NCBI GenBank assembly: GCA_003116975.1
Contig: BGKB01000003.1
Span: forward strand, 186,001-250,000
DNA: 64,000 bases
From: Aurantiochytrium sp. KH105
Taxonomy: Eukaryota > Sar > Bigyra > Thraustochytrida > Thraustochytriidae
Direction: 5' to 3'
The stretch's first letter is position 1; each line of letters begins with the position of its first letter. Below are positions 1-64,000 of the stretch, one piece after another. Below the pieces are notes generated by a model. It saw nothing but the letters and a program-made list of their open reading frames with translations, was not told where the DNA came from and made no database searches. Position numbers and translations under genes: made by a program.

Positions 1-259
1 CGTCCATACCCCACTGTCCCTCCCACTTGACGACGTCTCCGGTACGCTTGAGGACTCCGCGCAGGGCGGGCCTCAGGATAGCGGGCTTTGGAGGCGTTGA
101 CGCCGACAGCGTGTCTGGCGCCGCGACGGCTGCGGTCGTCGTCTGCGGGTTCACGCTGAGCGCGGCATCATCGGGGCCCATCACGGCGGCTGCTTTCCTC
201 GCACTCGCCGTGTCTGGGCCTGCGTCTGCCGAGTTTATCATGGCGTTCTCGCTGGCCAT
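1..259 (-). CDS. N-terminal fragment of an unidentified protein, cut by the window edge
   Basis: The minus strand is open from the ATG at 259 to the window edge (86 codons), and an in-frame TGA lies about 20 codons upstream of that ATG, so it is the first possible Met. The visible part is an Ala/Thr/Ser/Pro-rich leader followed by a denser segment containing GVLKRTGDVVKWEGQWGMD, which looks like the start of a folded domain. I do not recognise the family. The alternatives overlapping it on the plus strand are less protein-like. The neighbour on the right is a long non-coding stretch, so this gene's promoter probably lies there. Confidence 0.5.
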   Translation of the reverse strand, partial: MASENAMINSADAGPDTASARKAAAVMGPDDAALSVNPQTTTAAVAAPDTLSASTPPKPAILRPALRGVLKRTGDVVKWEGQWGMD

Positions 260-1431
260 CCCCCGCCTTTCTTTCGCCCCTGCCTTGAACGACAAGAACG
301 CGGAGAAAATTCAATCAAACGATCCGATTCTCGGAGTGCTTGCTCGCTCGCTCGATCGATCACGACTCCACCAGCACGCCGCCAGACCAGCGCGCCCCGC
401 TTCCCTCTCCTTTCCCGCCCAAGTCCCCCCAAAAAAATTCACACCCCTTTGGCGATCTTTTCCAAGTCGCCCAGCGCGTCCCCCTCGCGCGCCGTGACCG
501 TGATGATCTTAATCAAACAACAGTCAATCACTCGCTCGCTCGCTCTTGGTGAAGAGGCGACCGGCTCGAAGGGGAGAGAGGGGAGTGCGGGAGTAGAACG
601 GAGAAAAGAACGGAACGCCGCGAACAAAGAAGGCTTCCTCCAGGCCGACGGCGCGCAGGAGTTCCGGGTCTGCTTGGCGCGCCGGGGGAATTTCCCGCGC
701 CCTCTGGAGCGCCGCGTCCACTTGAGCCACTGACCCCCGCAGCGGCTCCGGGGGGAGGCACGGCGTCAGTGCAGGTAGAGACGGCCGCTGATGGGGGCGG
801 GACACTGCGAGGAGGGGCAGGCGGAAGCTAAGCGCGGCGAAAGGGCCGAAACCGCGAGAGTTTTTGTTAAGCGGGGAAACATGCCTCTGCGGCGCTAAAA
901 CGGTCCAGGGAGGGGAAGGCAGGGAGACGGTTGCATATCGGGGAAACTAACGAGGCTTGTCCGGGACGGACGCAGCGGGAGCCGATGCCAGTGCCAAAGT
1001 TAACCCGAGTCGAGCGCCGACTGTAGTGGAAGTAGGAGGGGCGGGCCCGGAGCCAGCCATTCGCGCCAGCAGCCGACAGTGATCGTTAGACGGGGCCGGA
1101 CGAACCTAACGACCGCGTTACGAGTCCCTAGCGGCTAGCTATGAGCGGTCCGGTGGCGTGGTTGGTTGGTAACGCGCGGCGCGAGCCATGGCCGGCGAGC
1201 GGTCGCAGAGAGGACGGCCTCGCAGTGTCGGAGGGGTTCTCGTCCCAGGGGCGAGGCGCTGCAGGCCTTGCCGGGCGCGCGCAGCGGCGATAGCGCACTT
1301 GCCGGCGAGCGCGCACAAGTGCAGAATGAGCCGCCTTAAGTGCGCTAAAAGGTGCGGTAAGTGGAGAAAGGGAGAGCGAGGGCAGGTGGCCGTTTGCAGT
1401 CTCTGCCTGTTCGTGTCTCTCGTGTCTCTCG

Positions 1432-1463
1432 TTTCTTTCTTTCTTTCTTTCTTTCTTTCTTTT
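1432..1463. repeat. (TTTC)n microsatellite
   Basis: About eight consecutive TTTC units, slightly degenerate at both ends, inside a pyrimidine-rich stretch. Confidence 0.9.
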
Positions 1464-2002
1464 CCGCTTTCTTTCTCGAGTTTCCTTCTTCGGGTTTCTT
1501 TCCAGCACGGGCGACCAGAACCGAGCGTCTGTCGCCGCGTTGCGGCGGAGCGCATGCCCGAGACGAGGCCGCTTTTTTGCCACTAGTCCAGAACACGATC
1601 CAGCGTGCAGCAGCAGCACAAGACCGATGTCATCTGGCACCTGCAGCGGAGCACGGCCACGTGGCTGTTGTTCAAGTTGTTGAGGAGGAGAGCCACGTTC
1701 AAGTCTTTGTTGCTGTTTGGGTGGACGGGGCCGCCAGTGGCGGATGGCCAGCGCGGCGAAACCGCCGGCAGTGTAACGGAAGGAAATGATGTGGAGACCC
1801 GGCGGTTACAGCGCCGGCGAGGGGCCGCAAGTGGATAAAGGGCGGCAGGGAAGTGGAGAATGCGCGGATAGCGCACTTGCGGAGTTGTGGGAGAAATGAA
1901 GAATAAAGTATAGGCTAGGTTGCCAATGCGAAGACGGCCGGGCATAGATCGCGAAGGAGGACGCGAAGAGGGACGTGGAAAATGCCAGGCCGCTGGCGGC
2001 GG

Positions 2003-2028
2003 GCGAGCGAGCGAGCGAGCGAGCGAGC
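2003..2028. repeat. (GAGC)n microsatellite
   Basis: About six perfect GAGC units in non-coding DNA. Confidence 0.9.
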
Positions 2029-2539
2029 GGACGGCGCAGGATAAACGCTGCTGCGGACACTTGCTTTCCCGAGCTCGGCGACGGCGACCCGAACCCGGCG
2101 GCGATGAAAAATCCGATGCGGCGAGGAGAGCCTCATCAGGGCGCATGGACGATGGAGGAACAACGCTTGACGTCTTGGTAATAAAGGGAAGAGGAGAGGA
2201 GGAAGGGATGGATGAGATCATAAGAAAAGGGACGAAAACCATCTGACTCCTTGTCGGCTTGCTGACTGATTATCTTTGATTGCTTCATCTGATTATCATA
2301 TACATAAAAGACCGGAAAGGGTGAGGTGGGTGGCGCTTCGTATGCCATGTGTGGATGGAGTGATGGACGAATGCATCACATGCATATACCATGGTACTAT
2401 ACGCACCCTATCGTGCAAGAACGCGACGAGTGGGCAAAATTGAGATGAAAACCACAGTGACGCAGACGGCGACCTGCTCTTGGTGGCGTTGGTTCTGAAC
2501 TTGAATGAGAGGGGGGACAAAAACAGTTAGGTGTTCTGT

Positions 2540-2569
2540 CTACTTGTGTTGATGTTGGTGTGGGTGGTG

Positions 2570-2600
<31 letters not shown>

Positions 2601-3487
2601 TCAGCGGCCTTTTCTTCGAGCGAAGCAAGCTTCTCCTCACACTCCTTGCACGTATCGTCGTCGGCGTCAAAGGGAGTCAACCAGTCTTCCTCGCGAATTC
2701 GCTTCCAGTCGAGATGTCGGAACCCCGATGAGGTCCGCAGCTCCGAAAGAGTTACGATGCGCTCAAAGGGCTCCTTGCGCAAAAGCCCCGAGATCGCCTG
2801 GCACATGCCTGCATTGTTCGTTGGCATGTCTCCGAATTGGAGCGGGTCTTCGCATATCTTCTTGGCCGTCAAATCCGGATTCCCCGCCGTCCACGGTTGC
2901 GCGTCGAAAATCATCTCGTACAGAATGACACCCAGGCTCCACCAGTCAGCCTCGCAGCCGACCTTCTTGCGATAGAGCTTCTCTGGGCAGGTATACTCGA
3001 GAGTTCCGGCCGACTGCGTCACGCGTGGGCGGCTTGTGGTCAGGACGGACGAGCATCCAAAATCGAGCAGGCGCGCGTGTCCTCTGCTGCTGATGCCCAC
3101 GTTTTCGGGCTTGAGATCACCATGAACGATGCCCACTCTCTGCAAGTGATCGAGAGCAAGAGCGATCTCTGCCGCGTACGCAGTCGCCTCCTCGACTCTC
3201 AATCGCTTCGCACGCATGAGGTCGAAAAGATCACCACTTTCGCAAAGCTCAAGGGCAATTGCCCTCCCTAGCGACTCTTCCGCCACTTCGACGTATTCGA
3301 ATCGAACAATGAAACGGCATTGTGTCCTCGCATGTGTCAGTTTTTCAAGAGCACGCAGCTCTTGTTCCGCTTCCCTTGCCGCATCGCCTTTCGCATCCTT
3401 ATAGACTTTGAGGGCTACCTCTTTACCCGTGCGCGGAGACGTTGTCCTCAGCACGCGGGCGAAACGTCCTTCTTGCAGGACTTCCAT
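2540..3487 (-). CDS. Small AGC-like protein kinase with HGD catalytic loop (kinase A)
   Basis: A 315-residue protein that is almost only a kinase domain. Visible motifs: a degenerate glycine loop (EGRFARV, residues 6-12), VALK with the ATP lysine at 27, HGDLKPEN at 122-129, DFG at 142-144, TCPE in place of APE and DWWSLGVILYE. After the domain comes HLDWKRIREEDW, like the segment that follows the catalytic domain of AGC kinases, but no hydrophobic-motif FxxF is seen. The tail is a Ser run encoded by a trinucleotide repeat, then His/Gln. The usual Arg of HRD is Gly, so activation-loop phosphorylation may not control it (inference). The longer frame begins at GTG; the first ATG is at 3487. Two related kinases lie at 36838 and 59481. 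Confidence 0.9.
2571..2596. repeat. (CTG)n trinucleotide repeat in the kinase A coding region
   Basis: About nine CTG units; read on the minus strand as AGC they encode the poly-Ser tail of kinase A. Length variation here would change only the tail. Confidence 0.9.
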
Positions 3488-4914
3488 AGTGTCTTGCTTC
3501 ACCTTGTATTCTTAACTTGCTATCACCCTTGGGCGACTACAGAGACGAAATGAGACACAACGATGTACTCTTGTAGTGTGTGTTGCTCTTTATATGCGCG
3601 TGTTCCGCTTGTTGCCTTGGCCCTGGCTTAGCCTTGCCCGATCTTGACAGTGAAGCCTCTGATTGGTACAGCGCGCCTTTGCGTTCAGGTTTTACTTGGC
3701 CCTGGACGCGAGCGACTGGCCTCGTCGGGCCTGGGCCCCCTGGACCTGTGATCAATCGGACAATCCTTCATCCCCTCAAGCCCCACATCTAGAAACGAGT
3801 CCAGCCGCCGGATCTTCGGGTGGCGAAGCGTTCCTCCGACCGCTCGATCTTTCCATCTCAAGGGATTCCTGTACGGTTGCCATATTGCAAGTCGGTTTCC
3901 CCACCTCACAGGTCGTCTTACGAACTTGATGCGACTACAGAAAAAGCGATTCTTCGCAAGTTCCTCACGCCCCACCAAGGCCATCACAGGCTCAAGCCTC
4001 CCTTGTCTACCACACGGGCCACGGAATCCATTTTAGCGTCTCAAGCCAAATGTCAGACTGTACGCTGTCGGAACAGGATGAGCTCTTGGCATGATTGGCC
4101 CCGCTCTCGATTCCCTCCTCGCGCCTCGAGTCCCCGCCTCCCCTACGACATCGTGGCACGGGGTCGTCGCAGTTCGCGGTTCCCTCGAAGCGACAACAAC
4201 CTTGCCCTCCGAACGTCTCGAAGTCCATTTCCCGCAGCGTTCGTTTTAGACCGTCACAAGTCTACGAGGCGACAGCGCCGCGTCTCGGACATACATGATG
4301 AATAATCCATTTCGGGGCATGGCTTCCCGAGCTGAACGCATGCGCGACCAGGCCCTTGCTCGCCCGTCGCGACCGAGCGTCTGATTACCAGGAAGAAACC
4401 AATGTCTGTGAGATGTGTTAGTCTCCAAGACGAGCTGTCGCCAACAGTTTGTCTGTGCTTCATTCCTTCGCATCAATCTGCAGCGCCATCGCACCTCGCA
4501 AACAATCACAAGTGCAACAGCCGCACGCCCGTCCTCTACGTATTACTTCGTTCAAAGGGACACATGACCAGTGTAACCCTGAAAAAGATGCGTTACGATT
4601 TTTGGGGTTCTTCAGAGTTATCCGGCGCTGCACTACTGCAGCTGACCGCCCATCCTTACTAAGGCGTAGTAGAGGCAGTAGTAGGCCTACCAGGCCGGAC
4701 GCATGTAGCTTATTGAAAAACCAACTAGGGGCTCGCGACTTGAGGCCCCCAAAACAGTGCAGTAGCTGCCACGGCATAGGTTTCGTGACGCGACGACGAC
4801 CGCGACGAACAGACGGCGCCCTGGCAACAGGACGTCATCTCGTCGTCGTCGACGACATCGTCTTCGGCGGCGGCGTCGGCGTTATCGTTGCCATTGTCAA
4901 GGAACTCCCAATCG
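3488..4914. other. Divergent intergenic region between kinase A and a coiled-coil gene
   Basis: No frame looks like a real protein. Candidate frames on both strands are rich in Arg/Ser/Pro and lack domains. It should contain the promoters of both flanking genes, including the GTAGTAGGCC element at 4677-4690. Confidence 0.55.
4677..4690 (+). promoter_or_regulatory. GTAGTAGGCC-type upstream element
   Basis: AGTAGTAGGCCTAC lies about 225 bases upstream of the coiled-coil gene at 4915, with a weaker GTAGTAGAGGC just before it. The same core appears upstream of three other genes (8969, 35615, 62666). A role in transcription is inference. Confidence 0.3.
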
Positions 4915-6372
4915 ATGTCGTCTCGTGCAGGAGCGACAACGAGGGCGCCCCGAGCTCCAGGATCAAGAGTGAGAGGCCGTGATACCATCGAGGCCGTTCT
5001 CGCGCTCGCAGAAGCCAGTCAGGCCCGAGAGCGCATCGCTGTCGCCAAATGCCGCGCGGTCAGAAATCAGGCGCAACATGAATCCGAACTCGTACGAGCG
5101 CGCTCTCACGCTGCACGCGTAAAGTTTAAAGCCCGGGAAACGTCTCTTGCAGAAGAAATGTTGGCGCGCACGCAGGCGCTCGAGGCCGAAAACGAAGCCC
5201 TACGCACGGCTCTCGCAAAGAGCGAGTCGCACGGGCATAATTTAAGACAAAGGGTGACGCAGCTTTTGCGAGCGCAAGCCCATATTCAGAGGCCATGGCA
5301 CACGCGGGTCGCAGAGCTCGAAGAAAGCGTCCGCACCTTAATCGACAGCACAAACGAAGCTCTTCAAAACGCCCAAGCAAAGCATGCGCTACTTTCACCA
5401 AAGAGTTGTACTGCTTGTGCGGAGAAGTCGGACGCAATTCACAAACTTCGCAAGGATCTTGCTGTTGCGCAAAAATCCCTTCAAGCGAGGCTCGCAAGTC
5501 ATTCAGACGTTGTAGCCAAACTCGACGCAGGTTGCAAGACACTTGAGGGAGCGCTTACCCGCTCTCTCGAGTTGTTGTTTCCAGCGACTTCTCACGATTC
5601 CACAGACTTTGCCTTGCGAGGGATCACCAGTGTTGAGGAGCTGCGCGGTGTCCTTGAAGCGGAGCGTGCTGCCATGGCAAGACTGCAAGCCCGCTATTCT
5701 CATGATAAGGAAACCTGGCGAGAGGAACGTGAGGCCTGGCAAGAGGAACGCATGGCCTGGCGAAAGAGATTACAAGCCTGGCGAGGAGAAATTGAGACCA
5801 AGCATTCGCGAAATAACTCGCCAATACTGACGGAATCGCATTACGCTCTCAAAGAAAACAAGTTAGGCACACATCGCACAGCGGTCAACGAGGATTTGAC
5901 GGCCACGTCTGATATAGGTGCCCTAAAGACCGTCCGAAATCAGATCGTCGACATGATTGCTGCCCTCTCGCAATCAAAGGAATCACTCGGCGCACATCAC
6001 ATTCTCCTCACTGAGCTTCAAGTTCTTCGTAGTGCTGAAAGTGCACGACTTGAAGACATGAACAGTATGAACAAAGAAAGCTATTGGCTCCGTCAAGAGA
6101 GGAACGCGGTCGCACAGGGACTCGCTCGGCAGCAGGCGTGTGTGCAGGAGCAGCTAAAGGTCTTGCGTCACTTGCGGGATGCTTTTCAAGAGGTCAACGC
6201 CGAACGGGCAGCCCTCACTGACCAGGCGGCTGAGATCTTTGATGATATAAAGCACTCCTTTCTTGACGAGGTAGAAGCTCGACAGCTCGATACCGACTTG
6301 CCTCTGATTGCACCTGAAGACAACTCCGACGTGGACTCGGACAACGATCGCGAGCAAGAGCATGGCGAGTGA
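4915..6372 (+). CDS. Coiled-coil protein, family not recognised
   Basis: A 485-residue protein, mostly long alpha-helix with heptad-like Leu/Ala/Glu/Arg patterning from about residue 35 to the end. Residues about 265-292 hold a short tandem motif of the form W-x-E/K-E-R-x-A (WREEREAWQEERMAWRK). The N-terminus is basic and Ser/Arg-rich; the C-terminus ends in an acidic Asp/Glu stretch. It has no enzymatic motif, signal peptide or membrane segment. The frame is open a few codons upstream through TTG codons, and the first ATG is 4915. It converges on the ARMC2-like gene with only 178 bases between the stops. A cytoskeletal or flagellar role is plausible but unproven. Confidence 0.85.
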   Translation: MSSRAGATTRAPRAPGSRVRGRDTIEAVLALAEASQARERIAVAKCRAVRNQAQHESELVRARSHAARVKFKARETSLAEEMLARTQALEAENEALRTALAKSESHGHNLRQRVTQLLRAQAHIQRPWHTRVAELEESVRTLIDSTNEALQNAQAKHALLSPKSCTACAEKSDAIHKLRKDLAVAQKSLQARLASHSDVVAKLDAGCKTLEGALTRSLELLFPATSHDSTDFALRGITSVEELRGVLEAERAAMARLQARYSHDKETWREEREAWQEERMAWRKRLQAWRGEIETKHSRNNSPILTESHYALKENKLGTHRTAVNEDLTATSDIGALKTVRNQIVDMIAALSQSKESLGAHHILLTELQVLRSAESARLEDMNSMNKESYWLRQERNAVAQGLARQQACVQEQLKVLRHLRDAFQEVNAERAALTDQAAEIFDDIKHSFLDEVEARQLDTDLPLIAPEDNSDVDSDNDREQEHGE

Positions 6373-6550
6373 TAAGCGAGCAAGAGCATAGCGAGCGCTA
6401 AGCAATACAGCAAGAAGAATATAAATGTCTTGGTGCTTCGATTTTTAGAGAAACGCGGTCGACAAAGCAGCAGCAAACGTTTCTTTACTATACTCGACGC
6501 CCGTGAATTTTTTCGGGGAAGGGGGGGGGGCACGAGGATACCTACGTCAA

Positions 6551-8959
6551 TCAATAGTTTTCGAGGAGGTCTTGTAGTCTCTTGCCAACCTTTGCAAACG
6601 CAAGTAATGCTTCATCCTCGGGCTTAGTTTGTCCTTTTGTTTCCTCGAACCCTCGCACACTTGATTCATCCACAAGCTCATGCGCCACGTCCACAAGTTG
6701 TTCGAGTGTGTTCTTGAGCAGATCAATTTCGTTTGCAAGAGCGCTTGCATGCTGGGATGCCAGATTGTACAGCGCCATGCTACAACGTAACGAAAGCTCC
6801 GCGTCCGATACTCCGCCCTGCCGCAAACGCCCTACCAAAATTGATACGCCTTCAAGGCGCTCGAGAAGGCTGCAAACGTGCGGCTCGGCAATAAGATTTG
6901 TGAGAGCCCCAGTGGCAGAAAGAACGACCTCACGATCGCAATGTTCCAGCAAAAGTATGATTGCCTCCGCCGCTCTTGACTTCACCATTATCTGGCGCAT
7001 CGTTGGCAGACGCGAGTAGTTCGCCAAGGCGCGAACGGCTTCTTGGACAGCCTCAGCATTCTCTGCAAAAACAAAGGGAAGAAGATCTTGCACGACTGTA
7101 GGTCCAAACAACTCATTCCGGGCGATTTCATCGCTCGAGAGACTTGTGCAATAAAATGACAAATTCGTCGCACACGCGATCAAGTTGAGCGCAAGTTCCT
7201 CTTGCTTGCTAGTAAGTTCCTCAGAATGGGACTCTAGAAGACCACGCAAAAGGCCAGCTACAGCAGCCCCAAGATTGGCGTTGTGCGCAAGCCGCTCGCC
7301 AATCTCCTGCTCGATGGCCAGATTCGCCACGAGCCGGACGGCCTTGATGAGTAAGTCTTCTTGCTCTTTACGGTCTTTACGCGAAAACGAGCTCGGACGC
7401 ATTACATACTGAGTACCGTGATGACAAAGCACGCGAACGGCAATTTCTACGCCTTTTCCAGCTTGCCAATCCGCGACCGCCAACCTCGTACGAGGAAGTT
7501 CTGTCGTAAGGTTGCCCAACGCGAAACAGAGACGAACCGCAGCGGCAGCCTGAGTAGTATGACACGTTTCGAGAGCGCCAAGGAGCGCTCCACAGTCGAG
7601 ATTTCCTCGGATTCGCCCAGACATGGACAATCGCGACACTAGTCGAGCAGCGTTCAACACGAGCGACTCATTCAGTCGCTCGCATCTCAAGCACGCACAT
7701 AGGTTCGCAGCCACATTTGCACTTGCAAATTGCTGTAATCTTCGCTTGTCGTCAACAAGAGTTCGAAGGACAGCGGCTACCTCGCCAATGAGCACTTGCT
7801 CGCGATCAGTACGAAAATCTGTCCCGACACCCTTTTCCTCGCTTGCGTACGTCGAGCGTTGATCATGACTGAGCACGATGACACTTGCTGTGCGAATAAC
7901 ATCGGACAGCAGGCTGATGGCGCCATATCGGGCAAGCGCAGCCTGATTGTCTGCATTTTCTGCACATACATTCTTCAGAGCGCACACCACGAAAAGGAGG
8001 GGTTGAACGGCGCGTCGATCTGAGTCGAGCATATCCGAGTATGCTGGAATGACAAATTGAACGAGACTCTCCAAGAGGCGCGCGTCGCGAAAGACCTTAT
8101 CGCGAGAGGCCTCGACAGCAGCTGCGTCGCATACGATCCGTGTCATCGACTTCACGTGTTCAAAGTGAATTTCAACAAAGGATGGAACTGCACACAGACA
8201 GGCAATCATTCGTGCCGCAGAGAGACGGGACTCCAAGCTCGCCGATGCGAGCTCAGCACAGCTCAACAACACGGGCAAAAGCTCGTAACAGACCTCGTGA
8301 ACACCTCTGGCTGCCTCGGGCCCAGCTCGAGAAAGTGCGCAGGTTTGGTCTATTTGTTCCCAAGCAGCATCAGGCACGCATACTGCGTCTCCCAGCTCGC
8401 GCATGCGGATAATAGTATGCTTCAGGGCTGCCAGAGCACCGTGGCCAGTGCTTTCAACGAGAGAACTGGACAGTGATTCATCATGTTCGGCATCCTTGTT
8501 TTCCGCTTTCGCTTGAGCGCATGACACGCTCGTCTGTAGACTGGACCTTGACCTGCTTGACTTGCTTCTGCGCGTCTGCTGCCTATCCACGTCGCCGCTC
8601 TCTCCAAAAGCCTCGCGCGAGTCCCATGCAGCCACGTCTGCGGTCGTCCGCGCGAGTTCGAGCGGGGTGCTTGGCCTTGACGGACTCCGGAGCGAAGCCC
8701 GCGCGCGCGACAGCACCACTGATGGCTGACTCTGTGCAATGAGGTCGCGAAGGTCGCTTCCGTCCATTGTGGTGCGTCGCTTTGGTCTGTTTCGCTTTGG
8801 GGCACGCTCCTTCTCCTTCTCCTTCACCTTTCCCTCCTCCTCCTCCTCCTCCTCGCGTGGGCTGTCTGCACAAGCGCAAGACGCAGCGAGGAGATGCTGA
8901 GCACCGGAGCCCCTGACTCGAGCCCGCTCGCGCCTCTTGATTCTCCGCTTGCTAAACAT
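6551..8959 (-). CDS. Armadillo-repeat protein, ARMC2-like
   Basis: An 802-residue helical-repeat protein. From about residue 190 to 760 it shows repeated ARM-type helices (for example ALKNVCAENADNQAALARYG, ALTNLIAEPHVCSLLERL and SMALYNLASQHASALAN). Near the start, DLIAQSQPSVVLSRARASL followed by RPSTPLE resembles the conserved N-terminal block I associate with ARMC2, an axonemal/radial-spoke assembly factor. That family call rests on memory of the block and is moderate. The first 64 residues are basic with a Glu run from a trinucleotide repeat; the Met at 8767 (MDGSDLRDL) is an alternative start. A GTAGTAGGCC element sits about 10 bases upstream of the ATG at 8959. Confidence 0.8.
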   Translation of the reverse strand: MFSKRRIKRRERARVRGSGAQHLLAASCACADSPREEEEEEEGKVKEKEKERAPKRNRPKRRTTMDGSDLRDLIAQSQPSVVLSRARASLRSPSRPSTPLELARTTADVAAWDSREAFGESGDVDRQQTRRSKSSRSRSSLQTSVSCAQAKAENKDAEHDESLSSSLVESTGHGALAALKHTIIRMRELGDAVCVPDAAWEQIDQTCALSRAGPEAARGVHEVCYELLPVLLSCAELASASLESRLSAARMIACLCAVPSFVEIHFEHVKSMTRIVCDAAAVEASRDKVFRDARLLESLVQFVIPAYSDMLDSDRRAVQPLLFVVCALKNVCAENADNQAALARYGAISLLSDVIRTASVIVLSHDQRSTYASEEKGVGTDFRTDREQVLIGEVAAVLRTLVDDKRRLQQFASANVAANLCACLRCERLNESLVLNAARLVSRLSMSGRIRGNLDCGALLGALETCHTTQAAAAVRLCFALGNLTTELPRTRLAVADWQAGKGVEIAVRVLCHHGTQYVMRPSSFSRKDRKEQEDLLIKAVRLVANLAIEQEIGERLAHNANLGAAVAGLLRGLLESHSEELTSKQEELALNLIACATNLSFYCTSLSSDEIARNELFGPTVVQDLLPFVFAENAEAVQEAVRALANYSRLPTMRQIMVKSRAAEAIILLLEHCDREVVLSATGALTNLIAEPHVCSLLERLEGVSILVGRLRQGGVSDAELSLRCSMALYNLASQHASALANEIDLLKNTLEQLVDVAHELVDESSVRGFEETKGQTKPEDEALLAFAKVGKRLQDLLENY

Positions 8960-8968
8960 GTGAACCTC

Positions 8969-8978
8969 GGCCTACTAC
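8969..8978 (-). promoter_or_regulatory. GTAGTAGGCC element before the ARMC2-like gene
   Basis: On the minus strand this reads GTAGTAGGCC, ending about 10 bases before the ATG. It matches elements at 4677 and 62666. Confidence 0.3.
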
Positions 8979-9132
8979 GCCTGAACAAAAAAACGTAACG
9001 GGCAAACGGGCCTATTTCAGGTCAGTTCCCACTTGGAGGTGTTCAAGACTCTTCACGCGGCAATCGGGAAAGCATCGAGGGACGCCAATCTTGCGCTGCG
9101 TGAAGCGAAGCGGCGTCGAAGACGCTCGATGC

Positions 9133-10155
9133 ATGTGGGTTGCCGCAGCAATCACGGCACGGGATGGGACGTGCTGGGCTCGCGCTGTGCAGCAGCAGAA
9201 GCGAAACGAGGGTCAAGAGCTGTTCACACTAGCCCATGTTTTACGCGCGTGCCGACTTGCAGCATGCATTGCCAATCTTGAAGAGGATGAAGACAGAGAA
9301 AAGCTGTCCGAGGTAAAGCTCGACGATGAGCAACGCGTCTTTGTTCTGGCAGAGTCGATCCAAACTATCGATTTATTTGTGGTGCTCATCCACGAGGGAA
9401 GTGGAAGTCCCACGCATGTGCGCCAATGTGCCCTAATCACATGTGCACACATTCTACTTGAACTAGCCGCAGTATTGGACGCTGACGAAGTAAATCTGCA
9501 TCAACTTAGAGATGCGGCCGCCAGCGTGAACGATGTAGAGGCTAACAACTACGATGTCTCGAGCGCAATGGCGGTTTCGCATGCAAGTCAGAGAACACTT
9601 TCAGGGATGGCACGCTTTCAAGATTGGACCTTGGAAAAAGTTGTACGTGCACCAAGTCTGGTTGGAGACAGTCTCGGCCCTGGACTTGACGTTGCTCTCA
9701 TTCTACTACTCCCTCTGGAACGCAATGGAAGCGTCTCGGACGCGTCGAAGCATATTGAGTCATCCCGGCGGGTTGCACTCTCGGTCGCCTCGCCTGCTGC
9801 GCAAGACGCTGCTAGCCGGACACTTTTGGGGCGTAAATTCTTTGCTGTGTGTCGCGCAGGAGACACTTCGTTGCTCGAGGCAACGGAGATAGATGCATGG
9901 CCTGAGCTATTGGGTACGCATTCGGGAACGGTGCGAATTTGTGAGACAGACTTTGTGATTGAGCATGGATCTAGTTGGATCATGATTGCTTTCCAAGGGA
10001 AGGAGAGGCCTGCATGCGGAGAAGTGAGCAAGAGCGTTGTGAAGGCGCTCAGCTTGTTCGCACGATATCAGCAAGGCAAGTTTGCTGCGAAATTCGAAGA
10101 CAAGGAAAGCAAGGTACGGGGCGAAGAAGTCGTTGCCACGTCGAAGTGTACTTGA
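9133..10155 (+). CDS. Hypothetical protein, N-terminus uncertain
   Basis: A 340-residue protein of unknown family with good codon-level appearance over its length. It has mixed helix-forming segments (for example RVFVLAESIQTIDLFVVLIH and SKSVVKALSLFARYQQGKF), no membrane span and no catalytic motif that I recognise. The first in-frame ATG is 9133, but the frame stays open upstream past 9010, where TTTCAG at 9015-9020 could be a splice acceptor, so an upstream exon is possible. A second open frame at 9033 reads like a good helical N-terminus but is out of frame. It is divergent from the ARMC2-like gene and converges on the TPR gene. Confidence 0.7.
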   Translation: MWVAAAITARDGTCWARAVQQQKRNEGQELFTLAHVLRACRLAACIANLEEDEDREKLSEVKLDDEQRVFVLAESIQTIDLFVVLIHEGSGSPTHVRQCALITCAHILLELAAVLDADEVNLHQLRDAAASVNDVEANNYDVSSAMAVSHASQRTLSGMARFQDWTLEKVVRAPSLVGDSLGPGLDVALILLLPLERNGSVSDASKHIESSRRVALSVASPAAQDAASRTLLGRKFFAVCRAGDTSLLEATEIDAWPELLGTHSGTVRICETDFVIEHGSSWIMIAFQGKERPACGEVSKSVVKALSLFARYQQGKFAAKFEDKESKVRGEEVVATSKCT

Positions 10156-10428
10156 TGGTGAATTTTTGATTGATAAAAAAAGAGAAAAGAAAATATTGTA
10201 CGCCTAAGAGCTTGTGGTGAAAGTTGCCCGGTGCTGACCAAGAACCAGCGCCGAAAAAGAAGTCATACTTTTTCTCTCTCCTGTAAAAATGATCATCGGG
10301 ATTGTCACATCGTCAAGATCGTCGCATCGGTGAAGTTCTCAAGGAAAGACAAATACTCTTGCTTGCTCTTTTACCTTAGTCGCCCCCTCTTCCAAAAAGA
10401 AAAAACATGAATTCGTCAGATGTTTTAG

Positions 10429-11730
10429 TTAATCCTTCTTTCGCAAGGCAAAGATGGCCACGACGGCAGCAGCGGCAGCCACCAAGCCGACAGCAAGAAT
10501 GGTGTTGGAGTTGTCTTTAATAGCCTTGGCCGGCTCCTGCGCCGCAGCCTTGGCCGTGGACTTGACCTCCTCCTCGTTGCCAGGCGTTGGCTCTTCGGTC
10601 TTGGCCGAAGACACTGCGGGCGCAGCGGTAGGCGTAGAGGTGGGCTCAGTGGCAGGGGTAGGCAGCTCGCTGTCCTCAGGGTAAAGACCGGCGACCTGCA
10701 TCTTGCGGCGCATGGCATCGACCTGGTTCTTGAGATCGTCCGAAGGGCACGTCTTTGTCCTCTCGAGATACTCGCGCAGGTCCGACTCGACGTCGGCACC
10801 GTAAAGCTCCTTGACGTTAAAGTAGGCGGTCTGGAACTGAATATTCTGCTGCATCATGTTGGCCTGGGCTTCCTCGCTGTCGCTCTGCAAGGGCGAGATA
10901 CGCTGATCCGGGAGGATCTCCGTGACGGCCTTGGCGAACTCGAGGCACTTTTCTGCGGCGGAGAGCTTGGTGATGGCGGCCTTCTTCTCCTTTTTGGAGT
11001 TGTCCGCAGGTGGCGATCCGCGGCGCATCTGCACATAAGCGGGGCCTTCGAACTTTGTTGGTCGCACCTCGGGCGGGGTCATGTACGGCGAGCAAAGGTG
11101 CAGAACGTCGTCCTCGTCAATGTAAAAGATGTGCTTGACCTCGGGGGCGGGCGGCGACCCAGGCGCGGGCTCGACGAGAAGGTCGAGGTGCATGGGGTCC
11201 TCGACGGTGTTGAGGTTGAGTCTAGCGGTGATGTCGCGGCCAAAGACCGAGACGATTACCTCGGTCTCAGACTTGAAGTCAAAGGTCTGAATGTAGCCGC
11301 CGAGCTCCTTGCTCACGGTGCCGTACCACTTTCCGCTGAGCTGCATAAAGGTGCGCTTCTTCTTGACCAGACTGCGGAGGCGCTCAATGTTGCGGTTGTC
11401 GCTCTCGAGCTTTTCTAGCGTGTTGATAGCCTCGTCGCAATCATCGTACATGCCCATCTGGAAGAGGCTCTGCGCGAGGCGGGTGTAGCCCTTGGGCCAC
11501 TCAGGCGCCTGCTTGACGCAACCCTTGGCGTCCTTGACGGCCTCCTTGAGGTTGTTGAGCCGCAGGTACGCGGCCGCGCGATTCGACATGAGTACGTGCG
11601 AGGTGGGGTCCAGCTCGAGGCCCTTGGTGTAGCACGTCACCGCGGCCTCGGGCTTGCCCTCCCCGAAGAAATTGTTACCCTCAGTCTTCAGCTCCTCCGC
11701 CTTCTTCTTGGCATCCTCCGACGACGGCAT
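10429..11730 (-). CDS. Tail-anchored TPR protein, Hsp70/Hsp90 co-chaperone-like
   Basis: A 433-residue protein. Residues 5-115 form three TPR units of the Hop/Sti1 type. The positions that make the two-carboxylate clamp for EEVD tails are visible (K15/N19-N20, N50, K80, R84), so binding of Hsp70 or Hsp90 C-termini is likely from family knowledge. A middle domain (about 125-245, starting GKWYGTVSKELGGY) is not one I can name. A Pro/Thr/Ala/Glu-rich linker leads to a C-terminal membrane helix at about 407-428 followed by LRKKD, the layout of a tail-anchored protein facing the cytosol on the ER or mitochondrial surface. The longer frame starts with TTG; 11730 is the first ATG. Confidence 0.85.
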   Translation of the reverse strand: MPSSEDAKKKAEELKTEGNNFFGEGKPEAAVTCYTKGLELDPTSHVLMSNRAAAYLRLNNLKEAVKDAKGCVKQAPEWPKGYTRLAQSLFQMGMYDDCDEAINTLEKLESDNRNIERLRSLVKKKRTFMQLSGKWYGTVSKELGGYIQTFDFKSETEVIVSVFGRDITARLNLNTVEDPMHLDLLVEPAPGSPPAPEVKHIFYIDEDDVLHLCSPYMTPPEVRPTKFEGPAYVQMRRGSPPADNSKKEKKAAITKLSAAEKCLEFAKAVTEILPDQRISPLQSDSEEAQANMMQQNIQFQTAYFNVKELYGADVESDLREYLERTKTCPSDDLKNQVDAMRRKMQVAGLYPEDSELPTPATEPTSTPTAAPAVSSAKTEEPTPGNEEEVKSTAKAAAQEPAKAIKDNSNTILAVGLVAAAAAVVAIFALRKKD

Positions 11731-12063
11731 CCTCCACGTCGCCACGCTGCGCGACCTCGACCTCGACCTCGGCCTCCTCGCGCTCCTCGATCCCGATCCC
11801 GAGCCCAACCAATCAATCTATCCCCACCCCGGGCGAGCGAGCCAGCGGCGCGCGGCGCGCGGCGGGCGCGAGGGCGGGCGCGAGGGCGCGCGGGCGCGCG
11901 GGCGGCGGGCGGCGGGCGGCGGGCTGACGGGCGACGGGGCGTGCGGCCTGCGCGAGTCCTGTTCACGCTCTGCTCTGCTCTGCTCTGCCTGCGAGGCAAA
12001 ACCACTCAGCGGCCTAGTAGATACAGATACAGACTGCTTCATCATAGATAGAGGCTGCAGCCC

Positions 12064-12178
12064 CAGCCGGAGGGAGGGAGGGAGGGAGGGAGGGAGGGGG
12101 GGAGGGAAGGAGGGGAAACAGGCAGNAGGGAGGGAGGGAGGGAGGGGGGGAGGGAGGGAGGGAAGGAGGGGAAACAGG
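12064..12178. repeat. Duplicated GGGA-rich block with an N at the junction
   Basis: Two near-identical copies of a unit made of (GGGA)n, then GGAAGGAGGGGAAACAGGCAG, sit head to tail. The ambiguous base at 12126 is exactly between them, suggesting the copy number was hard to assemble. Runs of four or more G-tracts also make it a strong G-quadruplex candidate. Confidence 0.85.
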
Positions 12179-12301
12179 CAGGCTCTGCAGGCACAGGCCG
12201 AGGAACCTCCCGCGCGCGGCCTCCGCCGCCGCCGCGCGGCGCGGCGCGGCGCGGCGGGGCGTGCGGCGCCGGGCGGCGCGACGTGGCGCGGCGCGGCGCG
12301 G

Positions 12302-12330
12302 ATTTGAATTTGAATTTGAATTTGAATTTC
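12302..12330. repeat. (TTTGAA)n hexamer repeat
   Basis: Four to five TTTGAA units flanked by GCGGC-rich DNA, an abrupt AT-rich island. Confidence 0.85.
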
Positions 12331-12779
12331 GAGGCAGACTCGGTCGTCGCCGCAGGTCTCCGCCGCAATGGATCTCCGGGGCTGCGCCCGCGCGAGCGGC
12401 CGGCACGAGTTGCTGCTGCGCGCCGAGCCTCGGCGCCTCGGCGCCGGGCTCGCCGCCGCCGTGCTCTTTCTTCGGCGCAGCGGCCGTGGCGAGTGCGAGG
12501 GCAAGTGGAGAATGGAAGCGCGAAAGTGGAGAATGGCGACTTGCGCCAGTGTGCGGGGCCGTTTGGGCGACTTGCGGAGGAGCGACAAGGGCAGAGATGA
12601 AACAAAGAGCAGGACAGAGCAGAGCAAAGCAAAGCCAGACCAAGCTAAGCCAAGCCAAGCCACGTCGAGCGACGCGGAGACGCGCCGAGGCGAGGCCAAG
12701 CGCGAGCGACGCCGGAACCAGCAGCAAGCCAGCAGGCCAGTCAGCCAGCAAGCCTGCCATAAAGGCGAGGAAGAGGACA

Positions 12780-14023
12780 ATGATGCGGCTGGCGAACGTG
12801 GCCCACCAGGGCTCGCGCGCTGCGACGCGCTCCCACTCTCTCACCGCGCAGAGAGGTCTTGCGGCCGCGGCGAGCGGACGTGGCGGTAGGGGAAGGGGCG
12901 GCAGCAAAGGCGGGCCTACCTTCGAGGACGATAAAATCCCGCGCATGATGTCGGGGCCCCAGCGCGAGATGATCAAAAAGGCCAATGTGGCCGAGGCCTC
13001 GTCCTTTAGCGCAAACCAAAAGTCCATGGCGGACAGGATTTTCTACGCAATCCCGGCATCCTCGGAGTCCGAAATTCGCTCGGACCTCAAGACCGCGCAC
13101 CGCCTCGTGGCACACTACGGATGGGACGATCTCACCTGGAATCATATCTCCAGCCGTTGCAGCAGTGAGGACAACGAGGAGGACTGCTGTGATCTTGGTA
13201 CGTGCATGCATGATCGTTTTGATCATTTCTTGGACCGCTGTATTTACGGTAAAATTGCTACTGGCATCTTGAAATAGCTCTGTGTCCAGACGTACTGATC
13301 GATCGACTGACCCGCTGACGCAACCCTTAAATGGTCTTTCGTAAAATCATTCGCGAGCACAGACTCCTCCTCATACCTGATCACGCCTGGAGGCATGCAC
13401 TTTTCCGAAGTCCGCGAGTATGATTTTGTTTTCGATTCTATCGCAGAGTCAGGTACGTGTGCTCCTTTTTTTTTTCAAACAAATTTCGTGTTTCTCTAGC
13501 AGCTTCATTCATGCTGACCATAAATCTCCTCTCTCACCTACTTTTCAAATCAACAGGCAATGTGATCCACAGTGGAATCTACGCGGAAAGGCCGGATGTC
13601 CGATGCATCATTCACATCCACACGCCGGCCATTATGGCCATCTCGTGCATCGAAGAGCCCTTTCGCTTTCTTGTACAGGATTCTGCCATCTTCTACAACC
13701 GTCTCGGCTACCACTCGTACGAGGGTATGCATAGCACTGACGAGGAAAAGGAGAGCATCGCCCGCAACCTTGGCAAGGATGGCGTCGCTCTCATCATGCG
13801 CAACCACGGTGCCACCATTGTGGGTCGCTCCATTCAGGAGGCATTTGTGCGCACCTACTATCTCAACCGTTGCTGCCAGGTCCAGCTTGATGCGATGGCG
13901 ACGGGAAGCAAACTCATCGAGTGCAGCCCGGACCTTTTGCAGCACGCGCAGCAGCAGATTGAGGAGGTCATCCCATCTGGCCGATACGAATGGGCCGCGC
14001 TCAAGCGTCTCGTCGACCGTTAG
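12780..14023 (+). CDS. Class II aldolase/adducin-domain protein; exons 12780-13197, 13363-13452, 13557-14023
   Basis: Three exons join in frame to 324 residues. Both introns begin GTACGT and end in AG (intron 1 13198-13362, intron 2 13453-13556), and both fall in phase 1. The protein matches the Aldolase_II fold: HISSR (about 129-133), FxLITPGG-like YLITPGGMHFSEV, NVIHSGIYAERPDV, the metal-site HIHT, and MRNHGATIVGRSIQEAF near the C-terminus. The first 40 residues (MMRLANVAHQGSRAATRSHS onward) are rich in Arg/Ser/Ala with no acid residue, like a mitochondrial presequence. Substrate cannot be told from sequence; family members include sugar-phosphate aldolases, epimerases and adducin heads. 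Start: first ATG after the repeats. Confidence 0.88.
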
Positions 14024-14195
14024 ATTTCCGGAACAAGAGGACGAACGATTCATCACATGTCTCTTGGAGCCAAAATATTTTCTATCTTATTCGCCGATTG
14101 TCATTTCCATCGATCGGGTGCTGGGCGTGAAAGATTAACTTATAAAAGTTGTGAAGTCAAAGATTCCATGGCCAGCCAGCGACCGCATTTCGTCA

Positions 14196-14660
14196 TCACT
14201 CGTTGGTCAGTGCAGCTTTCTTTTCGCAATGCTTGCGCAACATTTCACGAAGCTCGGCCTCCTCGGCCTCGATTTTGCGGCGCAGCTCGTCGTTGTCACC
14301 AAAGAGCTTAGCAAAGAGCGGCTCCAGCACCTTGCGGCTCAAGACACGCTCCAGTTTGAAGGCAAATCCCAAGAGTACAGCTAGACCGACAACCTGCGCC
14401 GCCTTGACGCCCCGACTTGTATCACGTCTGCGCACGACCGAGAAGACGCCGTAGACGAAGAACCCAAAGTGCCAGTACTCGTGCAAGAGTCCAAGTGCCG
14501 ATGTGGACGACCCTTGTGCGCCGAGGCCGGCATTCTCCTCATTACTCTCGCTTTCACCGCCACCGGCCTGTCTTTGCGGGCCGCTCCCGCTCCCGCTGCC
14601 GCTCTCATTTGCAGGAAGCGCCACGCGTCGCGCGGAGCCTTGGACTCGTGGCTCCGCCAT
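14196..14660 (-). CDS. Small membrane protein, unknown family
   Basis: A 154-residue protein. Residues 1-55 are Gly/Ser/Glu-rich and probably disordered. Hydrophobic stretches at about 61-76 and 87-103 (VVGLAVLLGFAFKL) suggest one or two membrane helices, and residues 121-150 form a charged amphipathic helix (DNDELRRKIEAEEAELREML). It converges on the aldolase gene (172 bases between stops). No named family is recognised; the size and layout would suit a mitochondrial or ER accessory protein, which is a guess. Confidence 0.7.
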   Translation of the reverse strand: MAEPRVQGSARRVALPANESGSGSGSGPQRQAGGGESESNEENAGLGAQGSSTSALGLLHEYWHFGFFVYGVFSVVRRRDTSRGVKAAQVVGLAVLLGFAFKLERVLSRKVLEPLFAKLFGDNDELRRKIEAEEAELREMLRKHCEKKAALTNE

Positions 14661-15013
14661 AGTCTTGGTTGCGAAATTGCAAAATGATGAAAAAGAAATT
14701 TTGTCGGGCAGCGTCGGGCAGTCAGAAAAACAAAAAACCCACCACCACCCTCAAGCAAATCAGTAACGATGGCTTGACAGCGTGCAATCTCTATCGAGAA
14801 CACACGTTTTTCTCCTTTCAAAAAAGTCTGAAGCTTCCCCCCCCCAAAAAGAAGAAGAAGAAGAAGGAAGAAGAAGAAGAGTTAAAGTGATTGATGGACA
14901 ATGGCTTCGGTGACTAGGCCTCAGCCCCGACCGAGGAAACAAGCCGATCGAACTCTTCTTCACTGTCAGTCAGCACCAAAGGAAGCAATTACATTCAGAA
15001 ATCATGATGTTCA
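14661..15013. other. Intergenic, purine/pyrimidine-skewed
   Basis: It holds a run of C then (AAG)n near 14837-14881 and no credible frame. It contains the promoter of the 154-residue membrane protein and the 3' end of the EF-hand gene. Confidence 0.6.
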
Positions 15014-15751
15014 TCAAATGGCAGGATAGGCAAAAGGGTCAAAGGCAATGCCGACGGTCACAATGCCGCCTCGACCCGCACCCGCCGCGCTGGTATGCGT
15101 GCTGACGCGCGAGCATATCTCGGCGCGCAGGACCGACTTTTCGGCCTCGAGCTTCTCACGTTGCTGACGCGCCTTCTCTTTGAGAATCGACACCTGGACC
15201 TTGGCAGCAAGACTCTTGACGAATTTCCAGAATTCGGGAAGGTCCACGCGGTCCTCGCTGTCGCCCGACTTGTCGGTGTCCATCTCGGCGAGCACTTTGT
15301 CCCAGTCGTCTTGCTCCGCGAGCCGTCCAAATACCTTGGAATCCTTGACGAGCGCGAGAAGCTCTTCATTGTGAGTAAAAGCATACACGAGCTCTGCCTT
15401 GGTAATATATCGCGAGCCGTCACGATCAATCATATTGAACATCTTGCGGATATTTTCCTCGTCCGCTTCTCGTCGACAGAACTCCCAAAATTCCTCAAAG
15501 CTGACGCTGTCGCTCTTGTCCGTGTCAAAGCTTTCAAAAGCTGCACTCAGGTCTTGTCCTGCGACGAGGCCCGCAAGTAGCCGAGATTTGCTCACCATTT
15601 GCGCCACGGCAGGGTTTTTCTCTGCGGCCTCAATAAACTCCGCCTTGGACATCCAGCCCGAGCCATCTGTATCGACTTGATCAAAAATAGCGCGAATCTC
15701 CGCCTTGTACTGCGCCACCTGCTCCTCGCCGCCGAGCAAGTCGAGGTCCAT
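15014..15751 (-). CDS. Four-EF-hand calcium-binding protein
   Basis: A 245-residue soluble protein with four EF-hands. Loops 1-3 are canonical: D27-E38 (DTDGSGWMSKAE), D76-E87 (DTDKSDSVSFEE) and D109-E120 (DRDGSRYITKAE). Loop 4 (D158-E173) has four extra residues (DSED) before the exit Glu, so its calcium binding is doubtful. A basic coiled helix follows (about 185-215) and then a hydrophobic tail. The pairing and size recall calmodulin-like or centrin-like sensors, but the helix and tail differ. The longer frame begins with TTG; 15751 is the ATG. A TATA-like run lies about 107 bases upstream. Confidence 0.88.
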   Translation of the reverse strand: MDLDLLGGEEQVAQYKAEIRAIFDQVDTDGSGWMSKAEFIEAAEKNPAVAQMVSKSRLLAGLVAGQDLSAAFESFDTDKSDSVSFEEFWEFCRREADEENIRKMFNMIDRDGSRYITKAELVYAFTHNEELLALVKDSKVFGRLAEQDDWDKVLAEMDTDKSGDSEDRVDLPEFWKFVKSLAAKVQVSILKEKARQQREKLEAEKSVLRAEICSRVSTHTSAAGAGRGGIVTVGIAFDPFAYPAI

Positions 15752-16217
15752 TGTGGCTCGTGGAAATGTCAAGAGAATTCGCTACCTCTGCGTCACGTCT
15801 TTTCACCCCCCCCCCACGGACGTTGGTGCGCACGCGCGCGCGCGCGTGCGCGCAGTCTATATATATCCTGTTCAATGTCTTACGGACTGGCGAACAGCGC
15901 CCGCAAGCAATGCTTTGGAAGATCGAGGAGTAATCAGGCCTCTGGCACTGTGCTCAAACTCATAAGTTGCAACCTGCAACTTGAACTTTTTGGGGAAATT
16001 TTACCTGTCAACGGCTATTTGGACCAACCTGAACACACACCTACACACTGGTACAGATCGAATCCAAACGGGACATTTGGGCCAGCGCGAAAAGTAAACG
16101 GGAGACGAGGATGACACTTTAGCAGTTGCTTGCGACATACACAACATGCCCGAAATGTGCAAGAGATCTTTCATGCATGATAATAATTAAAATTTCGAGT
16201 GAGCGAGGCAAATCGCC
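15752..16217. other. Intergenic between EF-hand gene and the cyclic-nucleotide kinase 3' end
   Basis: It contains the EF-hand promoter. The only distinctive features are the alternating purine/pyrimidine tract and the TATA-like run listed separately. Confidence 0.6.
15827..15866 (-). promoter_or_regulatory. Alternating CG/CA tract followed by TATA-like run
   Basis: A 28-base perfect pyrimidine/purine alternation (15827-15854), a Z-DNA-type sequence, lies next to TATATATAT (858-866 of this kilobase), 76-115 bases upstream of the EF-hand ATG. Promoter role is inferred from position. Confidence 0.4.
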
Positions 16218-19200
16218 TCATGGGCTCTGAGCGGAACCTTTGGAGGGAAGGAACTGCATACTCTGGCGCCGGAGAAGCTGGCGCTCGACAGCTTTCACCA
16301 AGTCTGAGAGCTCGCTGGGTTTGGCACTAACCTCAAAGTCCCGAAATACAGAGGTCGAAGCGGCTCGCAAACGAGCAAGTTTCTCTTCGTTGTCGCGTCG
16401 CGACAAGCGCAACATTGTGTTGTGTAGGGAAGATTCTTGAGCCGCCAAGTGCGCAAGTTTAGTGCGTTCCACCCTGATCACTGTAACGTCATTCACGCAA
16501 GTCGCTGTGGAAATGCGAGCTGACGAAGCGAGCGCATCTGTGCCAACAAGTGCGCCCTCGTGGTACTCACGCAGCGGCACAAGTTCATTCGCCTTGCTCT
16601 TTTCGGGCTTTGACCGTGTGGTTTGGACCTTCTCTTGCATCCTCGTAAGGAAACGCTGCGCTGCGCCCTTGACGCGCGCGACGGGGCGCATATCGTGCAG
16701 CCTATCATCGCCGCCACCATCTCGTCCTCCTTGAGATCGGCGCGGATCGATCCAGGTGCGAACCACGCCGCTTTCGACAACGTAAAGGGCATCTGGGAGA
16801 TCGCCCTCGTTGTACAGCGATTCTCCTGCCTTGACGACGTATGTTTCGAATGCGCTAGGATCGAGAAGCTCCAGTAGTCGGCGCGCACGCATGTTTTGGC
16901 GGTGGCGAAGATGTTCTTCAAGACCAAGACATAACGCATTCGTTCCGCACATTACCCGCACAAAATCATCGCGCGACCAAAACAGAACACGGACGGGTGT
17001 CAGGCAACGCACCGTGGCATTGCGAAAATCGCGTCCATCGAGAATAGCGGCCTCGCCGAAGACATCCCCGGGTCGCAGCTCGGAAACGACATGACGAGCA
17101 GGGGAGCCGGCCTGTGCAGATTCCGCATTGTACTCGACCTGAGCCTGGCCAGAGAGAAGAATAAAAATTCCTTCTGCGTCGTCACCGCCCTGAAAGATGG
17201 TTTCTCCGCTAGAGTACTTGAAGGAATGCTCGCGCTTTACCGAACGCACAAAATCTTCAAAGGAGAGACTCAACACGTCAACGCTGCCGGTGAGCTCTTC
17301 GCCCCAATTCGCAGCCCTCAAAACGCTGTAGGATTCTTTAAAGAATTGGTCCCTTGCCGCGAGATTCGCCTCCTTGTCGGACAACCTCGCGACGTCTTGC
17401 GCGGTGCCGGTTTTCGATACCGATTGAGTGTCACGCTCTGGAACTGCTTGAGGGTCATCTTCTTTGCGCGCGGCGAGCGAGGCCACAAGCATTGCCGACG
17501 AGACGGCCCGGTGTGCCAAGGTGTCGCGCTCCAAAGCTTGGCCAACTTTTACCGCAGTGTTTCCTCGCAAGTCCTTGCTGGCCTTGCCCTCGTGCCACTT
17601 GGACATTAAAGATCGGTGTTGCGATAAGCCGACGCGGCGCGCACGTTGAAGCCACGGATGCTTGATCACTTCATGCGATCGAAGTCGCGTCGCTGGGTTG
17701 GGGTCCAAGAGTCGGGTGATAAGGTCTTTGGCTTCTGCTGAGAGCTGCACGCGTCGGTGCACGTCGAACGTGAAGCGCGGTGGCGAGGCCTTGGGGTCAT
17801 CGTCGGAAGTATCACTGCCAAGTACGGCACGCGCGGCAATTTCGTCATCTTCGGCGTCGCCCGAGCGGTCAAATGGATGGCAGCCAAGAAGCAGAATATA
17901 TATGATGATCCCGAGAGACCACATGTCGCAAGCACGCGGATCAGAAAGTAGCTCAATGTCGACCTTCCGCTTTCTCGCATTCTTCTTCTCCGCCCCCCCG
18001 CCGCCGACACCAATACCGACGCCGCCACGCGCAATACTATTCGTGCTGATGCCACCTGCAACACCACCTGCAACACCACCTGCAACGCCTCCTGCCTGTG
18101 CAACGCCGCTTTCTTGCGCTTTGGATCCCGCGAGGGGGCCACCGTTACTACGCAGGTGAGGACGTCGCTCCGTCTCAAGCTGCAAAAGAATCTCACTCGG
18201 AAGATAGGGCGTCGTGCCCACATTGCTCGTCATGTGGGTAACGCCCTGGTCTTTGAAGCTGTCGAGTCGTTTGCACATGCCAAAGTCGATCAGACGGATG
18301 TCGCCGTCACGACGACCTTGCACACCAGAGAACATGAGGTTCTCGGGCTTAACATCCATGTGCGCAAATCCGCATTGATGAAGATAATTGAGCGCGCTCG
18401 CAACGCGCTCCACGAGCTTGGCGGCCTCAAACTCGTTGTAAGGGCCCTTGTCAATGAGACGATCAAAGAGCTCTCCTCCACCACAAAACTCTGTGACAAG
18501 ATAGTAGCGGTCTGACTCTGGGCAAAAGAGCACCTCGATGAGCTCGGTCACATTGGGATGTCTTCGTGCAAGAGTAAGGGCCTCGATTTCATTTTGCAGG
18601 CTATCCAGCGCCATGGCCTGACGGTTGACCACCTTAATGGCGACTGGCCGACCTGCACTGTCTTTTGCTTTGACTACTTGGCCATACGCGCCCGAGCCAA
18701 GCAGGAAACGGGCGGGAAGCGAGCCTTCCTTGTCGAACTCGTGCTGGATTCCTTCCTTTGATTTGCCCTTGCTCGTGACGGCTTGCAGCTGATAGCGTGC
18801 ATTAAGTTCTTCGAGAGTGACGCGCTCGCTAATGAGCGAAGCTCCTTCCGCCGGCCGCTGGCCCTTGCGCACGGACCGCGCGCAATCCTCGAGCTCGGGA
18901 ACGTCCATGGACGGCGAAAAAGCGAGCACAGAGGCGCCAACGCTGGCCGCTTCGAGCCAGGCGAACGGCGTCTTCCGGCCGCCATCGTTCGGCCTGTCGT
19001 GGCGGCCGGAGCCTTGCGTGCCGCCACGCTTGCTGCTCGCGCGGCCGCCGCCGCCGCCGCCCTGCGCGCCGTGCGCGCCGTGCGCGTCGCGGCCGTCGCG
19101 GCCCTGGCGTCTGCGCTGCAGAGCCCCGTTCGGCCCGACGAGACCGCCGCCGCGCGAGCGTCGCGCGCTCTGGGCGGCGCGCTCCGTCGCAGGCCGCCAG

Positions 19201-19235
19201 CGCCGCGCGGCGCCCAGCACCACGCGGGCGGCCAT
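16218..19235 (-). CDS. Protein kinase with two C-terminal cyclic-nucleotide-binding domains
   Basis: About 1005 residues from the ATG at 19235. Kinase domain about 175-530: GSGAYGQV at 180-187, AIK at 199-201, HMDVKPEN at 292-299 (Met replaces the HRD Arg), DFG at 317-319, TPYLPSE, then a Gly-rich insert (about 352-426) before DMWSLGIIIY. Domain 1 of the cNMP type (about 664-764) keeps FGEAAIL and RNATV, the Glu and Arg that hold the cyclic nucleotide. Domain 2 (about 775-950) keeps the fold (AGESLYNEGDLPDALYVV) but its cassette reads EGALVGTDALASSARISTA, so binding is doubtful. The order kinase-cNMP-cNMP is the reverse of PKG. The kinase part looks CAMK/CDPK-like. Start uncertain: other in-frame ATGs at 19715 and 18908. 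Confidence 0.88.
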   Translation of the reverse strand: MAARVVLGAARRWRPATERAAQSARRSRGGGLVGPNGALQRRRQGRDGRDAHGAHGAQGGGGGGRASSKRGGTQGSGRHDRPNDGGRKTPFAWLEAASVGASVLAFSPSMDVPELEDCARSVRKGQRPAEGASLISERVTLEELNARYQLQAVTSKGKSKEGIQHEFDKEGSLPARFLLGSGAYGQVVKAKDSAGRPVAIKVVNRQAMALDSLQNEIEALTLARRHPNVTELIEVLFCPESDRYYLVTEFCGGGELFDRLIDKGPYNEFEAAKLVERVASALNYLHQCGFAHMDVKPENLMFSGVQGRRDGDIRLIDFGMCKRLDSFKDQGVTHMTSNVGTTPYLPSEILLQLETERRPHLRSNGGPLAGSKAQESGVAQAGGVAGGVAGGVAGGISTNSIARGGVGIGVGGGGAEKKNARKRKVDIELLSDPRACDMWSLGIIIYILLLGCHPFDRSGDAEDDEIAARAVLGSDTSDDDPKASPPRFTFDVHRRVQLSAEAKDLITRLLDPNPATRLRSHEVIKHPWLQRARRVGLSQHRSLMSKWHEGKASKDLRGNTAVKVGQALERDTLAHRAVSSAMLVASLAARKEDDPQAVPERDTQSVSKTGTAQDVARLSDKEANLAARDQFFKESYSVLRAANWGEELTGSVDVLSLSFEDFVRSVKREHSFKYSSGETIFQGGDDAEGIFILLSGQAQVEYNAESAQAGSPARHVVSELRPGDVFGEAAILDGRDFRNATVRCLTPVRVLFWSRDDFVRVMCGTNALCLGLEEHLRHRQNMRARRLLELLDPSAFETYVVKAGESLYNEGDLPDALYVVESGVVRTWIDPRRSQGGRDGGGDDRLHDMRPVARVKGAAQRFLTRMQEKVQTTRSKPEKSKANELVPLREYHEGALVGTDALASSARISTATCVNDVTVIRVERTKLAHLAAQESSLHNTMLRLSRRDNEEKLARLRAASTSVFRDFEVSAKPSELSDLVKAVERQLLRRQSMQFLPSKGSAQSP
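18051..18095. repeat. 12-base in-frame minisatellite (GGVA repeats) inside the kinase
   Basis: Three to four copies of a unit like CCTGCAACACCA, encoding GGVA repeats within the insert between the activation segment and the C-lobe. Confidence 0.85.
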
Positions 19236-20065
19236 CTGCCCTCGCGCGCTCGCTGCCGCGCGGAGTTGGCGTTTTGCCCGCGGCTCTTCGTCGCCTTCGG
19301 GTCCGTCCTGCTGTGCTGGCCCGAGCCGGACTCGCACGCCGCCATCATGCGCGAGCGAGACCCCGCCTCGAGCAGCGCAGGCCGGGCTCGCGCTTGCGCT
19401 TGCGCTTGCTGCTGGCGCTCTGCGTGCCGAGGAGGACGACCGTGTTGCTGAGATCGGGGACGTCTTCACCCTCGCTTGGGGCTGGCATGCGTGGCATGTG
19501 CTCTCGCGCACTCCAGGTGATGTAGCACTTGGCGAGCCGCAAATCGAGACACAGTGTGAGAGCGCAGGAACGGAGGCCAAGAACTTGTAGTAGCCGAGCA
19601 CGCTTCTAATAAACTTGCAATCGAGCCCGGTCTCTTGACGGTGAGTACGAGACGCTCTTTGGATCTTTATCAAGAAGTTATGGGACACCAAGATGCTCCA
19701 TTTCTCCCTCCCCATTGAGATGATATGTCCGTTGAGCAGTGGTGAGGCGGGTTGGGCGGCGGCGCGGCCAACTCTCGTGGCACTGGTGTAGTTCCGCTGT
19801 GACCGGTGACCAAGTAAGGTAAAGTCGTTGCCACGCCACTCACAGTGTGATTGAGCTATGTATGAGCTGACTGATTGGTTTGGTAAGAAAATATCGAGTT
19901 CGTATATACGAACCCAAGGCCAAGACACGCTGTGCGACGACAAATTGTAAAGTCAGGTCAACGACGCGTGAGCGCCAGCGATACGTGGGCGGTGAAGCGT
20001 GCGAAGGCCAGTCTGCTGACGGAAGCTACTTGAAAGAACCGTAGCACTGCCGCCCGATCGAGACG
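19236..20065. other. 5' region of the cyclic-nucleotide kinase and RIIa gene
   Basis: The kinase frame stays open leftward to 19943 but with Ala/Arg/Ser-rich, unlikely protein sequence, so part may still be coding if an upstream ATG is used. The rest is the divergent promoter shared with the RIIa gene. Confidence 0.5.
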
Positions 20066-20269
20066 ATGGACACGCGTATTTTCCAGGCAGAGCAGATTGT
20101 TATTCGGCCCGAGATGGCTGGTATCCTCAAGGAGTGGTCCAAGGCAATTATTCGTCAGCAGCCAAGCAATATCGCAGACATTCATCGCATCTCGTACGAG
20201 CATTTTGCAAAGAAGGTCGACGACCGCGAGGACAACGCCTCAAATTCTGATATTGCCCGCAACAGCTAA
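20066..20269 (+). CDS. Mini RIIa (dimerization/docking) domain protein, ropporin/radial-spoke type
   Basis: A complete 67-residue protein that is almost only a RIIa fold. Residues 9-45 read EQIVIRPEMAGILKEWSKAI then IRQQPSNIADIHRISYEHF, matching the pattern I-x-I-P-x-x-L-x-x-I-L-K-x-F-x-K-A-x-I-R-x-Q-P of ropporin/ROPN1L, RSP11 and PKA regulatory subunits. Such domains dimerise and bind amphipathic AKAP helices. In flagellates the short forms sit in the radial spoke or fibrous sheath. No downstream catalytic or cNMP domain is fused. ATG at 20066 is the first in frame. It is divergent from the cyclic-nucleotide kinase, so the pair could be co-regulated (inference). Confidence 0.82.
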   Translation: MDTRIFQAEQIVIRPEMAGILKEWSKAIIRQQPSNIADIHRISYEHFAKKVDDREDNASNSDIARNS

Positions 20270-21210
20270 AGCTTTGTCAAAACTTGACAACAAATGCAAG
20301 GTAACCATGAACATCCAGTTCTTCTTTGTCTGTCTACTCATTTCGAAAAATAAATATCGTCTCGAGCGAATCAAAGTAAGACAAAGCAGGAGGAAAACAA
20401 AGCAAAGCAAAGTTCTTTCCGTAGAATGCAGACTTTTGTCGCTGTCAAGACGGCGTCGTGCCTTCCGTCATTAATCTATCACATGAAATATCTCTATCAC
20501 AATCAAATCCTTGACCTGTTTGCTGTCACTACTTCTTGCCCCTTCCTTCCCCGTGAATCTAACATCCTCCATACGATACGTCTAACATGTGAACAGGCGC
20601 CCTCAATAAAGGGCCCTCATAGAGACCTTAAGCATCCCGTCAGAGCGCCATTCCATCCCTACTCTTACAAGTCCTCAGCGGCCTAATTAAGGCGCCTGAA
20701 ATTTTATTTTGCTCTTACCAGAATCATCGAGCCAATACCTTAGTGCGTGTCTTAGAAACAGAAGTCTGGTGCGACGAACGCACACCCCTGGCGGTTTTAC
20801 TGCCGGTCTCGCGCCGAGTCCGGCGCCAGAATGCAATCAACCGCGAGGCCCCGAGTCGCGCGCGAGGCAGGCAAGCGTACGCGCAGGCAGAGGCGGCGAG
20901 CGAGAGGACGCGTGGAGAACTGGAGCGAGCGAGCGGCCCGAGGCAGCTAGCTCGCTGCAGAGACGCAGACAGACGCTCGGGAGGAGGGGGCCAGGTCGAA
21001 GGCCTAAAGGCCCAGGACCTGGGCCTGCCTGACGCGTCGCACGTCCCAGCTAAAGCTCACAGGTGAGGCGTGCTCGTACTTGCACGTGTACCTGGAGCTG
21101 GACTCGACGAGGGAAGCGCAATTTCTGTTGTCGTCGAGAAACTACTTGTTTCGTCTGATTTTGTCGAATCACCGTCTCGCTTCGTTTTTTCGAGGAACTT
21201 GAGGTTGCTC
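20270..21210. other. Intergenic, no gene supported
   Basis: It carries an AAAGCAAAGC leader-like stretch at 20394-20412, just before a weak 86-codon frame (20426-20686) that I do not accept as a gene. The right half is rich in GGCCT and Arg/Gly/Ala-coding artefacts and must include the promoter of the coiled-coil/RRM gene. Confidence 0.5.
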
Positions 21211-22524
21211 ATGAACGGGCAACAACAGACGATGAAGGAGAATGATGGCGCGAAGGTGAATCTCGGGGCGGCGAGCCCGGGACGTTCGTGTTTGAATGCC
21301 TCGACTGGTAAACATAGACCGACATCGTTCTCTATGGCATCCGGAACGCCGAGAGCAACCGGCACGCCGTCCTCGGCGTCGAAGACGCCCGGGTCCGCGA
21401 CCAAGGCCAGCCCTGGCGTCTCGTTCAACCCACGGGTGGAGAGCCTTCGCGTCAAACCTGGGCAGCCTTGCTCCCCGGTGCGCGAGGAGGAGACCGCGGG
21501 AGAAGAAGAGGAATTCACCAGCGACCTTTCAGCGCTCGATAAGCGCTTCACCAGAGACAAGGCGCGGCAGCACGCTGGCTTGGGCCATGAACAGCAGAGG
21601 CGACAAACGCTGGCCGGGACTGAGGGTCTCGAGATGCACGGCCATGCACGGGGCATGCGGCGTCGCGTCTCGCTGGGCGGCAAGGGCTCCTCTCTGTCCT
21701 CATCGGGTCGCCGCGTTTCCTTCGGAGGCAGCTCCGCGCTCCCAGGAAACACGCACCTCTCGGAGAGCCACGTTGTGCACGAGCTCAAGGAGGAGCTCAT
21801 CAAGCGCGAGAAGCTCGACTACACGCGGCAAAACCGTCTCAACGGCATGGACATCAAGCTCAAGGAGACGCAGACCAAGCTTGGCGCCATGCAATCCAAG
21901 TTCAAAGAGCAAAAGAAGGAAAAGGACGAGCTGGTTCGCCAGATCAACGAACTCAAACGCAAGAATGCCCAGCTGGTCTCGAGCAAGCGCAGACTCGAAA
22001 TGAAAAACAAGGAGCAGGATGAGACCATCAAAAAGCTCCTCTCCAAGGTGGGAGGCATGCCCAAGCTCGCGCACCGCCCATCGAGCGCCTCGTCTACGAA
22101 GAGCTCTGTGCCTGCTGGCGCCAGCACCGGAGCCTCACCGGTTCAGGAAGAGGTGTTTGGCGATGCCGAGACAATGCTCAACAAGTCGGCGTCCGCCAGC
22201 AACTTTGGCGATGCGCCCCGTCGATACACCATGGCCCCCGGAGAAGTTCCACGCATTCGTCGCGGCATCACAGCGAGCAAAAAGCCGCCCGTTACAAACT
22301 CGCATTTCATTCGCGTCGACGGCCTCGAGCGCGGTACGAATTCACACAAACTCCTGGCCATGTGTCAGATCTACGGTTCCATTGTGCACCTGCGCGTAAC
22401 GAGTGACGTGGTCACCGGTGTACTCAAGGGCTATGTGACTTTCATGGACACCAAGTTTGCGCAGGCTGCAGTCAAGGGTCTGCGCGAAAAGGGCTACAAG
22501 GCGCGGCTTGTGGACCAGCCTTGA
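21211..22524 (+). CDS. Coiled-coil protein with C-terminal RRM-like domain
   Basis: A 437-residue protein. Residues 1-180 are Ser/Thr/Pro/Gly-rich with TP and SP sites; RRVS occurs twice (151-154 and 167-170), each a good basophilic (PKA-type) phosphosite. Residues about 186-282 form a strong basic coiled coil (ELKEELIKREKL, KFKEQKKEKDELVRQINELK). Residues 364-437 fit one RNA-recognition-type fold: FIRVDGL (RNP2-like), LLAMCQIYGSIVHLRV, GYVTFMDTKFAQAAVKGL (RNP1 region). Aromatic RNP1 residues are partly kept (Y408, F411). It may bind RNA or use the fold for protein contact. The frame is open upstream with a GTG; 21211 is the first ATG. Confidence 0.82.
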   Translation: MNGQQQTMKENDGAKVNLGAASPGRSCLNASTGKHRPTSFSMASGTPRATGTPSSASKTPGSATKASPGVSFNPRVESLRVKPGQPCSPVREEETAGEEEEFTSDLSALDKRFTRDKARQHAGLGHEQQRRQTLAGTEGLEMHGHARGMRRRVSLGGKGSSLSSSGRRVSFGGSSALPGNTHLSESHVVHELKEELIKREKLDYTRQNRLNGMDIKLKETQTKLGAMQSKFKEQKKEKDELVRQINELKRKNAQLVSSKRRLEMKNKEQDETIKKLLSKVGGMPKLAHRPSSASSTKSSVPAGASTGASPVQEEVFGDAETMLNKSASASNFGDAPRRYTMAPGEVPRIRRGITASKKPPVTNSHFIRVDGLERGTNSHKLLAMCQIYGSIVHLRVTSDVVTGVLKGYVTFMDTKFAQAAVKGLREKGYKARLVDQP

Positions 22525-23027
22525 AAACAATGAAAACCTGTTTACCTAGTTTTGGAAGACAAAACCTTGATGCCATCTTGGCATCTCCAATTGCCGGATC
22601 GTGTCCTCACGCCGCAGCAATCAACGAAAAGAAAGGTTGTTTTCGCGTCGACACATTCGATCTGTTCGCACATAGAAACATCATATAAGAAACACAACAA
22701 GACACGACACGACACGACACGTGCATAAAAGATGACTTTTCTCTTTCTTGCTTTCTTTCTCTCTCTTTCATTCGTTCTCTTTTCTTTGCCTTGGCGCATT
22801 CTCTTTTGGTGTGTTGCAGGTCTTCCTTACGTCTCCCTTGCTTGCATGCTTGCACTCTGCTCGAGACCATCTGCGCGCTTCCCTTTCTTTTCATAGAAGA
22901 AAAGCCAATTGAGAGCCTCGGCAGCATGGACGCCAGAGGCCCTTGTACGACCTGAGCCGAGACGCGGTCGCCCTTCACCTTCCCTACTCTCTTCGTCGCG
23001 GAAAAGTTTACGATTCTTTCAAAGAGC
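22525..23027. other. Convergent intergenic region
   Basis: It holds CGACA repeats near 22702 and a TTTC/TCTC-rich tract near 22738-22790. No credible gene; 3' ends of both neighbours. Confidence 0.6.
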
Positions 23028-24917
23028 TCAGAAAAAATCCTCGGCGCGCGCGCGCTGCTCACGACGACGAGGCTTTGGAGCAGAATTGAGGATTGTGTTC
23101 TTGCGCGCTGCGGCAAGACCCTGTTTCAGGGTCGATCGCGGCTTCTTCTCAGTCTGTGCACCGCGCTTACCGCTTTTCGTAGTCTCAGGCGTGCTCGTGA
23201 CCTTGAGCAATCCCGCAAGTGGCGCAGTGGCCTTGGATGCGGGTTTCACGGGGGTCGTTTTCAAGCGTTTCATACTCACGCGATGGTCCAGAGATTGAGT
23301 GGATTCCAGAGCGAACCTGATGCGCTTCTTGGCCGAATTCGTCTTGTTGTCCGGCACAGGTGGCAGACCAATGTCTTTCTTCAATGTTGACTTCTTTGTC
23401 TTTGTCTTTTTCTTCTTTGAAGAAGAGGAGGCGTCTGATGAGGTATTTTGTTCGGGCGTGAGAATAACCTCCGCCACTACATTCTTGCCCCGGGCGGGCG
23501 AGGTCATGTCATCCTCGACTTCCAGATCTTCTTTCACCGGCACAGCGGCGTCGCGTTTTGACTTTTTCTTGCTCTGCGGGGTCTCAGGCTTGGAGGTCTT
23601 GACCTTTTTGGATTTCTTGGCACTTGCCGCAGGGGAAGAAGCAACAGCATCAGCATCAGCGTCATCGACAGCCTCGGATGCCGACTGTGTTTTCGCCTCA
23701 CTAGCTTTCGCCTTTTTGGTCGACTTTTTTGAGGATACTGGTGTGAGAGCAGCAGCCTTTTTCTTTGGTGTCGCTCGCGCCTCCTTTTTGGCCTGTTCTA
23801 CTGCGGCCTCTTCTTCTTCGTCGTCGCTTCCGTCTTCTCCCATTTGCTCAAACTCCTGCATGAGGTCGCGATGAGCCTCGTCCGTGTCGACCTCTTCCTC
23901 CTCTTCCTCTTCTTCCTCCTCCTCCTCCTCCTCGTCATCATCGTCCTCAGCTTCAACGTCTTCGGTATCCATGGCGTCAGCATCGTCATCACCCTCGTCG
24001 TAGTCTTCGACCACAAGAGTGTCGCCCACTGCACCGCCAATCTTGCTTCGAAAATCGCTGTACGTGTCATACAGCATGTCACGCTGCGTGTCACTGACAT
24101 CTTCGGCGTCTGCTGCAATCGCAAAGATACTCTGTGCCACCGTCTTGAGGTCCAAATTCGCCATGGGGCGGTCTTCGAGAAGCGGGTCGAAAACCATCTT
24201 GAGCGTGTGGCGGACAACCGCGTCGCTGTCGCAGCAGCCCAGGACACAATAAAAGGGGCTCAAAAGCTCCTGGAGCTCCTCTGCAGCGAGCTTCGAGTCC
24301 GTCTCCGTGGCAAAGACCTCGTCTAAGAAAATATCGGCCATATGAAGGCGCAGTCCGTTGGGTTTGTGCAAAAGAAGGTCGTCACGAAGGACGCAACCCC
24401 AGAGCTCGAGGCACGAGCGCTTTTGCATCCAGACGAGCGTCTCGCGGAAAAAGTAACGCACGAGAGAGTAGAACTTGTCAACGCGCCACTTGTCGAGGCC
24501 CGGCCACTCGCGAAGCATCGTCTTGTAAAAGGCACGAATAAAAATGGCCGTGTTGGCCTTTTTCTTGAAAACGTGCACGAGGGCCGCGAGATCCTCGGCG
24601 AGCTGCTGCTGCACAGCAACCTTGTCCGACATCCAAAGGCAGTAAAAGAGGCCCTTCCAGAGTTTGAGCAGCTCGATATCCTCAAAGGTCCCGGCCGCCT
24701 TTTCGCGTGCCTTGAGCCAAGCCCGCAAGGCCAACAAGGTTTGCTCTCGCTCATCCTTTTTGTTCGACGCGAGCTTTTTCGCAAAGCCAATAACTTCCGT
24801 TGTGCTGGGCACCGACTCTTCTTGCACTTCTTTCGCTTCGCTCTTGGCCTCGGCCTGAGCCTTGACCTGGGCCTTCTTCACCGCCTTGGGCGCGTCCTCC
24901 TCCTTACGCGGCGCCAT
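23028..24917 (-). CDS. RRP1: Ribosomal RNA processing protein 1 (Nop52 family)
   Basis: A 629-residue nucleolar protein for large-subunit pre-rRNA processing (ITS2 and 27S steps in the family). The Nop52 domain spans about 40-300: FAKKLASNKKDEREQTLLAL, ELLKLWKGLFYCLWMSDK, REWPGLDKWRVDKFYSLVRY and PNGLRLHMADIFLDEV all match the conserved blocks. Then comes a long Asp/Glu tract (about 320-390) and a Lys/Ser/Ala/Pro-rich tail typical of nucleolar proteins, ending with KKRIRFALESTQSLDHRVSM, a likely basic docking segment. The longer frame starts outside ATG; the Met at 24917 (MAPRKEED) gives the expected family N-terminus. It is divergent from BMS1, another ribosome-assembly gene. Confidence 0.93.
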   Translation of the reverse strand: MAPRKEEDAPKAVKKAQVKAQAEAKSEAKEVQEESVPSTTEVIGFAKKLASNKKDEREQTLLALRAWLKAREKAAGTFEDIELLKLWKGLFYCLWMSDKVAVQQQLAEDLAALVHVFKKKANTAIFIRAFYKTMLREWPGLDKWRVDKFYSLVRYFFRETLVWMQKRSCLELWGCVLRDDLLLHKPNGLRLHMADIFLDEVFATETDSKLAAEELQELLSPFYCVLGCCDSDAVVRHTLKMVFDPLLEDRPMANLDLKTVAQSIFAIAADAEDVSDTQRDMLYDTYSDFRSKIGGAVGDTLVVEDYDEGDDDADAMDTEDVEAEDDDDEEEEEEEEEEEEEEVDTDEAHRDLMQEFEQMGEDGSDDEEEEAAVEQAKKEARATPKKKAAALTPVSSKKSTKKAKASEAKTQSASEAVDDADADAVASSPAASAKKSKKVKTSKPETPQSKKKSKRDAAVPVKEDLEVEDDMTSPARGKNVVAEVILTPEQNTSSDASSSSKKKKTKTKKSTLKKDIGLPPVPDNKTNSAKKRIRFALESTQSLDHRVSMKRLKTTPVKPASKATAPLAGLLKVTSTPETTKSGKRGAQTEKKPRSTLKQGLAAARKNTILNSAPKPRRREQRARAEDFF

Positions 24918-25650
24918 AGTTTTACTCCTCGAACCACGCGTCGACCGAGCCGGCGACGAGGTACCACACGTCTCGCCGAGAGCTTCGAGGCCTTTCGCGG
25001 CCAGTGCTCTCCTCCCCAATTCACGAGGCCGTCTCCGATCGCGGCCTCGCGCGCTCGCTCGAGCGCGAAGCACGTCGACGCAGACCAAGGCAAACCGATT
25101 CTGCGCAGCGGGACTGGCGCAGCCACTCACCAGCCAACCACCGTTTCGACGTTACGACGTTTCGTCGTTTATGACGGTTTCCCCTTCCTCTCGTGCTCAC
25201 ATTGCGGGCACCCGCGCTTCGAAACGGCTCTGAAAGTGTTGCACGTTTCGTAACGGCTGCGCAACCCTTTCGACGGGTGGCCTTGGGTGGGTGGGTGGAC
25301 TCGAGTCCGTGGGTGGGTGGCGGCAAAGCTCGTTCGGGCCGGGCGAGTGGAACTGGTTCGCGCGGCGACGGCTGCGCGGGCGGGCCTCCGGAGGACCGCG
25401 CGCGGCTCGCGCGGAGACCCGCGCGAGACGTTTGGAGCTGCGCAAGCATCGGCTTGGCGCGGTTAATCCGTCGCGAGACGCAAGAGGGCGCAGGCGACTT
25501 GGACCTGGGACCCGACGACTCTGGCTGAGCAAAGGCCGACCAAAAAAGCAAGCAAAGCGAGCAAAGCAAGCAAAGCAAGCAAGCCCCGAGCAAGGTATTC
25601 TCCATCGTGTCGAGGCTGGCTACGTCTGCTTGAGGTGATTTATAACAACC
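24918..25650. promoter_or_regulatory. Bidirectional promoter region of RRP1 and BMS1
   Basis: Only 733 bases separate the start codons of two ribosome-biogenesis genes. It contains clusters of GGGT repeats on both sides of CTCGAGTC at 25282-25322 (G-quadruplex candidate) and, at 25541-25583 on the BMS1 side, AGCAAGCAAAGC leader repeats. I see no coding gene within it. Confidence 0.6.
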
Positions 25651-28600
25651 ATGGAGGACGCGGCGAAGAAACAGCATCGCGTGGCCAAGAGCGGTGCCAA
25701 GGCGAACAAGAAGGCTCGCCATGCCGAGGCCAAGCAGGCCAATGGGGTCGCCCCGCGGCACCAAGGCGCTAGCTTCAAGGCCTTCACCGTGGCCCATGCT
25801 GGTAGGAAGAAGATGGAGCAGCAGCGTAGACTGGATCAAGCTCAGCGTAAACATGTGGTACGCCTCGTCGACCGACAGGCCAAAGAGCCGCCTCCCGTCT
25901 CGGTCGTCGTCCACGGCCCACCCGGTAGCGGCAAGTCGACCTTGATCCGCTCACTCGTCAAGAAGTGGACCAAGCACACTGTGACCAAGATCGAGGGCCC
26001 AATCACCGTTGTCACGGGCAAGAACCGCCGCGTCACGCTCTTCGAATGTCCCAACGATGTCAACGCCATGACTGACCTGGCCAAGGTCGCAGACCTAGTT
26101 CTTTTGGTTATCGACGCTAGTGTTGGCTTCGAGATGCAGACCTTTGAGTTTCTCAATATTCTCCAGTTGCACGGTTTCCCCAAGGTCATGGGCGTTCTCA
26201 CGCATCTCGACAAGTTCAGAGACAACAAGAGTCTGAAGAAACTCAAGAAGCGGCTCAAAGACAGATTCTGGACTGAGATTTACCAGGGCGCCAAGCTCTT
26301 TTATCTGAGCGGGGTCATCAACAACAAGTATCGCAAGAACGAGATCATTAACTTGAGTCGGTTCATCTCCATTATCAAGTTCCGCCCTCTCACGTGGCGC
26401 AACACGCACCCATACGCCATTGTGGACCGTTTCGAAGATATCACCGATAGTCGCCAGGTCCAAGAGGACCCGAAGACAGATCGCACGCTCGCGCTCTTCG
26501 GTTATGTGCGTGGAACCCAGTTCAAGGAGGGGATGCAGGTTCACATGGCGGGTGTGGGCGACTTTGTCCTTCACAAGGTGTCAGCACTTCCGGACCCGTG
26601 CCCATTGCCGGGCAAGGAGAGTGAGCTTAAGCGCAACCGCGCACTCAACGCCAAGGAAACTCTTCTTTACGCGCCCATGTCGAACATCGGCAACGTCATG
26701 TTCGATAAGGACGCGGTATACATTAATCTTCCCGAGGTCAACTTCACCCGTCAAGAAGACCTCGAACTTGCGCATGACAGTGACGCTGATGAGGACGACG
26801 ACGATAGCGATGATAGCGACAGCGAGGTGGATAGCGAAGACGAGGACGATGATGTTGTGGAGGGCGTCAAGCTCGTGCAAGATCTGCAAAAGGTCGGCAC
26901 GGGCCTCGACGATCACCTCGAATCTTCCGGTCTTCAGCTCTTCAAGAACTCCAAGGCGATTACTCGTGATGACCTCGTCGAGTCGAAGACCGAAAGCAAA
27001 ATGGATGCCAGCAGTGACGATAGCGAGGAAGACAGCGCTGACGAGAATGAGATTGCTGCCGGGGATGACGACGACGATGACGATGACGAGGAGGAAACCG
27101 CGCGCTGGAAGTCGAACCTGATGGAGAAGGCTACGGCATCTTTCCAAGAGCGGAAAAAACGAGTCGCCAACGTGATGGACATGGTCTACGGCGAGGCTGG
27201 TGACGGATCTGCTTCATATGATGCGCGCAAGGGTGCGAGCAAGGCAGCCGATGATGGTGATGACTCGGACGACGACTCCTCTGATGACGAATTTTTTACG
27301 CTTCGTGCACCGACAGGCCAAAATCGCGAGGCGAGCAACGGAGACGACGAGGATGATGACGACTTGACGCTCAAGAATATCGACGCGTACGATTGCGGCT
27401 TTAATCTGGTTCGTGACGCAAATCTTCGCGAATGGGCCATGAAGCGTGTGCGTGAGACCATCAGGAACCGGTTTGTCACCGGAGACTGGGGCAATGGCGG
27501 CGAGCCAAGCGCAAATGGCGAGGTCAAGGACCAAGCAAGCGTGGGCTCTGATGAAGAAGACGCCGTGTATGGCGACTTTGAGGATCTCGAAGAGCAGAAC
27601 GGAGAAGTTGACGACGACGATGAAGATGACGACGACGACGACAATGATGAAGACGAAGACGAAGACGATTACGAGGAGGAGGATGAGGACGAAATACCGC
27701 AAGATCCCGAGAAGGCAATGGAGGAGGAACGCCTCCGCAACGCCGTAGAAAAGGCAGCAAAGAAAGTCTCGTTTGACCTGCAGCACGACATGAACGGGCT
27801 CCGAGAAGAGGATGCCGAAGCGGACGAGGCGGATGAAGAGAACGCGTCTGGCAAGAAGCCGGGCAAGAGCAAGACGGGCGAAGGCGAAGAGGAAGAGGAA
27901 GAGGATGACGAAGCTTTCCTGAACGAGCTACGAGAGCGCGCCGCCGCGCAAGAAGCGCTTAACTCCAGCGAATTCGCTGATCTCGATGAGGCCACTCGCG
28001 TGAAACTGGAGGGTATTCGTGCCGGACGCTATGTTCGAATCGAGCTGCGCAAAGTGCCATGTGAGTTTGTACAGAATTTCGATGCCCGCGCTCCAATTAT
28101 TCTTGGTGGCCTCAATCCCCACGAGAGCGGTCTCTCGTACCTGCGTGTGCGTATCAAGAAGCACCGTTGGTTTCCCAAGATCCTCAAGACGAACGATCCG
28201 CTCGTCATTTCGCTTGGCTGGAGACGCTTTCAGACGATGCCCGTTTATTCAATCGAGGACATTACGAATGAGCGCCAGCGCATGCTCAAGTACACGCCAG
28301 AGCACATGCATTGCGAGGCGGTCTTTTGGGGCCCGGCCACAGCGCCCAATACCGGATTTCTCGCGTACCAAGATTTGCGTGAGAACCAGTCGAGGTTCCG
28401 TATCTGCGCCACGGGCACGCTGCTCGAACTCAATCAGTCGTGCAAGATCGTGAAAAAGCTCAAACTCGTCGGTGAGCCCTACAAGATCCTCAAGAACACT
28501 GCATTCATCAAAGGCATGTTCAACACGGAGCTCGAGGTCGCCCGTTTCGAGGGCGCTGCGTTGCGCACTGTGAGCGGCATTCGAGGTATGATTAAAAAGG

Positions 28601-29373
28601 CTGACAAGCGACCTGGTGGATTCCGTGCCACGTTCGAGGACAAGATTCTCATGAGTGACATTGTCTTTTGCAGAACCTGGGTCCCTGTGATTCCGAAGAA
28701 GTTCTTTAACCCCATTACTTCTTTGCTGCGCGAGCGGCCTATTGCAGCTCTCACAGACAAGGAGAAGCGTCGGCTTGAGAAGAAGCAGCGGCAACGCGAG
28801 GAGGCGATTGAGGCGGGCGAGATTGTCGATGACGAGGATGCCGAGCTCGAAGATTCCGCCATGGGAATGCCCGGCGCGGACGACCTGCAACTTGCGCTGA
28901 TGCGAAACGTGGCCCAGCTCCGCTACGAAAACAAGCTATCGGTACCGCTAAACAAGGACTCGCTGTACAAGGAGATCAAGCGCAAGCCGCGCACCTTCAA
29001 CAAGTTGGTCATCTCCCAGAGCCTTCAGAAGCGTCTTCCTTTTGCTTCCAAGCCCAAGCAAGAGACTGGCGCGTCGCAGGCAACCAAGACTCGCGCAAAA
29101 CAACGCTCGAGGGCAATTACCGGAACGCGCAAGGCGGTAGTACTTTCGAATCACGAAAAGAAGGTCTCCACGCTGATCCAGCAACTGACTTCAATCAAGA
29201 ACGACAAGGTGAAGAAGCAGAAGCAGAAGAACGCGGCCAGACACAAGGATCATGAGAAGAAGCTTGCTCTCGAAGCGGCCAAATTTGACGATGCGAAGCG
29301 CGAGAAACGTAAGCGGGCGATGCGTGAGCTTGGCCTCAAGGAGCGCTACGAGAACAACAAACGCAGGCGCTGA
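25651..29373 (+). CDS. BMS1: Ribosome biogenesis GTPase BMS1
   Basis: A 1240-residue protein, the usual family length. The GTPase domain lies at about 80-260: P-loop GPPGSGKST at 89-97 and THLDKF at 183-188 in place of NKxD, as is usual in BMS1. There is a degenerate third motif (ECPND). The middle (about 375-760) is very acidic with long Asp/Glu runs, typical of the family. The C-terminal part (about 770-1150) is the conserved BMS1/TSR1 domain, including [40 protein letters not shown] and [20 protein letters not shown]. It ends in a Lys/Arg-rich tail. BMS1 delivers RCL1 to the small-subunit processome in the nucleolus. ATG at 25651 in AACCATGG context. Confidence 0.96.
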
Positions 29374-29838
29374 GCGCAAGTGACATAGGTTTCTGATAGT
29401 AAAGGAAAAACGTAGAGCATACTTTGTCGTTGTGCTGCATGCGGTCATTGTTGTTGTGGCGTTTTCGCTAGCTACTCTCCCGTCCACTTCTGCAAACGAG
29501 CACGATCAGTAACTGATGTGGAAAGTTTTGAATGTACGTACCACACGAGGATATTGGATAATTTCCAATGGTCTTGTGAGGCAACGCGCAACTCCGAACG
29601 GGCCCAGGCTCTGTTTCCTTCCATTTTTTTTTGGTTTCCCAAAGAGAGACAATGCGAGAAGAAAGAGGAAGAGAATGCTGCAAAAGAGTCCCAAATAATT
29701 TTTACATTGATAGGTATAAGATAGTATGTCTCCAGGAACATCGTACGGCATCCAGTCGCAGTGCACAGTGAGAGAAATTGATTCCAAGAAAACGACCTTA
29801 TGAAAAGAAGCCAAGATGAAGGACCTCGTGGCTTTGCA
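29374..29838. other. Convergent intergenic region, BMS1 and REEP 3' ends
   Basis: Relatively AT-rich with an A/T tract near 29620-29640 and no credible gene. Confidence 0.6.
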
Positions 29839-30513
29839 TCAGTCGCTGTCAAAGTAATCGTCGTCCTTCTCGTCAACGTTTTCGTCACTGCTGACCGAGT
29901 CCGGGAGGTCAGGACCAAAGTCGGCATCAAGTTCGTCGACAATTTTATTCTCGTCGAGGTCGCTATCAAGCCTCACAATGGTCGCTCTGGTGGCCGACAC
30001 TGACGACGAGGACGTCGCGGCATTTGTTTGGCCCACGCCTTCGTCGCGCTGTGCGGCTTCGGTGGCGAGTTGCTTGAGGAGAACGCTCTGGCCCAGCCGG
30101 AGGAACTCGGCACTATGCGAGCGCAAATGCTCGATGCCGAGGCGAGAGAGGTTACCCAGTTCGCGCGCAGACCGGCGCTTGACGTGGTCAAGGTTTGCGT
30201 CGATGTCCTTCTCGTAGCGGTGCAGGTAGGGGTCAACCACGCGTTCATAGATTTTAGTCGCGCCTTTGAACTGCGGCGCCACGAGCCAGATGAGCACCGC
30301 GACTTTCGCTTCGTAATAGAACGGCAGCCACGACAGCAAGGTATCCCCAAAGGTCTCTGCAAAGCTAAAGTACGTGTTGACGATCCAGAACGTTAGCCAC
30401 TGCGTGTGCAGTGACGGGTCGTTCGCCTTGACCGCCTTGTAGCTCTGGTACGCCGGGTACAGGTACCCCAGAAAGTGGCACACCGGCCTCGCCAGGAGCT
30501 CGCCCACCAGCAT
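29839..30513 (-). CDS. REEP/HVA22 (TB2/DP1) family ER-shaping membrane protein
   Basis: A 224-residue protein. The family core is at 8-100: GYLYPAYQSYKAVKA, HTQWLTFWIVNTYFSFAE, WLPFYYEAKVAVLIWLVAP, then KGATKIYERVVDPYL, which is the signature run of TB2/DP1/HVA22. Two hairpin-like hydrophobic stretches (about 8-28 and 38-80) suit wedge insertion in tubular ER membranes. After it a basic helix (about 101-150) and a Ser-rich linker lead to an acidic tail (DSDLDENK to DDDYFDSD) not needed for the fold. Start: ATG at 30513 (MLVGELL); the frame is open upstream but that part is repeat-derived. Confidence 0.93.
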   Translation of the reverse strand: MLVGELLARPVCHFLGYLYPAYQSYKAVKANDPSLHTQWLTFWIVNTYFSFAETFGDTLLSWLPFYYEAKVAVLIWLVAPQFKGATKIYERVVDPYLHRYEKDIDANLDHVKRRSARELGNLSRLGIEHLRSHSAEFLRLGQSVLLKQLATEAAQRDEGVGQTNAATSSSSVSATRATIVRLDSDLDENKIVDELDADFGPDLPDSVSSDENVDEKDDDYFDSD

Positions 30514-31312
30514 CCTCCCTGCCGCGCGCGCCTCCTCGAGCCGCGCCTCGCCGCGCCGGGCCGAAATGAATGTGCAGCAAGGAATGGACCGCGCCGCCCT
30601 GGAGCGCCTGCGCCTGCACGTCCACTCGGGCTCGCGTCGCGTCGCGTCGCGTCGCGTCGCGCTGCGTTGCGTTGCGTCGCGTCGCGTTGCGTCGCGTCGC
30701 GCCGCGTCGAGTCGGGTCTGCGAGGCCGCGCCGGATGGTGTTTTGAAATTTGTTTTGAATTTTTGAAGGCACGTGCTCGCGGCCTCCTCCTCGCGCACGC
30801 AGAACCGCTTCGACGCGACGCGCCGCGGCTGCGCGGGCCCTGCGCCGCGGCCGCGCGAGCCTGCGCGACGCGCGCGGAGGCGGCAGGAGGCGGCGGAGAT
30901 TGGGTGTTCGACGGGCCATGGCTTGGCTTGGCATGGCCTGAGCGGGATGAAACTGTCAAGCGAGGAACTCGAAGTCCCAGCAAGCAAGCACGCAAGCACG
31001 CAAGCACGGCTTCGTTCGACGGCGCGCGACAGCGACCGGCAGGGCTTGCTCGCTTGCATGCTTGGGGCCTGAGAAACCTCAGGCTCTGGTCTTGCGCTGT
31101 GACTGGCCGGCGCCGAGCGAGAAAGTAAACTAGAAAGGCGCGTTCGTGCAGAACTACTTGGGCCAAAAGCTGCGCCAGACTTGACCTTAGTAACCTGCGT
31201 GCCTGAGTGCGTGCTGACGCCCTCGTCTTGGAGAGGGGCGGTGGTCGTGGTGGTGGTGGTTGTCTTGCACCAGGAATGAGCTGGTGAGCGGCCTCGAGTC
31301 GTTGCACTAGCC
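30514..31312. other. Divergent intergenic region, pentamer repeat-rich
   Basis: It lies between REEP and a coiled-coil gene. It contains the GCGTC/GCGTT repeat, short AT-rich pieces near 30745, AAGCACGC repeats near 30990 and GGTGGT repeats near 31240. Open frames there are repeat artefacts. Confidence 0.6.
30632..30710. repeat. (GCGTC/GCGTT)n pentamer array
   Basis: About 15 five-base units, mostly GCGTC with GCGTT and GCGCC variants, about 120 bases upstream of the REEP start. Confidence 0.9.
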
Positions 31313-33775
31313 ATGATGCCAAGCAGCGAAGCAGGAGCGACAAGCGTGCACGAAATATGGGCTCGTGCCGATTCGAGTGACTGCGAGGCGCCCTGCGAGG
31401 CAATGCGGAACGTCGCAGCCTCTGTCGTATTAGAAAACGCTGCGCATGACGAGCAGTGCTTTGCGAGAATCGCCGAGCTTCAGGATCATGCCCGAACCGT
31501 AGCGCAGAATATGAGCTTGGCCCATGGCGTCTTTGATCATGACAATCGCGGCAATGAGACACCATTTATTTACAAGCTTGCAGCTTTGCACGGACAGCTG
31601 GTGAACGATGCATTTTACGAGACGCTTCGCGATAAAGCACAACTTTTTCGAACCGGGCTCGACAAAGTTCAAAGCGAAGCAAGCGAAGCTTGGGATCACT
31701 GTCTTGCAGAACGCCTGCAACTTGTGAGCGAGCATATTACTTTCGTTCGCGCCTCCTATGAAGACAAGCTTGCTCGCGCGCGGCGACATGGCGCAGACCT
31801 TGTCGCGACTGAACGGAAAAGACAGACCGAGGAGCGTAGCCAACTTCAACAAAGGCTAGAGGCTTCGCATCGTCGCGAAACGAGTCGGCTTCATCACGAG
31901 CACGGTCTTATTCGCCGTGAGCTAGAACAAAATCTTGGCGCGGAGCGCCGCAAGACGCAAGCACTTTCCAATACGATGCTCACCAAAAATGCAAAGCTCA
32001 AACAGCTGGAAGCACGCTGTAAGGAGCTCGTTCAGGAGATTACGTCGCTCCGCGACCAGCTGGAAAGTCAGGCCGGCGAGCTCGAGGGTAAAACCGCGAA
32101 TGCTCAAATGTTTATCGCTATTCTCCAGAAGCAGCTCCGTGTTGCACTCGACTCTGTCGAAAAGCTTGAGGCAGACGTTGAAGCTCGTGACGAACAAATC
32201 AAGGAGCTTGACGCACAGGTTGGAACGCTCACAAGTGAAAGAGATGGTCTTGTGGCCAAGCTCGAATCCACCGAGGCCGTACTCCAGGTTTTCCGTGAGG
32301 ATCTCGCCATGTGTCAGCAGGACTTGGGTCTTGAGCGAGACGCACGCTGCATTGCAGAGCAAAATGCCGACACTCTCTCCCACGAGCTCGCGGAGAGTCA
32401 AAGAAATTTAGACGAGTTAAAGACCGCGCACATTGAGCTCACGTGCGACTTGCGCCGAAGCGAGGCCTCCCTCGAAAAGGAGCGCATGCTAAGGCACGAG
32501 GAGGCCAACCAACATTTGGAACAGGTTGGGATTTGGCAGCAAAAGGTGAATGTAGAGACAGGCAAAGTGAAAGAACTTCAGTTTGGCATGCAAGAGTATG
32601 CGAAATTGCAGCAGCGGTATCGCGAGCTCGACGTGCAGCGCCAGGAAGCTGAGGAGCAGCTCAGAATGGAACGAGAGGCTCACGCGCGGGAGCGAGAAGA
32701 GGCGGTTTGCACGGCTGCTGCGCAATTGGAGCAGAATGCAAATGAAGAGACGAAGGATTCGCACGCGACGCCCGAATCCCTTCCGTCCCGACAGATGACT
32801 GCTGCGCAGTTCATGTCACGGCTGACTCAAGCGCGTACAACGACGAATGACTCTGCAGAACCCGAGGATGGCATGGAAATTACCCCAAAGGACAACGAAG
32901 TAGTCGAGGATCAAGTTTTCTTTCTGGAAACGGAGCGTCTGCGCGGACGCATGGAGCAAGAGCTTCGGCAGACCTTAGAGCGCGAGGTGCGCGAAGAGAT
33001 TCGGCGCAAGTGCGCCGAGACAATGCAGGCAGACCTGGAGAAACGTCTACGCAAAGAGTTTGAGGCGCGGAATCGAATTGCTGTGCAGCGAGCTGTGAAT
33101 GCGGAGCTTGCCCGTCTTGCCCCGCTTGAATCCAAGTGGGCCGAGGTCTTGCGCAAGCATCGACAAGCCTTGGATGAGGTAAGTATTCGTGCTGGAAGGT
33201 CCGAGCGCAAATTTTCTCATCTGAACAGCAAGCTCGAAAATAGCAAGGCGGACTGCGAAGCTTTGCGCTCTGCTTTGCGTGAGAAGGATCGAGTCATGCT
33301 TGCATTGACGGACAATCTGCAGCGCGCGCGGGTGCGAACGGAAAAGCTATTGCCTCAATCGAGCTCCACAAATCAACTCGACGTGGCGCTTGTCTGTCTC
33401 GCGGACCCAGCAAAGCTGCAAGCCCTTTGGGACACTCCTGCTTCGAATCATACCATGCAGCAGCGACCACGAACTGCGCCTTCGAGTCGGCTTCAGGCCG
33501 TTTTGACCGAAGTGACTGCTCTAGACGACATAGAGTGCATGGACGGGCCTCAGAAATGCGGTGTCGGGACCATTGATGTCCCCAAACAACGGAAAAAGTC
33601 GATGCAAAGGACTCGGAGCGCCAGTCGTGTTGCTGCAGAAAAGCAAGCGGCTGGGAAAAGACAAATTGTATTTGGACATCGCGCAGTCCGCGCTCTTCAG
33701 TCTGGACCTCATAGGACAGAAGCTCGCATTGAAGGAGGCGGGGTCACGAAAACCATGACAAGGAACAAAAGATGA
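31313..33775 (+). CDS. Long coiled-coil protein, family not recognised
   Basis: An 820-residue protein, nearly all predicted coiled coil from about residue 130 to 690 with strong Leu/Glu/Gln/Arg heptads (LEARCKELVQEITSLRDQLE, LEADVEARDEQIKELDAQVG). Residues 20-125 form a non-coiled N-terminal helical part, and a linker near 500-540 breaks the coil. The C-terminus (about 700-820) is basic, Ser/Arg-rich (RPRTAPSSRL, SMQRTRSASRVAAEK). No enzyme motif. It is a candidate centrosomal, basal-body or flagellar scaffold by composition only. ATG at 31313 is directly followed by a second ATG. Converges on NSUN5 with 155 bases between stops. Confidence 0.88.
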   Translation: MMPSSEAGATSVHEIWARADSSDCEAPCEAMRNVAASVVLENAAHDEQCFARIAELQDHARTVAQNMSLAHGVFDHDNRGNETPFIYKLAALHGQLVNDAFYETLRDKAQLFRTGLDKVQSEASEAWDHCLAERLQLVSEHITFVRASYEDKLARARRHGADLVATERKRQTEERSQLQQRLEASHRRETSRLHHEHGLIRRELEQNLGAERRKTQALSNTMLTKNAKLKQLEARCKELVQEITSLRDQLESQAGELEGKTANAQMFIAILQKQLRVALDSVEKLEADVEARDEQIKELDAQVGTLTSERDGLVAKLESTEAVLQVFREDLAMCQQDLGLERDARCIAEQNADTLSHELAESQRNLDELKTAHIELTCDLRRSEASLEKERMLRHEEANQHLEQVGIWQQKVNVETGKVKELQFGMQEYAKLQQRYRELDVQRQEAEEQLRMEREAHAREREEAVCTAAAQLEQNANEETKDSHATPESLPSRQMTAAQFMSRLTQARTTTNDSAEPEDGMEITPKDNEVVEDQVFFLETERLRGRMEQELRQTLEREVREEIRRKCAETMQADLEKRLRKEFEARNRIAVQRAVNAELARLAPLESKWAEVLRKHRQALDEVSIRAGRSERKFSHLNSKLENSKADCEALRSALREKDRVMLALTDNLQRARVRTEKLLPQSSSTNQLDVALVCLADPAKLQALWDTPASNHTMQQRPRTAPSSRLQAVLTEVTALDDIECMDGPQKCGVGTIDVPKQRKKSMQRTRSASRVAAEKQAAGKRQIVFGHRAVRALQSGPHRTEARIEGGGVTKTMTRNKR

Positions 33776-33930
33776 CCTGCAATATTTTTTTTTACAATAC
33801 AGGGCGCCGATTTCATCGCCAAGCATTTATTTCGAGGCTTGAGAATCCTCACTACCACTCGTACTAACTGACATGAATACTGATAAAACAAAAACGAAAA
33901 ACAAAAGAGAATCATCACACGGTTATTTTT

Positions 33931-35463
33931 CTAAGATGAGGCTGTTCCGTTTGTTTCTGCAGTTGCGTCGACCGTCGCTGTAGCAGATCGTGCCTGTTTG
34001 CGCCAACGTTTTCGCGCAAGATTCTTCTTCTTGCGGCGTCTCACTTCGGCTTCGTCCAAGGTGGCAAGTGTCGAATTCTTTCGAAGAAAAAGCGCCACAA
34101 AGAACCCTGAAGTTTCGTCCTTGGCCGGATCTGCACGCACAAGCATGGCAGCGTCCTGCGCAGAAAGACCCTCACTCGCAACGCCACGTGTCGGCCAGGA
34201 TGGAAGCGCCCGCGTGAGAACAAAGTCTGGATGGGCCTTAAGCGCCGCAGCAACAACGCCCTCGTTCTCGACGCTATGCACGGAGCACGTCGAGTAGGAA
34301 ATGCACTCCGCCTGTGGAAAGGACATGGCGTGCTCCAGGCACTCGAGTTGAAAGCTCGCAAGATTTTCAAGACGGTCTGTCTGATTGGCGTCATTTTCTT
34401 CGGCGTCAGGATCGCTTTCGGCGGCGTCAAGAAGATGGTCGACCCTGCCAACCATGCCGGACCCCGAACAGCTTGGATCAAGTAAAATGACGCGAACATC
34501 CGCGAGCTCCTTGTCAGAGGGCTCGACACTCAAGAAGTCCTGACATGTCGCCGTGACGATTCCATCCGCATGCGCCTGCTTCATGCGGCGTTGAAGGAGA
34601 TCGAGGCGGCGGGAACTCTTGTCGAACGCAAAGACACGACGAAAACCATTGGCAGCAAGCTGGCTCGTTTTGTTGCCTGGTGCAGCTGTCGCATCAAGTG
34701 CATCGAAAGGTATTGCGTCGTTTTGGCGAAACCTTGCGCAGGCAAGACGGATCGCCTCGGCAGGGAGGCAGCTTGCCTTGTCTTGCAAAATGATTTTGCC
34801 GCTGTTGACGAGCGTATGATCGTGGAGATCGGTTCCATGAGGGAATCGCAGGAGGCTGGGAATGTGCGCATCTTGTTCAAAGGTGAGCACATTACGCGAC
34901 GTCGAGTTCTCGTCCTGGGCGCTCGCGAGTGTGGCGCGCACACTTGCGACAGACGCTACAATTTCGTTGACACGTGCGTAACGCGGAAACTTCGGGGCGT
35001 CACGAATGTGGGCTGGAAGAAGGTCTTCCGGTGTCTTTGCTCCCTTCTCGCGCATAATCTCGGCCAGAGACGCACGCAGTGCTCTATCCTGTTCAATAAT
35101 GGCACGCTTGACAGCTCCGCCGCCTTTGATACCCTTGCCAAAAAGATGGTCGTAGAGCATGACATATAGGAGGCCGGTGCTTCGGGCGAGCTGCGAGGGC
35201 GCAAGTTTGGCGCCGCGAAGAACGGCGTCAAGGGTATCGCGGTATTTGAGTGTCTCGCAGACCACAGCATAGGTCTTGGTCTTGTTTTTGACGTTGTTGC
35301 CTAGCGCAAGGGCCTTGAGACCTACCTTGGCCGCGGGTTGTTTTCGCGCGCGCTTGCGCGAGGATGCTCCAGGTCCAGCGATGTTTGCAGCATCACGCTT
35401 CGCACCCCGAGTACCCTGCTGCAGCAAGAGCTGCTCCATGACGCGAGAGGCATCGCGGTACAT
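33931..35463 (-). CDS. NSUN5: rRNA (cytosine-5)-methyltransferase, NSUN5/Rcm1 type
   Basis: A 510-residue protein. It resembles NSUN5/Rcm1, which methylates one cytosine in the large-subunit rRNA using SAM. Visible motifs: N-terminal block (YRDASRVMEQLL; KTYAVVCETLKYRDTLDAV; LYVMLYDHLFGKGIKGGG), SAM-site motif I DATAAPGNKT at 257-266 (Thr where DACAAPG is usual), motif IV DPSCSGSGM at 329-337 with Cys332, and motif VI YSTCSVH at 390-396 with Cys393. Those two cysteines are the releasing and catalytic residues of RNA m5C enzymes. The C-terminal tail is basic (RRRKKKNLARKRWRKQ), fitting nucleolar location. ATG 35463. A CG-alternating tract lies about 18 bases before it. Confidence 0.93.
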   Translation of the reverse strand: MYRDASRVMEQLLLQQGTRGAKRDAANIAGPGASSRKRARKQPAAKVGLKALALGNNVKNKTKTYAVVCETLKYRDTLDAVLRGAKLAPSQLARSTGLLYVMLYDHLFGKGIKGGGAVKRAIIEQDRALRASLAEIMREKGAKTPEDLLPAHIRDAPKFPRYARVNEIVASVASVRATLASAQDENSTSRNVLTFEQDAHIPSLLRFPHGTDLHDHTLVNSGKIILQDKASCLPAEAIRLACARFRQNDAIPFDALDATAAPGNKTSQLAANGFRRVFAFDKSSRRLDLLQRRMKQAHADGIVTATCQDFLSVEPSDKELADVRVILLDPSCSGSGMVGRVDHLLDAAESDPDAEENDANQTDRLENLASFQLECLEHAMSFPQAECISYSTCSVHSVENEGVVAAALKAHPDFVLTRALPSWPTRGVASEGLSAQDAAMLVRADPAKDETSGFFVALFLRKNSTLATLDEAEVRRRKKKNLARKRWRKQARSATATVDATAETNGTASS

Positions 35464-35844
35464 TATCCTGTCCCTGCGTCTGCGCGCGCGCGCACCTTAT
35501 TCGCGTGCTTGTTGCTTGCGTCCGATCGAGAGAGAGAGAGATGATTCTGGCAAGCGACCACTGGTTTTGCGGGCACTGGGTCCAGCCTGAGTAGTAAGTG
35601 TATATAAGTAGCCTAGGCCTAGTAGTAGTGAGAATGTGGCACTCCAGGAACCCATACCATCGTATAACCACTCGCGACACATGCAAAAAAGACATCGTCA
35701 CCGAGTCTGCTATCAAGGACAAAGAAGCATGATCCAAAGGAGAAGAGAATGGACGACCGGCAAGAAGTACAACATGGAATGGATGGCAAATTGAGATGTC
35801 TTTGTAGTACTACGTATACATGGCAAACTTAGTTTGACAATTGC
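35464..35844. other. NSUN5 promoter region and 3' flank of a small ORF
   Basis: It contains a CG tract (35481-35494), an AG dinucleotide run near 35530, TATATAAG at 35601-35608 and the AGGCCTAGTAGTAG element at 35615-35628. No credible gene. Confidence 0.55.
35615..35628. promoter_or_regulatory. AGGCCTAGTAGTAG element near a TATA-like run
   Basis: Related to the GTAGTAGGCC elements upstream of three other genes; lies about 150 bases upstream of the NSUN5 start, next to TATATAAG. Function is inference. Confidence 0.25.
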
Positions 35845-36225
35845 CTAAATTAGCGAAGAAGGTGGATAAGCTGGGATGACTAGCTTTGCATGGAGCCGCT
35901 TACGGTAAGGCTTCTTCCGCAACAGTTGTGGCACATTCATAGCGCCTTTGGATTGTGGTGCGTCCCAGAATATTTTTACAACTTTTGTTTGGAAGTGGCA
36001 GTCTCGTTCGAGCAGAGACAAAATCGAGTTCAAATGCTCTTGCGAAGCTTGATACAGCTCGGATTCTAGGCCTTGCATGGATTTGACAGGCGTATGGCGT
36101 ACTGAAAGCCTGTTCGTATGCGAATCATGATACTCAGTTTTCGGAAACTTTGACGCTTCATTGTGTGACAATTGTCTTGACAAATCTGCGCCGCTTTTGC
36201 ATTTCTCTGTCTGAGACGCTGTCAT
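35845..36225 (-). CDS. Candidate small protein, unknown
   Basis: A 126-codon frame from the ATG at 36225. The protein is polar with a helix-forming part (SMQGLESELYQASQEHLNSI) and a basic C-terminus (LLRKKPYRKRLHAKLV). Its composition is more protein-like than the neighbouring frames, but there is no domain and the codon evidence is weak. The frame continues upstream only through a CAGG repeat, so that part is probably not coding. It lies tail-on to the second small kinase on the same strand. Confidence 0.4.
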   Translation of the reverse strand: MTASQTEKCKSGADLSRQLSHNEASKFPKTEYHDSHTNRLSVRHTPVKSMQGLESELYQASQEHLNSILSLLERDCHFQTKVVKIFWDAPQSKGAMNVPQLLRKKPYRKRLHAKLVIPAYPPSSLI

Positions 36226-36261
36226 CTTACTTGCAGCTCGTCGCGCATGCGTTTGCAAGTC

Positions 36262-36292
<31 letters not shown>

Positions 36293-36837
36293 AGCAAGAA
36301 AACAAGCAAGTAGTTGGTTTGAGGTTTGCAATTTGCGATTTGCAATGGCTGCGGGTGTCTTTGGGAAAGCTAGCATGCAATGCTAACGGACTTGTGCCTC
36401 TCTCCCCCCCCCCCAATCCCTCTCTCTGGGCAATGCTCCATGTCATCAAACATACAACCCGTCGCCTCGCCATAGCCTCTCTCACTGTTACTTGACAATG
36501 TGACAGTTTCAGTGGTGCCCCTGACTGTTCCCCTACGTTGCCCGCACCCACCCCAACGGGCAACTCGGAGGCTCCGCTGTGCTCACTCGCATCATCAATG
36601 TACACGAGGGAGCACGCACAATACATTGACGGCATGGTCGGCGAAACCCTTCTCGGCGAGGGATCGGTCGTGAAAAATCGATTGCACAGTATAAGGAAAG
36701 AAAGGAAACAAAAAGCATGAGGAGAAAGAGCAGGAGAAGGCCCTGTGCGAGGGGTAGTAAATGATTGCCATACTGGTATAGTGTACTACATACTTTAGTC
36801 GCAGACATCAACAGTGCATGCGTTGAACGTCTGATGA
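36226..36837. other. Intergenic with CAGG repeat
   Basis: It contains the (CAGG)n tract, a C8 run near 36405 and no credible gene. It holds the upstream region of the small ORF and the 3' flank of kinase B. Confidence 0.6.
36263..36298. repeat. (CAGG)n passing into (CAAG)n
   Basis: About seven CAGG units followed by CAAG units. Confidence 0.9.
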
Positions 36838-37662
36838 TCAGGACTCGAGCGCTTTGGCTTCGTCGTGAACCTGGGCCCAGTCCACATTGTTGAAAAAATC
36901 GTGGTCGTGGCATTTGGAGAGCGTGGAGAGTCGTTGCTGCGGCTTCTTTTCCAGGCAGTGGGTGATGAAGCAATGTATGTCCTTGGTGCAGCTCGAACCA
37001 GCTGGAAAGCGCAGAGGCTCCAAGCACACACGTCGTGCCGTTTCATCGTCCGTCTTGCCTATGAAAGGCAAGGTGCCAAAAAACATTTCAAAAACAACGA
37101 CACCCAGCGCAAACCAGTCACTAGCGCGTGTGCATTGACGAGTTTCCAAGACCTCGGGGCTCGCATAGGGAAGAGTTCCTGACGAGTGCGGGACGCTTGC
37201 GGCTCCCTTAAGCATTTTGGATCGCGAAAAATCGATGAGTTTCAGGTGATTTCCCAGAGTGAGCCCGATGTGCTCTGGCTTGATGTCCCCATGCACAACG
37301 TCGTGTTGTGCGAGGTGATCGAGGGCGAGCACAAGTTGGGACGCCACGAGCCTCACTTCCATTTCTGTAAAAGGGCCTTCTTCTTGAATCAATGAGTATA
37401 GATCACCACGTTCGCAGTGCTCGATTCCAAGTCGCGGAAGCCTGGCGCTCGAATCCTCAAACACGAGTGCAACGACAAAGGGAGAATCCTTGAGGGCGCG
37501 TAATGCGTTCACCTCGGCGGCAACGTACTCGGCTACTCGCTTGGAATTTTCGCGGTAGGCCTTCACGGAAAGCGGTCCCTTCACAATACCGTACTCTGCG
37601 CCGCCGTCGAAGACATCGGCACGGAAGACGCGCGAGATTTTCACTTTCGGTGAGCAAATCAT
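36838..37662 (-). CDS. Small AGC-like kinase with HGD loop and degenerate DFG (kinase B)
   Basis: A 274-residue kinase domain only. Lys34 (LSVKAYRE) fits the ATP lysine, but no glycine loop is seen before it. The catalytic loop is HGDIKPEH at 124-131, with His in place of the metal-binding Asn. DFG is DFS at 144-146. YASPE at 166-170 replaces APE. DWFALGVVVFEM and the terminal NNVDWAQVHDE (AGC-like post-kinase segment) are as in kinase A. Loss of Asn and of the DFG Gly suggests weak or absent catalysis; it may be a pseudokinase or scaffold. The longer frame starts with TTG; 37662 is the first ATG, just after a GCAAGCAAGAAAACAAAAAC-type leader. Confidence 0.85.
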   Translation of the reverse strand: MICSPKVKISRVFRADVFDGGAEYGIVKGPLSVKAYRENSKRVAEYVAAEVNALRALKDSPFVVALVFEDSSARLPRLGIEHCERGDLYSLIQEEGPFTEMEVRLVASQLVLALDHLAQHDVVHGDIKPEHIGLTLGNHLKLIDFSRSKMLKGAASVPHSSGTLPYASPEVLETRQCTRASDWFALGVVVFEMFFGTLPFIGKTDDETARRVCLEPLRFPAGSSCTKDIHCFITHCLEKKPQQRLSTLSKCHDHDFFNNVDWAQVHDEAKALES

Positions 37663-38581
37663 ACTTGTTTTTGTTTTCTTGCTTGCTTGTGCGCCCGCGA
37701 GCAAGGGTCAGTCTTGGCGGCACCTGACGCGTTGGCGCTTGCGCGGCGCTGGCGCGTGTCTTCTTGGCGCTGTGCACCAGTCTTCTCCATGAAACGTGGA
37801 CTCCAATGCGTTTGCGGTTTGCTTGTCCTCGTCAAATCTCATCTCTCCCTTCCTTTCAGTTACCTTGGGTCGTCTCGTTCGGCAAAGTCCGATGTTGCAT
37901 CGCAGCTGGTCAGTGAACTACATAGTTCGCGCTGCCTCCTCACCTCACCAGCGCGAGACGCGATTTCTACGCGGGAAACTTGACCAATTTTCATGCCACC
38001 AGGTCAGCGTCAGCAGCAACCAGGCTTTTTCCAAGAAGCAACCAGGGGAAGCAATTTGAGCGTATTGCATGTCCTTTGGGGTAGCCTGGACGGTCATGCA
38101 GTCAGGCGCTGCCTCCGAGGGATCAGCTCGATCAAACGGGCAACCTGACAGACGCAGCAGCTGACGCTGCACTAGCTGATTCCCAGACAGACTATCGTCC
38201 GTCCATCAGCGCGGCCAGGCGCGCCGCAGGTTTCAATTCGATCCGCTACGAGCCATTGCAACGGACTGGCCCGTGGAATGCTTGGGGACGAAAGTCTGGT
38301 TAATGGACATGGACAACTTATCCGGTGGAAGGTGAACCCCTCAGTGAGATGTCAGTCAGACCTTGAGATGGGCTGCTGTCTATGATCACCTACAAGAGAC
38401 CCCCTTGGCATGCCAGGCGCAGATGCCAGGTGTGTGGTGTGGTGCAGGTCTGGCACAGGCTGGCGACGCGGCCGTCCGCGCCTGTCGAATGTACTAGTCT
38501 GCAACAGCGACGGGAAACATAGGGAAGCTCAGACAGGACAGCGCACCGCCCTGCGATGCGATGCCCTGTGCTGCGTAGTGT

Positions 38582-38630
38582 TGTGCTGCGCTGTGCTGCG
38601 CTGTGCTGCGCTGTGCTGCGCTGTGCTGCC
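38582..38630. repeat. Decamer repeat (GCTGCGCTGT)n
   Basis: Four to five perfect ten-base units. Confidence 0.9.
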
Positions 38631-40644
38631 TTGCGCTGCGCGGCACCAATTGCTTTGATCTTGCATTGACAGTGAGCGCATTGACCGACAGGTGACGTTG
38701 CGACGTTGTCGAACAGACTCCATCTTCAACATTCGACAGGCGAAAGCAACGCAGATACGCTGGCTTGGAATGCAGCAAAATGTCTCAGTCAAACATGGTC
38801 AGATCTCATCAGTAAGACAGACGAGCCAGCACAGCCTGATGGAGGCAAAGCATAACCCTGCGACGTCTCCGCAAATATGAGTTGCGCGCGGCAGGTCAAC
38901 TTGATCAACCGATTTTTAACCTTAAGTTTAAGATAGGTAAAGCTGAACGCTTTCGAAAAGTTAGCCTTTCATTCGAATTGAAGACGCCAGCCGTCCAAGC
39001 GCATGGTGAGTGTAGCGAGTCGATGATTGCTGATGCTTGTTACTGGCAGCCTGGACGGCACGTTTATTAGTGGTCAACGGTGATCACACCTGGCTGAAGG
39101 TGAGTGGGAAAGATGGCAAGCAAGCACATGTAATGCGCAAAGAAGATTTGGGTCAACGACTGTTTGGCTCATCATTGGTCGCGTAGATCCAAAGTCATCA
39201 ATTGCACTCAGGGAGATCCCCCTTCAAATCTAAATTTCTGTTCTTTTCTTTATGCACGTTCATGTTCTTTCTGGTGTGTGAGCAGTAGTATTCGTGGGAA
39301 TCTTATATCCAAGCAAGCAAACCTCGGCCTCGGTTGCTTTGCGTTGCTTTTGCAGGTTTCTGGTCGTCTCATGGAATGAATTGGGCATTGCGCTCTGATC
39401 ATGTGCGCCCGAAACCGCGTGTGGTCGATTATCAACCATATTTGAATTTATTGCTCGCGAGACTTGGCAAGTCTGTATTCTACATATACATATTTCTTGA
39501 CGCGCTGAGAAGGCACACCTTGTTCAGGACGTTCAACACAGATGCGAACGCCTCATCGAGTGCACTACCAAAGAAAGCAACGTATGTGACATGGATTTCA
39601 TCCTCCCCCAGCTACGGAGACAGGTTGGCAAAGCGATACATCATTTGTGAGCGCGAGGCAGCTCGGCGACGGCATACTGACGAGGTCGGTACGCTCTATG
39701 CGGTCCCTCTTCCCATCGACGGAAAATTGGCTGCGCCATTTGCTGCTGCGTGAGGGGCGGATTCTGGCTCTCGCTGAGGGCTTTGCGCATGGCCTCTGCG
39801 AGCGCGGCGGCCCGCGTCTCTTGGCACGTGGAAGGCGGCATCCGCTCGCTCGCTCGTTCGCTCGCTCACTAGCGTGCTTCTTATCTCCCCTTTCTCTCTC
39901 TCTCTCTCTCTGCGCGGAGAAGGCCGGCACAAGCTTGAGCACGCGTCCGAACACGAGCGAAGAGGAGACGAGGAGCGCGCCCCGACCGACCACCAGCTGC
40001 AGATGCTAAGCGCCTTGAGTTGAGGCTTTGCTGTGGTCGCCCGAGGCCATCTGATTGGCCGCACGCGATCCTCGCTGCCAACAGAAGATGCCGCGACCGT
40101 CAGCTGCGACATGCCAGCGAGCAAGCGAGCGGGGACTCTCTCTCTCAGGCGGCGGTTGCTGCCTGGTCGGGACCGTTGAGGCCGTCGGTAGTTGGCCACA
40201 CCCCGCAGTTTTCTCTCTCTGCGGTACCCTATCGAGTATACGCATGTTTTGTTTATCTTGTCTTTTCTGTCAATCAAGAACTCACTCACTCTCACGCGCC
40301 GCGAGCTCGCTGATCTGGATCACGAGCCGGCGCATTCGAGGACCCTGCGCGCAGCCCGTGGCACCCGTCTCTTGCGGTCAGTGTCGGCCGGGCTCCTGCC
40401 GACGCTGGCAGGAGATGCAGACAGCCGTGCTGGCCGGCCGTGCTGGCCGACCCACCTCGTGTCCACCCACGATGACCGGCCATGGCATCTCGACCGAGCG
40501 CGTGTTCTTGACAAAGCAATGGGAGTGTGCATCTGACTAGGCGGTCTGATTAACTCTCGCCGCGGGGCGCCCGCCCCCACTGGCGACGCCTAGCTTGCTC
40601 CCGCTCCCGCTCTCGAGCTTCCTTCTCGAGAAACGGCCGTCCCG

Positions 40645-40701
40645 GCCTGGCATAGCCTGGCATAGCCTGGCGAGGCGAGGCGAGGCGTGGCGTGGCGTGG
40701 C
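40645..40701. repeat. CCTGGCATAG / GCGAGG / GCGTG compound repeat
   Basis: Three consecutive short tandem arrays, each drifting into the next: CCTGGCATAG, then GAGGC, then GTGGC. Confidence 0.8.
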
Positions 40702-41749
40702 CCAAGTCGTTCGGGGAGGCGATGACCTCGCTGGTGCTCAATCCATCGGTGGCATCAGTCACCTGAGCAACACCTAACGGATTGGGCACAGCGATACTTC
40801 AAGTGGACGAACCCTGCGTCTTTTTGCCAAAATGCCAGCACAAGCACAAGCAGCCAGAAGCGAGGCAGCAAGCCGACGACCAATGGCGAGACTTGCTTGC
40901 GTGCAGTGCTTGCCTGATTGCTTGCCCTGCGCCAGTTCGGACTTCTGTGGTGGAGTCTGACCTTGCCGGCTGCAGCCTTGCAGTCGCTCGCCCCGTCGTG
41001 GACAACAGAAAAGACGGAAAGAATGGGGTTCAACGCCTTTCTCTTCGGCGATGAGCTGCAAGGCGTGCTGCAAGGCTTTGCCTCCTTGCTGGAAGGCGGC
41101 TGGAAGAACGAGCTAGCGCACGTTCTGCATCGACGCCAGGCTGCTTGCTATTAGACGCGCGGGTCAACGCGCGTGGTCAGGTCAACGTCCACCAAGACTC
41201 TCTCGCTCTGCCATGGCGGCGAGGCTCTTCTGCACCTCCTCTCATCAATGACTCAAGCTCGACTAGTGGCCGTGATGTAAGCCTGCTTATCTAGTATACG
41301 TTTTCAGAGGCAGCTGGTCGGCTGACATTGACGAAACCTCGAGGCGTGCGTGCGTTTTCCCGCAGCCGGAAGGGAGGGAGTGGGGTGGGGCTACACGCGT
41401 GGTGGAGATCTTTTAGATCTTCCACTTTCTGACATACAAACAACCGCCAACGATGTGACGGTCAGGGGAAGAGGGAAGGTGACCGAGAAACTTGGCTCGG
41501 AAGGCTTGCAGCTCGGCGGCCAGCCTCCTCCCCAGAAGGCAAGAACGCACCTCGTGCACCGTGGGCCGACACTTGCCGGAGCCGGAGGGAGGTGGAGCTC
41601 CGGAACCGGCCGCATGGAGGAAGGGGGAGTTGTAACCCGCTGCTGAAATCTGATTAACAATGCAAAGGAAAACTATGCTGGTTTTACTGACGTAGAGTCT
41701 GATTGAAAGAAAGAACAACAAAGATGATTCGTCTAAACGTAAAAGAAAT

Positions 41750-42677
41750 CTCCCCTCCGCGCGTAGCGCGATGGGGAGGAAGAAGTTGGAGTCTCACGCA
41801 GCTACTCGGAGACTGTAGTTGTTTGCCTAGGTTGCAAGCGAGTCGAACGATTAGGAAGAGTCCGCTTGCAAATGGCCACCCTGGTAGCTGTTAACTCGGA
41901 ACTCGTACTGGGTTCGAGTGCTCGGGTGATTCGGGTCTGCTGGCGGACGAGAGCGCGCGTGTGCGTGGCTTCGTGCAGCTTAGACTATGATTCATGCTGT
42001 GAATAGCATGGTGAGATGAAATGCGTGGGCTTGTGTAAAAGCAGCATTTAAGGTGATGGAGTAATGTGCTGGGCCTTCGTCAAGGCGACATTATCCAGCA
42101 ATGCGCTGGGCCTTCGTCAAGGACGGCATTGCCTCACTGACGGAATGATACGCGGGCCTCGTTAAGGCGGTATCATTGCAGTGGGTGCGATCTTGGATCG
42201 CACGCGGAATGAGTGCGGCTTTCCCATGGTGTGCACACTGGGTGTCCACACTGGGTGTGCACTTTGGATCTGCTTGTGCGTGGATGCTATAGCAGTTTAC
42301 CACCTGGCGTCAAGGTGATGGGTAGCTCATCGTGACGAGCATCGTCGATTATGGTTCGTTTTTCGTCCCTGTCGAGGCATAAGCCTAGGGCTCAAGAGTA
42401 GTGCCCAGTAGCTTTCCTCATGGCGAGCGAATTGATAAGTATGAATGCAGGCCCAGCGAGGCCTCGTGCACTAGTTCAATAGTGTCTTCTACGAAAGATC
42501 GCTTTATGCGTGGAGCAAGAGAATAAAAAAGCTGCGCTTCGTTTTTCTTTCTGTTGTTCGAGACTTGTATTACTCATGCAACAGAGACGGCGCATCGCGA
42601 CAAAAAGTGCGCGTTCCCACCCAGAGTCAGATCCCTGATTCTAGTTTTTATGAAAAAGAACTAGTTGAGATAGTTCT
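41750..42677. other. Dense stem-loop array, possible structured RNA or hairpin repeat element
   Basis: About a dozen perfect or near-perfect inverted repeats in 930 bases, with no coding frame. Examples: CTCCCC 41750-41755 with GGGGAG 41773-41778, enclosing GCGC-GTA-GCGC; TTGCAAGCG 41832-41840 with its complement 41863-41871; CATGCT/AGCATG 41993-42010; units A, B, C at 42062-42093, 42098-42132 and 42144-42177 sharing the inner GGCCT...AAGGC stem; GTGCGATC/GATCGCAC 42185-42203; GTGCACAC/GTGTGCAC 42231-42262; CACCT/AGGTG 42301-42317; CACTA/TAGTG 42469-42484; AGAACTA/TAGTTCT 42657-42677. Nearest homologues unknown; strand of any transcript unknown. Confidence 0.6.
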
Positions 42678-42803
42678 GAGCAACTCGGTCGAGTCATATT
42701 GACAGGTTTCAGACTCGCGCACGCCGAATGCACGACGTATGCTTGCCGCGGCAAAGTGAGCTGCACGTTTTGCAAAATTTGCCATTAGTCGATTTCATGC
42801 ATA

Positions 42804-43085
42804 TTACGGGAAACGACGCTGTCCGCTGTTTGGCGTACGCTCGTTTGTTGTTGCTGCAGCCATTGAGGGCGTCCAAGCGGGAAGCTCGGGCATGGTGTAA
42901 AGCCGCTCGCGATAAAGGTGTTGACCTGCTCTTCGAATCACATTTAGTGGAACCTCGTTGTCGGCAGCTGGGTTCTCCAAGGTCAACGCCAAGGACGTCA
43001 TGATGCTCTGGATCTGCGCTTCCGAGATCTGCACAAGGCCGGAGCCTGCATTGCCGTTCGTCGTGGACGTAGACTCGCTCGGCAT
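42804..43085 (-). CDS. Weak candidate coding fragment in the gene desert
   Basis: A 93-codon frame from the ATG at 43085 with protein-like composition (ISEAQIQSIMTSLALTLENP, NVIRRAGQHLYRERLYTMPE). The same frame is open upstream to about 43271 without an ATG. A TGA two codons further up, and CTGTCTTGGCTAG at 43264-43276 (acceptor-like), hint at an internal exon, but I could not find an upstream exon in a matching phase. The opposite strand is also open here, so even the strand is not certain. Could be a gene remnant. Confidence 0.25.
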   Translation of the reverse strand: MPSESTSTTNGNAGSGLVQISEAQIQSIMTSLALTLENPAADNEVPLNVIRRAGQHLYRERLYTMPELPAWTPSMAAATTNERTPNSGQRRFP

Positions 43086-45440
43086 GATGGGCGACGACAG
43101 CGTGCTGCGTATTTCCGATTTGCGAGTGTCTGAAAGCCAGTCTTTGCAATCTAGCTTGTCCCTGGGCCTTCGTTGCTGGCTCGCTCTAAACAGAGGGGCT
43201 GTCTCTGGGTCAAGGGGAGGAGGGGGTTCAAAATCGCCACCATACCGCAGCGACTCTAAACGTCTAGCCAAGACAGATCAGTTTTTAGAATTAATTTTAA
43301 AATCCCAAGATCTCGCTGCCTTTGAGGACTTTACAACTCAATCGCACCTTGTTTTGTTTCGAAATAAAAAAGCCACGTGAAGCCATGCGCCAAGACTTTT
43401 CTATTAGACAGTAGTTTCATCGGTAAAACCGCTCGCGCAGATGGGGCTTCCTGCGGGAGAAGCCATCGCTGCAAACCAGCTACCCTGAGGCCTTTCGTGG
43501 TCCAGCCATGTGCACGTTGCAAAGTGTCCTTGGCATGCCAAGCTCTTCTTCTCGCCAGATTAAACCGTTCGCAGCCATGTTTACGTTGCAGAAAAACGGG
43601 TCCATGAATTTAGCGCAGCAAAAAGAAGATATCAACGCACGGGCGAGTCCCGTCGAGGTTTTCCTTTACCGCAGCGCCCCGAGCAGGTCCACAGCTCCCC
43701 CGAACCGCTGCATTTCCTGCTTCCGTTTCAGATCCACCCACCCATCGCGTGCTGGTGTTGACTCGAAACGCTGCAATCGGTCGACTCGCCATTGCTTACG
43801 CTACTCACTCGTGTCGGCGCCGACTCGGGAACGTAGTAAGGCTTCTCTCTCCAGCCACGCGATCGCTCGCTTACGATGCGCCAGCACATCGAGACCCGCT
43901 GCGCTTGGCCTGGCGGCGAGAACGCGTACCGTCTCGGATGTTATTCGTTGTCGCAGATGCAAGAGAGCGAGCAAACGAACTGCCTCCAGCACGCGCGATG
44001 CGAAGCAAGAAAGCAAGGTGTGGGCAGAATCGCAAGCCCTTGCACCACAGCCGCCCGCTCCCCACCTATTCGACCTTTCAGTTGCCCGACAATCTGGGAG
44101 GTCCACAATCCGATGAAAACTAACAGGTTCCTACTGGCTGTGGATCTATACTGCCAAGGCTTCTTACCAGGCCTATCCCCCAGCGGCTGTGGGCGTAGGT
44201 CTACCGGTTGAAGGGGAGCCGGCGACGCGAACGCGGCCACCGCCCCGGTGCAGCGAGGGGAAAGGCATCGCTAGGCGCTGGCCGCCGGCCGCATGAGCGC
44301 GCGCTGAGGCAGCTTGCTGGACCTTTGCGGCAGCGTTCCCTCGCTTCTGTAACCGCCAGGGCTGTGCACTGCAGGCTTGAAGATCGCCGCACGCTTTGCA
44401 GGCCTGTGCAACGATGTTATGTATGTGCAGCCGACGTCAACGGTCGGCTGGCTGGCGGGGCGGTTTGAGCACCCGCTTCGTTCATGTTCATAAGTCGATC
44501 GCAGCTCACTTCGCTGGCATACGGATGAGCCGCTCGCTCACGCATTCCACCGACCCATCAACCGACCAACCGGGGCTTCTCAGGTAGTCCCGGCGTGAGC
44601 ACGCGTCGCGACTCAACTCGTAGCAGCAGAGAGTACTGGACATAAGGAACTAACTCGCTGCTTGCCATGCATGCCCCGCGCGAGCTGAAAACCTATGCCG
44701 AAACTGCTCGACGCGGCTTGACCCCACATAGAAACCGGAGCCTGGAGCGCCGTTCGAGCGAGCGGACGGGAGACAGGCACACAGTCAGGCCCTTCCTTCG
44801 GGCCTTCTACCTTTTGGCCAAGATCAACGGTTTGGCCTGGGGCCTCTCGAGGCCTGGCCTCTTGCACCTAGCCTCTGCAGAGCCGACGCTCTCAACCTCT
44901 GCGCTTTCGTTTGCTTCATCATTTTTCGGCATCGCCCCCCCACTCCCAAACAAAATCATCCATGTGAATGCCTGCTCCGTCCCAGAGTCCTGAGAAAATC
45001 TTGCACACACTCACAAATGGACACGCGTGGGTGGGCGCCGCCACTGGCGCGAGGGAATGTAAAAGTGCGCTAGGAGCCGCCAGTGATCGACGTGAGTTAG
45101 GGTAGAACAAAAGGCCAAGGACGGCTCGCGACGACTGCCCGGCCTGCCAGCCACCATGCAGCCTGCGAAGCCCCCCTTTCGCCTTACTAGAATTGCACGA
45201 CTGGAAGGCGAGGTGTGTGTTGGAGAGACAGGAAAGACAGGCAAAGTGAGTGGCCTGTCTATCGAAAGGCGAAAGACCTGGCTGTGGCTCGGCCTCGCGG
45301 CGGTTGGACGCGCGTGCCGGCCTGGCGCGTTGGAAAGATCGACTCACAGTCAATGCGACGCGACGCGAAGCAATGCAACGCGATGCAGAGGGGGCGATCG
45401 CTCGAAACGGCATGCTGGCTGACTTCAAAGCAGCAGCATG

Positions 45441-45471
45441 GTCGGTTGGTCGGTCGGTCGGTCGGTCGGTC
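45441..45471. repeat. (TCGG)n microsatellite
   Basis: About seven TCGG units, one interrupted. Confidence 0.9.
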
Positions 45472-46509
45472 CGTTGCTCTGCCGGTCCCCGCGGCTCGAA
45501 GGCTGGCACGAGTCTGTTCGCGCAATAAATGCTTTTCGCGCGGGATCTAGGATTGAGCCGTTTACGTCAATCGATCGGTCGATCAATCGACCATGGCGAT
45601 GACGATCGATTCGAACGCAGGCGTCCCTAGCTAGCGTCGACTGCCCGTTGCGTCTCATCTTGGCTGCCTGGTTCCCCGTCGTTCTGGCGACTGCCTGCCA
45701 GGACGTTTTCAAGCCTGCCTCTCAGAGAATCACCCGTGGCCGTCTACGTCTTCGCAGAAAACTCGCTTGCTTTCGCTGCTGCGAGCCACTTCCGCACACA
45801 TACACGCGCGCGCGCAAACCTCTCCTTTCACAGCTTACTTCCAGACTCCAGAGCCGAGTGCGTGCGTCGCCTTACTCGAGTCAGACGATCGATCGGGATC
45901 CCGCGAGAGGGAGCGCAAGATCGAGCTTCGTCTCCAAGAACCTGCTAGAGGCCCCAGGCTTGCCTGTCTCGACGGCCCGGACGCCTGGCTGGCTCGCCCC
46001 GCCTGGCCGTTGGGCCTGCGAACGCGGACCCGTCGTCTTCTTGCGCAAATGGAGGAGCTCGCGAGCTGATCGCGGGCTTGAGCGCGGGTTCTGGAGACTC
46101 AGGTTTCTGTATTTTGTTGGCTCCAAATTCGGCGCCGCGCCGGTGTGTTGCGTCTGCATGCATGCAGTGCGTGCGAGATGCGAGGGGAGTCTCGTCTTAC
46201 AGTTAAAAATTAAAATTAATTAAGCCGGAGTCCAGTCTGCTGGCGAGCCTGGCATGAGAGGTCAGGTTTACCGCCGCGAAACACAAGGTCTGGAGGGTAT
46301 AAATGCATGTGGGAGCGCGCGCGTTCGGTTTGGACTGCAGCTTGGACACCTGCGCAATTGCAAGAGGCGCGAAGGATGGAAGGATGGCTACGGATGGCGA
46401 GGAGCCTGTCTCGACAGACACGACGGGACCGGGCTGGTTAATGACATGCTCCAGCTTGAGCTTAGCTTGACTCTGAAAATTGGGAGAGGGGGACGGACGT
46501 GGCAACCTT

Positions 46510-46534
46510 GCAGCAGCAGCAGCAGCAGCAGCAG
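46510..46534. repeat. (CAG)n trinucleotide repeat
   Basis: Eight CAG units in non-coding DNA. Confidence 0.9.
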
Positions 46535-47486
46535 GCTGCGCTCGATCAGGACTATGAATGATATTTCGCTGGACATGCAGACCATTTTTTCTAAGGGGTT
46601 CAGAGTTGGTCCCGGAAAGCTTGTCTCGAAGTCTCCTTACTTAGAGAGAAATGCTCGTTCACGTGCTACCTACCACATCTCGAGTCATACTCAGAACCCA
46701 TCGCGCCGCTTTTAGGCGAGTTATCAACGAGAGAAACTGCCCGAGAAGGCAGGCTAGAAATTCTCTCCCCCCCTCCTCTTCCCCACCGCCTCCCTTTGAT
46801 AAGTGATTATGCACCCGCACAGAACGAGGCTTTTTCGGCCGAAACGGAGGAGTAAAAGTTTTAACTTTTTACATGACACGCTGGCTTATGTGAGATGTGG
46901 CACAGGGATATTGTTTGAATTCTGCCATCGCGTGGATTTTGTCGGAAATGCAGCTGCAATCGATAGTATGAGAAGGTAAACTTGTTTCAGGAGACATGGC
47001 TGCTGTCTCAGCGTAAACTTCTTTTCAAGCGTGCTCGCGTCAGCTGATCATACCAGCCCGACGTCCAGTTTGTAAAAACGATCGCGCTCTGTGATTTGCC
47101 ATGTCTGCATGGTTCTATGAAACGCATGGCGAACCAAGAAAGAAACGCTGACAAGTGCTCTTGCTTCTGTACTTTGCTCCAAGTATGTATCCTCATCAGT
47201 TCCAATGCGAGAGAGGAGAAGTCCGCAATGTCTCAAGCACTCGAGGCGAGAAAACTGTATATTCCAGCAGCCCACCTCCCCTCTTTACCCCGGAAATTCA
47301 AGAAATGCTTGGTGTCATAACTAAGCCTGACAAAAATGTGAAATTGTTCATGGAAATAGATCCTCGACCTTGGCAGATTTTTTCCGCATGTAGTAGCTCG
47401 CGAATTGGGTCTAACGAGACGTAGGGTGAGAAACGAAACAACAAAAGCGCCCTTGCTCCGGAAACGTGCAAGAGCTATTATACAAT

Positions 47487-48014
47487 TTAGACCTCGTCGC
47501 GTGAAATCCAAAGAGGAAGCACATCTCTTGCCGGAAGTCGACCGCGATGGCTCTGGCGCGATGCCCCGGCATCTTGAGGATTACTCGATGAGAAACCACT
47601 GAGTCTCGCCCCAATCTTTGCACCTGCTGATATACTTCGACGGACCATCGTCGTCGATGCTGGACCATTTGTTTCTTCTTCAGTCTCCGTGGCTCTTCGT
47701 TGGATCGCGTTTTGTTCCTCGACATTACGACTCGCAGAGTTCTGTCTACGTCCCGTAGGCCGCGAGATGGGTGACATTTCTTCGTCGAGACGCATTTCCT
47801 CGCCGTCCGAATTCACATCTCTAATGAATTTTGCTCCGAAAAAGCCTCGCAAGCCAAGGGGGCTCGAAATGGTTCTCCGTAGGCGCCCGCCTTCTTGTCC
47901 TCTTCCTCTTCCTACTCCCCCTCCTACTTCTCCGTGCATAGGCTCATGAGCGCGGTCTGCGCTCATTGGCCCCGACACAACAATATTGGCGCGCTGCTGG
48001 GGCCTATGCGGCAT
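47487..48014 (-). CDS. Candidate protein, unknown family
   Basis: A 175-residue frame from the ATG at 48014. It is polar and probably largely disordered: a Gly-rich stretch (GEVGGGVGRGRGQEGGRL), RRTISSPLGLRGFFGAKF, an acidic patch (DGEEMRLDEEMSP), then VRRSISAGAK. RRTIS and RRSIS are basophilic phosphosite-like. No domain is recognised. Support comes from an AGCAAAGCAAAGCAAGC leader on the same strand at 48141-48168, about 130 bases upstream, like those before several accepted genes. It could still be chance. Confidence 0.4.
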   Translation of the reverse strand: MPHRPQQRANIVVSGPMSADRAHEPMHGEVGGGVGRGRGQEGGRLRRTISSPLGLRGFFGAKFIRDVNSDGEEMRLDEEMSPISRPTGRRQNSASRNVEEQNAIQRRATETEEETNGPASTTMVRRSISAGAKIGARLSGFSSSNPQDAGASRQSHRGRLPARDVLPLWISRDEV

Positions 48015-48448
48015 CTCCAGCACCGGTGCTGCTACTTGCAGCGCGCCTCGCGCCTCCTCGCCTCGTCGCTCGCGTCTCCCGTGGCTCTCGCTGCGCCTAG
48101 ACCACCACGCCAAGCCCCGGACCTGCCTCGGGCATTACGCGTTTGCTCGCTTGCTTTGCTTTGCTCTTCTTCTCTTTCTAGCGGCTTTACTTTCTCAGAA
48201 CCTCGAGCGTCTTTCTTCTCCGGACCGCGTCTCTCGTGGCTGCGCGCAAGGCTTGCCTGCCTCGGTTGGCTGTGGGTGCTGTGGGGAAAGGCTTTTGATT
48301 TTCCCCGAAGTAGACGCTGCGTTCATCGAACCGCCCATACTGCAGCTTCTTGAGCAGAATGGACACTAATGGACCACCCACGCACAGGCTGGCCACCGCG
48401 GCCGACAGCAGCACGGCCTGCCCGCCTGCTTGTGCGTCTGCTTACCTA

Positions 48449-48508
48449 CCTGTTTGCTCGCCTGTTTGCTCGCCTGTTTTCTCGCCTGTTTGCTCGCCTG
48501 TTTGCTCG
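48449..48508. repeat. 12-base minisatellite (CTGTTTGCTCGC)n
   Basis: Five units, one with a T in place of G, encoding only artefactual Cys/Leu/Ala frames. Confidence 0.9.
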
Positions 48509-49042
48509 TGCGAGACCAGCCACTCGCCGCGGACGCTTCCACCAGTCTCGCTCTGCAAGCCGGTCTCTCTTATCTTAACCCGCTCGACTGTGCAAGGCTT
48601 TCTTTGGCTGGCGACGTCTCGCCGGTCGCACATCTCGTCATGAAGCATACAAGCGAGCGATGCGATACGAATCGAGCGACGCGCGCGGAGGAAATTTGCC
48701 AAGGTTTTCTGCTCTTGATCAAGAAAAAACTTAAAGCAAGGAGGGCCAACCAAATGACTCGGTGGAAGGACAGAGGCAAGCAACCACGGCATCGCTGTTT
48801 GTTTGTGCAGTTGACCGCTCCGCCAGTGGGGCGCCCCACCCCGACCAAGTTTCCGCGCCGGGCCATCGTCCAGGGCCGCCAACAGCCAGGCAGTGACTTA
48901 GAATGGTTTGTCGCCGGATGTGGCTTCTCTAGACGCAGTACTTGCTGCGGGCAGACTCTTGCCGTGCAAGAACGGAGCCGCCGACGACGAGAGGCTTGGA
49001 GGCGACTCCAATACTCCCTCACAATCAACCATAAAAACCGGC

Positions 49043-49226
49043 GAGCTGGCCTGCGGGAGCAGCTGGCCTGCGGGAGCAGCTGGCCTGCGGGAGCAGCTGG
49101 CCTGCGGAAGCAGCTTGCTATTGCGCTTTGCTCGTCCCGATCATAGAGGAGCTGGTCTGCGGGAGCAGCCGGTCCGCGGGCGCAGCTGGTCTGCAGGAGC
49201 AGCTGGCCTGCGGGAGCAGCTTGCTG
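49043..49226. repeat. 15-base minisatellite in two higher-order copies
   Basis: Units like GAGCTGGCCTGCGGG are repeated four times, followed by an AGCAGCTTGCT...TTTGCTC segment; the whole block then repeats with changes (49147-49258). Confidence 0.85.
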
Positions 49227-49747
49227 TTTGCGCTTTGCTCATCCGATCAGAGGCGGTCCTCTCCCTTCTCCCCCCAACAAGACCAGGATCGAAACGGACA
49301 CGCGCATCACACTTGAACTGGCAACTTTCGGGGTTTCTATGTGCTCCCACTACTCTACCCAGGGGAGGTCATTTTGCGGTTAAAACCAAGACCGTCTGTG
49401 TCCACCTTTGCGAATTTCTCCCACGGACAAGGCTTTCCATATTGTCGCCCCACGCGATGCGCTCTCCGATGCATGAGTTACACCTCGCTTGCCCCTCCCT
49501 CCTGCGTTCTTACTTTCATTGCACCGGCCGGCAGAGCCACGCACGCCACGAGGCTCCTTCACACGCACAAAGACATGCCAAATCAACCCTTGAACGCGGC
49601 TGACGATCAATCAACTAGACGTCAGTTCTGGTCTCGGAATTCCGGGAGCCTTGTCTCGAGTCCCGGAAACCCGAAACGTGGCACGTACATCACTAGTACT
49701 TGAACGCACGGACCGCCGAGGAGGGCGCGCGTGCGCGCGCGCGCACG

Positions 49748-50644
49748 ATGTTCGCGGGCTTCGATGTGGCCTTTAGCAAGTCCTTGGCGGGCGTGCGCGA
49801 GAAAACTGCTGCCGGGGCGGTAGTCTCGCTGCTTGCGTACGCCTTCATGCTGTATCTCGTGGTGTCAGAATTCATCTTTTTCCAGGACGTGCAGATCGTG
49901 GAGAAGCTCGAGCTCGATGTGAGTCCTGGGGCGGAAGCAGTTGCAATATATGTTGACATTGAGTTCTTCGAGCTGCCCTGCGAGGCCGTGCACCTTCACT
50001 ACCGAGGTCAACATCACAGCAAAGTCATGGAAGACTTTTCACCTGAGTTTCGAAAGACACCAACGGCAGATCGCAAGGTCGGCTGCCGTCTCGAAGGAAC
50101 AGCGCACGCACGCAAGGTACCTGGACTCTTGCAAGTTTCCCCCGTCAATGCAGACGAATTCAATCGTGGGGCCAAGTCTGTCACGTATGAGTCGCTGCAA
50201 CGATTCAATGCGAGTCATCACATTCATGATTTGGCTTTTGGTGAGATCTTTCCTGGGATGGAACGGCCGCTTCGTGGGAAAACAGGCGTCAAATCAGATG
50301 GCATGTACCAGTATCAGTATCAAGTCAAGGTTGTTCCCACCACGTACGCGGGTCTCTATCGCCCTGCCGTGGCCTCCAACCAGTACTCATCGACATATTA
50401 TTACAAGAAGAGCATTGGTGATGACAACCCGCTTGCAAGCTTTGGTATTTTGAATCATGTGGAGGAACCAGGTTTTTTTCTGCGTTTCCAGTTCTCTTCC
50501 ATTAAAATACACAAGGAAGAGGTCAAGCATGCTTGGAGCGAGTTCCTAACCAGCGTCTGCGCCATTCTCGGCGGCGTGTACGCCGCGGCAGAGTTTCTGG
50601 ACGTCGTGCTGCATCAAACTGTACTTGCAAAAAAGATAGACTAG
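49748..50644 (+). CDS. ERV41/ERV46 (ERGIC) family cargo receptor-like protein
   Basis: A 298-residue protein of the early secretory pathway. Family signs in order: N-terminal DVAFSKSLAGVREKTAAGA, then a membrane helix (about 23-44); luminal VDIEFFELPCEAV; GCRLEGTAHARKVPG; FNASHHIHDLAFGEIFPGM; YQYQVKVVPTTY; and the C-terminal GFFLRFQFSSIKI before a second helix FLTSVCAILGGVYAAAEFLD (about 266-288). In yeast the Erv41-Erv46 pair cycles in COPII and COPI vesicles and retrieves ER residents. It is shorter than typical members (about 350-400). Which subfamily it belongs to is not clear. The frame extends upstream via TTG; first ATG 49748. Confidence 0.9.
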   Translation: MFAGFDVAFSKSLAGVREKTAAGAVVSLLAYAFMLYLVVSEFIFFQDVQIVEKLELDVSPGAEAVAIYVDIEFFELPCEAVHLHYRGQHHSKVMEDFSPEFRKTPTADRKVGCRLEGTAHARKVPGLLQVSPVNADEFNRGAKSVTYESLQRFNASHHIHDLAFGEIFPGMERPLRGKTGVKSDGMYQYQYQVKVVPTTYAGLYRPAVASNQYSSTYYYKKSIGDDNPLASFGILNHVEEPGFFLRFQFSSIKIHKEEVKHAWSEFLTSVCAILGGVYAAAEFLDVVLHQTVLAKKID

Positions 50645-50782
50645 CTAGCTTCGTAAAAAAGAAAGCAAGAAATGGTTCATATGAGCGATGCAGCAGAATC
50701 AACAAGAAACAGAAAAGTGGTGTTAAGAAACAAAGAGCTCAAACATTTTTTTTGAAGAAATTGTTTCACGCCCTTTTCTTTC

Positions 50783-52531
50783 CTAAAAGGCCTGATTTGC
50801 TGCCTGCTCAATGTGCAAAGCATTCAGATCGTCAATAAATCGGCCGCACTCCTCGCGTTCAGACTGAAAATCAGTCTCGAGCTCCTTCTCCGTGATAAAT
50901 TCCATGAGATGAAAAATGTTCTGCTCGTAGTGCCGCAGCTTCTGTTCCAGCCCCTCAATCATGCGTGCGGTCTCGTTATCAGCCAGCATATTCTTCCGCT
51001 TGTCATGCTTTTGCTTGACAAGTGCGACTTGAGAACGCATGTGGTCGCGCCGCCGCTGATAGCCAGCGCGTAACTCCAAAAGTTCCTCGCGCGTTGCATC
51101 TGCCTGCTCGCGAAGTTCGTCAATCTTAACAAACTGAACCATCTCGCTCTTCATGACCGCGATGCGCTCTGTAAGCGACTTGAGTTCCACTTCAATCTTT
51201 TCGTCAAGCGTGTTGATCTTATCGAGCTCTCCGCGCCGTTTCTCGAGCTCCTTTTCGAGCTGCTCCATGGTCGACGCGCTGCTCTCGAGTTGCCGCTTTT
51301 TGAAAGTAAGTGCGTCTTTCATCTCAGAGTACTGCTCTTCGCTCGGAAGGTTCTCGCTCTGTGCAAGGTGACGCGAAGTGTGCTCAAGGAGACCGACCAC
51401 CATCTTTTGCGCGCGTTTCTGCTCCTCAAGTTCGCGAACCATTTGCTCTTCAAAGGTGTCAAGAAATTCGCTCATTTCGCGGTCTCGCTCTTCGAGAGCG
51501 GCATACTTTTGAGCTTCGCTTGCCCCACCCGCGCCACCACCAGACTTGCGCTCGTCAAGCTCGGCTTGCACTTCGGCGATCTGTCGACGCTTGTCGCGGC
51601 ACTCGTCCTCGGCGTCATCGATTTGCTTGCCAAGATCCTGGATTTTTTGATTGTCTTGTTTGACCTTGTCCAGGAGCCGTGCCCGCGCTTCCTCGGGGGT
51701 TAATTTGCTCGTTTCCAGCTCCGTCTCCAGGTTTTCCTTTTCACGACGAAGGCCGTCCAGCTGCCTCGAAAGCTGTTTAAAGTCTTCGCGCAGATGGTCA
51801 TTGTCGAGAGCAGCTTCACCTTGGCGGACGCGCTTCAACACACTTTCCAGCTCGTTGCGACGGTTCTCGACGGCGCGACCCAGACTCTGGCTTTCGGCCG
51901 CCAGCTGCATGTACCGACTGCGATCGTCTTCGTTCAGCTGGCTCACTTTGTACTCTTCCATCTTGCGCATTTTATCCATCTTCTCCTCATACGAGCGAAT
52001 GGCTGCGTCGCAATTCTGCCGCTCCATGAAGATTGCGTCAACCTGCTGCTTTTCCTGTTTGTTCCGGTGCGCCAGCTGCTGCTGGTATGCGCGGACATCT
52101 TCGGGGTCTGTGCTGTCTCGTGCCTTGTCCATGGCCAAGTTATGATCAGCGAGGTTTCCCTCTAGATTACGGACCAATTTGATCAGGTCTTCGTACTGAC
52201 GCTCATACTTCATGTAGCTGCTATTGTCGGCCTGAAAGCGATCGCTTTCTTTCTTGAGCTTTTTCGTCTCAGCGCTGATTTCTGTACACTTGTTGCGAAG
52301 CAACGTAATGTAGTACGAGGTGTCTTGCACCTGGCGCTTCGGGCCGGCAGTGCCGACGCGCATTCCACCCATGCCATGCTGCGTCACGGGACGATCTGCG
52401 ACGTTCACGTTCGTGTTCAATCCTACGCCTTGATAGTTGACCGCATTCGCATTGCCTGTGCGGAGGTTTCCCGTGCGAAGACCGCTTCTGGACACGCCGC
52501 CGCGACTCGACGGCCTGCCATAGCTGTCCAT
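50783..52531 (-). CDS. IFT74: Intraflagellar transport protein 74
   Basis: A 582-residue coiled-coil protein, close to the size of animal IFT74. The diagnostic block is at 46-90: VADRPVTQHGMGGMRVGT then GPKRQVQDTSYYITLLRNK, matching the IFT74 N-terminal block, preceded by the Arg/Gly/Ser-rich basic head that contacts tubulin tails with IFT81. The rest is coiled coil (about 75-550), including DAIFMERQNCDAAIRSYEEK, EFLDTFEEQMVRELEEQKRA and ALTFKKRQLESSASTMEQLE. IFT74 pairs with IFT81 in the IFT-B core, so the organism builds cilia or flagella. The frame extends upstream, but 52531 (MDSYGRPSSRGG) fits the family start. Converges on ERV41/46 with 138 bases between stops. Confidence 0.95.
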   Translation of the reverse strand: MDSYGRPSSRGGVSRSGLRTGNLRTGNANAVNYQGVGLNTNVNVADRPVTQHGMGGMRVGTAGPKRQVQDTSYYITLLRNKCTEISAETKKLKKESDRFQADNSSYMKYERQYEDLIKLVRNLEGNLADHNLAMDKARDSTDPEDVRAYQQQLAHRNKQEKQQVDAIFMERQNCDAAIRSYEEKMDKMRKMEEYKVSQLNEDDRSRYMQLAAESQSLGRAVENRRNELESVLKRVRQGEAALDNDHLREDFKQLSRQLDGLRREKENLETELETSKLTPEEARARLLDKVKQDNQKIQDLGKQIDDAEDECRDKRRQIAEVQAELDERKSGGGAGGASEAQKYAALEERDREMSEFLDTFEEQMVRELEEQKRAQKMVVGLLEHTSRHLAQSENLPSEEQYSEMKDALTFKKRQLESSASTMEQLEKELEKRRGELDKINTLDEKIEVELKSLTERIAVMKSEMVQFVKIDELREQADATREELLELRAGYQRRRDHMRSQVALVKQKHDKRKNMLADNETARMIEGLEQKLRHYEQNIFHLMEFITEKELETDFQSEREECGRFIDDLNALHIEQAANQAF

Positions 52532-53242
52532 TGTATTCGCGCACTCTCGCTGGCAGCCTCGCTGGCTGTGGCAATCGATGTACGGACAAAGCTGCGCAGG
52601 CAGAGCCGCTCCGCTCGCTCGCTTGGTGCACGTCCTTTTCCCAAAGCGACGGCGTGGCCAGCCTTGTTTGCTTTGCACGCAAAGCTCCCGCGCTCTCGGG
52701 CCCAAACCGCGCCGTCTACAAGTCCAGGCAGTCCTCACTCACTCAAGACGCCTAGACTCCCGGCGGGCAAACTCGCTTCTATTTGGCCATGAGCGGAAAG
52801 AGGCCCAACGGTCCTTGATAAAGGGTCTATCACATGGTTTCTGGCGCCGCAAGTACGTTTTCCACTCTACAGTGAAACTCTTCCCCATCCAAGTGCGTAA
52901 AGACGCGCTGCAAGTGGAGCAAAAGCGCAAGTGAAGAATACCAACTTGGACAAAAGCCAGCGCAAAGTGAAAAAATTCCGCGGAAAGTAAGATATGGACG
53001 GCGAAAGTCAACCTCCGGCGAGGCAAAGAGGAAAAAAGATTTTCGTCCATCGCTGACAGCCAGACTGTCTCCGCGAAGACGCGCTCGCGCGGTCGAGGGC
53101 ACGCGCGCGTGTGCACGCTCGGGAGACCTGGCGCCGTCCAGGGGTAGACGCGTTTCGTGTCTCTGCGCTTGGTCGCGCACGCCGCCGCACTTGTGCAGGG
53201 AGGCGAGAAGTCGCGTGAGAAGGAAGCGCAAGAGCCGACACC
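52532..53242. other. Divergent promoter region of IFT74 and AP-1 sigma
   Basis: No credible gene; frames are Arg/Ala/Ser-rich. It must hold both promoters. Confidence 0.6.
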
Positions 53243-53844
53243 ATGGGCGTCGAGGTCATGCTGCTCGTGAGCCGCCAGGGCAAGGTGCGGCTTACCAAGT
53301 TCTACAAGGCATACGAGAAGAAGGAGAAGGCACGCATTGTGCGCGAGATCTCTTCCATGGTGCTTAGCCGCCCCAACAAGCTCTGCAGCTTTCTTGCATG
53401 GCGAACAGGGACCATTGTGTACAAGCGCTACGCTGTAAGTTTGCATCACTCACGCACGGGTAAAAATGACTACGAAATCAAATCGTCATATGTGCGCGTG
53501 CGCGCAAGGGCAAGAACCAAAACTGACATTGGGCAAATTTAACTGCCGCGCAGAGCCTCTACTTTATCACCGTTATTGACAACAAATCGAACGAGCTGCT
53601 GCAGCTCGAACAGATCCACTTGTACGTAGAGATTCTCGACAGATACTTTGGCAACGTTTGCGAGCTCGACGTGATCTTTAATTTCAATCGGTGCTACCAC
53701 ATTTTGGATGAGCTCTTATTGGGCGGAGAGCTCGAGGAGACGAGTAAGCGAGAAGTTCTCCGCGTTGCTGCCGCGCAGGACGAGCTCGTGGAGGATGACA
53801 TCAAGAAGGAAACGCCTCTGAACCGCTTCAAGCTCAAGGCCTAA
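53243..53844 (+). CDS. AP1S: AP-1 clathrin adaptor sigma subunit; exons 53243-53434 and 53554-53844
   Basis: Two exons give 160 residues, the family size. Exon 1 ends at KRYA (53434) with donor GTAAGT; exon 2 starts [20 protein letters not shown] after CAG (53554), phase 0, so the intron is 119 bases. Signature: [90 protein letters not shown] (each broken here only for display). The [16 protein letters not shown] stretch and [12 protein letters not shown] favour AP-1 over AP-2/AP-3 sigma, which is a family-memory call. It sorts cargo at the trans-Golgi/endosomes. Intron contains a CG/TG-alternating tract. Confidence 0.95.
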
Positions 53845-54239
53845 ATAGTCTGCGTAGTACTCTAAGATGAAATACCAACTGGAAAATTCAGAGAAAAAAT
53901 TATCGAGGACGAAATGGGCCGTTGCTGTTTCACGAAAAGAAAAAATCATGCAAACGGTTCTGTTTCTGCGGCATCACGGTAAAACTGAATACAGGACGGC
54001 CATCAGCGATCGTAAATCCTCACAGGCGCGACTAGAGCATGTGCGGATCCCTTGCATGTCAGTCACAGAAGCCTTTTCCATTGCAAAAAAAAGCAAGAGT
54101 ACTGCTCAACGAAGTGTCGCGAAGTGAAGGCCTCTTGACGAGTTTAAAAGATATTAATGACACCTGCGCGCGTGCGCGCGTGCGTGTGTGAGAGAGACCA
54201 GGTTGTTCGCTCGGGAAAATGGCCAACCTTAGCCTTAGG
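53845..54239. other. Convergent intergenic region
   Basis: Between AP-1 sigma and LST8. A CG/TG-alternating tract near 54165-54190 is the only notable feature. Confidence 0.6.
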
Positions 54240-55178
54240 CTAGTCCAGACTGGAATCGTTGAGAGCAACCGCGACGATGGCCTTGGTATGACCCGTGTAG
54301 TGATGTACCATTTCCCCATCGCTCACCTGCCAAAGACGCGCGCGGCCATCTGACGATGCAGACGCCAAAAACGATGAATCCGCCGAGAAAGCAATGTCAT
54401 GCACCCAGCGTTGATGTTCGGCTAGAATTTTGTCGAGCGTAAAGTCTGGCAGACGCCACAACTTGACTGTGTGATCAGCAGAAGCTGTTGCGAGTAGCTT
54501 GCGGTCGGGGCTAATGAGGCACTTGAGGCTATATGTGTCATGGACCTTTTTCGCGAGTGGGGTTTGATCTCCTAGCGAGTAACAGCTCTGATGGTCGTCC
54601 ATGAGCCAGAGAAAGCAATGCCCGACATTATTACAGGCCGCGACCATGCTCCCGTTCGATGCCACGGAAACGGAACGCATCGCAATGTCATCTGTTTCGG
54701 GCTTGCTTTGCGCGATGCATTTGTCCGCAGGAAGGTCCCAAACCCGAATGGTCCCGTTCTGGTCGGCAGAGATCAGCTGCGCCTGATTTGGATGCAAAGC
54801 AACAGACGTGATGCCTACTTTGTCCTTATTTTCGTAATTGCGCTGCACTGCGGCTGATCGGGTGTCGAATATTTTGATTGTTCCATCCTCCGATCCACTA
54901 TACACCCATCGCGAATGATTTGGAAAACCTACAGCTGTCACGTTTGACGTGTGGCCTTCGAATTCGGTCACCGGGTTCGGATTGTTCGTGCTTGTCTCGA
55001 ACATGCGAATCTTGGGGTTGCCGCCCGCGACGAGGTGTAGCTTGTCCGGGGAGACGGCGAGCACATTGACCTGGGAGTCTGGAAAGTTCACGCTCCGCGT
55101 GCTCGTCCCCGTCGAGACATCCCAGAAATTGATCTGCGACCCGTACCCGGCCGTCGCCAGCACCACGCCAGCAGCCAT
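54240..55178 (-). CDS. LST8: LST8/mLST8, WD40 subunit of TOR complexes
   Basis: A 312-residue seven-bladed WD40 protein, the family size. Hallmarks: VVLATAGYGSQINFWDVSTG, SQVNVLAVSPDKLHLVAGGN then PKIRMFETSTNNPNPV, GHTSNVTAVGFPNHSRWVYS, GSEDGTIKIFDTR, LHPNQAQLISADQNGTIRVW, KCLISPDRKLLATASADHTV then KLWRLPDFTLDKILAEHQRW. LST8 binds the TOR kinase domain in TORC1 and TORC2, so a TOR pathway is implied. The first ATG (55178, MAAGVVLA) follows a GAGCAAAGCAAAGCAGAGC leader. It is divergent from the cryptochrome/photolyase gene. Confidence 0.95.
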   Translation of the reverse strand: MAAGVVLATAGYGSQINFWDVSTGTSTRSVNFPDSQVNVLAVSPDKLHLVAGGNPKIRMFETSTNNPNPVTEFEGHTSNVTAVGFPNHSRWVYSGSEDGTIKIFDTRSAAVQRNYENKDKVGITSVALHPNQAQLISADQNGTIRVWDLPADKCIAQSKPETDDIAMRSVSVASNGSMVAACNNVGHCFLWLMDDHQSCYSLGDQTPLAKKVHDTYSLKCLISPDRKLLATASADHTVKLWRLPDFTLDKILAEHQRWVHDIAFSADSSFLASASSDGRARLWQVSDGEMVHHYTGHTKAIVAVALNDSSLD

Positions 55179-55759
55179 ACTTTGCTCTGCTTTGCTTTGC
55201 TCCACACTATGCTCAGCTCGTGTGGCCCTTTCCTCTCGCCTGGATGGTCGTCGCCGCAGCCCTTGTCCTCGTCCGCGCCGCCGTGGCCGTCGGAAAAGAT
55301 ACCCAAGGCGCGAGCCAGCTTTCTCTCCTCGGCGTAGCCGCCGCGAGGCGCAGCCTCAGAGCCGGGCCTCCTCGACGCCGGTCGCGCAGCACGGCGCCCT
55401 CCCCTCGCCTCGCCTCGGCCCTGCGCTCGGCTCGAGGCCCTCGAGCAGAGTCGGAAAGCAGGCGCGATCTCGACGAGCGCCTTGTCCAAAATAGTCACCG
55501 ACTCCGCGCCGCCGACGCTAAGGGGGCGCGGGCCTCGAGGCAGACCCCGACGCCGCGTTGGCCGAGGCGACCGCGCGCGACGGAGCCCAGGCCGCGAGCG
55601 AGCAGTCTCGAATCGAGTTGGACGTCCTCGCGCCGAGAGCTGCGCAGCGCGAACTGGGACTGCTGCTGGTCGCTCGCCTTGTTTGCCTTGTCTGGGAGCT
55701 CGTTCTCGTGCAGCTCCTGGTACAAGTCGTGCTTGGTGCTGCAAGGATTCCTTGGCACG
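55179..55759. promoter_or_regulatory. Bidirectional region between LST8 and the photolyase/cryptochrome
   Basis: On the LST8 side it has the AGCAAAGC leader (55180-55202). The photolyase frame is open through this whole region (180 codons), first ATG 55244 with a hydrophobic Val/Ala/Leu start, so a longer isoform is possible; the rest of that stretch is Arg/Ser/Ala-rich. Confidence 0.45.
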
Positions 55760-57379
55760 ATGCCGAGCGCGCAAACCAAGATTCTTTGGCTGCGCAAGAC
55801 GTTGCGCATGCATGACAACCCGACGCTCAAGGCGTGTATGGAGGATGCCAGCACAGTGCTGCCCGTGTACGTCTTGGACAAATGGCACTCGAATCCCCAA
55901 AATGTGGGCGATGTGCGCTTCGAGTTCATCATGGAAAGCCTGCGGAATCTCGACGAGAAATTCAAGAAATGCGGCGTGGACACCGGAGTGATCTTCGTTC
56001 GCGGCGAGCCGGAAAAGGTTCTGCCCAAGATTTGGGAAGCCGTTGATGCCAAAGCGATTGGCTTCGATACCTCCGAGGAGGCGGAAAAACACTCGCAAAA
56101 GACAGACGAAGACGTGGCGAGTCTCGCGAACAAGGCAGACGTTAAAGTCATCGACGAACCGGCCCACTGGATGCATCCTCCGGGGCTTTACGAGAGACAC
56201 ATGAATGGCGGCGAGGTTCCAACGACAATGAGCTCCTTTGAGACCCTCTTTAGCCAGTGTGGGTCCGTGCGCGAGCCTCTGACTGCGCCCAAGTCCATTC
56301 CTTACGACGAAGGCACGGCCGACAAGGCTCTTGACGCCATTCGCAAGGCCCTCGATGTCGAGGACCTCACAGTGCCCAAGAGCGGGGACAACAAGTTTTA
56401 CAAGGGACTCAAGCGCGAACAGCGCAAGCTTCGGTTTCCCGGCGGAGAAGACGAGGCTCTGAAAAGACTCGAGAAGGTCGTCGAAAAGCAGCCGGACTGG
56501 GTCGCGAGCTTCGAAAAGCCCAAAACAGCACCCACAGGGCTCGAGCCGCAGACCACCGTGCTCTCGCCGTACCTGAATGCAGGCTGCCTGAGCTTGCGTC
56601 GCGCGTGGCACGCCGTGAAGAAGGCCGAAAAGGACGCCAAGGGCAAGCCTACGCAGCCGCCCACCTCGCTCGCCGGCCAGCTTCTCTGGCGCGAACACTG
56701 GCTCACAATTGGCTACTTTACCGAGGAAGACATTAGCAAGATGAAGGGCAATCCGTTGGCTCGCCAAATCGACTGGGACTGGAATAATGACGCCAAGGAA
56801 CTCTTTGCCAAATGGGAAGCAGGCGAGACTGGCTACCCCTTCATTGACGCGATCATGACCCAGCTGCGCGAGGAGGGCTGGATTCACCATTTGGCGCGCC
56901 ACATGGTCGCCTGCTTTCTCACACGTGGCGATTGCTTTGTGAGCTGGGAAAAGGGCTTTGACGTTTTCGACCGTTTGCTTATTGACGCCGACTGGAGCGT
57001 GAACAGCTGCAATTGGATGTGGCTCAGCTGCTCTGCCTTCTTTTACCAGTACTTTCGGTGCTATTCGCCCATCTCTTTTGGGAAGAAGTGGGACCCGGAT
57101 GGAGATTACATTCGAAAATATGTGCCTGCGCTCAAGGACATGCCGAAAAAGTACATTTATGAGCCTTGGAAGGCGCCTCGTGAAGTTCAGGAAGAGGCAA
57201 AATGCATCATTGGCAAGGACTACCCCGAGCGAATCATCGAAGACCATACCGCCACGTCGAAGGAGAACATGAACCGCATCAAGGAGGCTTACGATCGTTA
57301 TAAGTCGGGCAACAAACGCAAGTCGTCCGCCTCGTCCGACTCCTCCGGCTCTTCCAAAAAGCAATCCAAGAAAAACTAA
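55760..57379 (+). CDS. (6-4) photolyase / animal-type cryptochrome
   Basis: A 539-residue flavoprotein of the cryptochrome/photolyase family. The N-terminal Rossmann part starts ILWLRKTLRMHDNPTLKACM (antenna-binding alpha/beta domain). The FAD domain shows FEKPKTAPTGLEPQTTVLSP, LLWREHWLTIGYFTEEDISK, GYPFIDAIMTQLREEGWIHH, LARHMVACFLTRGDCFVSWE and DADWSVNSCNWMWLSCSAFF. IHHLARH keeps the two His of (6-4) photolyases, and the Asn before SCNWMW is the flavin-N5 Asn typical of (6-4) enzymes and animal cryptochromes, not plant CRY. The Ser/Lys tail (about 515-539) may carry a nuclear signal. DNA repair or light signalling cannot be told from sequence. Start: ATG 55760 precedes the family N-terminus. 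Confidence 0.92.
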   Translation: MPSAQTKILWLRKTLRMHDNPTLKACMEDASTVLPVYVLDKWHSNPQNVGDVRFEFIMESLRNLDEKFKKCGVDTGVIFVRGEPEKVLPKIWEAVDAKAIGFDTSEEAEKHSQKTDEDVASLANKADVKVIDEPAHWMHPPGLYERHMNGGEVPTTMSSFETLFSQCGSVREPLTAPKSIPYDEGTADKALDAIRKALDVEDLTVPKSGDNKFYKGLKREQRKLRFPGGEDEALKRLEKVVEKQPDWVASFEKPKTAPTGLEPQTTVLSPYLNAGCLSLRRAWHAVKKAEKDAKGKPTQPPTSLAGQLLWREHWLTIGYFTEEDISKMKGNPLARQIDWDWNNDAKELFAKWEAGETGYPFIDAIMTQLREEGWIHHLARHMVACFLTRGDCFVSWEKGFDVFDRLLIDADWSVNSCNWMWLSCSAFFYQYFRCYSPISFGKKWDPDGDYIRKYVPALKDMPKKYIYEPWKAPREVQEEAKCIIGKDYPERIIEDHTATSKENMNRIKEAYDRYKSGNKRKSSASSDSSGSSKKQSKKN

Positions 57380-57991
57380 AGCTTCGCCAAGAATAACGAA
57401 CTGAGATTTTCGTTTTTTGTAGATGGAGTATCAACTTTGTTGACGACTCGTGCACCAGCCTCATCCAGCAAAGTCAAGTAGCTAAAGTACCACCTTTCTT
57501 TACGGCTCTTACATGAGCCACAGCGAGTTTGATACGACGTACTACTCTCGGTAAAGTCAGTTCTTGCACCAGTTGTAGCGTTGACAAAGGTTTAGTTTGC
57601 CTTGTCTGACCTCTTGGTTGATCTAAGAGACAGTCACACAAGCCACGTGGTCTTTCAAAAGGGAGCTGTTCGAAATCTGGTCAGTGGCCAGTCACTCAAA
57701 GAGCGATGTATACATCACGCCATCGATTCGAGTCTCGCCTATCCGCATGCTCGAACGCGGTGTCTGTTCACGCACAGATCGATGATCACGCGGTCGATGG
57801 AAGCCAGGCTACCAGTGGAGAGCTTAAGCTCTTCTGCAGCTGCATGGCGCTGCATCTCGCAACGAAAGCCGCATCTTTAAAATTTTAAAAACTTGACAGT
57901 GTGTTCGGGGCGTTCACAGCGGCCTCTTGTCGCTCCAGCTCACAGAGCTCTTGTCCAGAATGAGTTTGCCATCGGCTCGGTTTCCGAGCCA

Positions 57992-58034
57992 CCTGGCTGG
58001 CTGCCTGGCTGCTTGGCTGGCTGCCTGGCTGGCA
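57992..58034. repeat. (CTGG/CTGCCTGG)n repeat
   Basis: Alternating CTGG, CTGC and CTTGG units. Confidence 0.8.
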
Positions 58035-58470
58035 GAGACCAACGACACGACACCGCCGCTGCCGGCCGGTCGCCTATCCATCGATCCATCCACCCGTCTC
58101 GTCCACCAACCTGTCCGCGCACAGCCGTTTGGCCCCTCCCGCACGAGGTTGTTCACGCATGTTGGTCGCGTTTCAAGTGCAAACTAGCTAGTAGCGAAAG
58201 ACAGTCGGCTCGTGCGCTCGATCGAATCGCGCGTTCGGCTCGCCTCGCCTCTCGCTTCGCTCTCTACAGCCAGCCAGGGTTTCGGTCGCGATCTTGTCTC
58301 GCGCGCCAGGCCCCGGATTATCCCTCTCCCGGGTTCTTACGAAGCACGGGCCCCTCCCGGCTTCGCGAAGCGCGAGCCCCTCGCGCCTCGCGAAGCGGCC
58401 GCTGCATCGACAGACACGCGGCCCCGCGGCGGCCCCACCGCCCTCTATCGCCCTACGCCCTCTACACCGT

Positions 58471-58503
58471 CTGCGGTGGCTGCGGTGGCTGCGGTGGCTG
58501 CGG
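58471..58503. repeat. 9-base repeat (CTGCGGTGG)n
   Basis: Three to four perfect units. Confidence 0.9.
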
Positions 58504-59480
58504 GATCCGCTGCGACGGGCAGCCGCGCGAGCGGAACGAGGGCCTAGCGCGTCCTCGGTTTCTTGCTGGACGCCAACCCCGCGCGCCTGCTCCGCATTGA
58601 CACGGACAACCCCACGCTCTACGTCTCTGTCCAGCCGCCGCGTCTGTCCGCCCGGACACCTTCCCGGTTCCCGGTCGGCCTCGCGCCGGCAAGCAGGGAC
58701 GCGATGCAGCGGCGATCGCGGCAGGCAAGCCACGCCATGGCAGGCCAGTCGACGCAAAAGCGTACACCGTGGAGACTTGTTCGCTGCTGCAGCTGCATCA
58801 CGCGCGCGTCTTTCTGGTCTTTCTCGCGGCGCGATCGCCTCGCCTCGCCTCGCCTCGCGTCGCCTCCGTCGGGGGTAGACCTTGCTCGCCGCGCGTCGGC
58901 CTCGGGGCCACGCTCAGGGCAGGCGATTCCCGACGCGGAAGCGTCCACACGGGGAAGGCGGCCGGCGGGGCGCGAGCTCCCCTTCCGCGCGCTCGTGCCA
59001 GGCAACGCGGCCCACAAGAGGCTTTTTGCGGTAGGCTCCCGCTGTATGGTCCATGTTCGCACGAGTTGCTGCAGGCCCGGCGGCGTGCTGGAGGCCGCGG
59101 CTGCGGTAGCCGCTGCAGGCTGCTGCTGGCTGCCGCCGACGCGGCTGGCGAGCGGCACCGCAAGGGGGGGGAGCAGCACCTGCGAGGAGCGTCCAGGACG
59201 AGCTCGCGGCAGCGGCGCGAAGGTTTCTCGGGCTAACTGCGAGTAGGGCTCTGTACGAAGAAAACTCGAAAGAAAGACTGCCCCTACTGTAATTGCCAGG
59301 CGCCGCGGCGATCCCGCAGCTGTAAGGTATGCGCTCTTGCGGGGGCGCGTGTGGGGAGAATCTGAAAGAAGCGAAAGACAGGAAGCCGGGCGACGCCGCC
59401 ATGCCCTGCGGCTCCTGCGCGGCAGACCGCCGCCTTTGGCTGCAGAGCGGATTCCACGCGCGGAGAAAGCCGACCGGAGG

Positions 59481-60641
59481 ATGAGCGAACAGGGGTCGAG
59501 CAGCGCCGCTGGGCCCTGGCGAGGGACCGAGGAGGCCACGGAGCGGAGGCAGATGCAGAGGGCTTGCGAGGCCCGCTCGTCGACGGTGGAAAAGGACGCC
59601 TCGGAGCCCCCTTGCAACGAGGTACCTAACGAGAAGGACTCCCAAGAGGTCGTCGAGGTGGGCGCGAAGGAAGTAGACGTTAAAGAGGCGGAGACCGACG
59701 TGCAGGCCCTCGAGGAAGAGCAAGAGGGAGAGGAAGAGGTCTTTTGGCATTGCGGTCTGTCCCTCGCTGGTCAATTCGGCGTGCGTCTTAATCAACGGGC
59801 GCTTACCAAGGGCGTCATAATCAAGCGGCTAACGGAGGAACGTAAACCTCCGTCGAAAGAGCTTGATGTGCTGCAAAACGAGGTGATGCGCAAGAGCCCC
59901 TTCATCGTTGACCTGATTTGTGTGATTCATGTTGAGTCGTGCAAACACCTTGTTCTTGAGAACTGCATCTTTGGCGACCTCACGCACGTGTGGAATGCGC
60001 GCGGGCTTTTGACGATCTCGCAGACTATGCGTCTCGCTGCAGAAGTATCGCTTGGTCTCGAGGCCTTGCACAGTCAAGGGTATATTCATGGCGACATCAA
60101 GCCGGAAAACATTTGCTTTGACGTTTCAGGCCATGTAAAAATCATAGACTTTGGACTATCCCAAGTGGTCCAAGTTGCAACACGCGCGGCCACGCGATCA
60201 AAACCCTGGGCAGTCGTAAGAGGATCTGGCACGCTCAATTATGCCTCTCCGGAGGTCCTCAGTCGCGAAGCACATCGATTCGAATGTGACTGGTGGGCTT
60301 TGGGGGTCCTTTTATACGAGTGCGTTTCGGGCCTGACACCCTGGACTGCACCGGTGGATGATCCACAAGCTATCTGTGACGAGATTTGCACCCAGGATGT
60401 CACTTTTCAGGATATCTTTGACTCAATTCCAGAGATTGTGGATTTGATTCGAGGCCTCTTGCAGCGGATCCCAGCTCAACGATTTGGTTGCAGTGGGCTT
60501 TGTGGTGCCTTCAAGGCACATCCTGCATGGGCTCTCGCTGCAACTGCTGACGCCGGCATTGTGTCCAAAATTTGGAGCTGGTCGCTTGTCCAACGCCGCG
60601 AGTTGCCAATCTTGAGTGAGGCGTTGACCGTCTCACTCTAA
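59481..60641 (+). CDS. Small AGC-like kinase with HGD loop and acidic N-terminus (kinase C)
   Basis: A 386-residue protein. Residues 1-88 are acidic and probably disordered (EVVEVGAKEVDVKEAETDVQ). The kinase domain follows (about 90-370): no clear glycine loop, Lys115 (VIIKRL), HGDIKPEN at 203-210, DFG at 223-225, NYASPEVLS, CDWWALGVLLYE. Its end (HPAWALAATADAG and SKIWSWSLVQRREL) resembles the post-kinase Trp segment of AGC kinases. It shares the HGD loop and the GTLNYASPEV-like strand with kinases A and B, so the three are likely paralogues. The longer frame starts with TTG; 59481 is the first ATG (MSEQGSSS). Confidence 0.88.
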   Translation: MSEQGSSSAAGPWRGTEEATERRQMQRACEARSSTVEKDASEPPCNEVPNEKDSQEVVEVGAKEVDVKEAETDVQALEEEQEGEEEVFWHCGLSLAGQFGVRLNQRALTKGVIIKRLTEERKPPSKELDVLQNEVMRKSPFIVDLICVIHVESCKHLVLENCIFGDLTHVWNARGLLTISQTMRLAAEVSLGLEALHSQGYIHGDIKPENICFDVSGHVKIIDFGLSQVVQVATRAATRSKPWAVVRGSGTLNYASPEVLSREAHRFECDWWALGVLLYECVSGLTPWTAPVDDPQAICDEICTQDVTFQDIFDSIPEIVDLIRGLLQRIPAQRFGCSGLCGAFKAHPAWALAATADAGIVSKIWSWSLVQRRELPILSEALTVSL

Positions 60642-60914
60642 AGAAAACTTTTCGTATACTACTTTGCCATGAAGTCACACTTTACATTTTCCTACATTCT
60701 CATTATTTAGATGGGCCCTCGATGACGAAGCTATAACTTGATCGTTTTGAGATTCGAGGCTTGTATTGGGGGAATCATTCGCGGAAAGAAACTAAAACAC
60801 GAAACCCTTGCGTGCTGGCAAAGTGTGTCTTCGTGTCAAAGGTTGCGGCAAAAACAATCATCATGGTTGCAAAGAGGCTAGAGAGAAGGCTTCTTGGGCT
60901 CTTATTTGACACTA

Positions 60915-62570
60915 TCACGTTTGATTAGCCTCCTTCTCGCATGTTTGAATAATCTGCTCAAGAGCAAATTGATCAAGCTGCTTTAGCCCGAGACTCACCT
61001 CACTCTCGGAGCCTGTTGCAACGAGAATGTCGCCCCGCAAACGCAACAGGTGTGCTTTGATATCTTCTGCATCGAAAGTGTTCGAAAGAAGGCCTCGCGC
61101 ATGGAGCCAGCGCCTCGTTGATCCCTCCACGTCGCCCGCGCGTATCTCCAAGAGCGTCAGGTTGTACAAGACATCCTCACAGACAGATGGTAGTGCAGAC
61201 AGTTGCGGTACTCGTGCACGCAGGCTTTGAGCTTGAAAATGACAACCTCGGAGCGTTTTGATGACGGCGAAACCGTAATCCTGAAACGCGAGGCCGGCGC
61301 GATCTGCGAGTGTCGCACTGACAAGTGTGTGATTTATACTTGCTTCGAGTGCCACGAGCTCATCTTCGTCTTCTTTTCGCTGCTGTAGCAACGTGGCAGC
61401 TTGAAAGAGTTTGGCGCCCGCGTTTGCGAGGGAGCGGGCTTGAAGAAGATCAGCCCAGCCCTTGCTCGTTTCGGCGCTTGCCAAATGTAAAAGTGAAACG
61501 TCCACAGACTTTTCCTCGGCAAGATCGCAAGCAATGCGAAACGAGGATGCGAGCTCGGTAATATTTTGCGTGGCGTCAAAAACATAGGTTGCAAGTTTGG
61601 GCCTTTTGCCTCGCAAGCACGCAACAATGAGGTCGCCCGCGAGGCATGCAATCTTGCACTGCGATGGGCATCGCGAACACTTTCCCTCGTCGAGTGAAAC
61701 CGAAAGGCAAACATTTCGGTACCCCTTCGATTCCGCTGAAAGCTCTTGGGACGTCAGCAATTCGAGGTGTGCCGCGTAAAGACGAATGAAGACGTCGCAG
61801 CTTCGCGCAGAGAACTCGTCTGCGCCAGCCTCTGCTGCGGCTACAATTGATTCCAGTGCTGCGCGCGAGCTCACCAGAACGTCTTGTGTGGCTTTGGCAT
61901 GCACAATGGCCTCCGCAAAGCTCGCCAAAGCTTCGTGTGGACGCCCACATTGCCGCAACAGGTTTCCGCGCAAAAGTTGCTCATGCGCATACAATAGGGT
62001 GTTTTGCGAGGGTCTGCTCAGTACTATAATGGATTCTTCGATCGACGTTCCCTTGTTGAGGCTTTGGATTGCATCCGTGTAAAGAAAATGGTCCCGGGTT
62101 CTCTGTACATTGGCTGCTGCGAGAGCGGCAAGGTTGAAGATGTATTTTGTCCCATTACTAGCGCAATGTGCCGCAGCAAGCGCACTTTGCAAGCCAAGAG
62201 CTTCTCGACGTGTGGCGTCCATATCATTTTGTGCCCACGTGACTGCAGTGCGCAATGCGCGCCTGACGAGATCTTTGTTCTTGTCATCTGCAAGGTGCCG
62301 GTTGGAGTCTGCAAGCACGGGTGTTTTTCGCAAATCTTTCAGCATCTCAGACGACGGAAGGGACTGTGCGTGGTAATTACCCGCCGCGAGGATCATCCAG
62401 CAAGCGCGCGCAGCGTCCCAGCCGGCGTCTGGCGCGTGTGCCTTTTGCAAGAGCACGTCAAGGATCGGGGCCTCCTCATCGCGACCTGCCCCGGGCCGCT
62501 GCTGTTTTTCGTGCGTGTTTGCGAGAAGATGGCCATCCTTGGCAAAGGTGCGTAGTTGCTGCAGACTCAT
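60915..62570 (-). CDS. TPR-like helical protein, family not recognised
   Basis: A 551-residue alpha-solenoid-like protein. One clear TPR-type pair is at about 197-222 (EQLLRGNLLRQCGRPHEALA then SFAEAI); many similar short helices follow, consistent with degenerate TPRs. A cluster C298, C301, C305, C309 (KCSRCPSQCKIAC) could bind metal. No membrane span or enzyme motif. It could be a scaffold or complex subunit. The longer frame begins with GTG; 62570 is the first ATG (MSLQQLRTF). The 271 bases on its 5' side carry a GTAGTAGGCCT element and are followed by the NCA2-like gene on the same strand. Confidence 0.75.
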   Translation of the reverse strand: MSLQQLRTFAKDGHLLANTHEKQQRPGAGRDEEAPILDVLLQKAHAPDAGWDAARACWMILAAGNYHAQSLPSSEMLKDLRKTPVLADSNRHLADDKNKDLVRRALRTAVTWAQNDMDATRREALGLQSALAAAHCASNGTKYIFNLAALAAANVQRTRDHFLYTDAIQSLNKGTSIEESIIVLSRPSQNTLLYAHEQLLRGNLLRQCGRPHEALASFAEAIVHAKATQDVLVSSRAALESIVAAAEAGADEFSARSCDVFIRLYAAHLELLTSQELSAESKGYRNVCLSVSLDEGKCSRCPSQCKIACLAGDLIVACLRGKRPKLATYVFDATQNITELASSFRIACDLAEEKSVDVSLLHLASAETSKGWADLLQARSLANAGAKLFQAATLLQQRKEDEDELVALEASINHTLVSATLADRAGLAFQDYGFAVIKTLRGCHFQAQSLRARVPQLSALPSVCEDVLYNLTLLEIRAGDVEGSTRRWLHARGLLSNTFDAEDIKAHLLRLRGDILVATGSESEVSLGLKQLDQFALEQIIQTCEKEANQT

Positions 62571-62665
62571 GCATGCGGGGCTGCTCGTGCTCTCTGCCTG
62601 CGCCGCGGCCCTCACGCTGACGCGCGCTTGCCAACAATCTGGTTAGGCTTTCAGCAAGTTGCGTT

Positions 62666-62676
62666 GTAGTAGGCCT
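62666..62676 (+). promoter_or_regulatory. GTAGTAGGCCT element
   Basis: About 100 bases upstream of the TPR-like gene, matching the elements at 4677 and 8969; opposite orientation to the gene. Confidence 0.25.
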
Positions 62677-62841
62677 GACTTTGATCGAAGGGCTTCACTC
62701 AAACTAGCATTAGGCCCATTGGGCAGAAAAAACAAAACGTTGATGGCAAGCAACGAGGACTGGTAAAAAGTAGTAGGAATATCTCACAGTCGTTCATTTA
62801 TAATCGTGAAGCTGGTCATGCGCGCTTGCCTGGCATCACAA

Positions 62842-64000
62842 TCACACGGACGTACAAATAAGAAGCAAAAGCTGGTTGCAGGCCGTCATTCTTGCCGAGG
62901 TATCAAGGCCCGTGCGACCAAGAACAGCAGCCACCATTTCGTCAGGATCCTCAACTTGAGGGACAGGTGCCGTTGCGAGAGTCCGACGCAGGCGAAATGC
63001 TGCCTCAGTAATGCGTCCTTCGCGCTCAGCAAGCCGGTCTTCGTCACCCAGGGCACCTAACCCAGACCCTTCCTTGGAAATGGTGCTTTCAGCACGATGC
63101 AGTGCATTAATGCTGGCGGCGAGCTCGAGCGCTTCATTGCGAAGCCGAAACGAAAGTTGGTTTCGGCTCTGGGTGTCGTTGATGAGCATGTAGTATAGAG
63201 AGCGGGCGCCGTTATAAAGCGCTCCGAGAGCCAAAAGAGCGGGCGCCAGGACCACGAGCTGGGTGTTGAACTTATTCTCCTCAAGAAGCGTGTCAATCAT
63301 GAGCATGGCGTCGAGAAGCTCGGTTTTCACGTACTGGACCTGGATGAGCGCGAGTTCGACAAGATGACCGGTGACAGCGCCTCGAATCGGAGATTGAATC
63401 TCTTTCTCGTAGTCGTGGGAAATAAGCCTGAGGTCAGCCTCGGAGATTTTGTTGCCGGGGACCTCGCCAATAGCATGTGTTGCCTCGCGATGGTTCTCAA
63501 TCATGCGGCGAAGGCTTTGGCGCGCGTCTCTAACTGCGGCCTCATCGGTCTGTCGCTTCGACATTTCCCGCTCGGAGCGCAGAAACATTTGCTCTGCAAT
63601 CGCACGCGATGGAATGATGACGTGGTCGCAAAGCCAGTCCCAAAAGAGGACGGCCTGGTGACGGAGAGGAAGCTTTCCGGCCTTGAGGTTTACTGCGGCA
63701 CCGTGCGCCTCGTTGCGAAGCGTGGCGAGACCTACCCGAGTCTTGTTGACAAGACCGGCCTTGGAGTCGTCGTCATTTTGCGTCATAAAATTCACGAAAC
63801 GGAGAGTACCACGCGCCACGAAAAAGACGGCGACACCGCCCGCAGCAAGCTTGAGTAGCTGCTTGGGCGCGAGCAGACGGTCGTAGAGGGGCACACGATT
63901 TTGTAGTTCGTAGAGGCGGTCTTGGTCAAGTGTCAGGGAGAGCGGCTGCGGATTCTCGGAATTTGTTGTCGTCGCCGTGGTTCCAATAATGGCGCTCGTC
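62842..64000 (-). CDS. NCA2-like mitochondrial membrane protein, 5' end outside the window
   Basis: 386 codons are visible and the frame is still open at the window edge. The part just inside the edge reads LTLDQDRLYELQNRVPLYDR, so the start lies further right. Two hydrophobic helices, KLAAGGVAVFFVARGTL and VVLAPALLALGALYNG, flank a soluble part containing IPSRAIAEQMFLRSE. The stretch LIQVQYVKTELLDAMLMIDT then LLEENKFNTQLVVL matches the NCA2 domain (LIQ..K...........ID.LL..N..N). In yeast Nca2 helps control expression of mitochondrial ATP synthase subunits and sits in the mitochondrial membrane. No upstream ATG is available within the window. Confidence 0.85.
   Translation of the reverse strand, partial: TSAIIGTTATTTNSENPQPLSLTLDQDRLYELQNRVPLYDRLLAPKQLLKLAAGGVAVFFVARGTLRFVNFMTQNDDDSKAGLVNKTRVGLATLRNEAHGAAVNLKAGKLPLRHQAVLFWDWLCDHVIIPSRAIAEQMFLRSEREMSKRQTDEAAVRDARQSLRRMIENHREATHAIGEVPGNKISEADLRLISHDYEKEIQSPIRGAVTGHLVELALIQVQYVKTELLDAMLMIDTLLEENKFNTQLVVLAPALLALGALYNGARSLYYMLINDTQSRNQLSFRLRNEALELAASINALHRAESTISKEGSGLGALGDEDRLAEREGRITEAAFRLRRTLATAPVPQVEDPDEMVAAVLGRTGLDTSARMTACNQLLLLICTSV

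Follow-up and report, generated by a model that had tools for sequence, protein, structure and literature searches.

Transib and Ginger are superfamilies of DNA transposons with target-site duplications of 4-5 bp and termini of the form CAC... and TGT..., respectively, and duplications of 5 bp are also common in LTR elements. SINEs carry a Pol III head (tRNA, 7SL or 5S) together with duplications of variable length, and for Helitrons no target-site duplication is expected. The locus described here shares with MITEs its shortness, its non-coding nature, a duplication of fixed length, dispersed copies, an empty site and forms that have lost interior sequence but retain both ends, but it differs from them in that its inverted repeats are imperfect and only about 9-10 bp long, its ends are asymmetric and its interior holds tandem hairpins. 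With Transib and Ginger it has the duplication length in common, whereas its termini are unlike CAC... or TGT... and no transposase is linked to its ends. Its length of several hundred base pairs and its 5-bp duplication resemble those of a solo LTR, from which it is set apart by the lack of TG...CA ends, by the absence of a two-repeat element among the matches listed and by very short derivatives that carry duplications. The 5-bp duplications also separate it from Helitrons, and their constant length, together with the lack of a Pol III head, separates it from SINEs. LTR and DNA transposons of thraustochytrids have been treated in a paper whose main text uses the term 'mite' 0 times (PMC12258536), and no description of a family like the present one was found in the literature searched (titles and beginnings of abstracts).

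The DNA analysed (the window, a stretch of 64 kb) had been given a preliminary description as holding, at 41750-42677, about a dozen perfect stem-loops that suggested a structured RNA, a hairpin-rich mobile element or a binding array. All twelve stretches do contain inverted repeats as described, but the true unit is a different one: a 668-bp insertion at 41684-42351 encloses nine of the twelve, and the other three (starting at 42446, 42469 and 42657) lie outside it in flanking DNA. This hairpin-filled segment is very probably one copy of a non-autonomous, MITE-like family of DNA transposons. The stem-loops are real, but they form no independent array, and among the three proposals it is the mobile element that is borne out, by dispersed copies, by an empty site and by target duplications of a constant 5 bp. 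The family is new and its kind is familiar: a small, gene-less mobile DNA element with dozens of related copies genome-wide.

The borders of the element are common to its dispersed copies (positions are given on the + strand, which is the alignment strand and not a direction of transcription). In the window it is flanked by a perfect 5-bp target-site duplication, TGGTT, at 41679-41683 and 42352-42356, and a paralogue of the insertion locus on contig C19 has TGGTT once and no insertion. The left flanking region is a segmental duplication with C19:298294-301034, matching at 86% over window positions 39000-41401 and at 80% over 41407-41655, and C19 also matches the right flank over two short stretches, 42352-42383 and 42417-42450. 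About 20 bases directly to the left of the duplication are different on C19 as well, which leaves the empty site clean only from the duplication rightwards.

No coding frame explains the stem-loops, as had been stated: among open reading frames of 60 aa or more, those wholly inside 41684-42351 do not exceed 70 aa. ARAGORN found no tRNA in the window, and Rfam gave no match, neither in the 64-kb window at gathering score nor in 41600-42750 at E<=1. Elsewhere in the window, the protein encoded at 23031-25151 on the - strand is Nop52-like; its nearest organism-named relative comes from Thraustochytrium sp. LLF1b (taxid 1112570; 39% of the query aligned at 44% identity) and ranks after two unnamed clusters and a third named by function only. 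Judging from sequence, the host is probably a thraustochytrid relative. At 49043-49249, the window also holds a 106-bp tandem unit in two copies, built from 17-bp repeats.

The window's own genome (76.0 Mb in 367 contigs) was searched with two overlapping queries. The query 41700-42700 matched at least 48 places including the window, a lower bound since 40 of 76 candidates were scored. Of the 47 non-window matches listed, 28 end at window positions 42346-42351, one ends at 42363, 18 end earlier and none beyond. The query 39000-41760 gave 42 matches. Besides the window itself, they comprise the C19 paralogue in two pieces, two matches of low complexity and 37 starts of the element, the last located at 41681-41690 (31 cases), at 41674 (one) and at 41696-41717 (five). 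Two exact patterns searched in viral contigs gave 0 matches each.

Pairing 5' and 3' ends by pattern in the fetched loci (L013-L068) and the window yielded 33 pairs. At the exact borders (offset (0,0)), a perfect 5-bp duplication was present in 16 of the 33; other offsets on the same diagonal gave 5, 3, 2, 1, 1 and 1 duplications, and two other cells gave 1 each. The remaining 17 lack a perfect duplication, three of them differing by one base, and four of the 33 pairs (L062 at 473, L063 and two in L068) were judged false, their 5' pattern falling on unrelated sequence. Several copies have internal deletions with the 5' end retained, and three short ones keep both ends and a perfect duplication without the tandem hairpins: L053 (49 bp, CAAGC), L061 (128 bp, TCGTG) and L035 (176 bp, TCTTC). 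These either moved in their short form or lost their interior after insertion. Five further loci (L059, L063, L065, L066 and L067) have only the last ~19-75 bases of the 3' end, with no 5' end recognisable by eye, and hairpin H2 of the C17 copy (L020) is interrupted by ~23 bases from the element's own 3' end, in reverse orientation (C17:949718-949736). Simple cut-and-paste does not account for these 3'-end-only loci or for the reversed piece. Copies or fragments are clustered within ~0.4-2.4 kb in L037 (C101), L039 (C5), L040 (C92) and L032 (C263), those on C5 and C263 having both orientations, which would suit a tendency of the family to land in or near itself. Locus L068 (C68:255700-256750) contains tandem duplicated stretches ~200 bp apart, each with a very short form of the element's 3' end, four in total.

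The consensus ends of the family are short, imperfect inverted repeats, TTATTGACG ... CGTCGATTA, and the majority consensus of the aligned copies starts with TTATTGACGCAAAGTC and finishes with CATCGTGACGGGCATCGTCGATTA. The 5' terminus (41684-41692) reads TTACTGACG in the window copy against the majority consensus TTATTGACG, which 14 of the 33 end-paired copies carry without change; within one mismatch, the 5' end occurs at 35 genomic places. The outermost nine bases, TTATTGACG and TAATCGACG, form an inverted repeat at seven of nine positions, and the terminal inverted repeats extend over ~9-10 bp and are imperfect, so the inverted-repeat character of a MITE is only weakly developed in this family. 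The two ends are asymmetric: on the 3' side, ~30 bp are retained in the shortest copies (the 3' terminus, 42322-42351, ending CATCGTGACGAGCATCGTCGATTA), and the last 19 bases, with up to two mismatches, have 72 genomic matches versus 0 for the reversed control.

From left to right on the + strand, the element holds H0 (41750-41778), two stacked stems around a symmetric internal loop, as originally described, with 95% of cells paired across the aligned copies; HA (41832-41871), a stem of nine pairs, one of which occurs only in the window copy and is unpaired in 27 of 28 rows; and the stem-loop HB (41993-42010). Four tandem units of one design (outer stem, asymmetric internal loop, inner stem) follow: H1 (42019-42049), which was absent from the earlier list, H2 (42062-42093), H3 (42098-42132) and H4 (42144-42177), one window-copy outer pair of H4 being unpaired in 25 of 30 rows. 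Further on come H5 (42185-42203), H6 (42231-42262), a stem-loop formed from 13-bp direct repeats whose outer stem has letters in eight of 31 aligned rows, and, near the 3' end, the stem-loop H7 (42301-42317). The word 'perfect' fits H5, with its 8-bp stem, but not H2, H3 and H4 with their asymmetric internal loops, nor the hairpin at 42469-42484, which is weak (-3.5 kcal/mol). H2 is 92% identical to H3 over 26 nt, and a 37-bp stretch running from H2 into H3, one unit's length, is missing in three aligned copies (L023:4556, L028 and L029). For H2, the inner pairing of the minimum-energy fold differs from the one used here. In the window copy, any two of the units H1-H4 differ at between one and three of the six pairs of the outer stem, and every pair is still Watson-Crick; all 14 differences in the six unit comparisons are two-sided, which follows from full pairing and is no separate result, and the pairing register of H3 and H4 in these comparisons was our choice.

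The excess of stems and the folding energies by region indicate that the nine enclosed hairpins belong to one structure-rich unit. In 41684-42351, five 7-bp stems with loops of 3-25 nt were counted, whereas dinucleotide shuffles gave 0.70 +/- 0.72 and none of the 200 reached 5. When the 64 kb were scanned in 190 overlapping windows of 668 bp, only two, both overlapping the element, reached five such stems. With loops of 3-8 nt there was no clear excess, either for 7-bp stems (one observed, reached by 28 of 200 shuffles) or for 6-bp stems (two observed, reached by 32 of 200). RNA folding z-scores (60 shuffles for each) were -2.4 on the + strand and -5.5 on the - strand of the element, as against -1.1 on both strands of 42356-42690, -1.3/-1.4 for 41000-41680 and +0.5/+0.4 for 42700-43300; the hairpins of the element do fold better than shuffled sequence. 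In an alignment of 31 fetched copies, from which short and strongly rearranged copies were left out, 90.0% of cells are paired versus 89.2 in shuffles, the structure having been taken from the window copy, which gives it an advantage over slid controls. Changes on both sides were found for 13 pairs versus 7.4 in shuffles (1 of 500 reaches 13) and for 31 cells versus 14.9 (0 of 500 reach 31), an excess that related sequences may show without any structure. A structured non-coding RNA gene family with the hairpins as its functional part would be consistent with the folding, with these two-sided changes and with the diverged tandem units, each still paired in the window copy. We nevertheless regard it as the least probable of the readings considered: there is no Rfam match, stem columns are not more conserved than the others (0.883 versus 0.891 over 41750-42203), further standard pair types show no excess (50 versus 51.9, with 472 of 500 shuffles at least as high), units are lost in some copies, and some pairs of the window copy are mostly unpaired elsewhere, as one each in H4 and HA. 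In our reading, pairing was maintained during the origin of the units in the ancestral element, and the genomic copies now decay without detectable constraint.

A solo LTR or LTR-only remnant of a retrotransposon would make the 668-bp segment a repeat left by recombination, with a 5-bp duplication of the integrase type. The length of the duplication fits LTR elements, the genome has four integrase-core (rve) matches, and same-orientation copies or fragments lie 0.4-2.4 kb apart on C5, C92 and C101. Such an origin is nonetheless very unlikely: among the matches listed, no pair surrounds a multi-kb internal region except one on C34, whose members, 12.5 kb apart in the same orientation, each have their own perfect duplication (CAGTG and GACTG); the consensus ends are TT...TA and not TG...CA; the 49-bp L053 with its perfect duplication is hard to derive from an LTR; and just four rve matches stand against dozens of copies. 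Even less probable is a SINE-like short retrotransposon, inserted by target-primed reverse transcription and leaving 3'-end-only copies by 5' truncation. The 3' terminus alone at several loci and the reversed 3'-end bases inside H2 of L020 are in line with it, but it has to contend with a 5-bp duplication at fixed borders in 16 of the 33 pairs, with the 5' end retained in several internally deleted copies, with copies in which inspection revealed no simple-repeat or A-rich tail, and with the absence of any tRNA (ARAGORN) or Rfam family in the window. There is, finally, a small chance that the family belongs to a eukaryotic DNA transposon group so far undescribed, marked by asymmetric TTATTGACG/CGTCGATTA ends and duplications of 5 bp. 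The tandem hairpins, paired despite their divergence, would then be kept because they are read as folded single strands by the transposase or by a replication intermediate, and the 3'-end-only copies would come from one-ended events.

For the preferred reading, a non-autonomous MITE-like transposon, we infer that a transposase encoded elsewhere acts in trans, recognising the short terminal inverted repeats and the ~30-bp 3' subterminal stretch, and that it would move the element by cutting with a stagger of 5 bp. Most likely, the array of hairpins is interior cargo, grown and shrunk by duplication and loss of units. It is probably dispensable for mobility, because the stems are no better conserved than their surroundings and short copies without the array carry perfect target duplications; given these short copies, it would be at most an accessory protein-binding site, and the tandem units may serve as a binding array.

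No autonomous partner was found among the 31 of 35 5'-end places that were read at least partly, the four others being C19:554196, C58, C185 and C204:111859. At C82:212687, C17:209177, C121 and C8:20477, only the terminal bases match and ~1 kb was read, so a long element starting there is possible. The genome's four rve matches and eleven MULE transposase matches are none of them linked to these ends. Several candidates were discarded. Those on C247, C53, C29 and C15, which appeared one-ended, are in fact internally deleted or rearranged copies, and the 5' ends on C91 and C94 belong to short derivatives, with one like that of C94 visible in 101 bases at C82:228860-228960. On C42, two inverted 3' ends ~5.6 kb apart enclose an unrelated frame that is hydrolase-like by eye, and the two ends give the impression of separate fragments. 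On C253 the element gives way to an unrelated reading frame with no Pfam match at E<=1; this frame (L042:437-901 and L069:1-258) also occurs at C211:67836-68306 and by eye has a possible membrane stretch. An alternative 3' tail common to C95, C98 and C367 seems to belong to a dispersed host sequence, because a match on C123 continues past the tail into the C98 flank.

What looked like a regulatory hairpin array is, on this account, a single mobile-element insertion with exact borders and an empty site. These borders matter for the annotation of this and related genomes, and the family offers a countable set of copies in which gain and loss of units, internal deletion and one-ended fragments can be traced. 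An autonomous partner, if found, would place these unusual ends in the classification of transposons.
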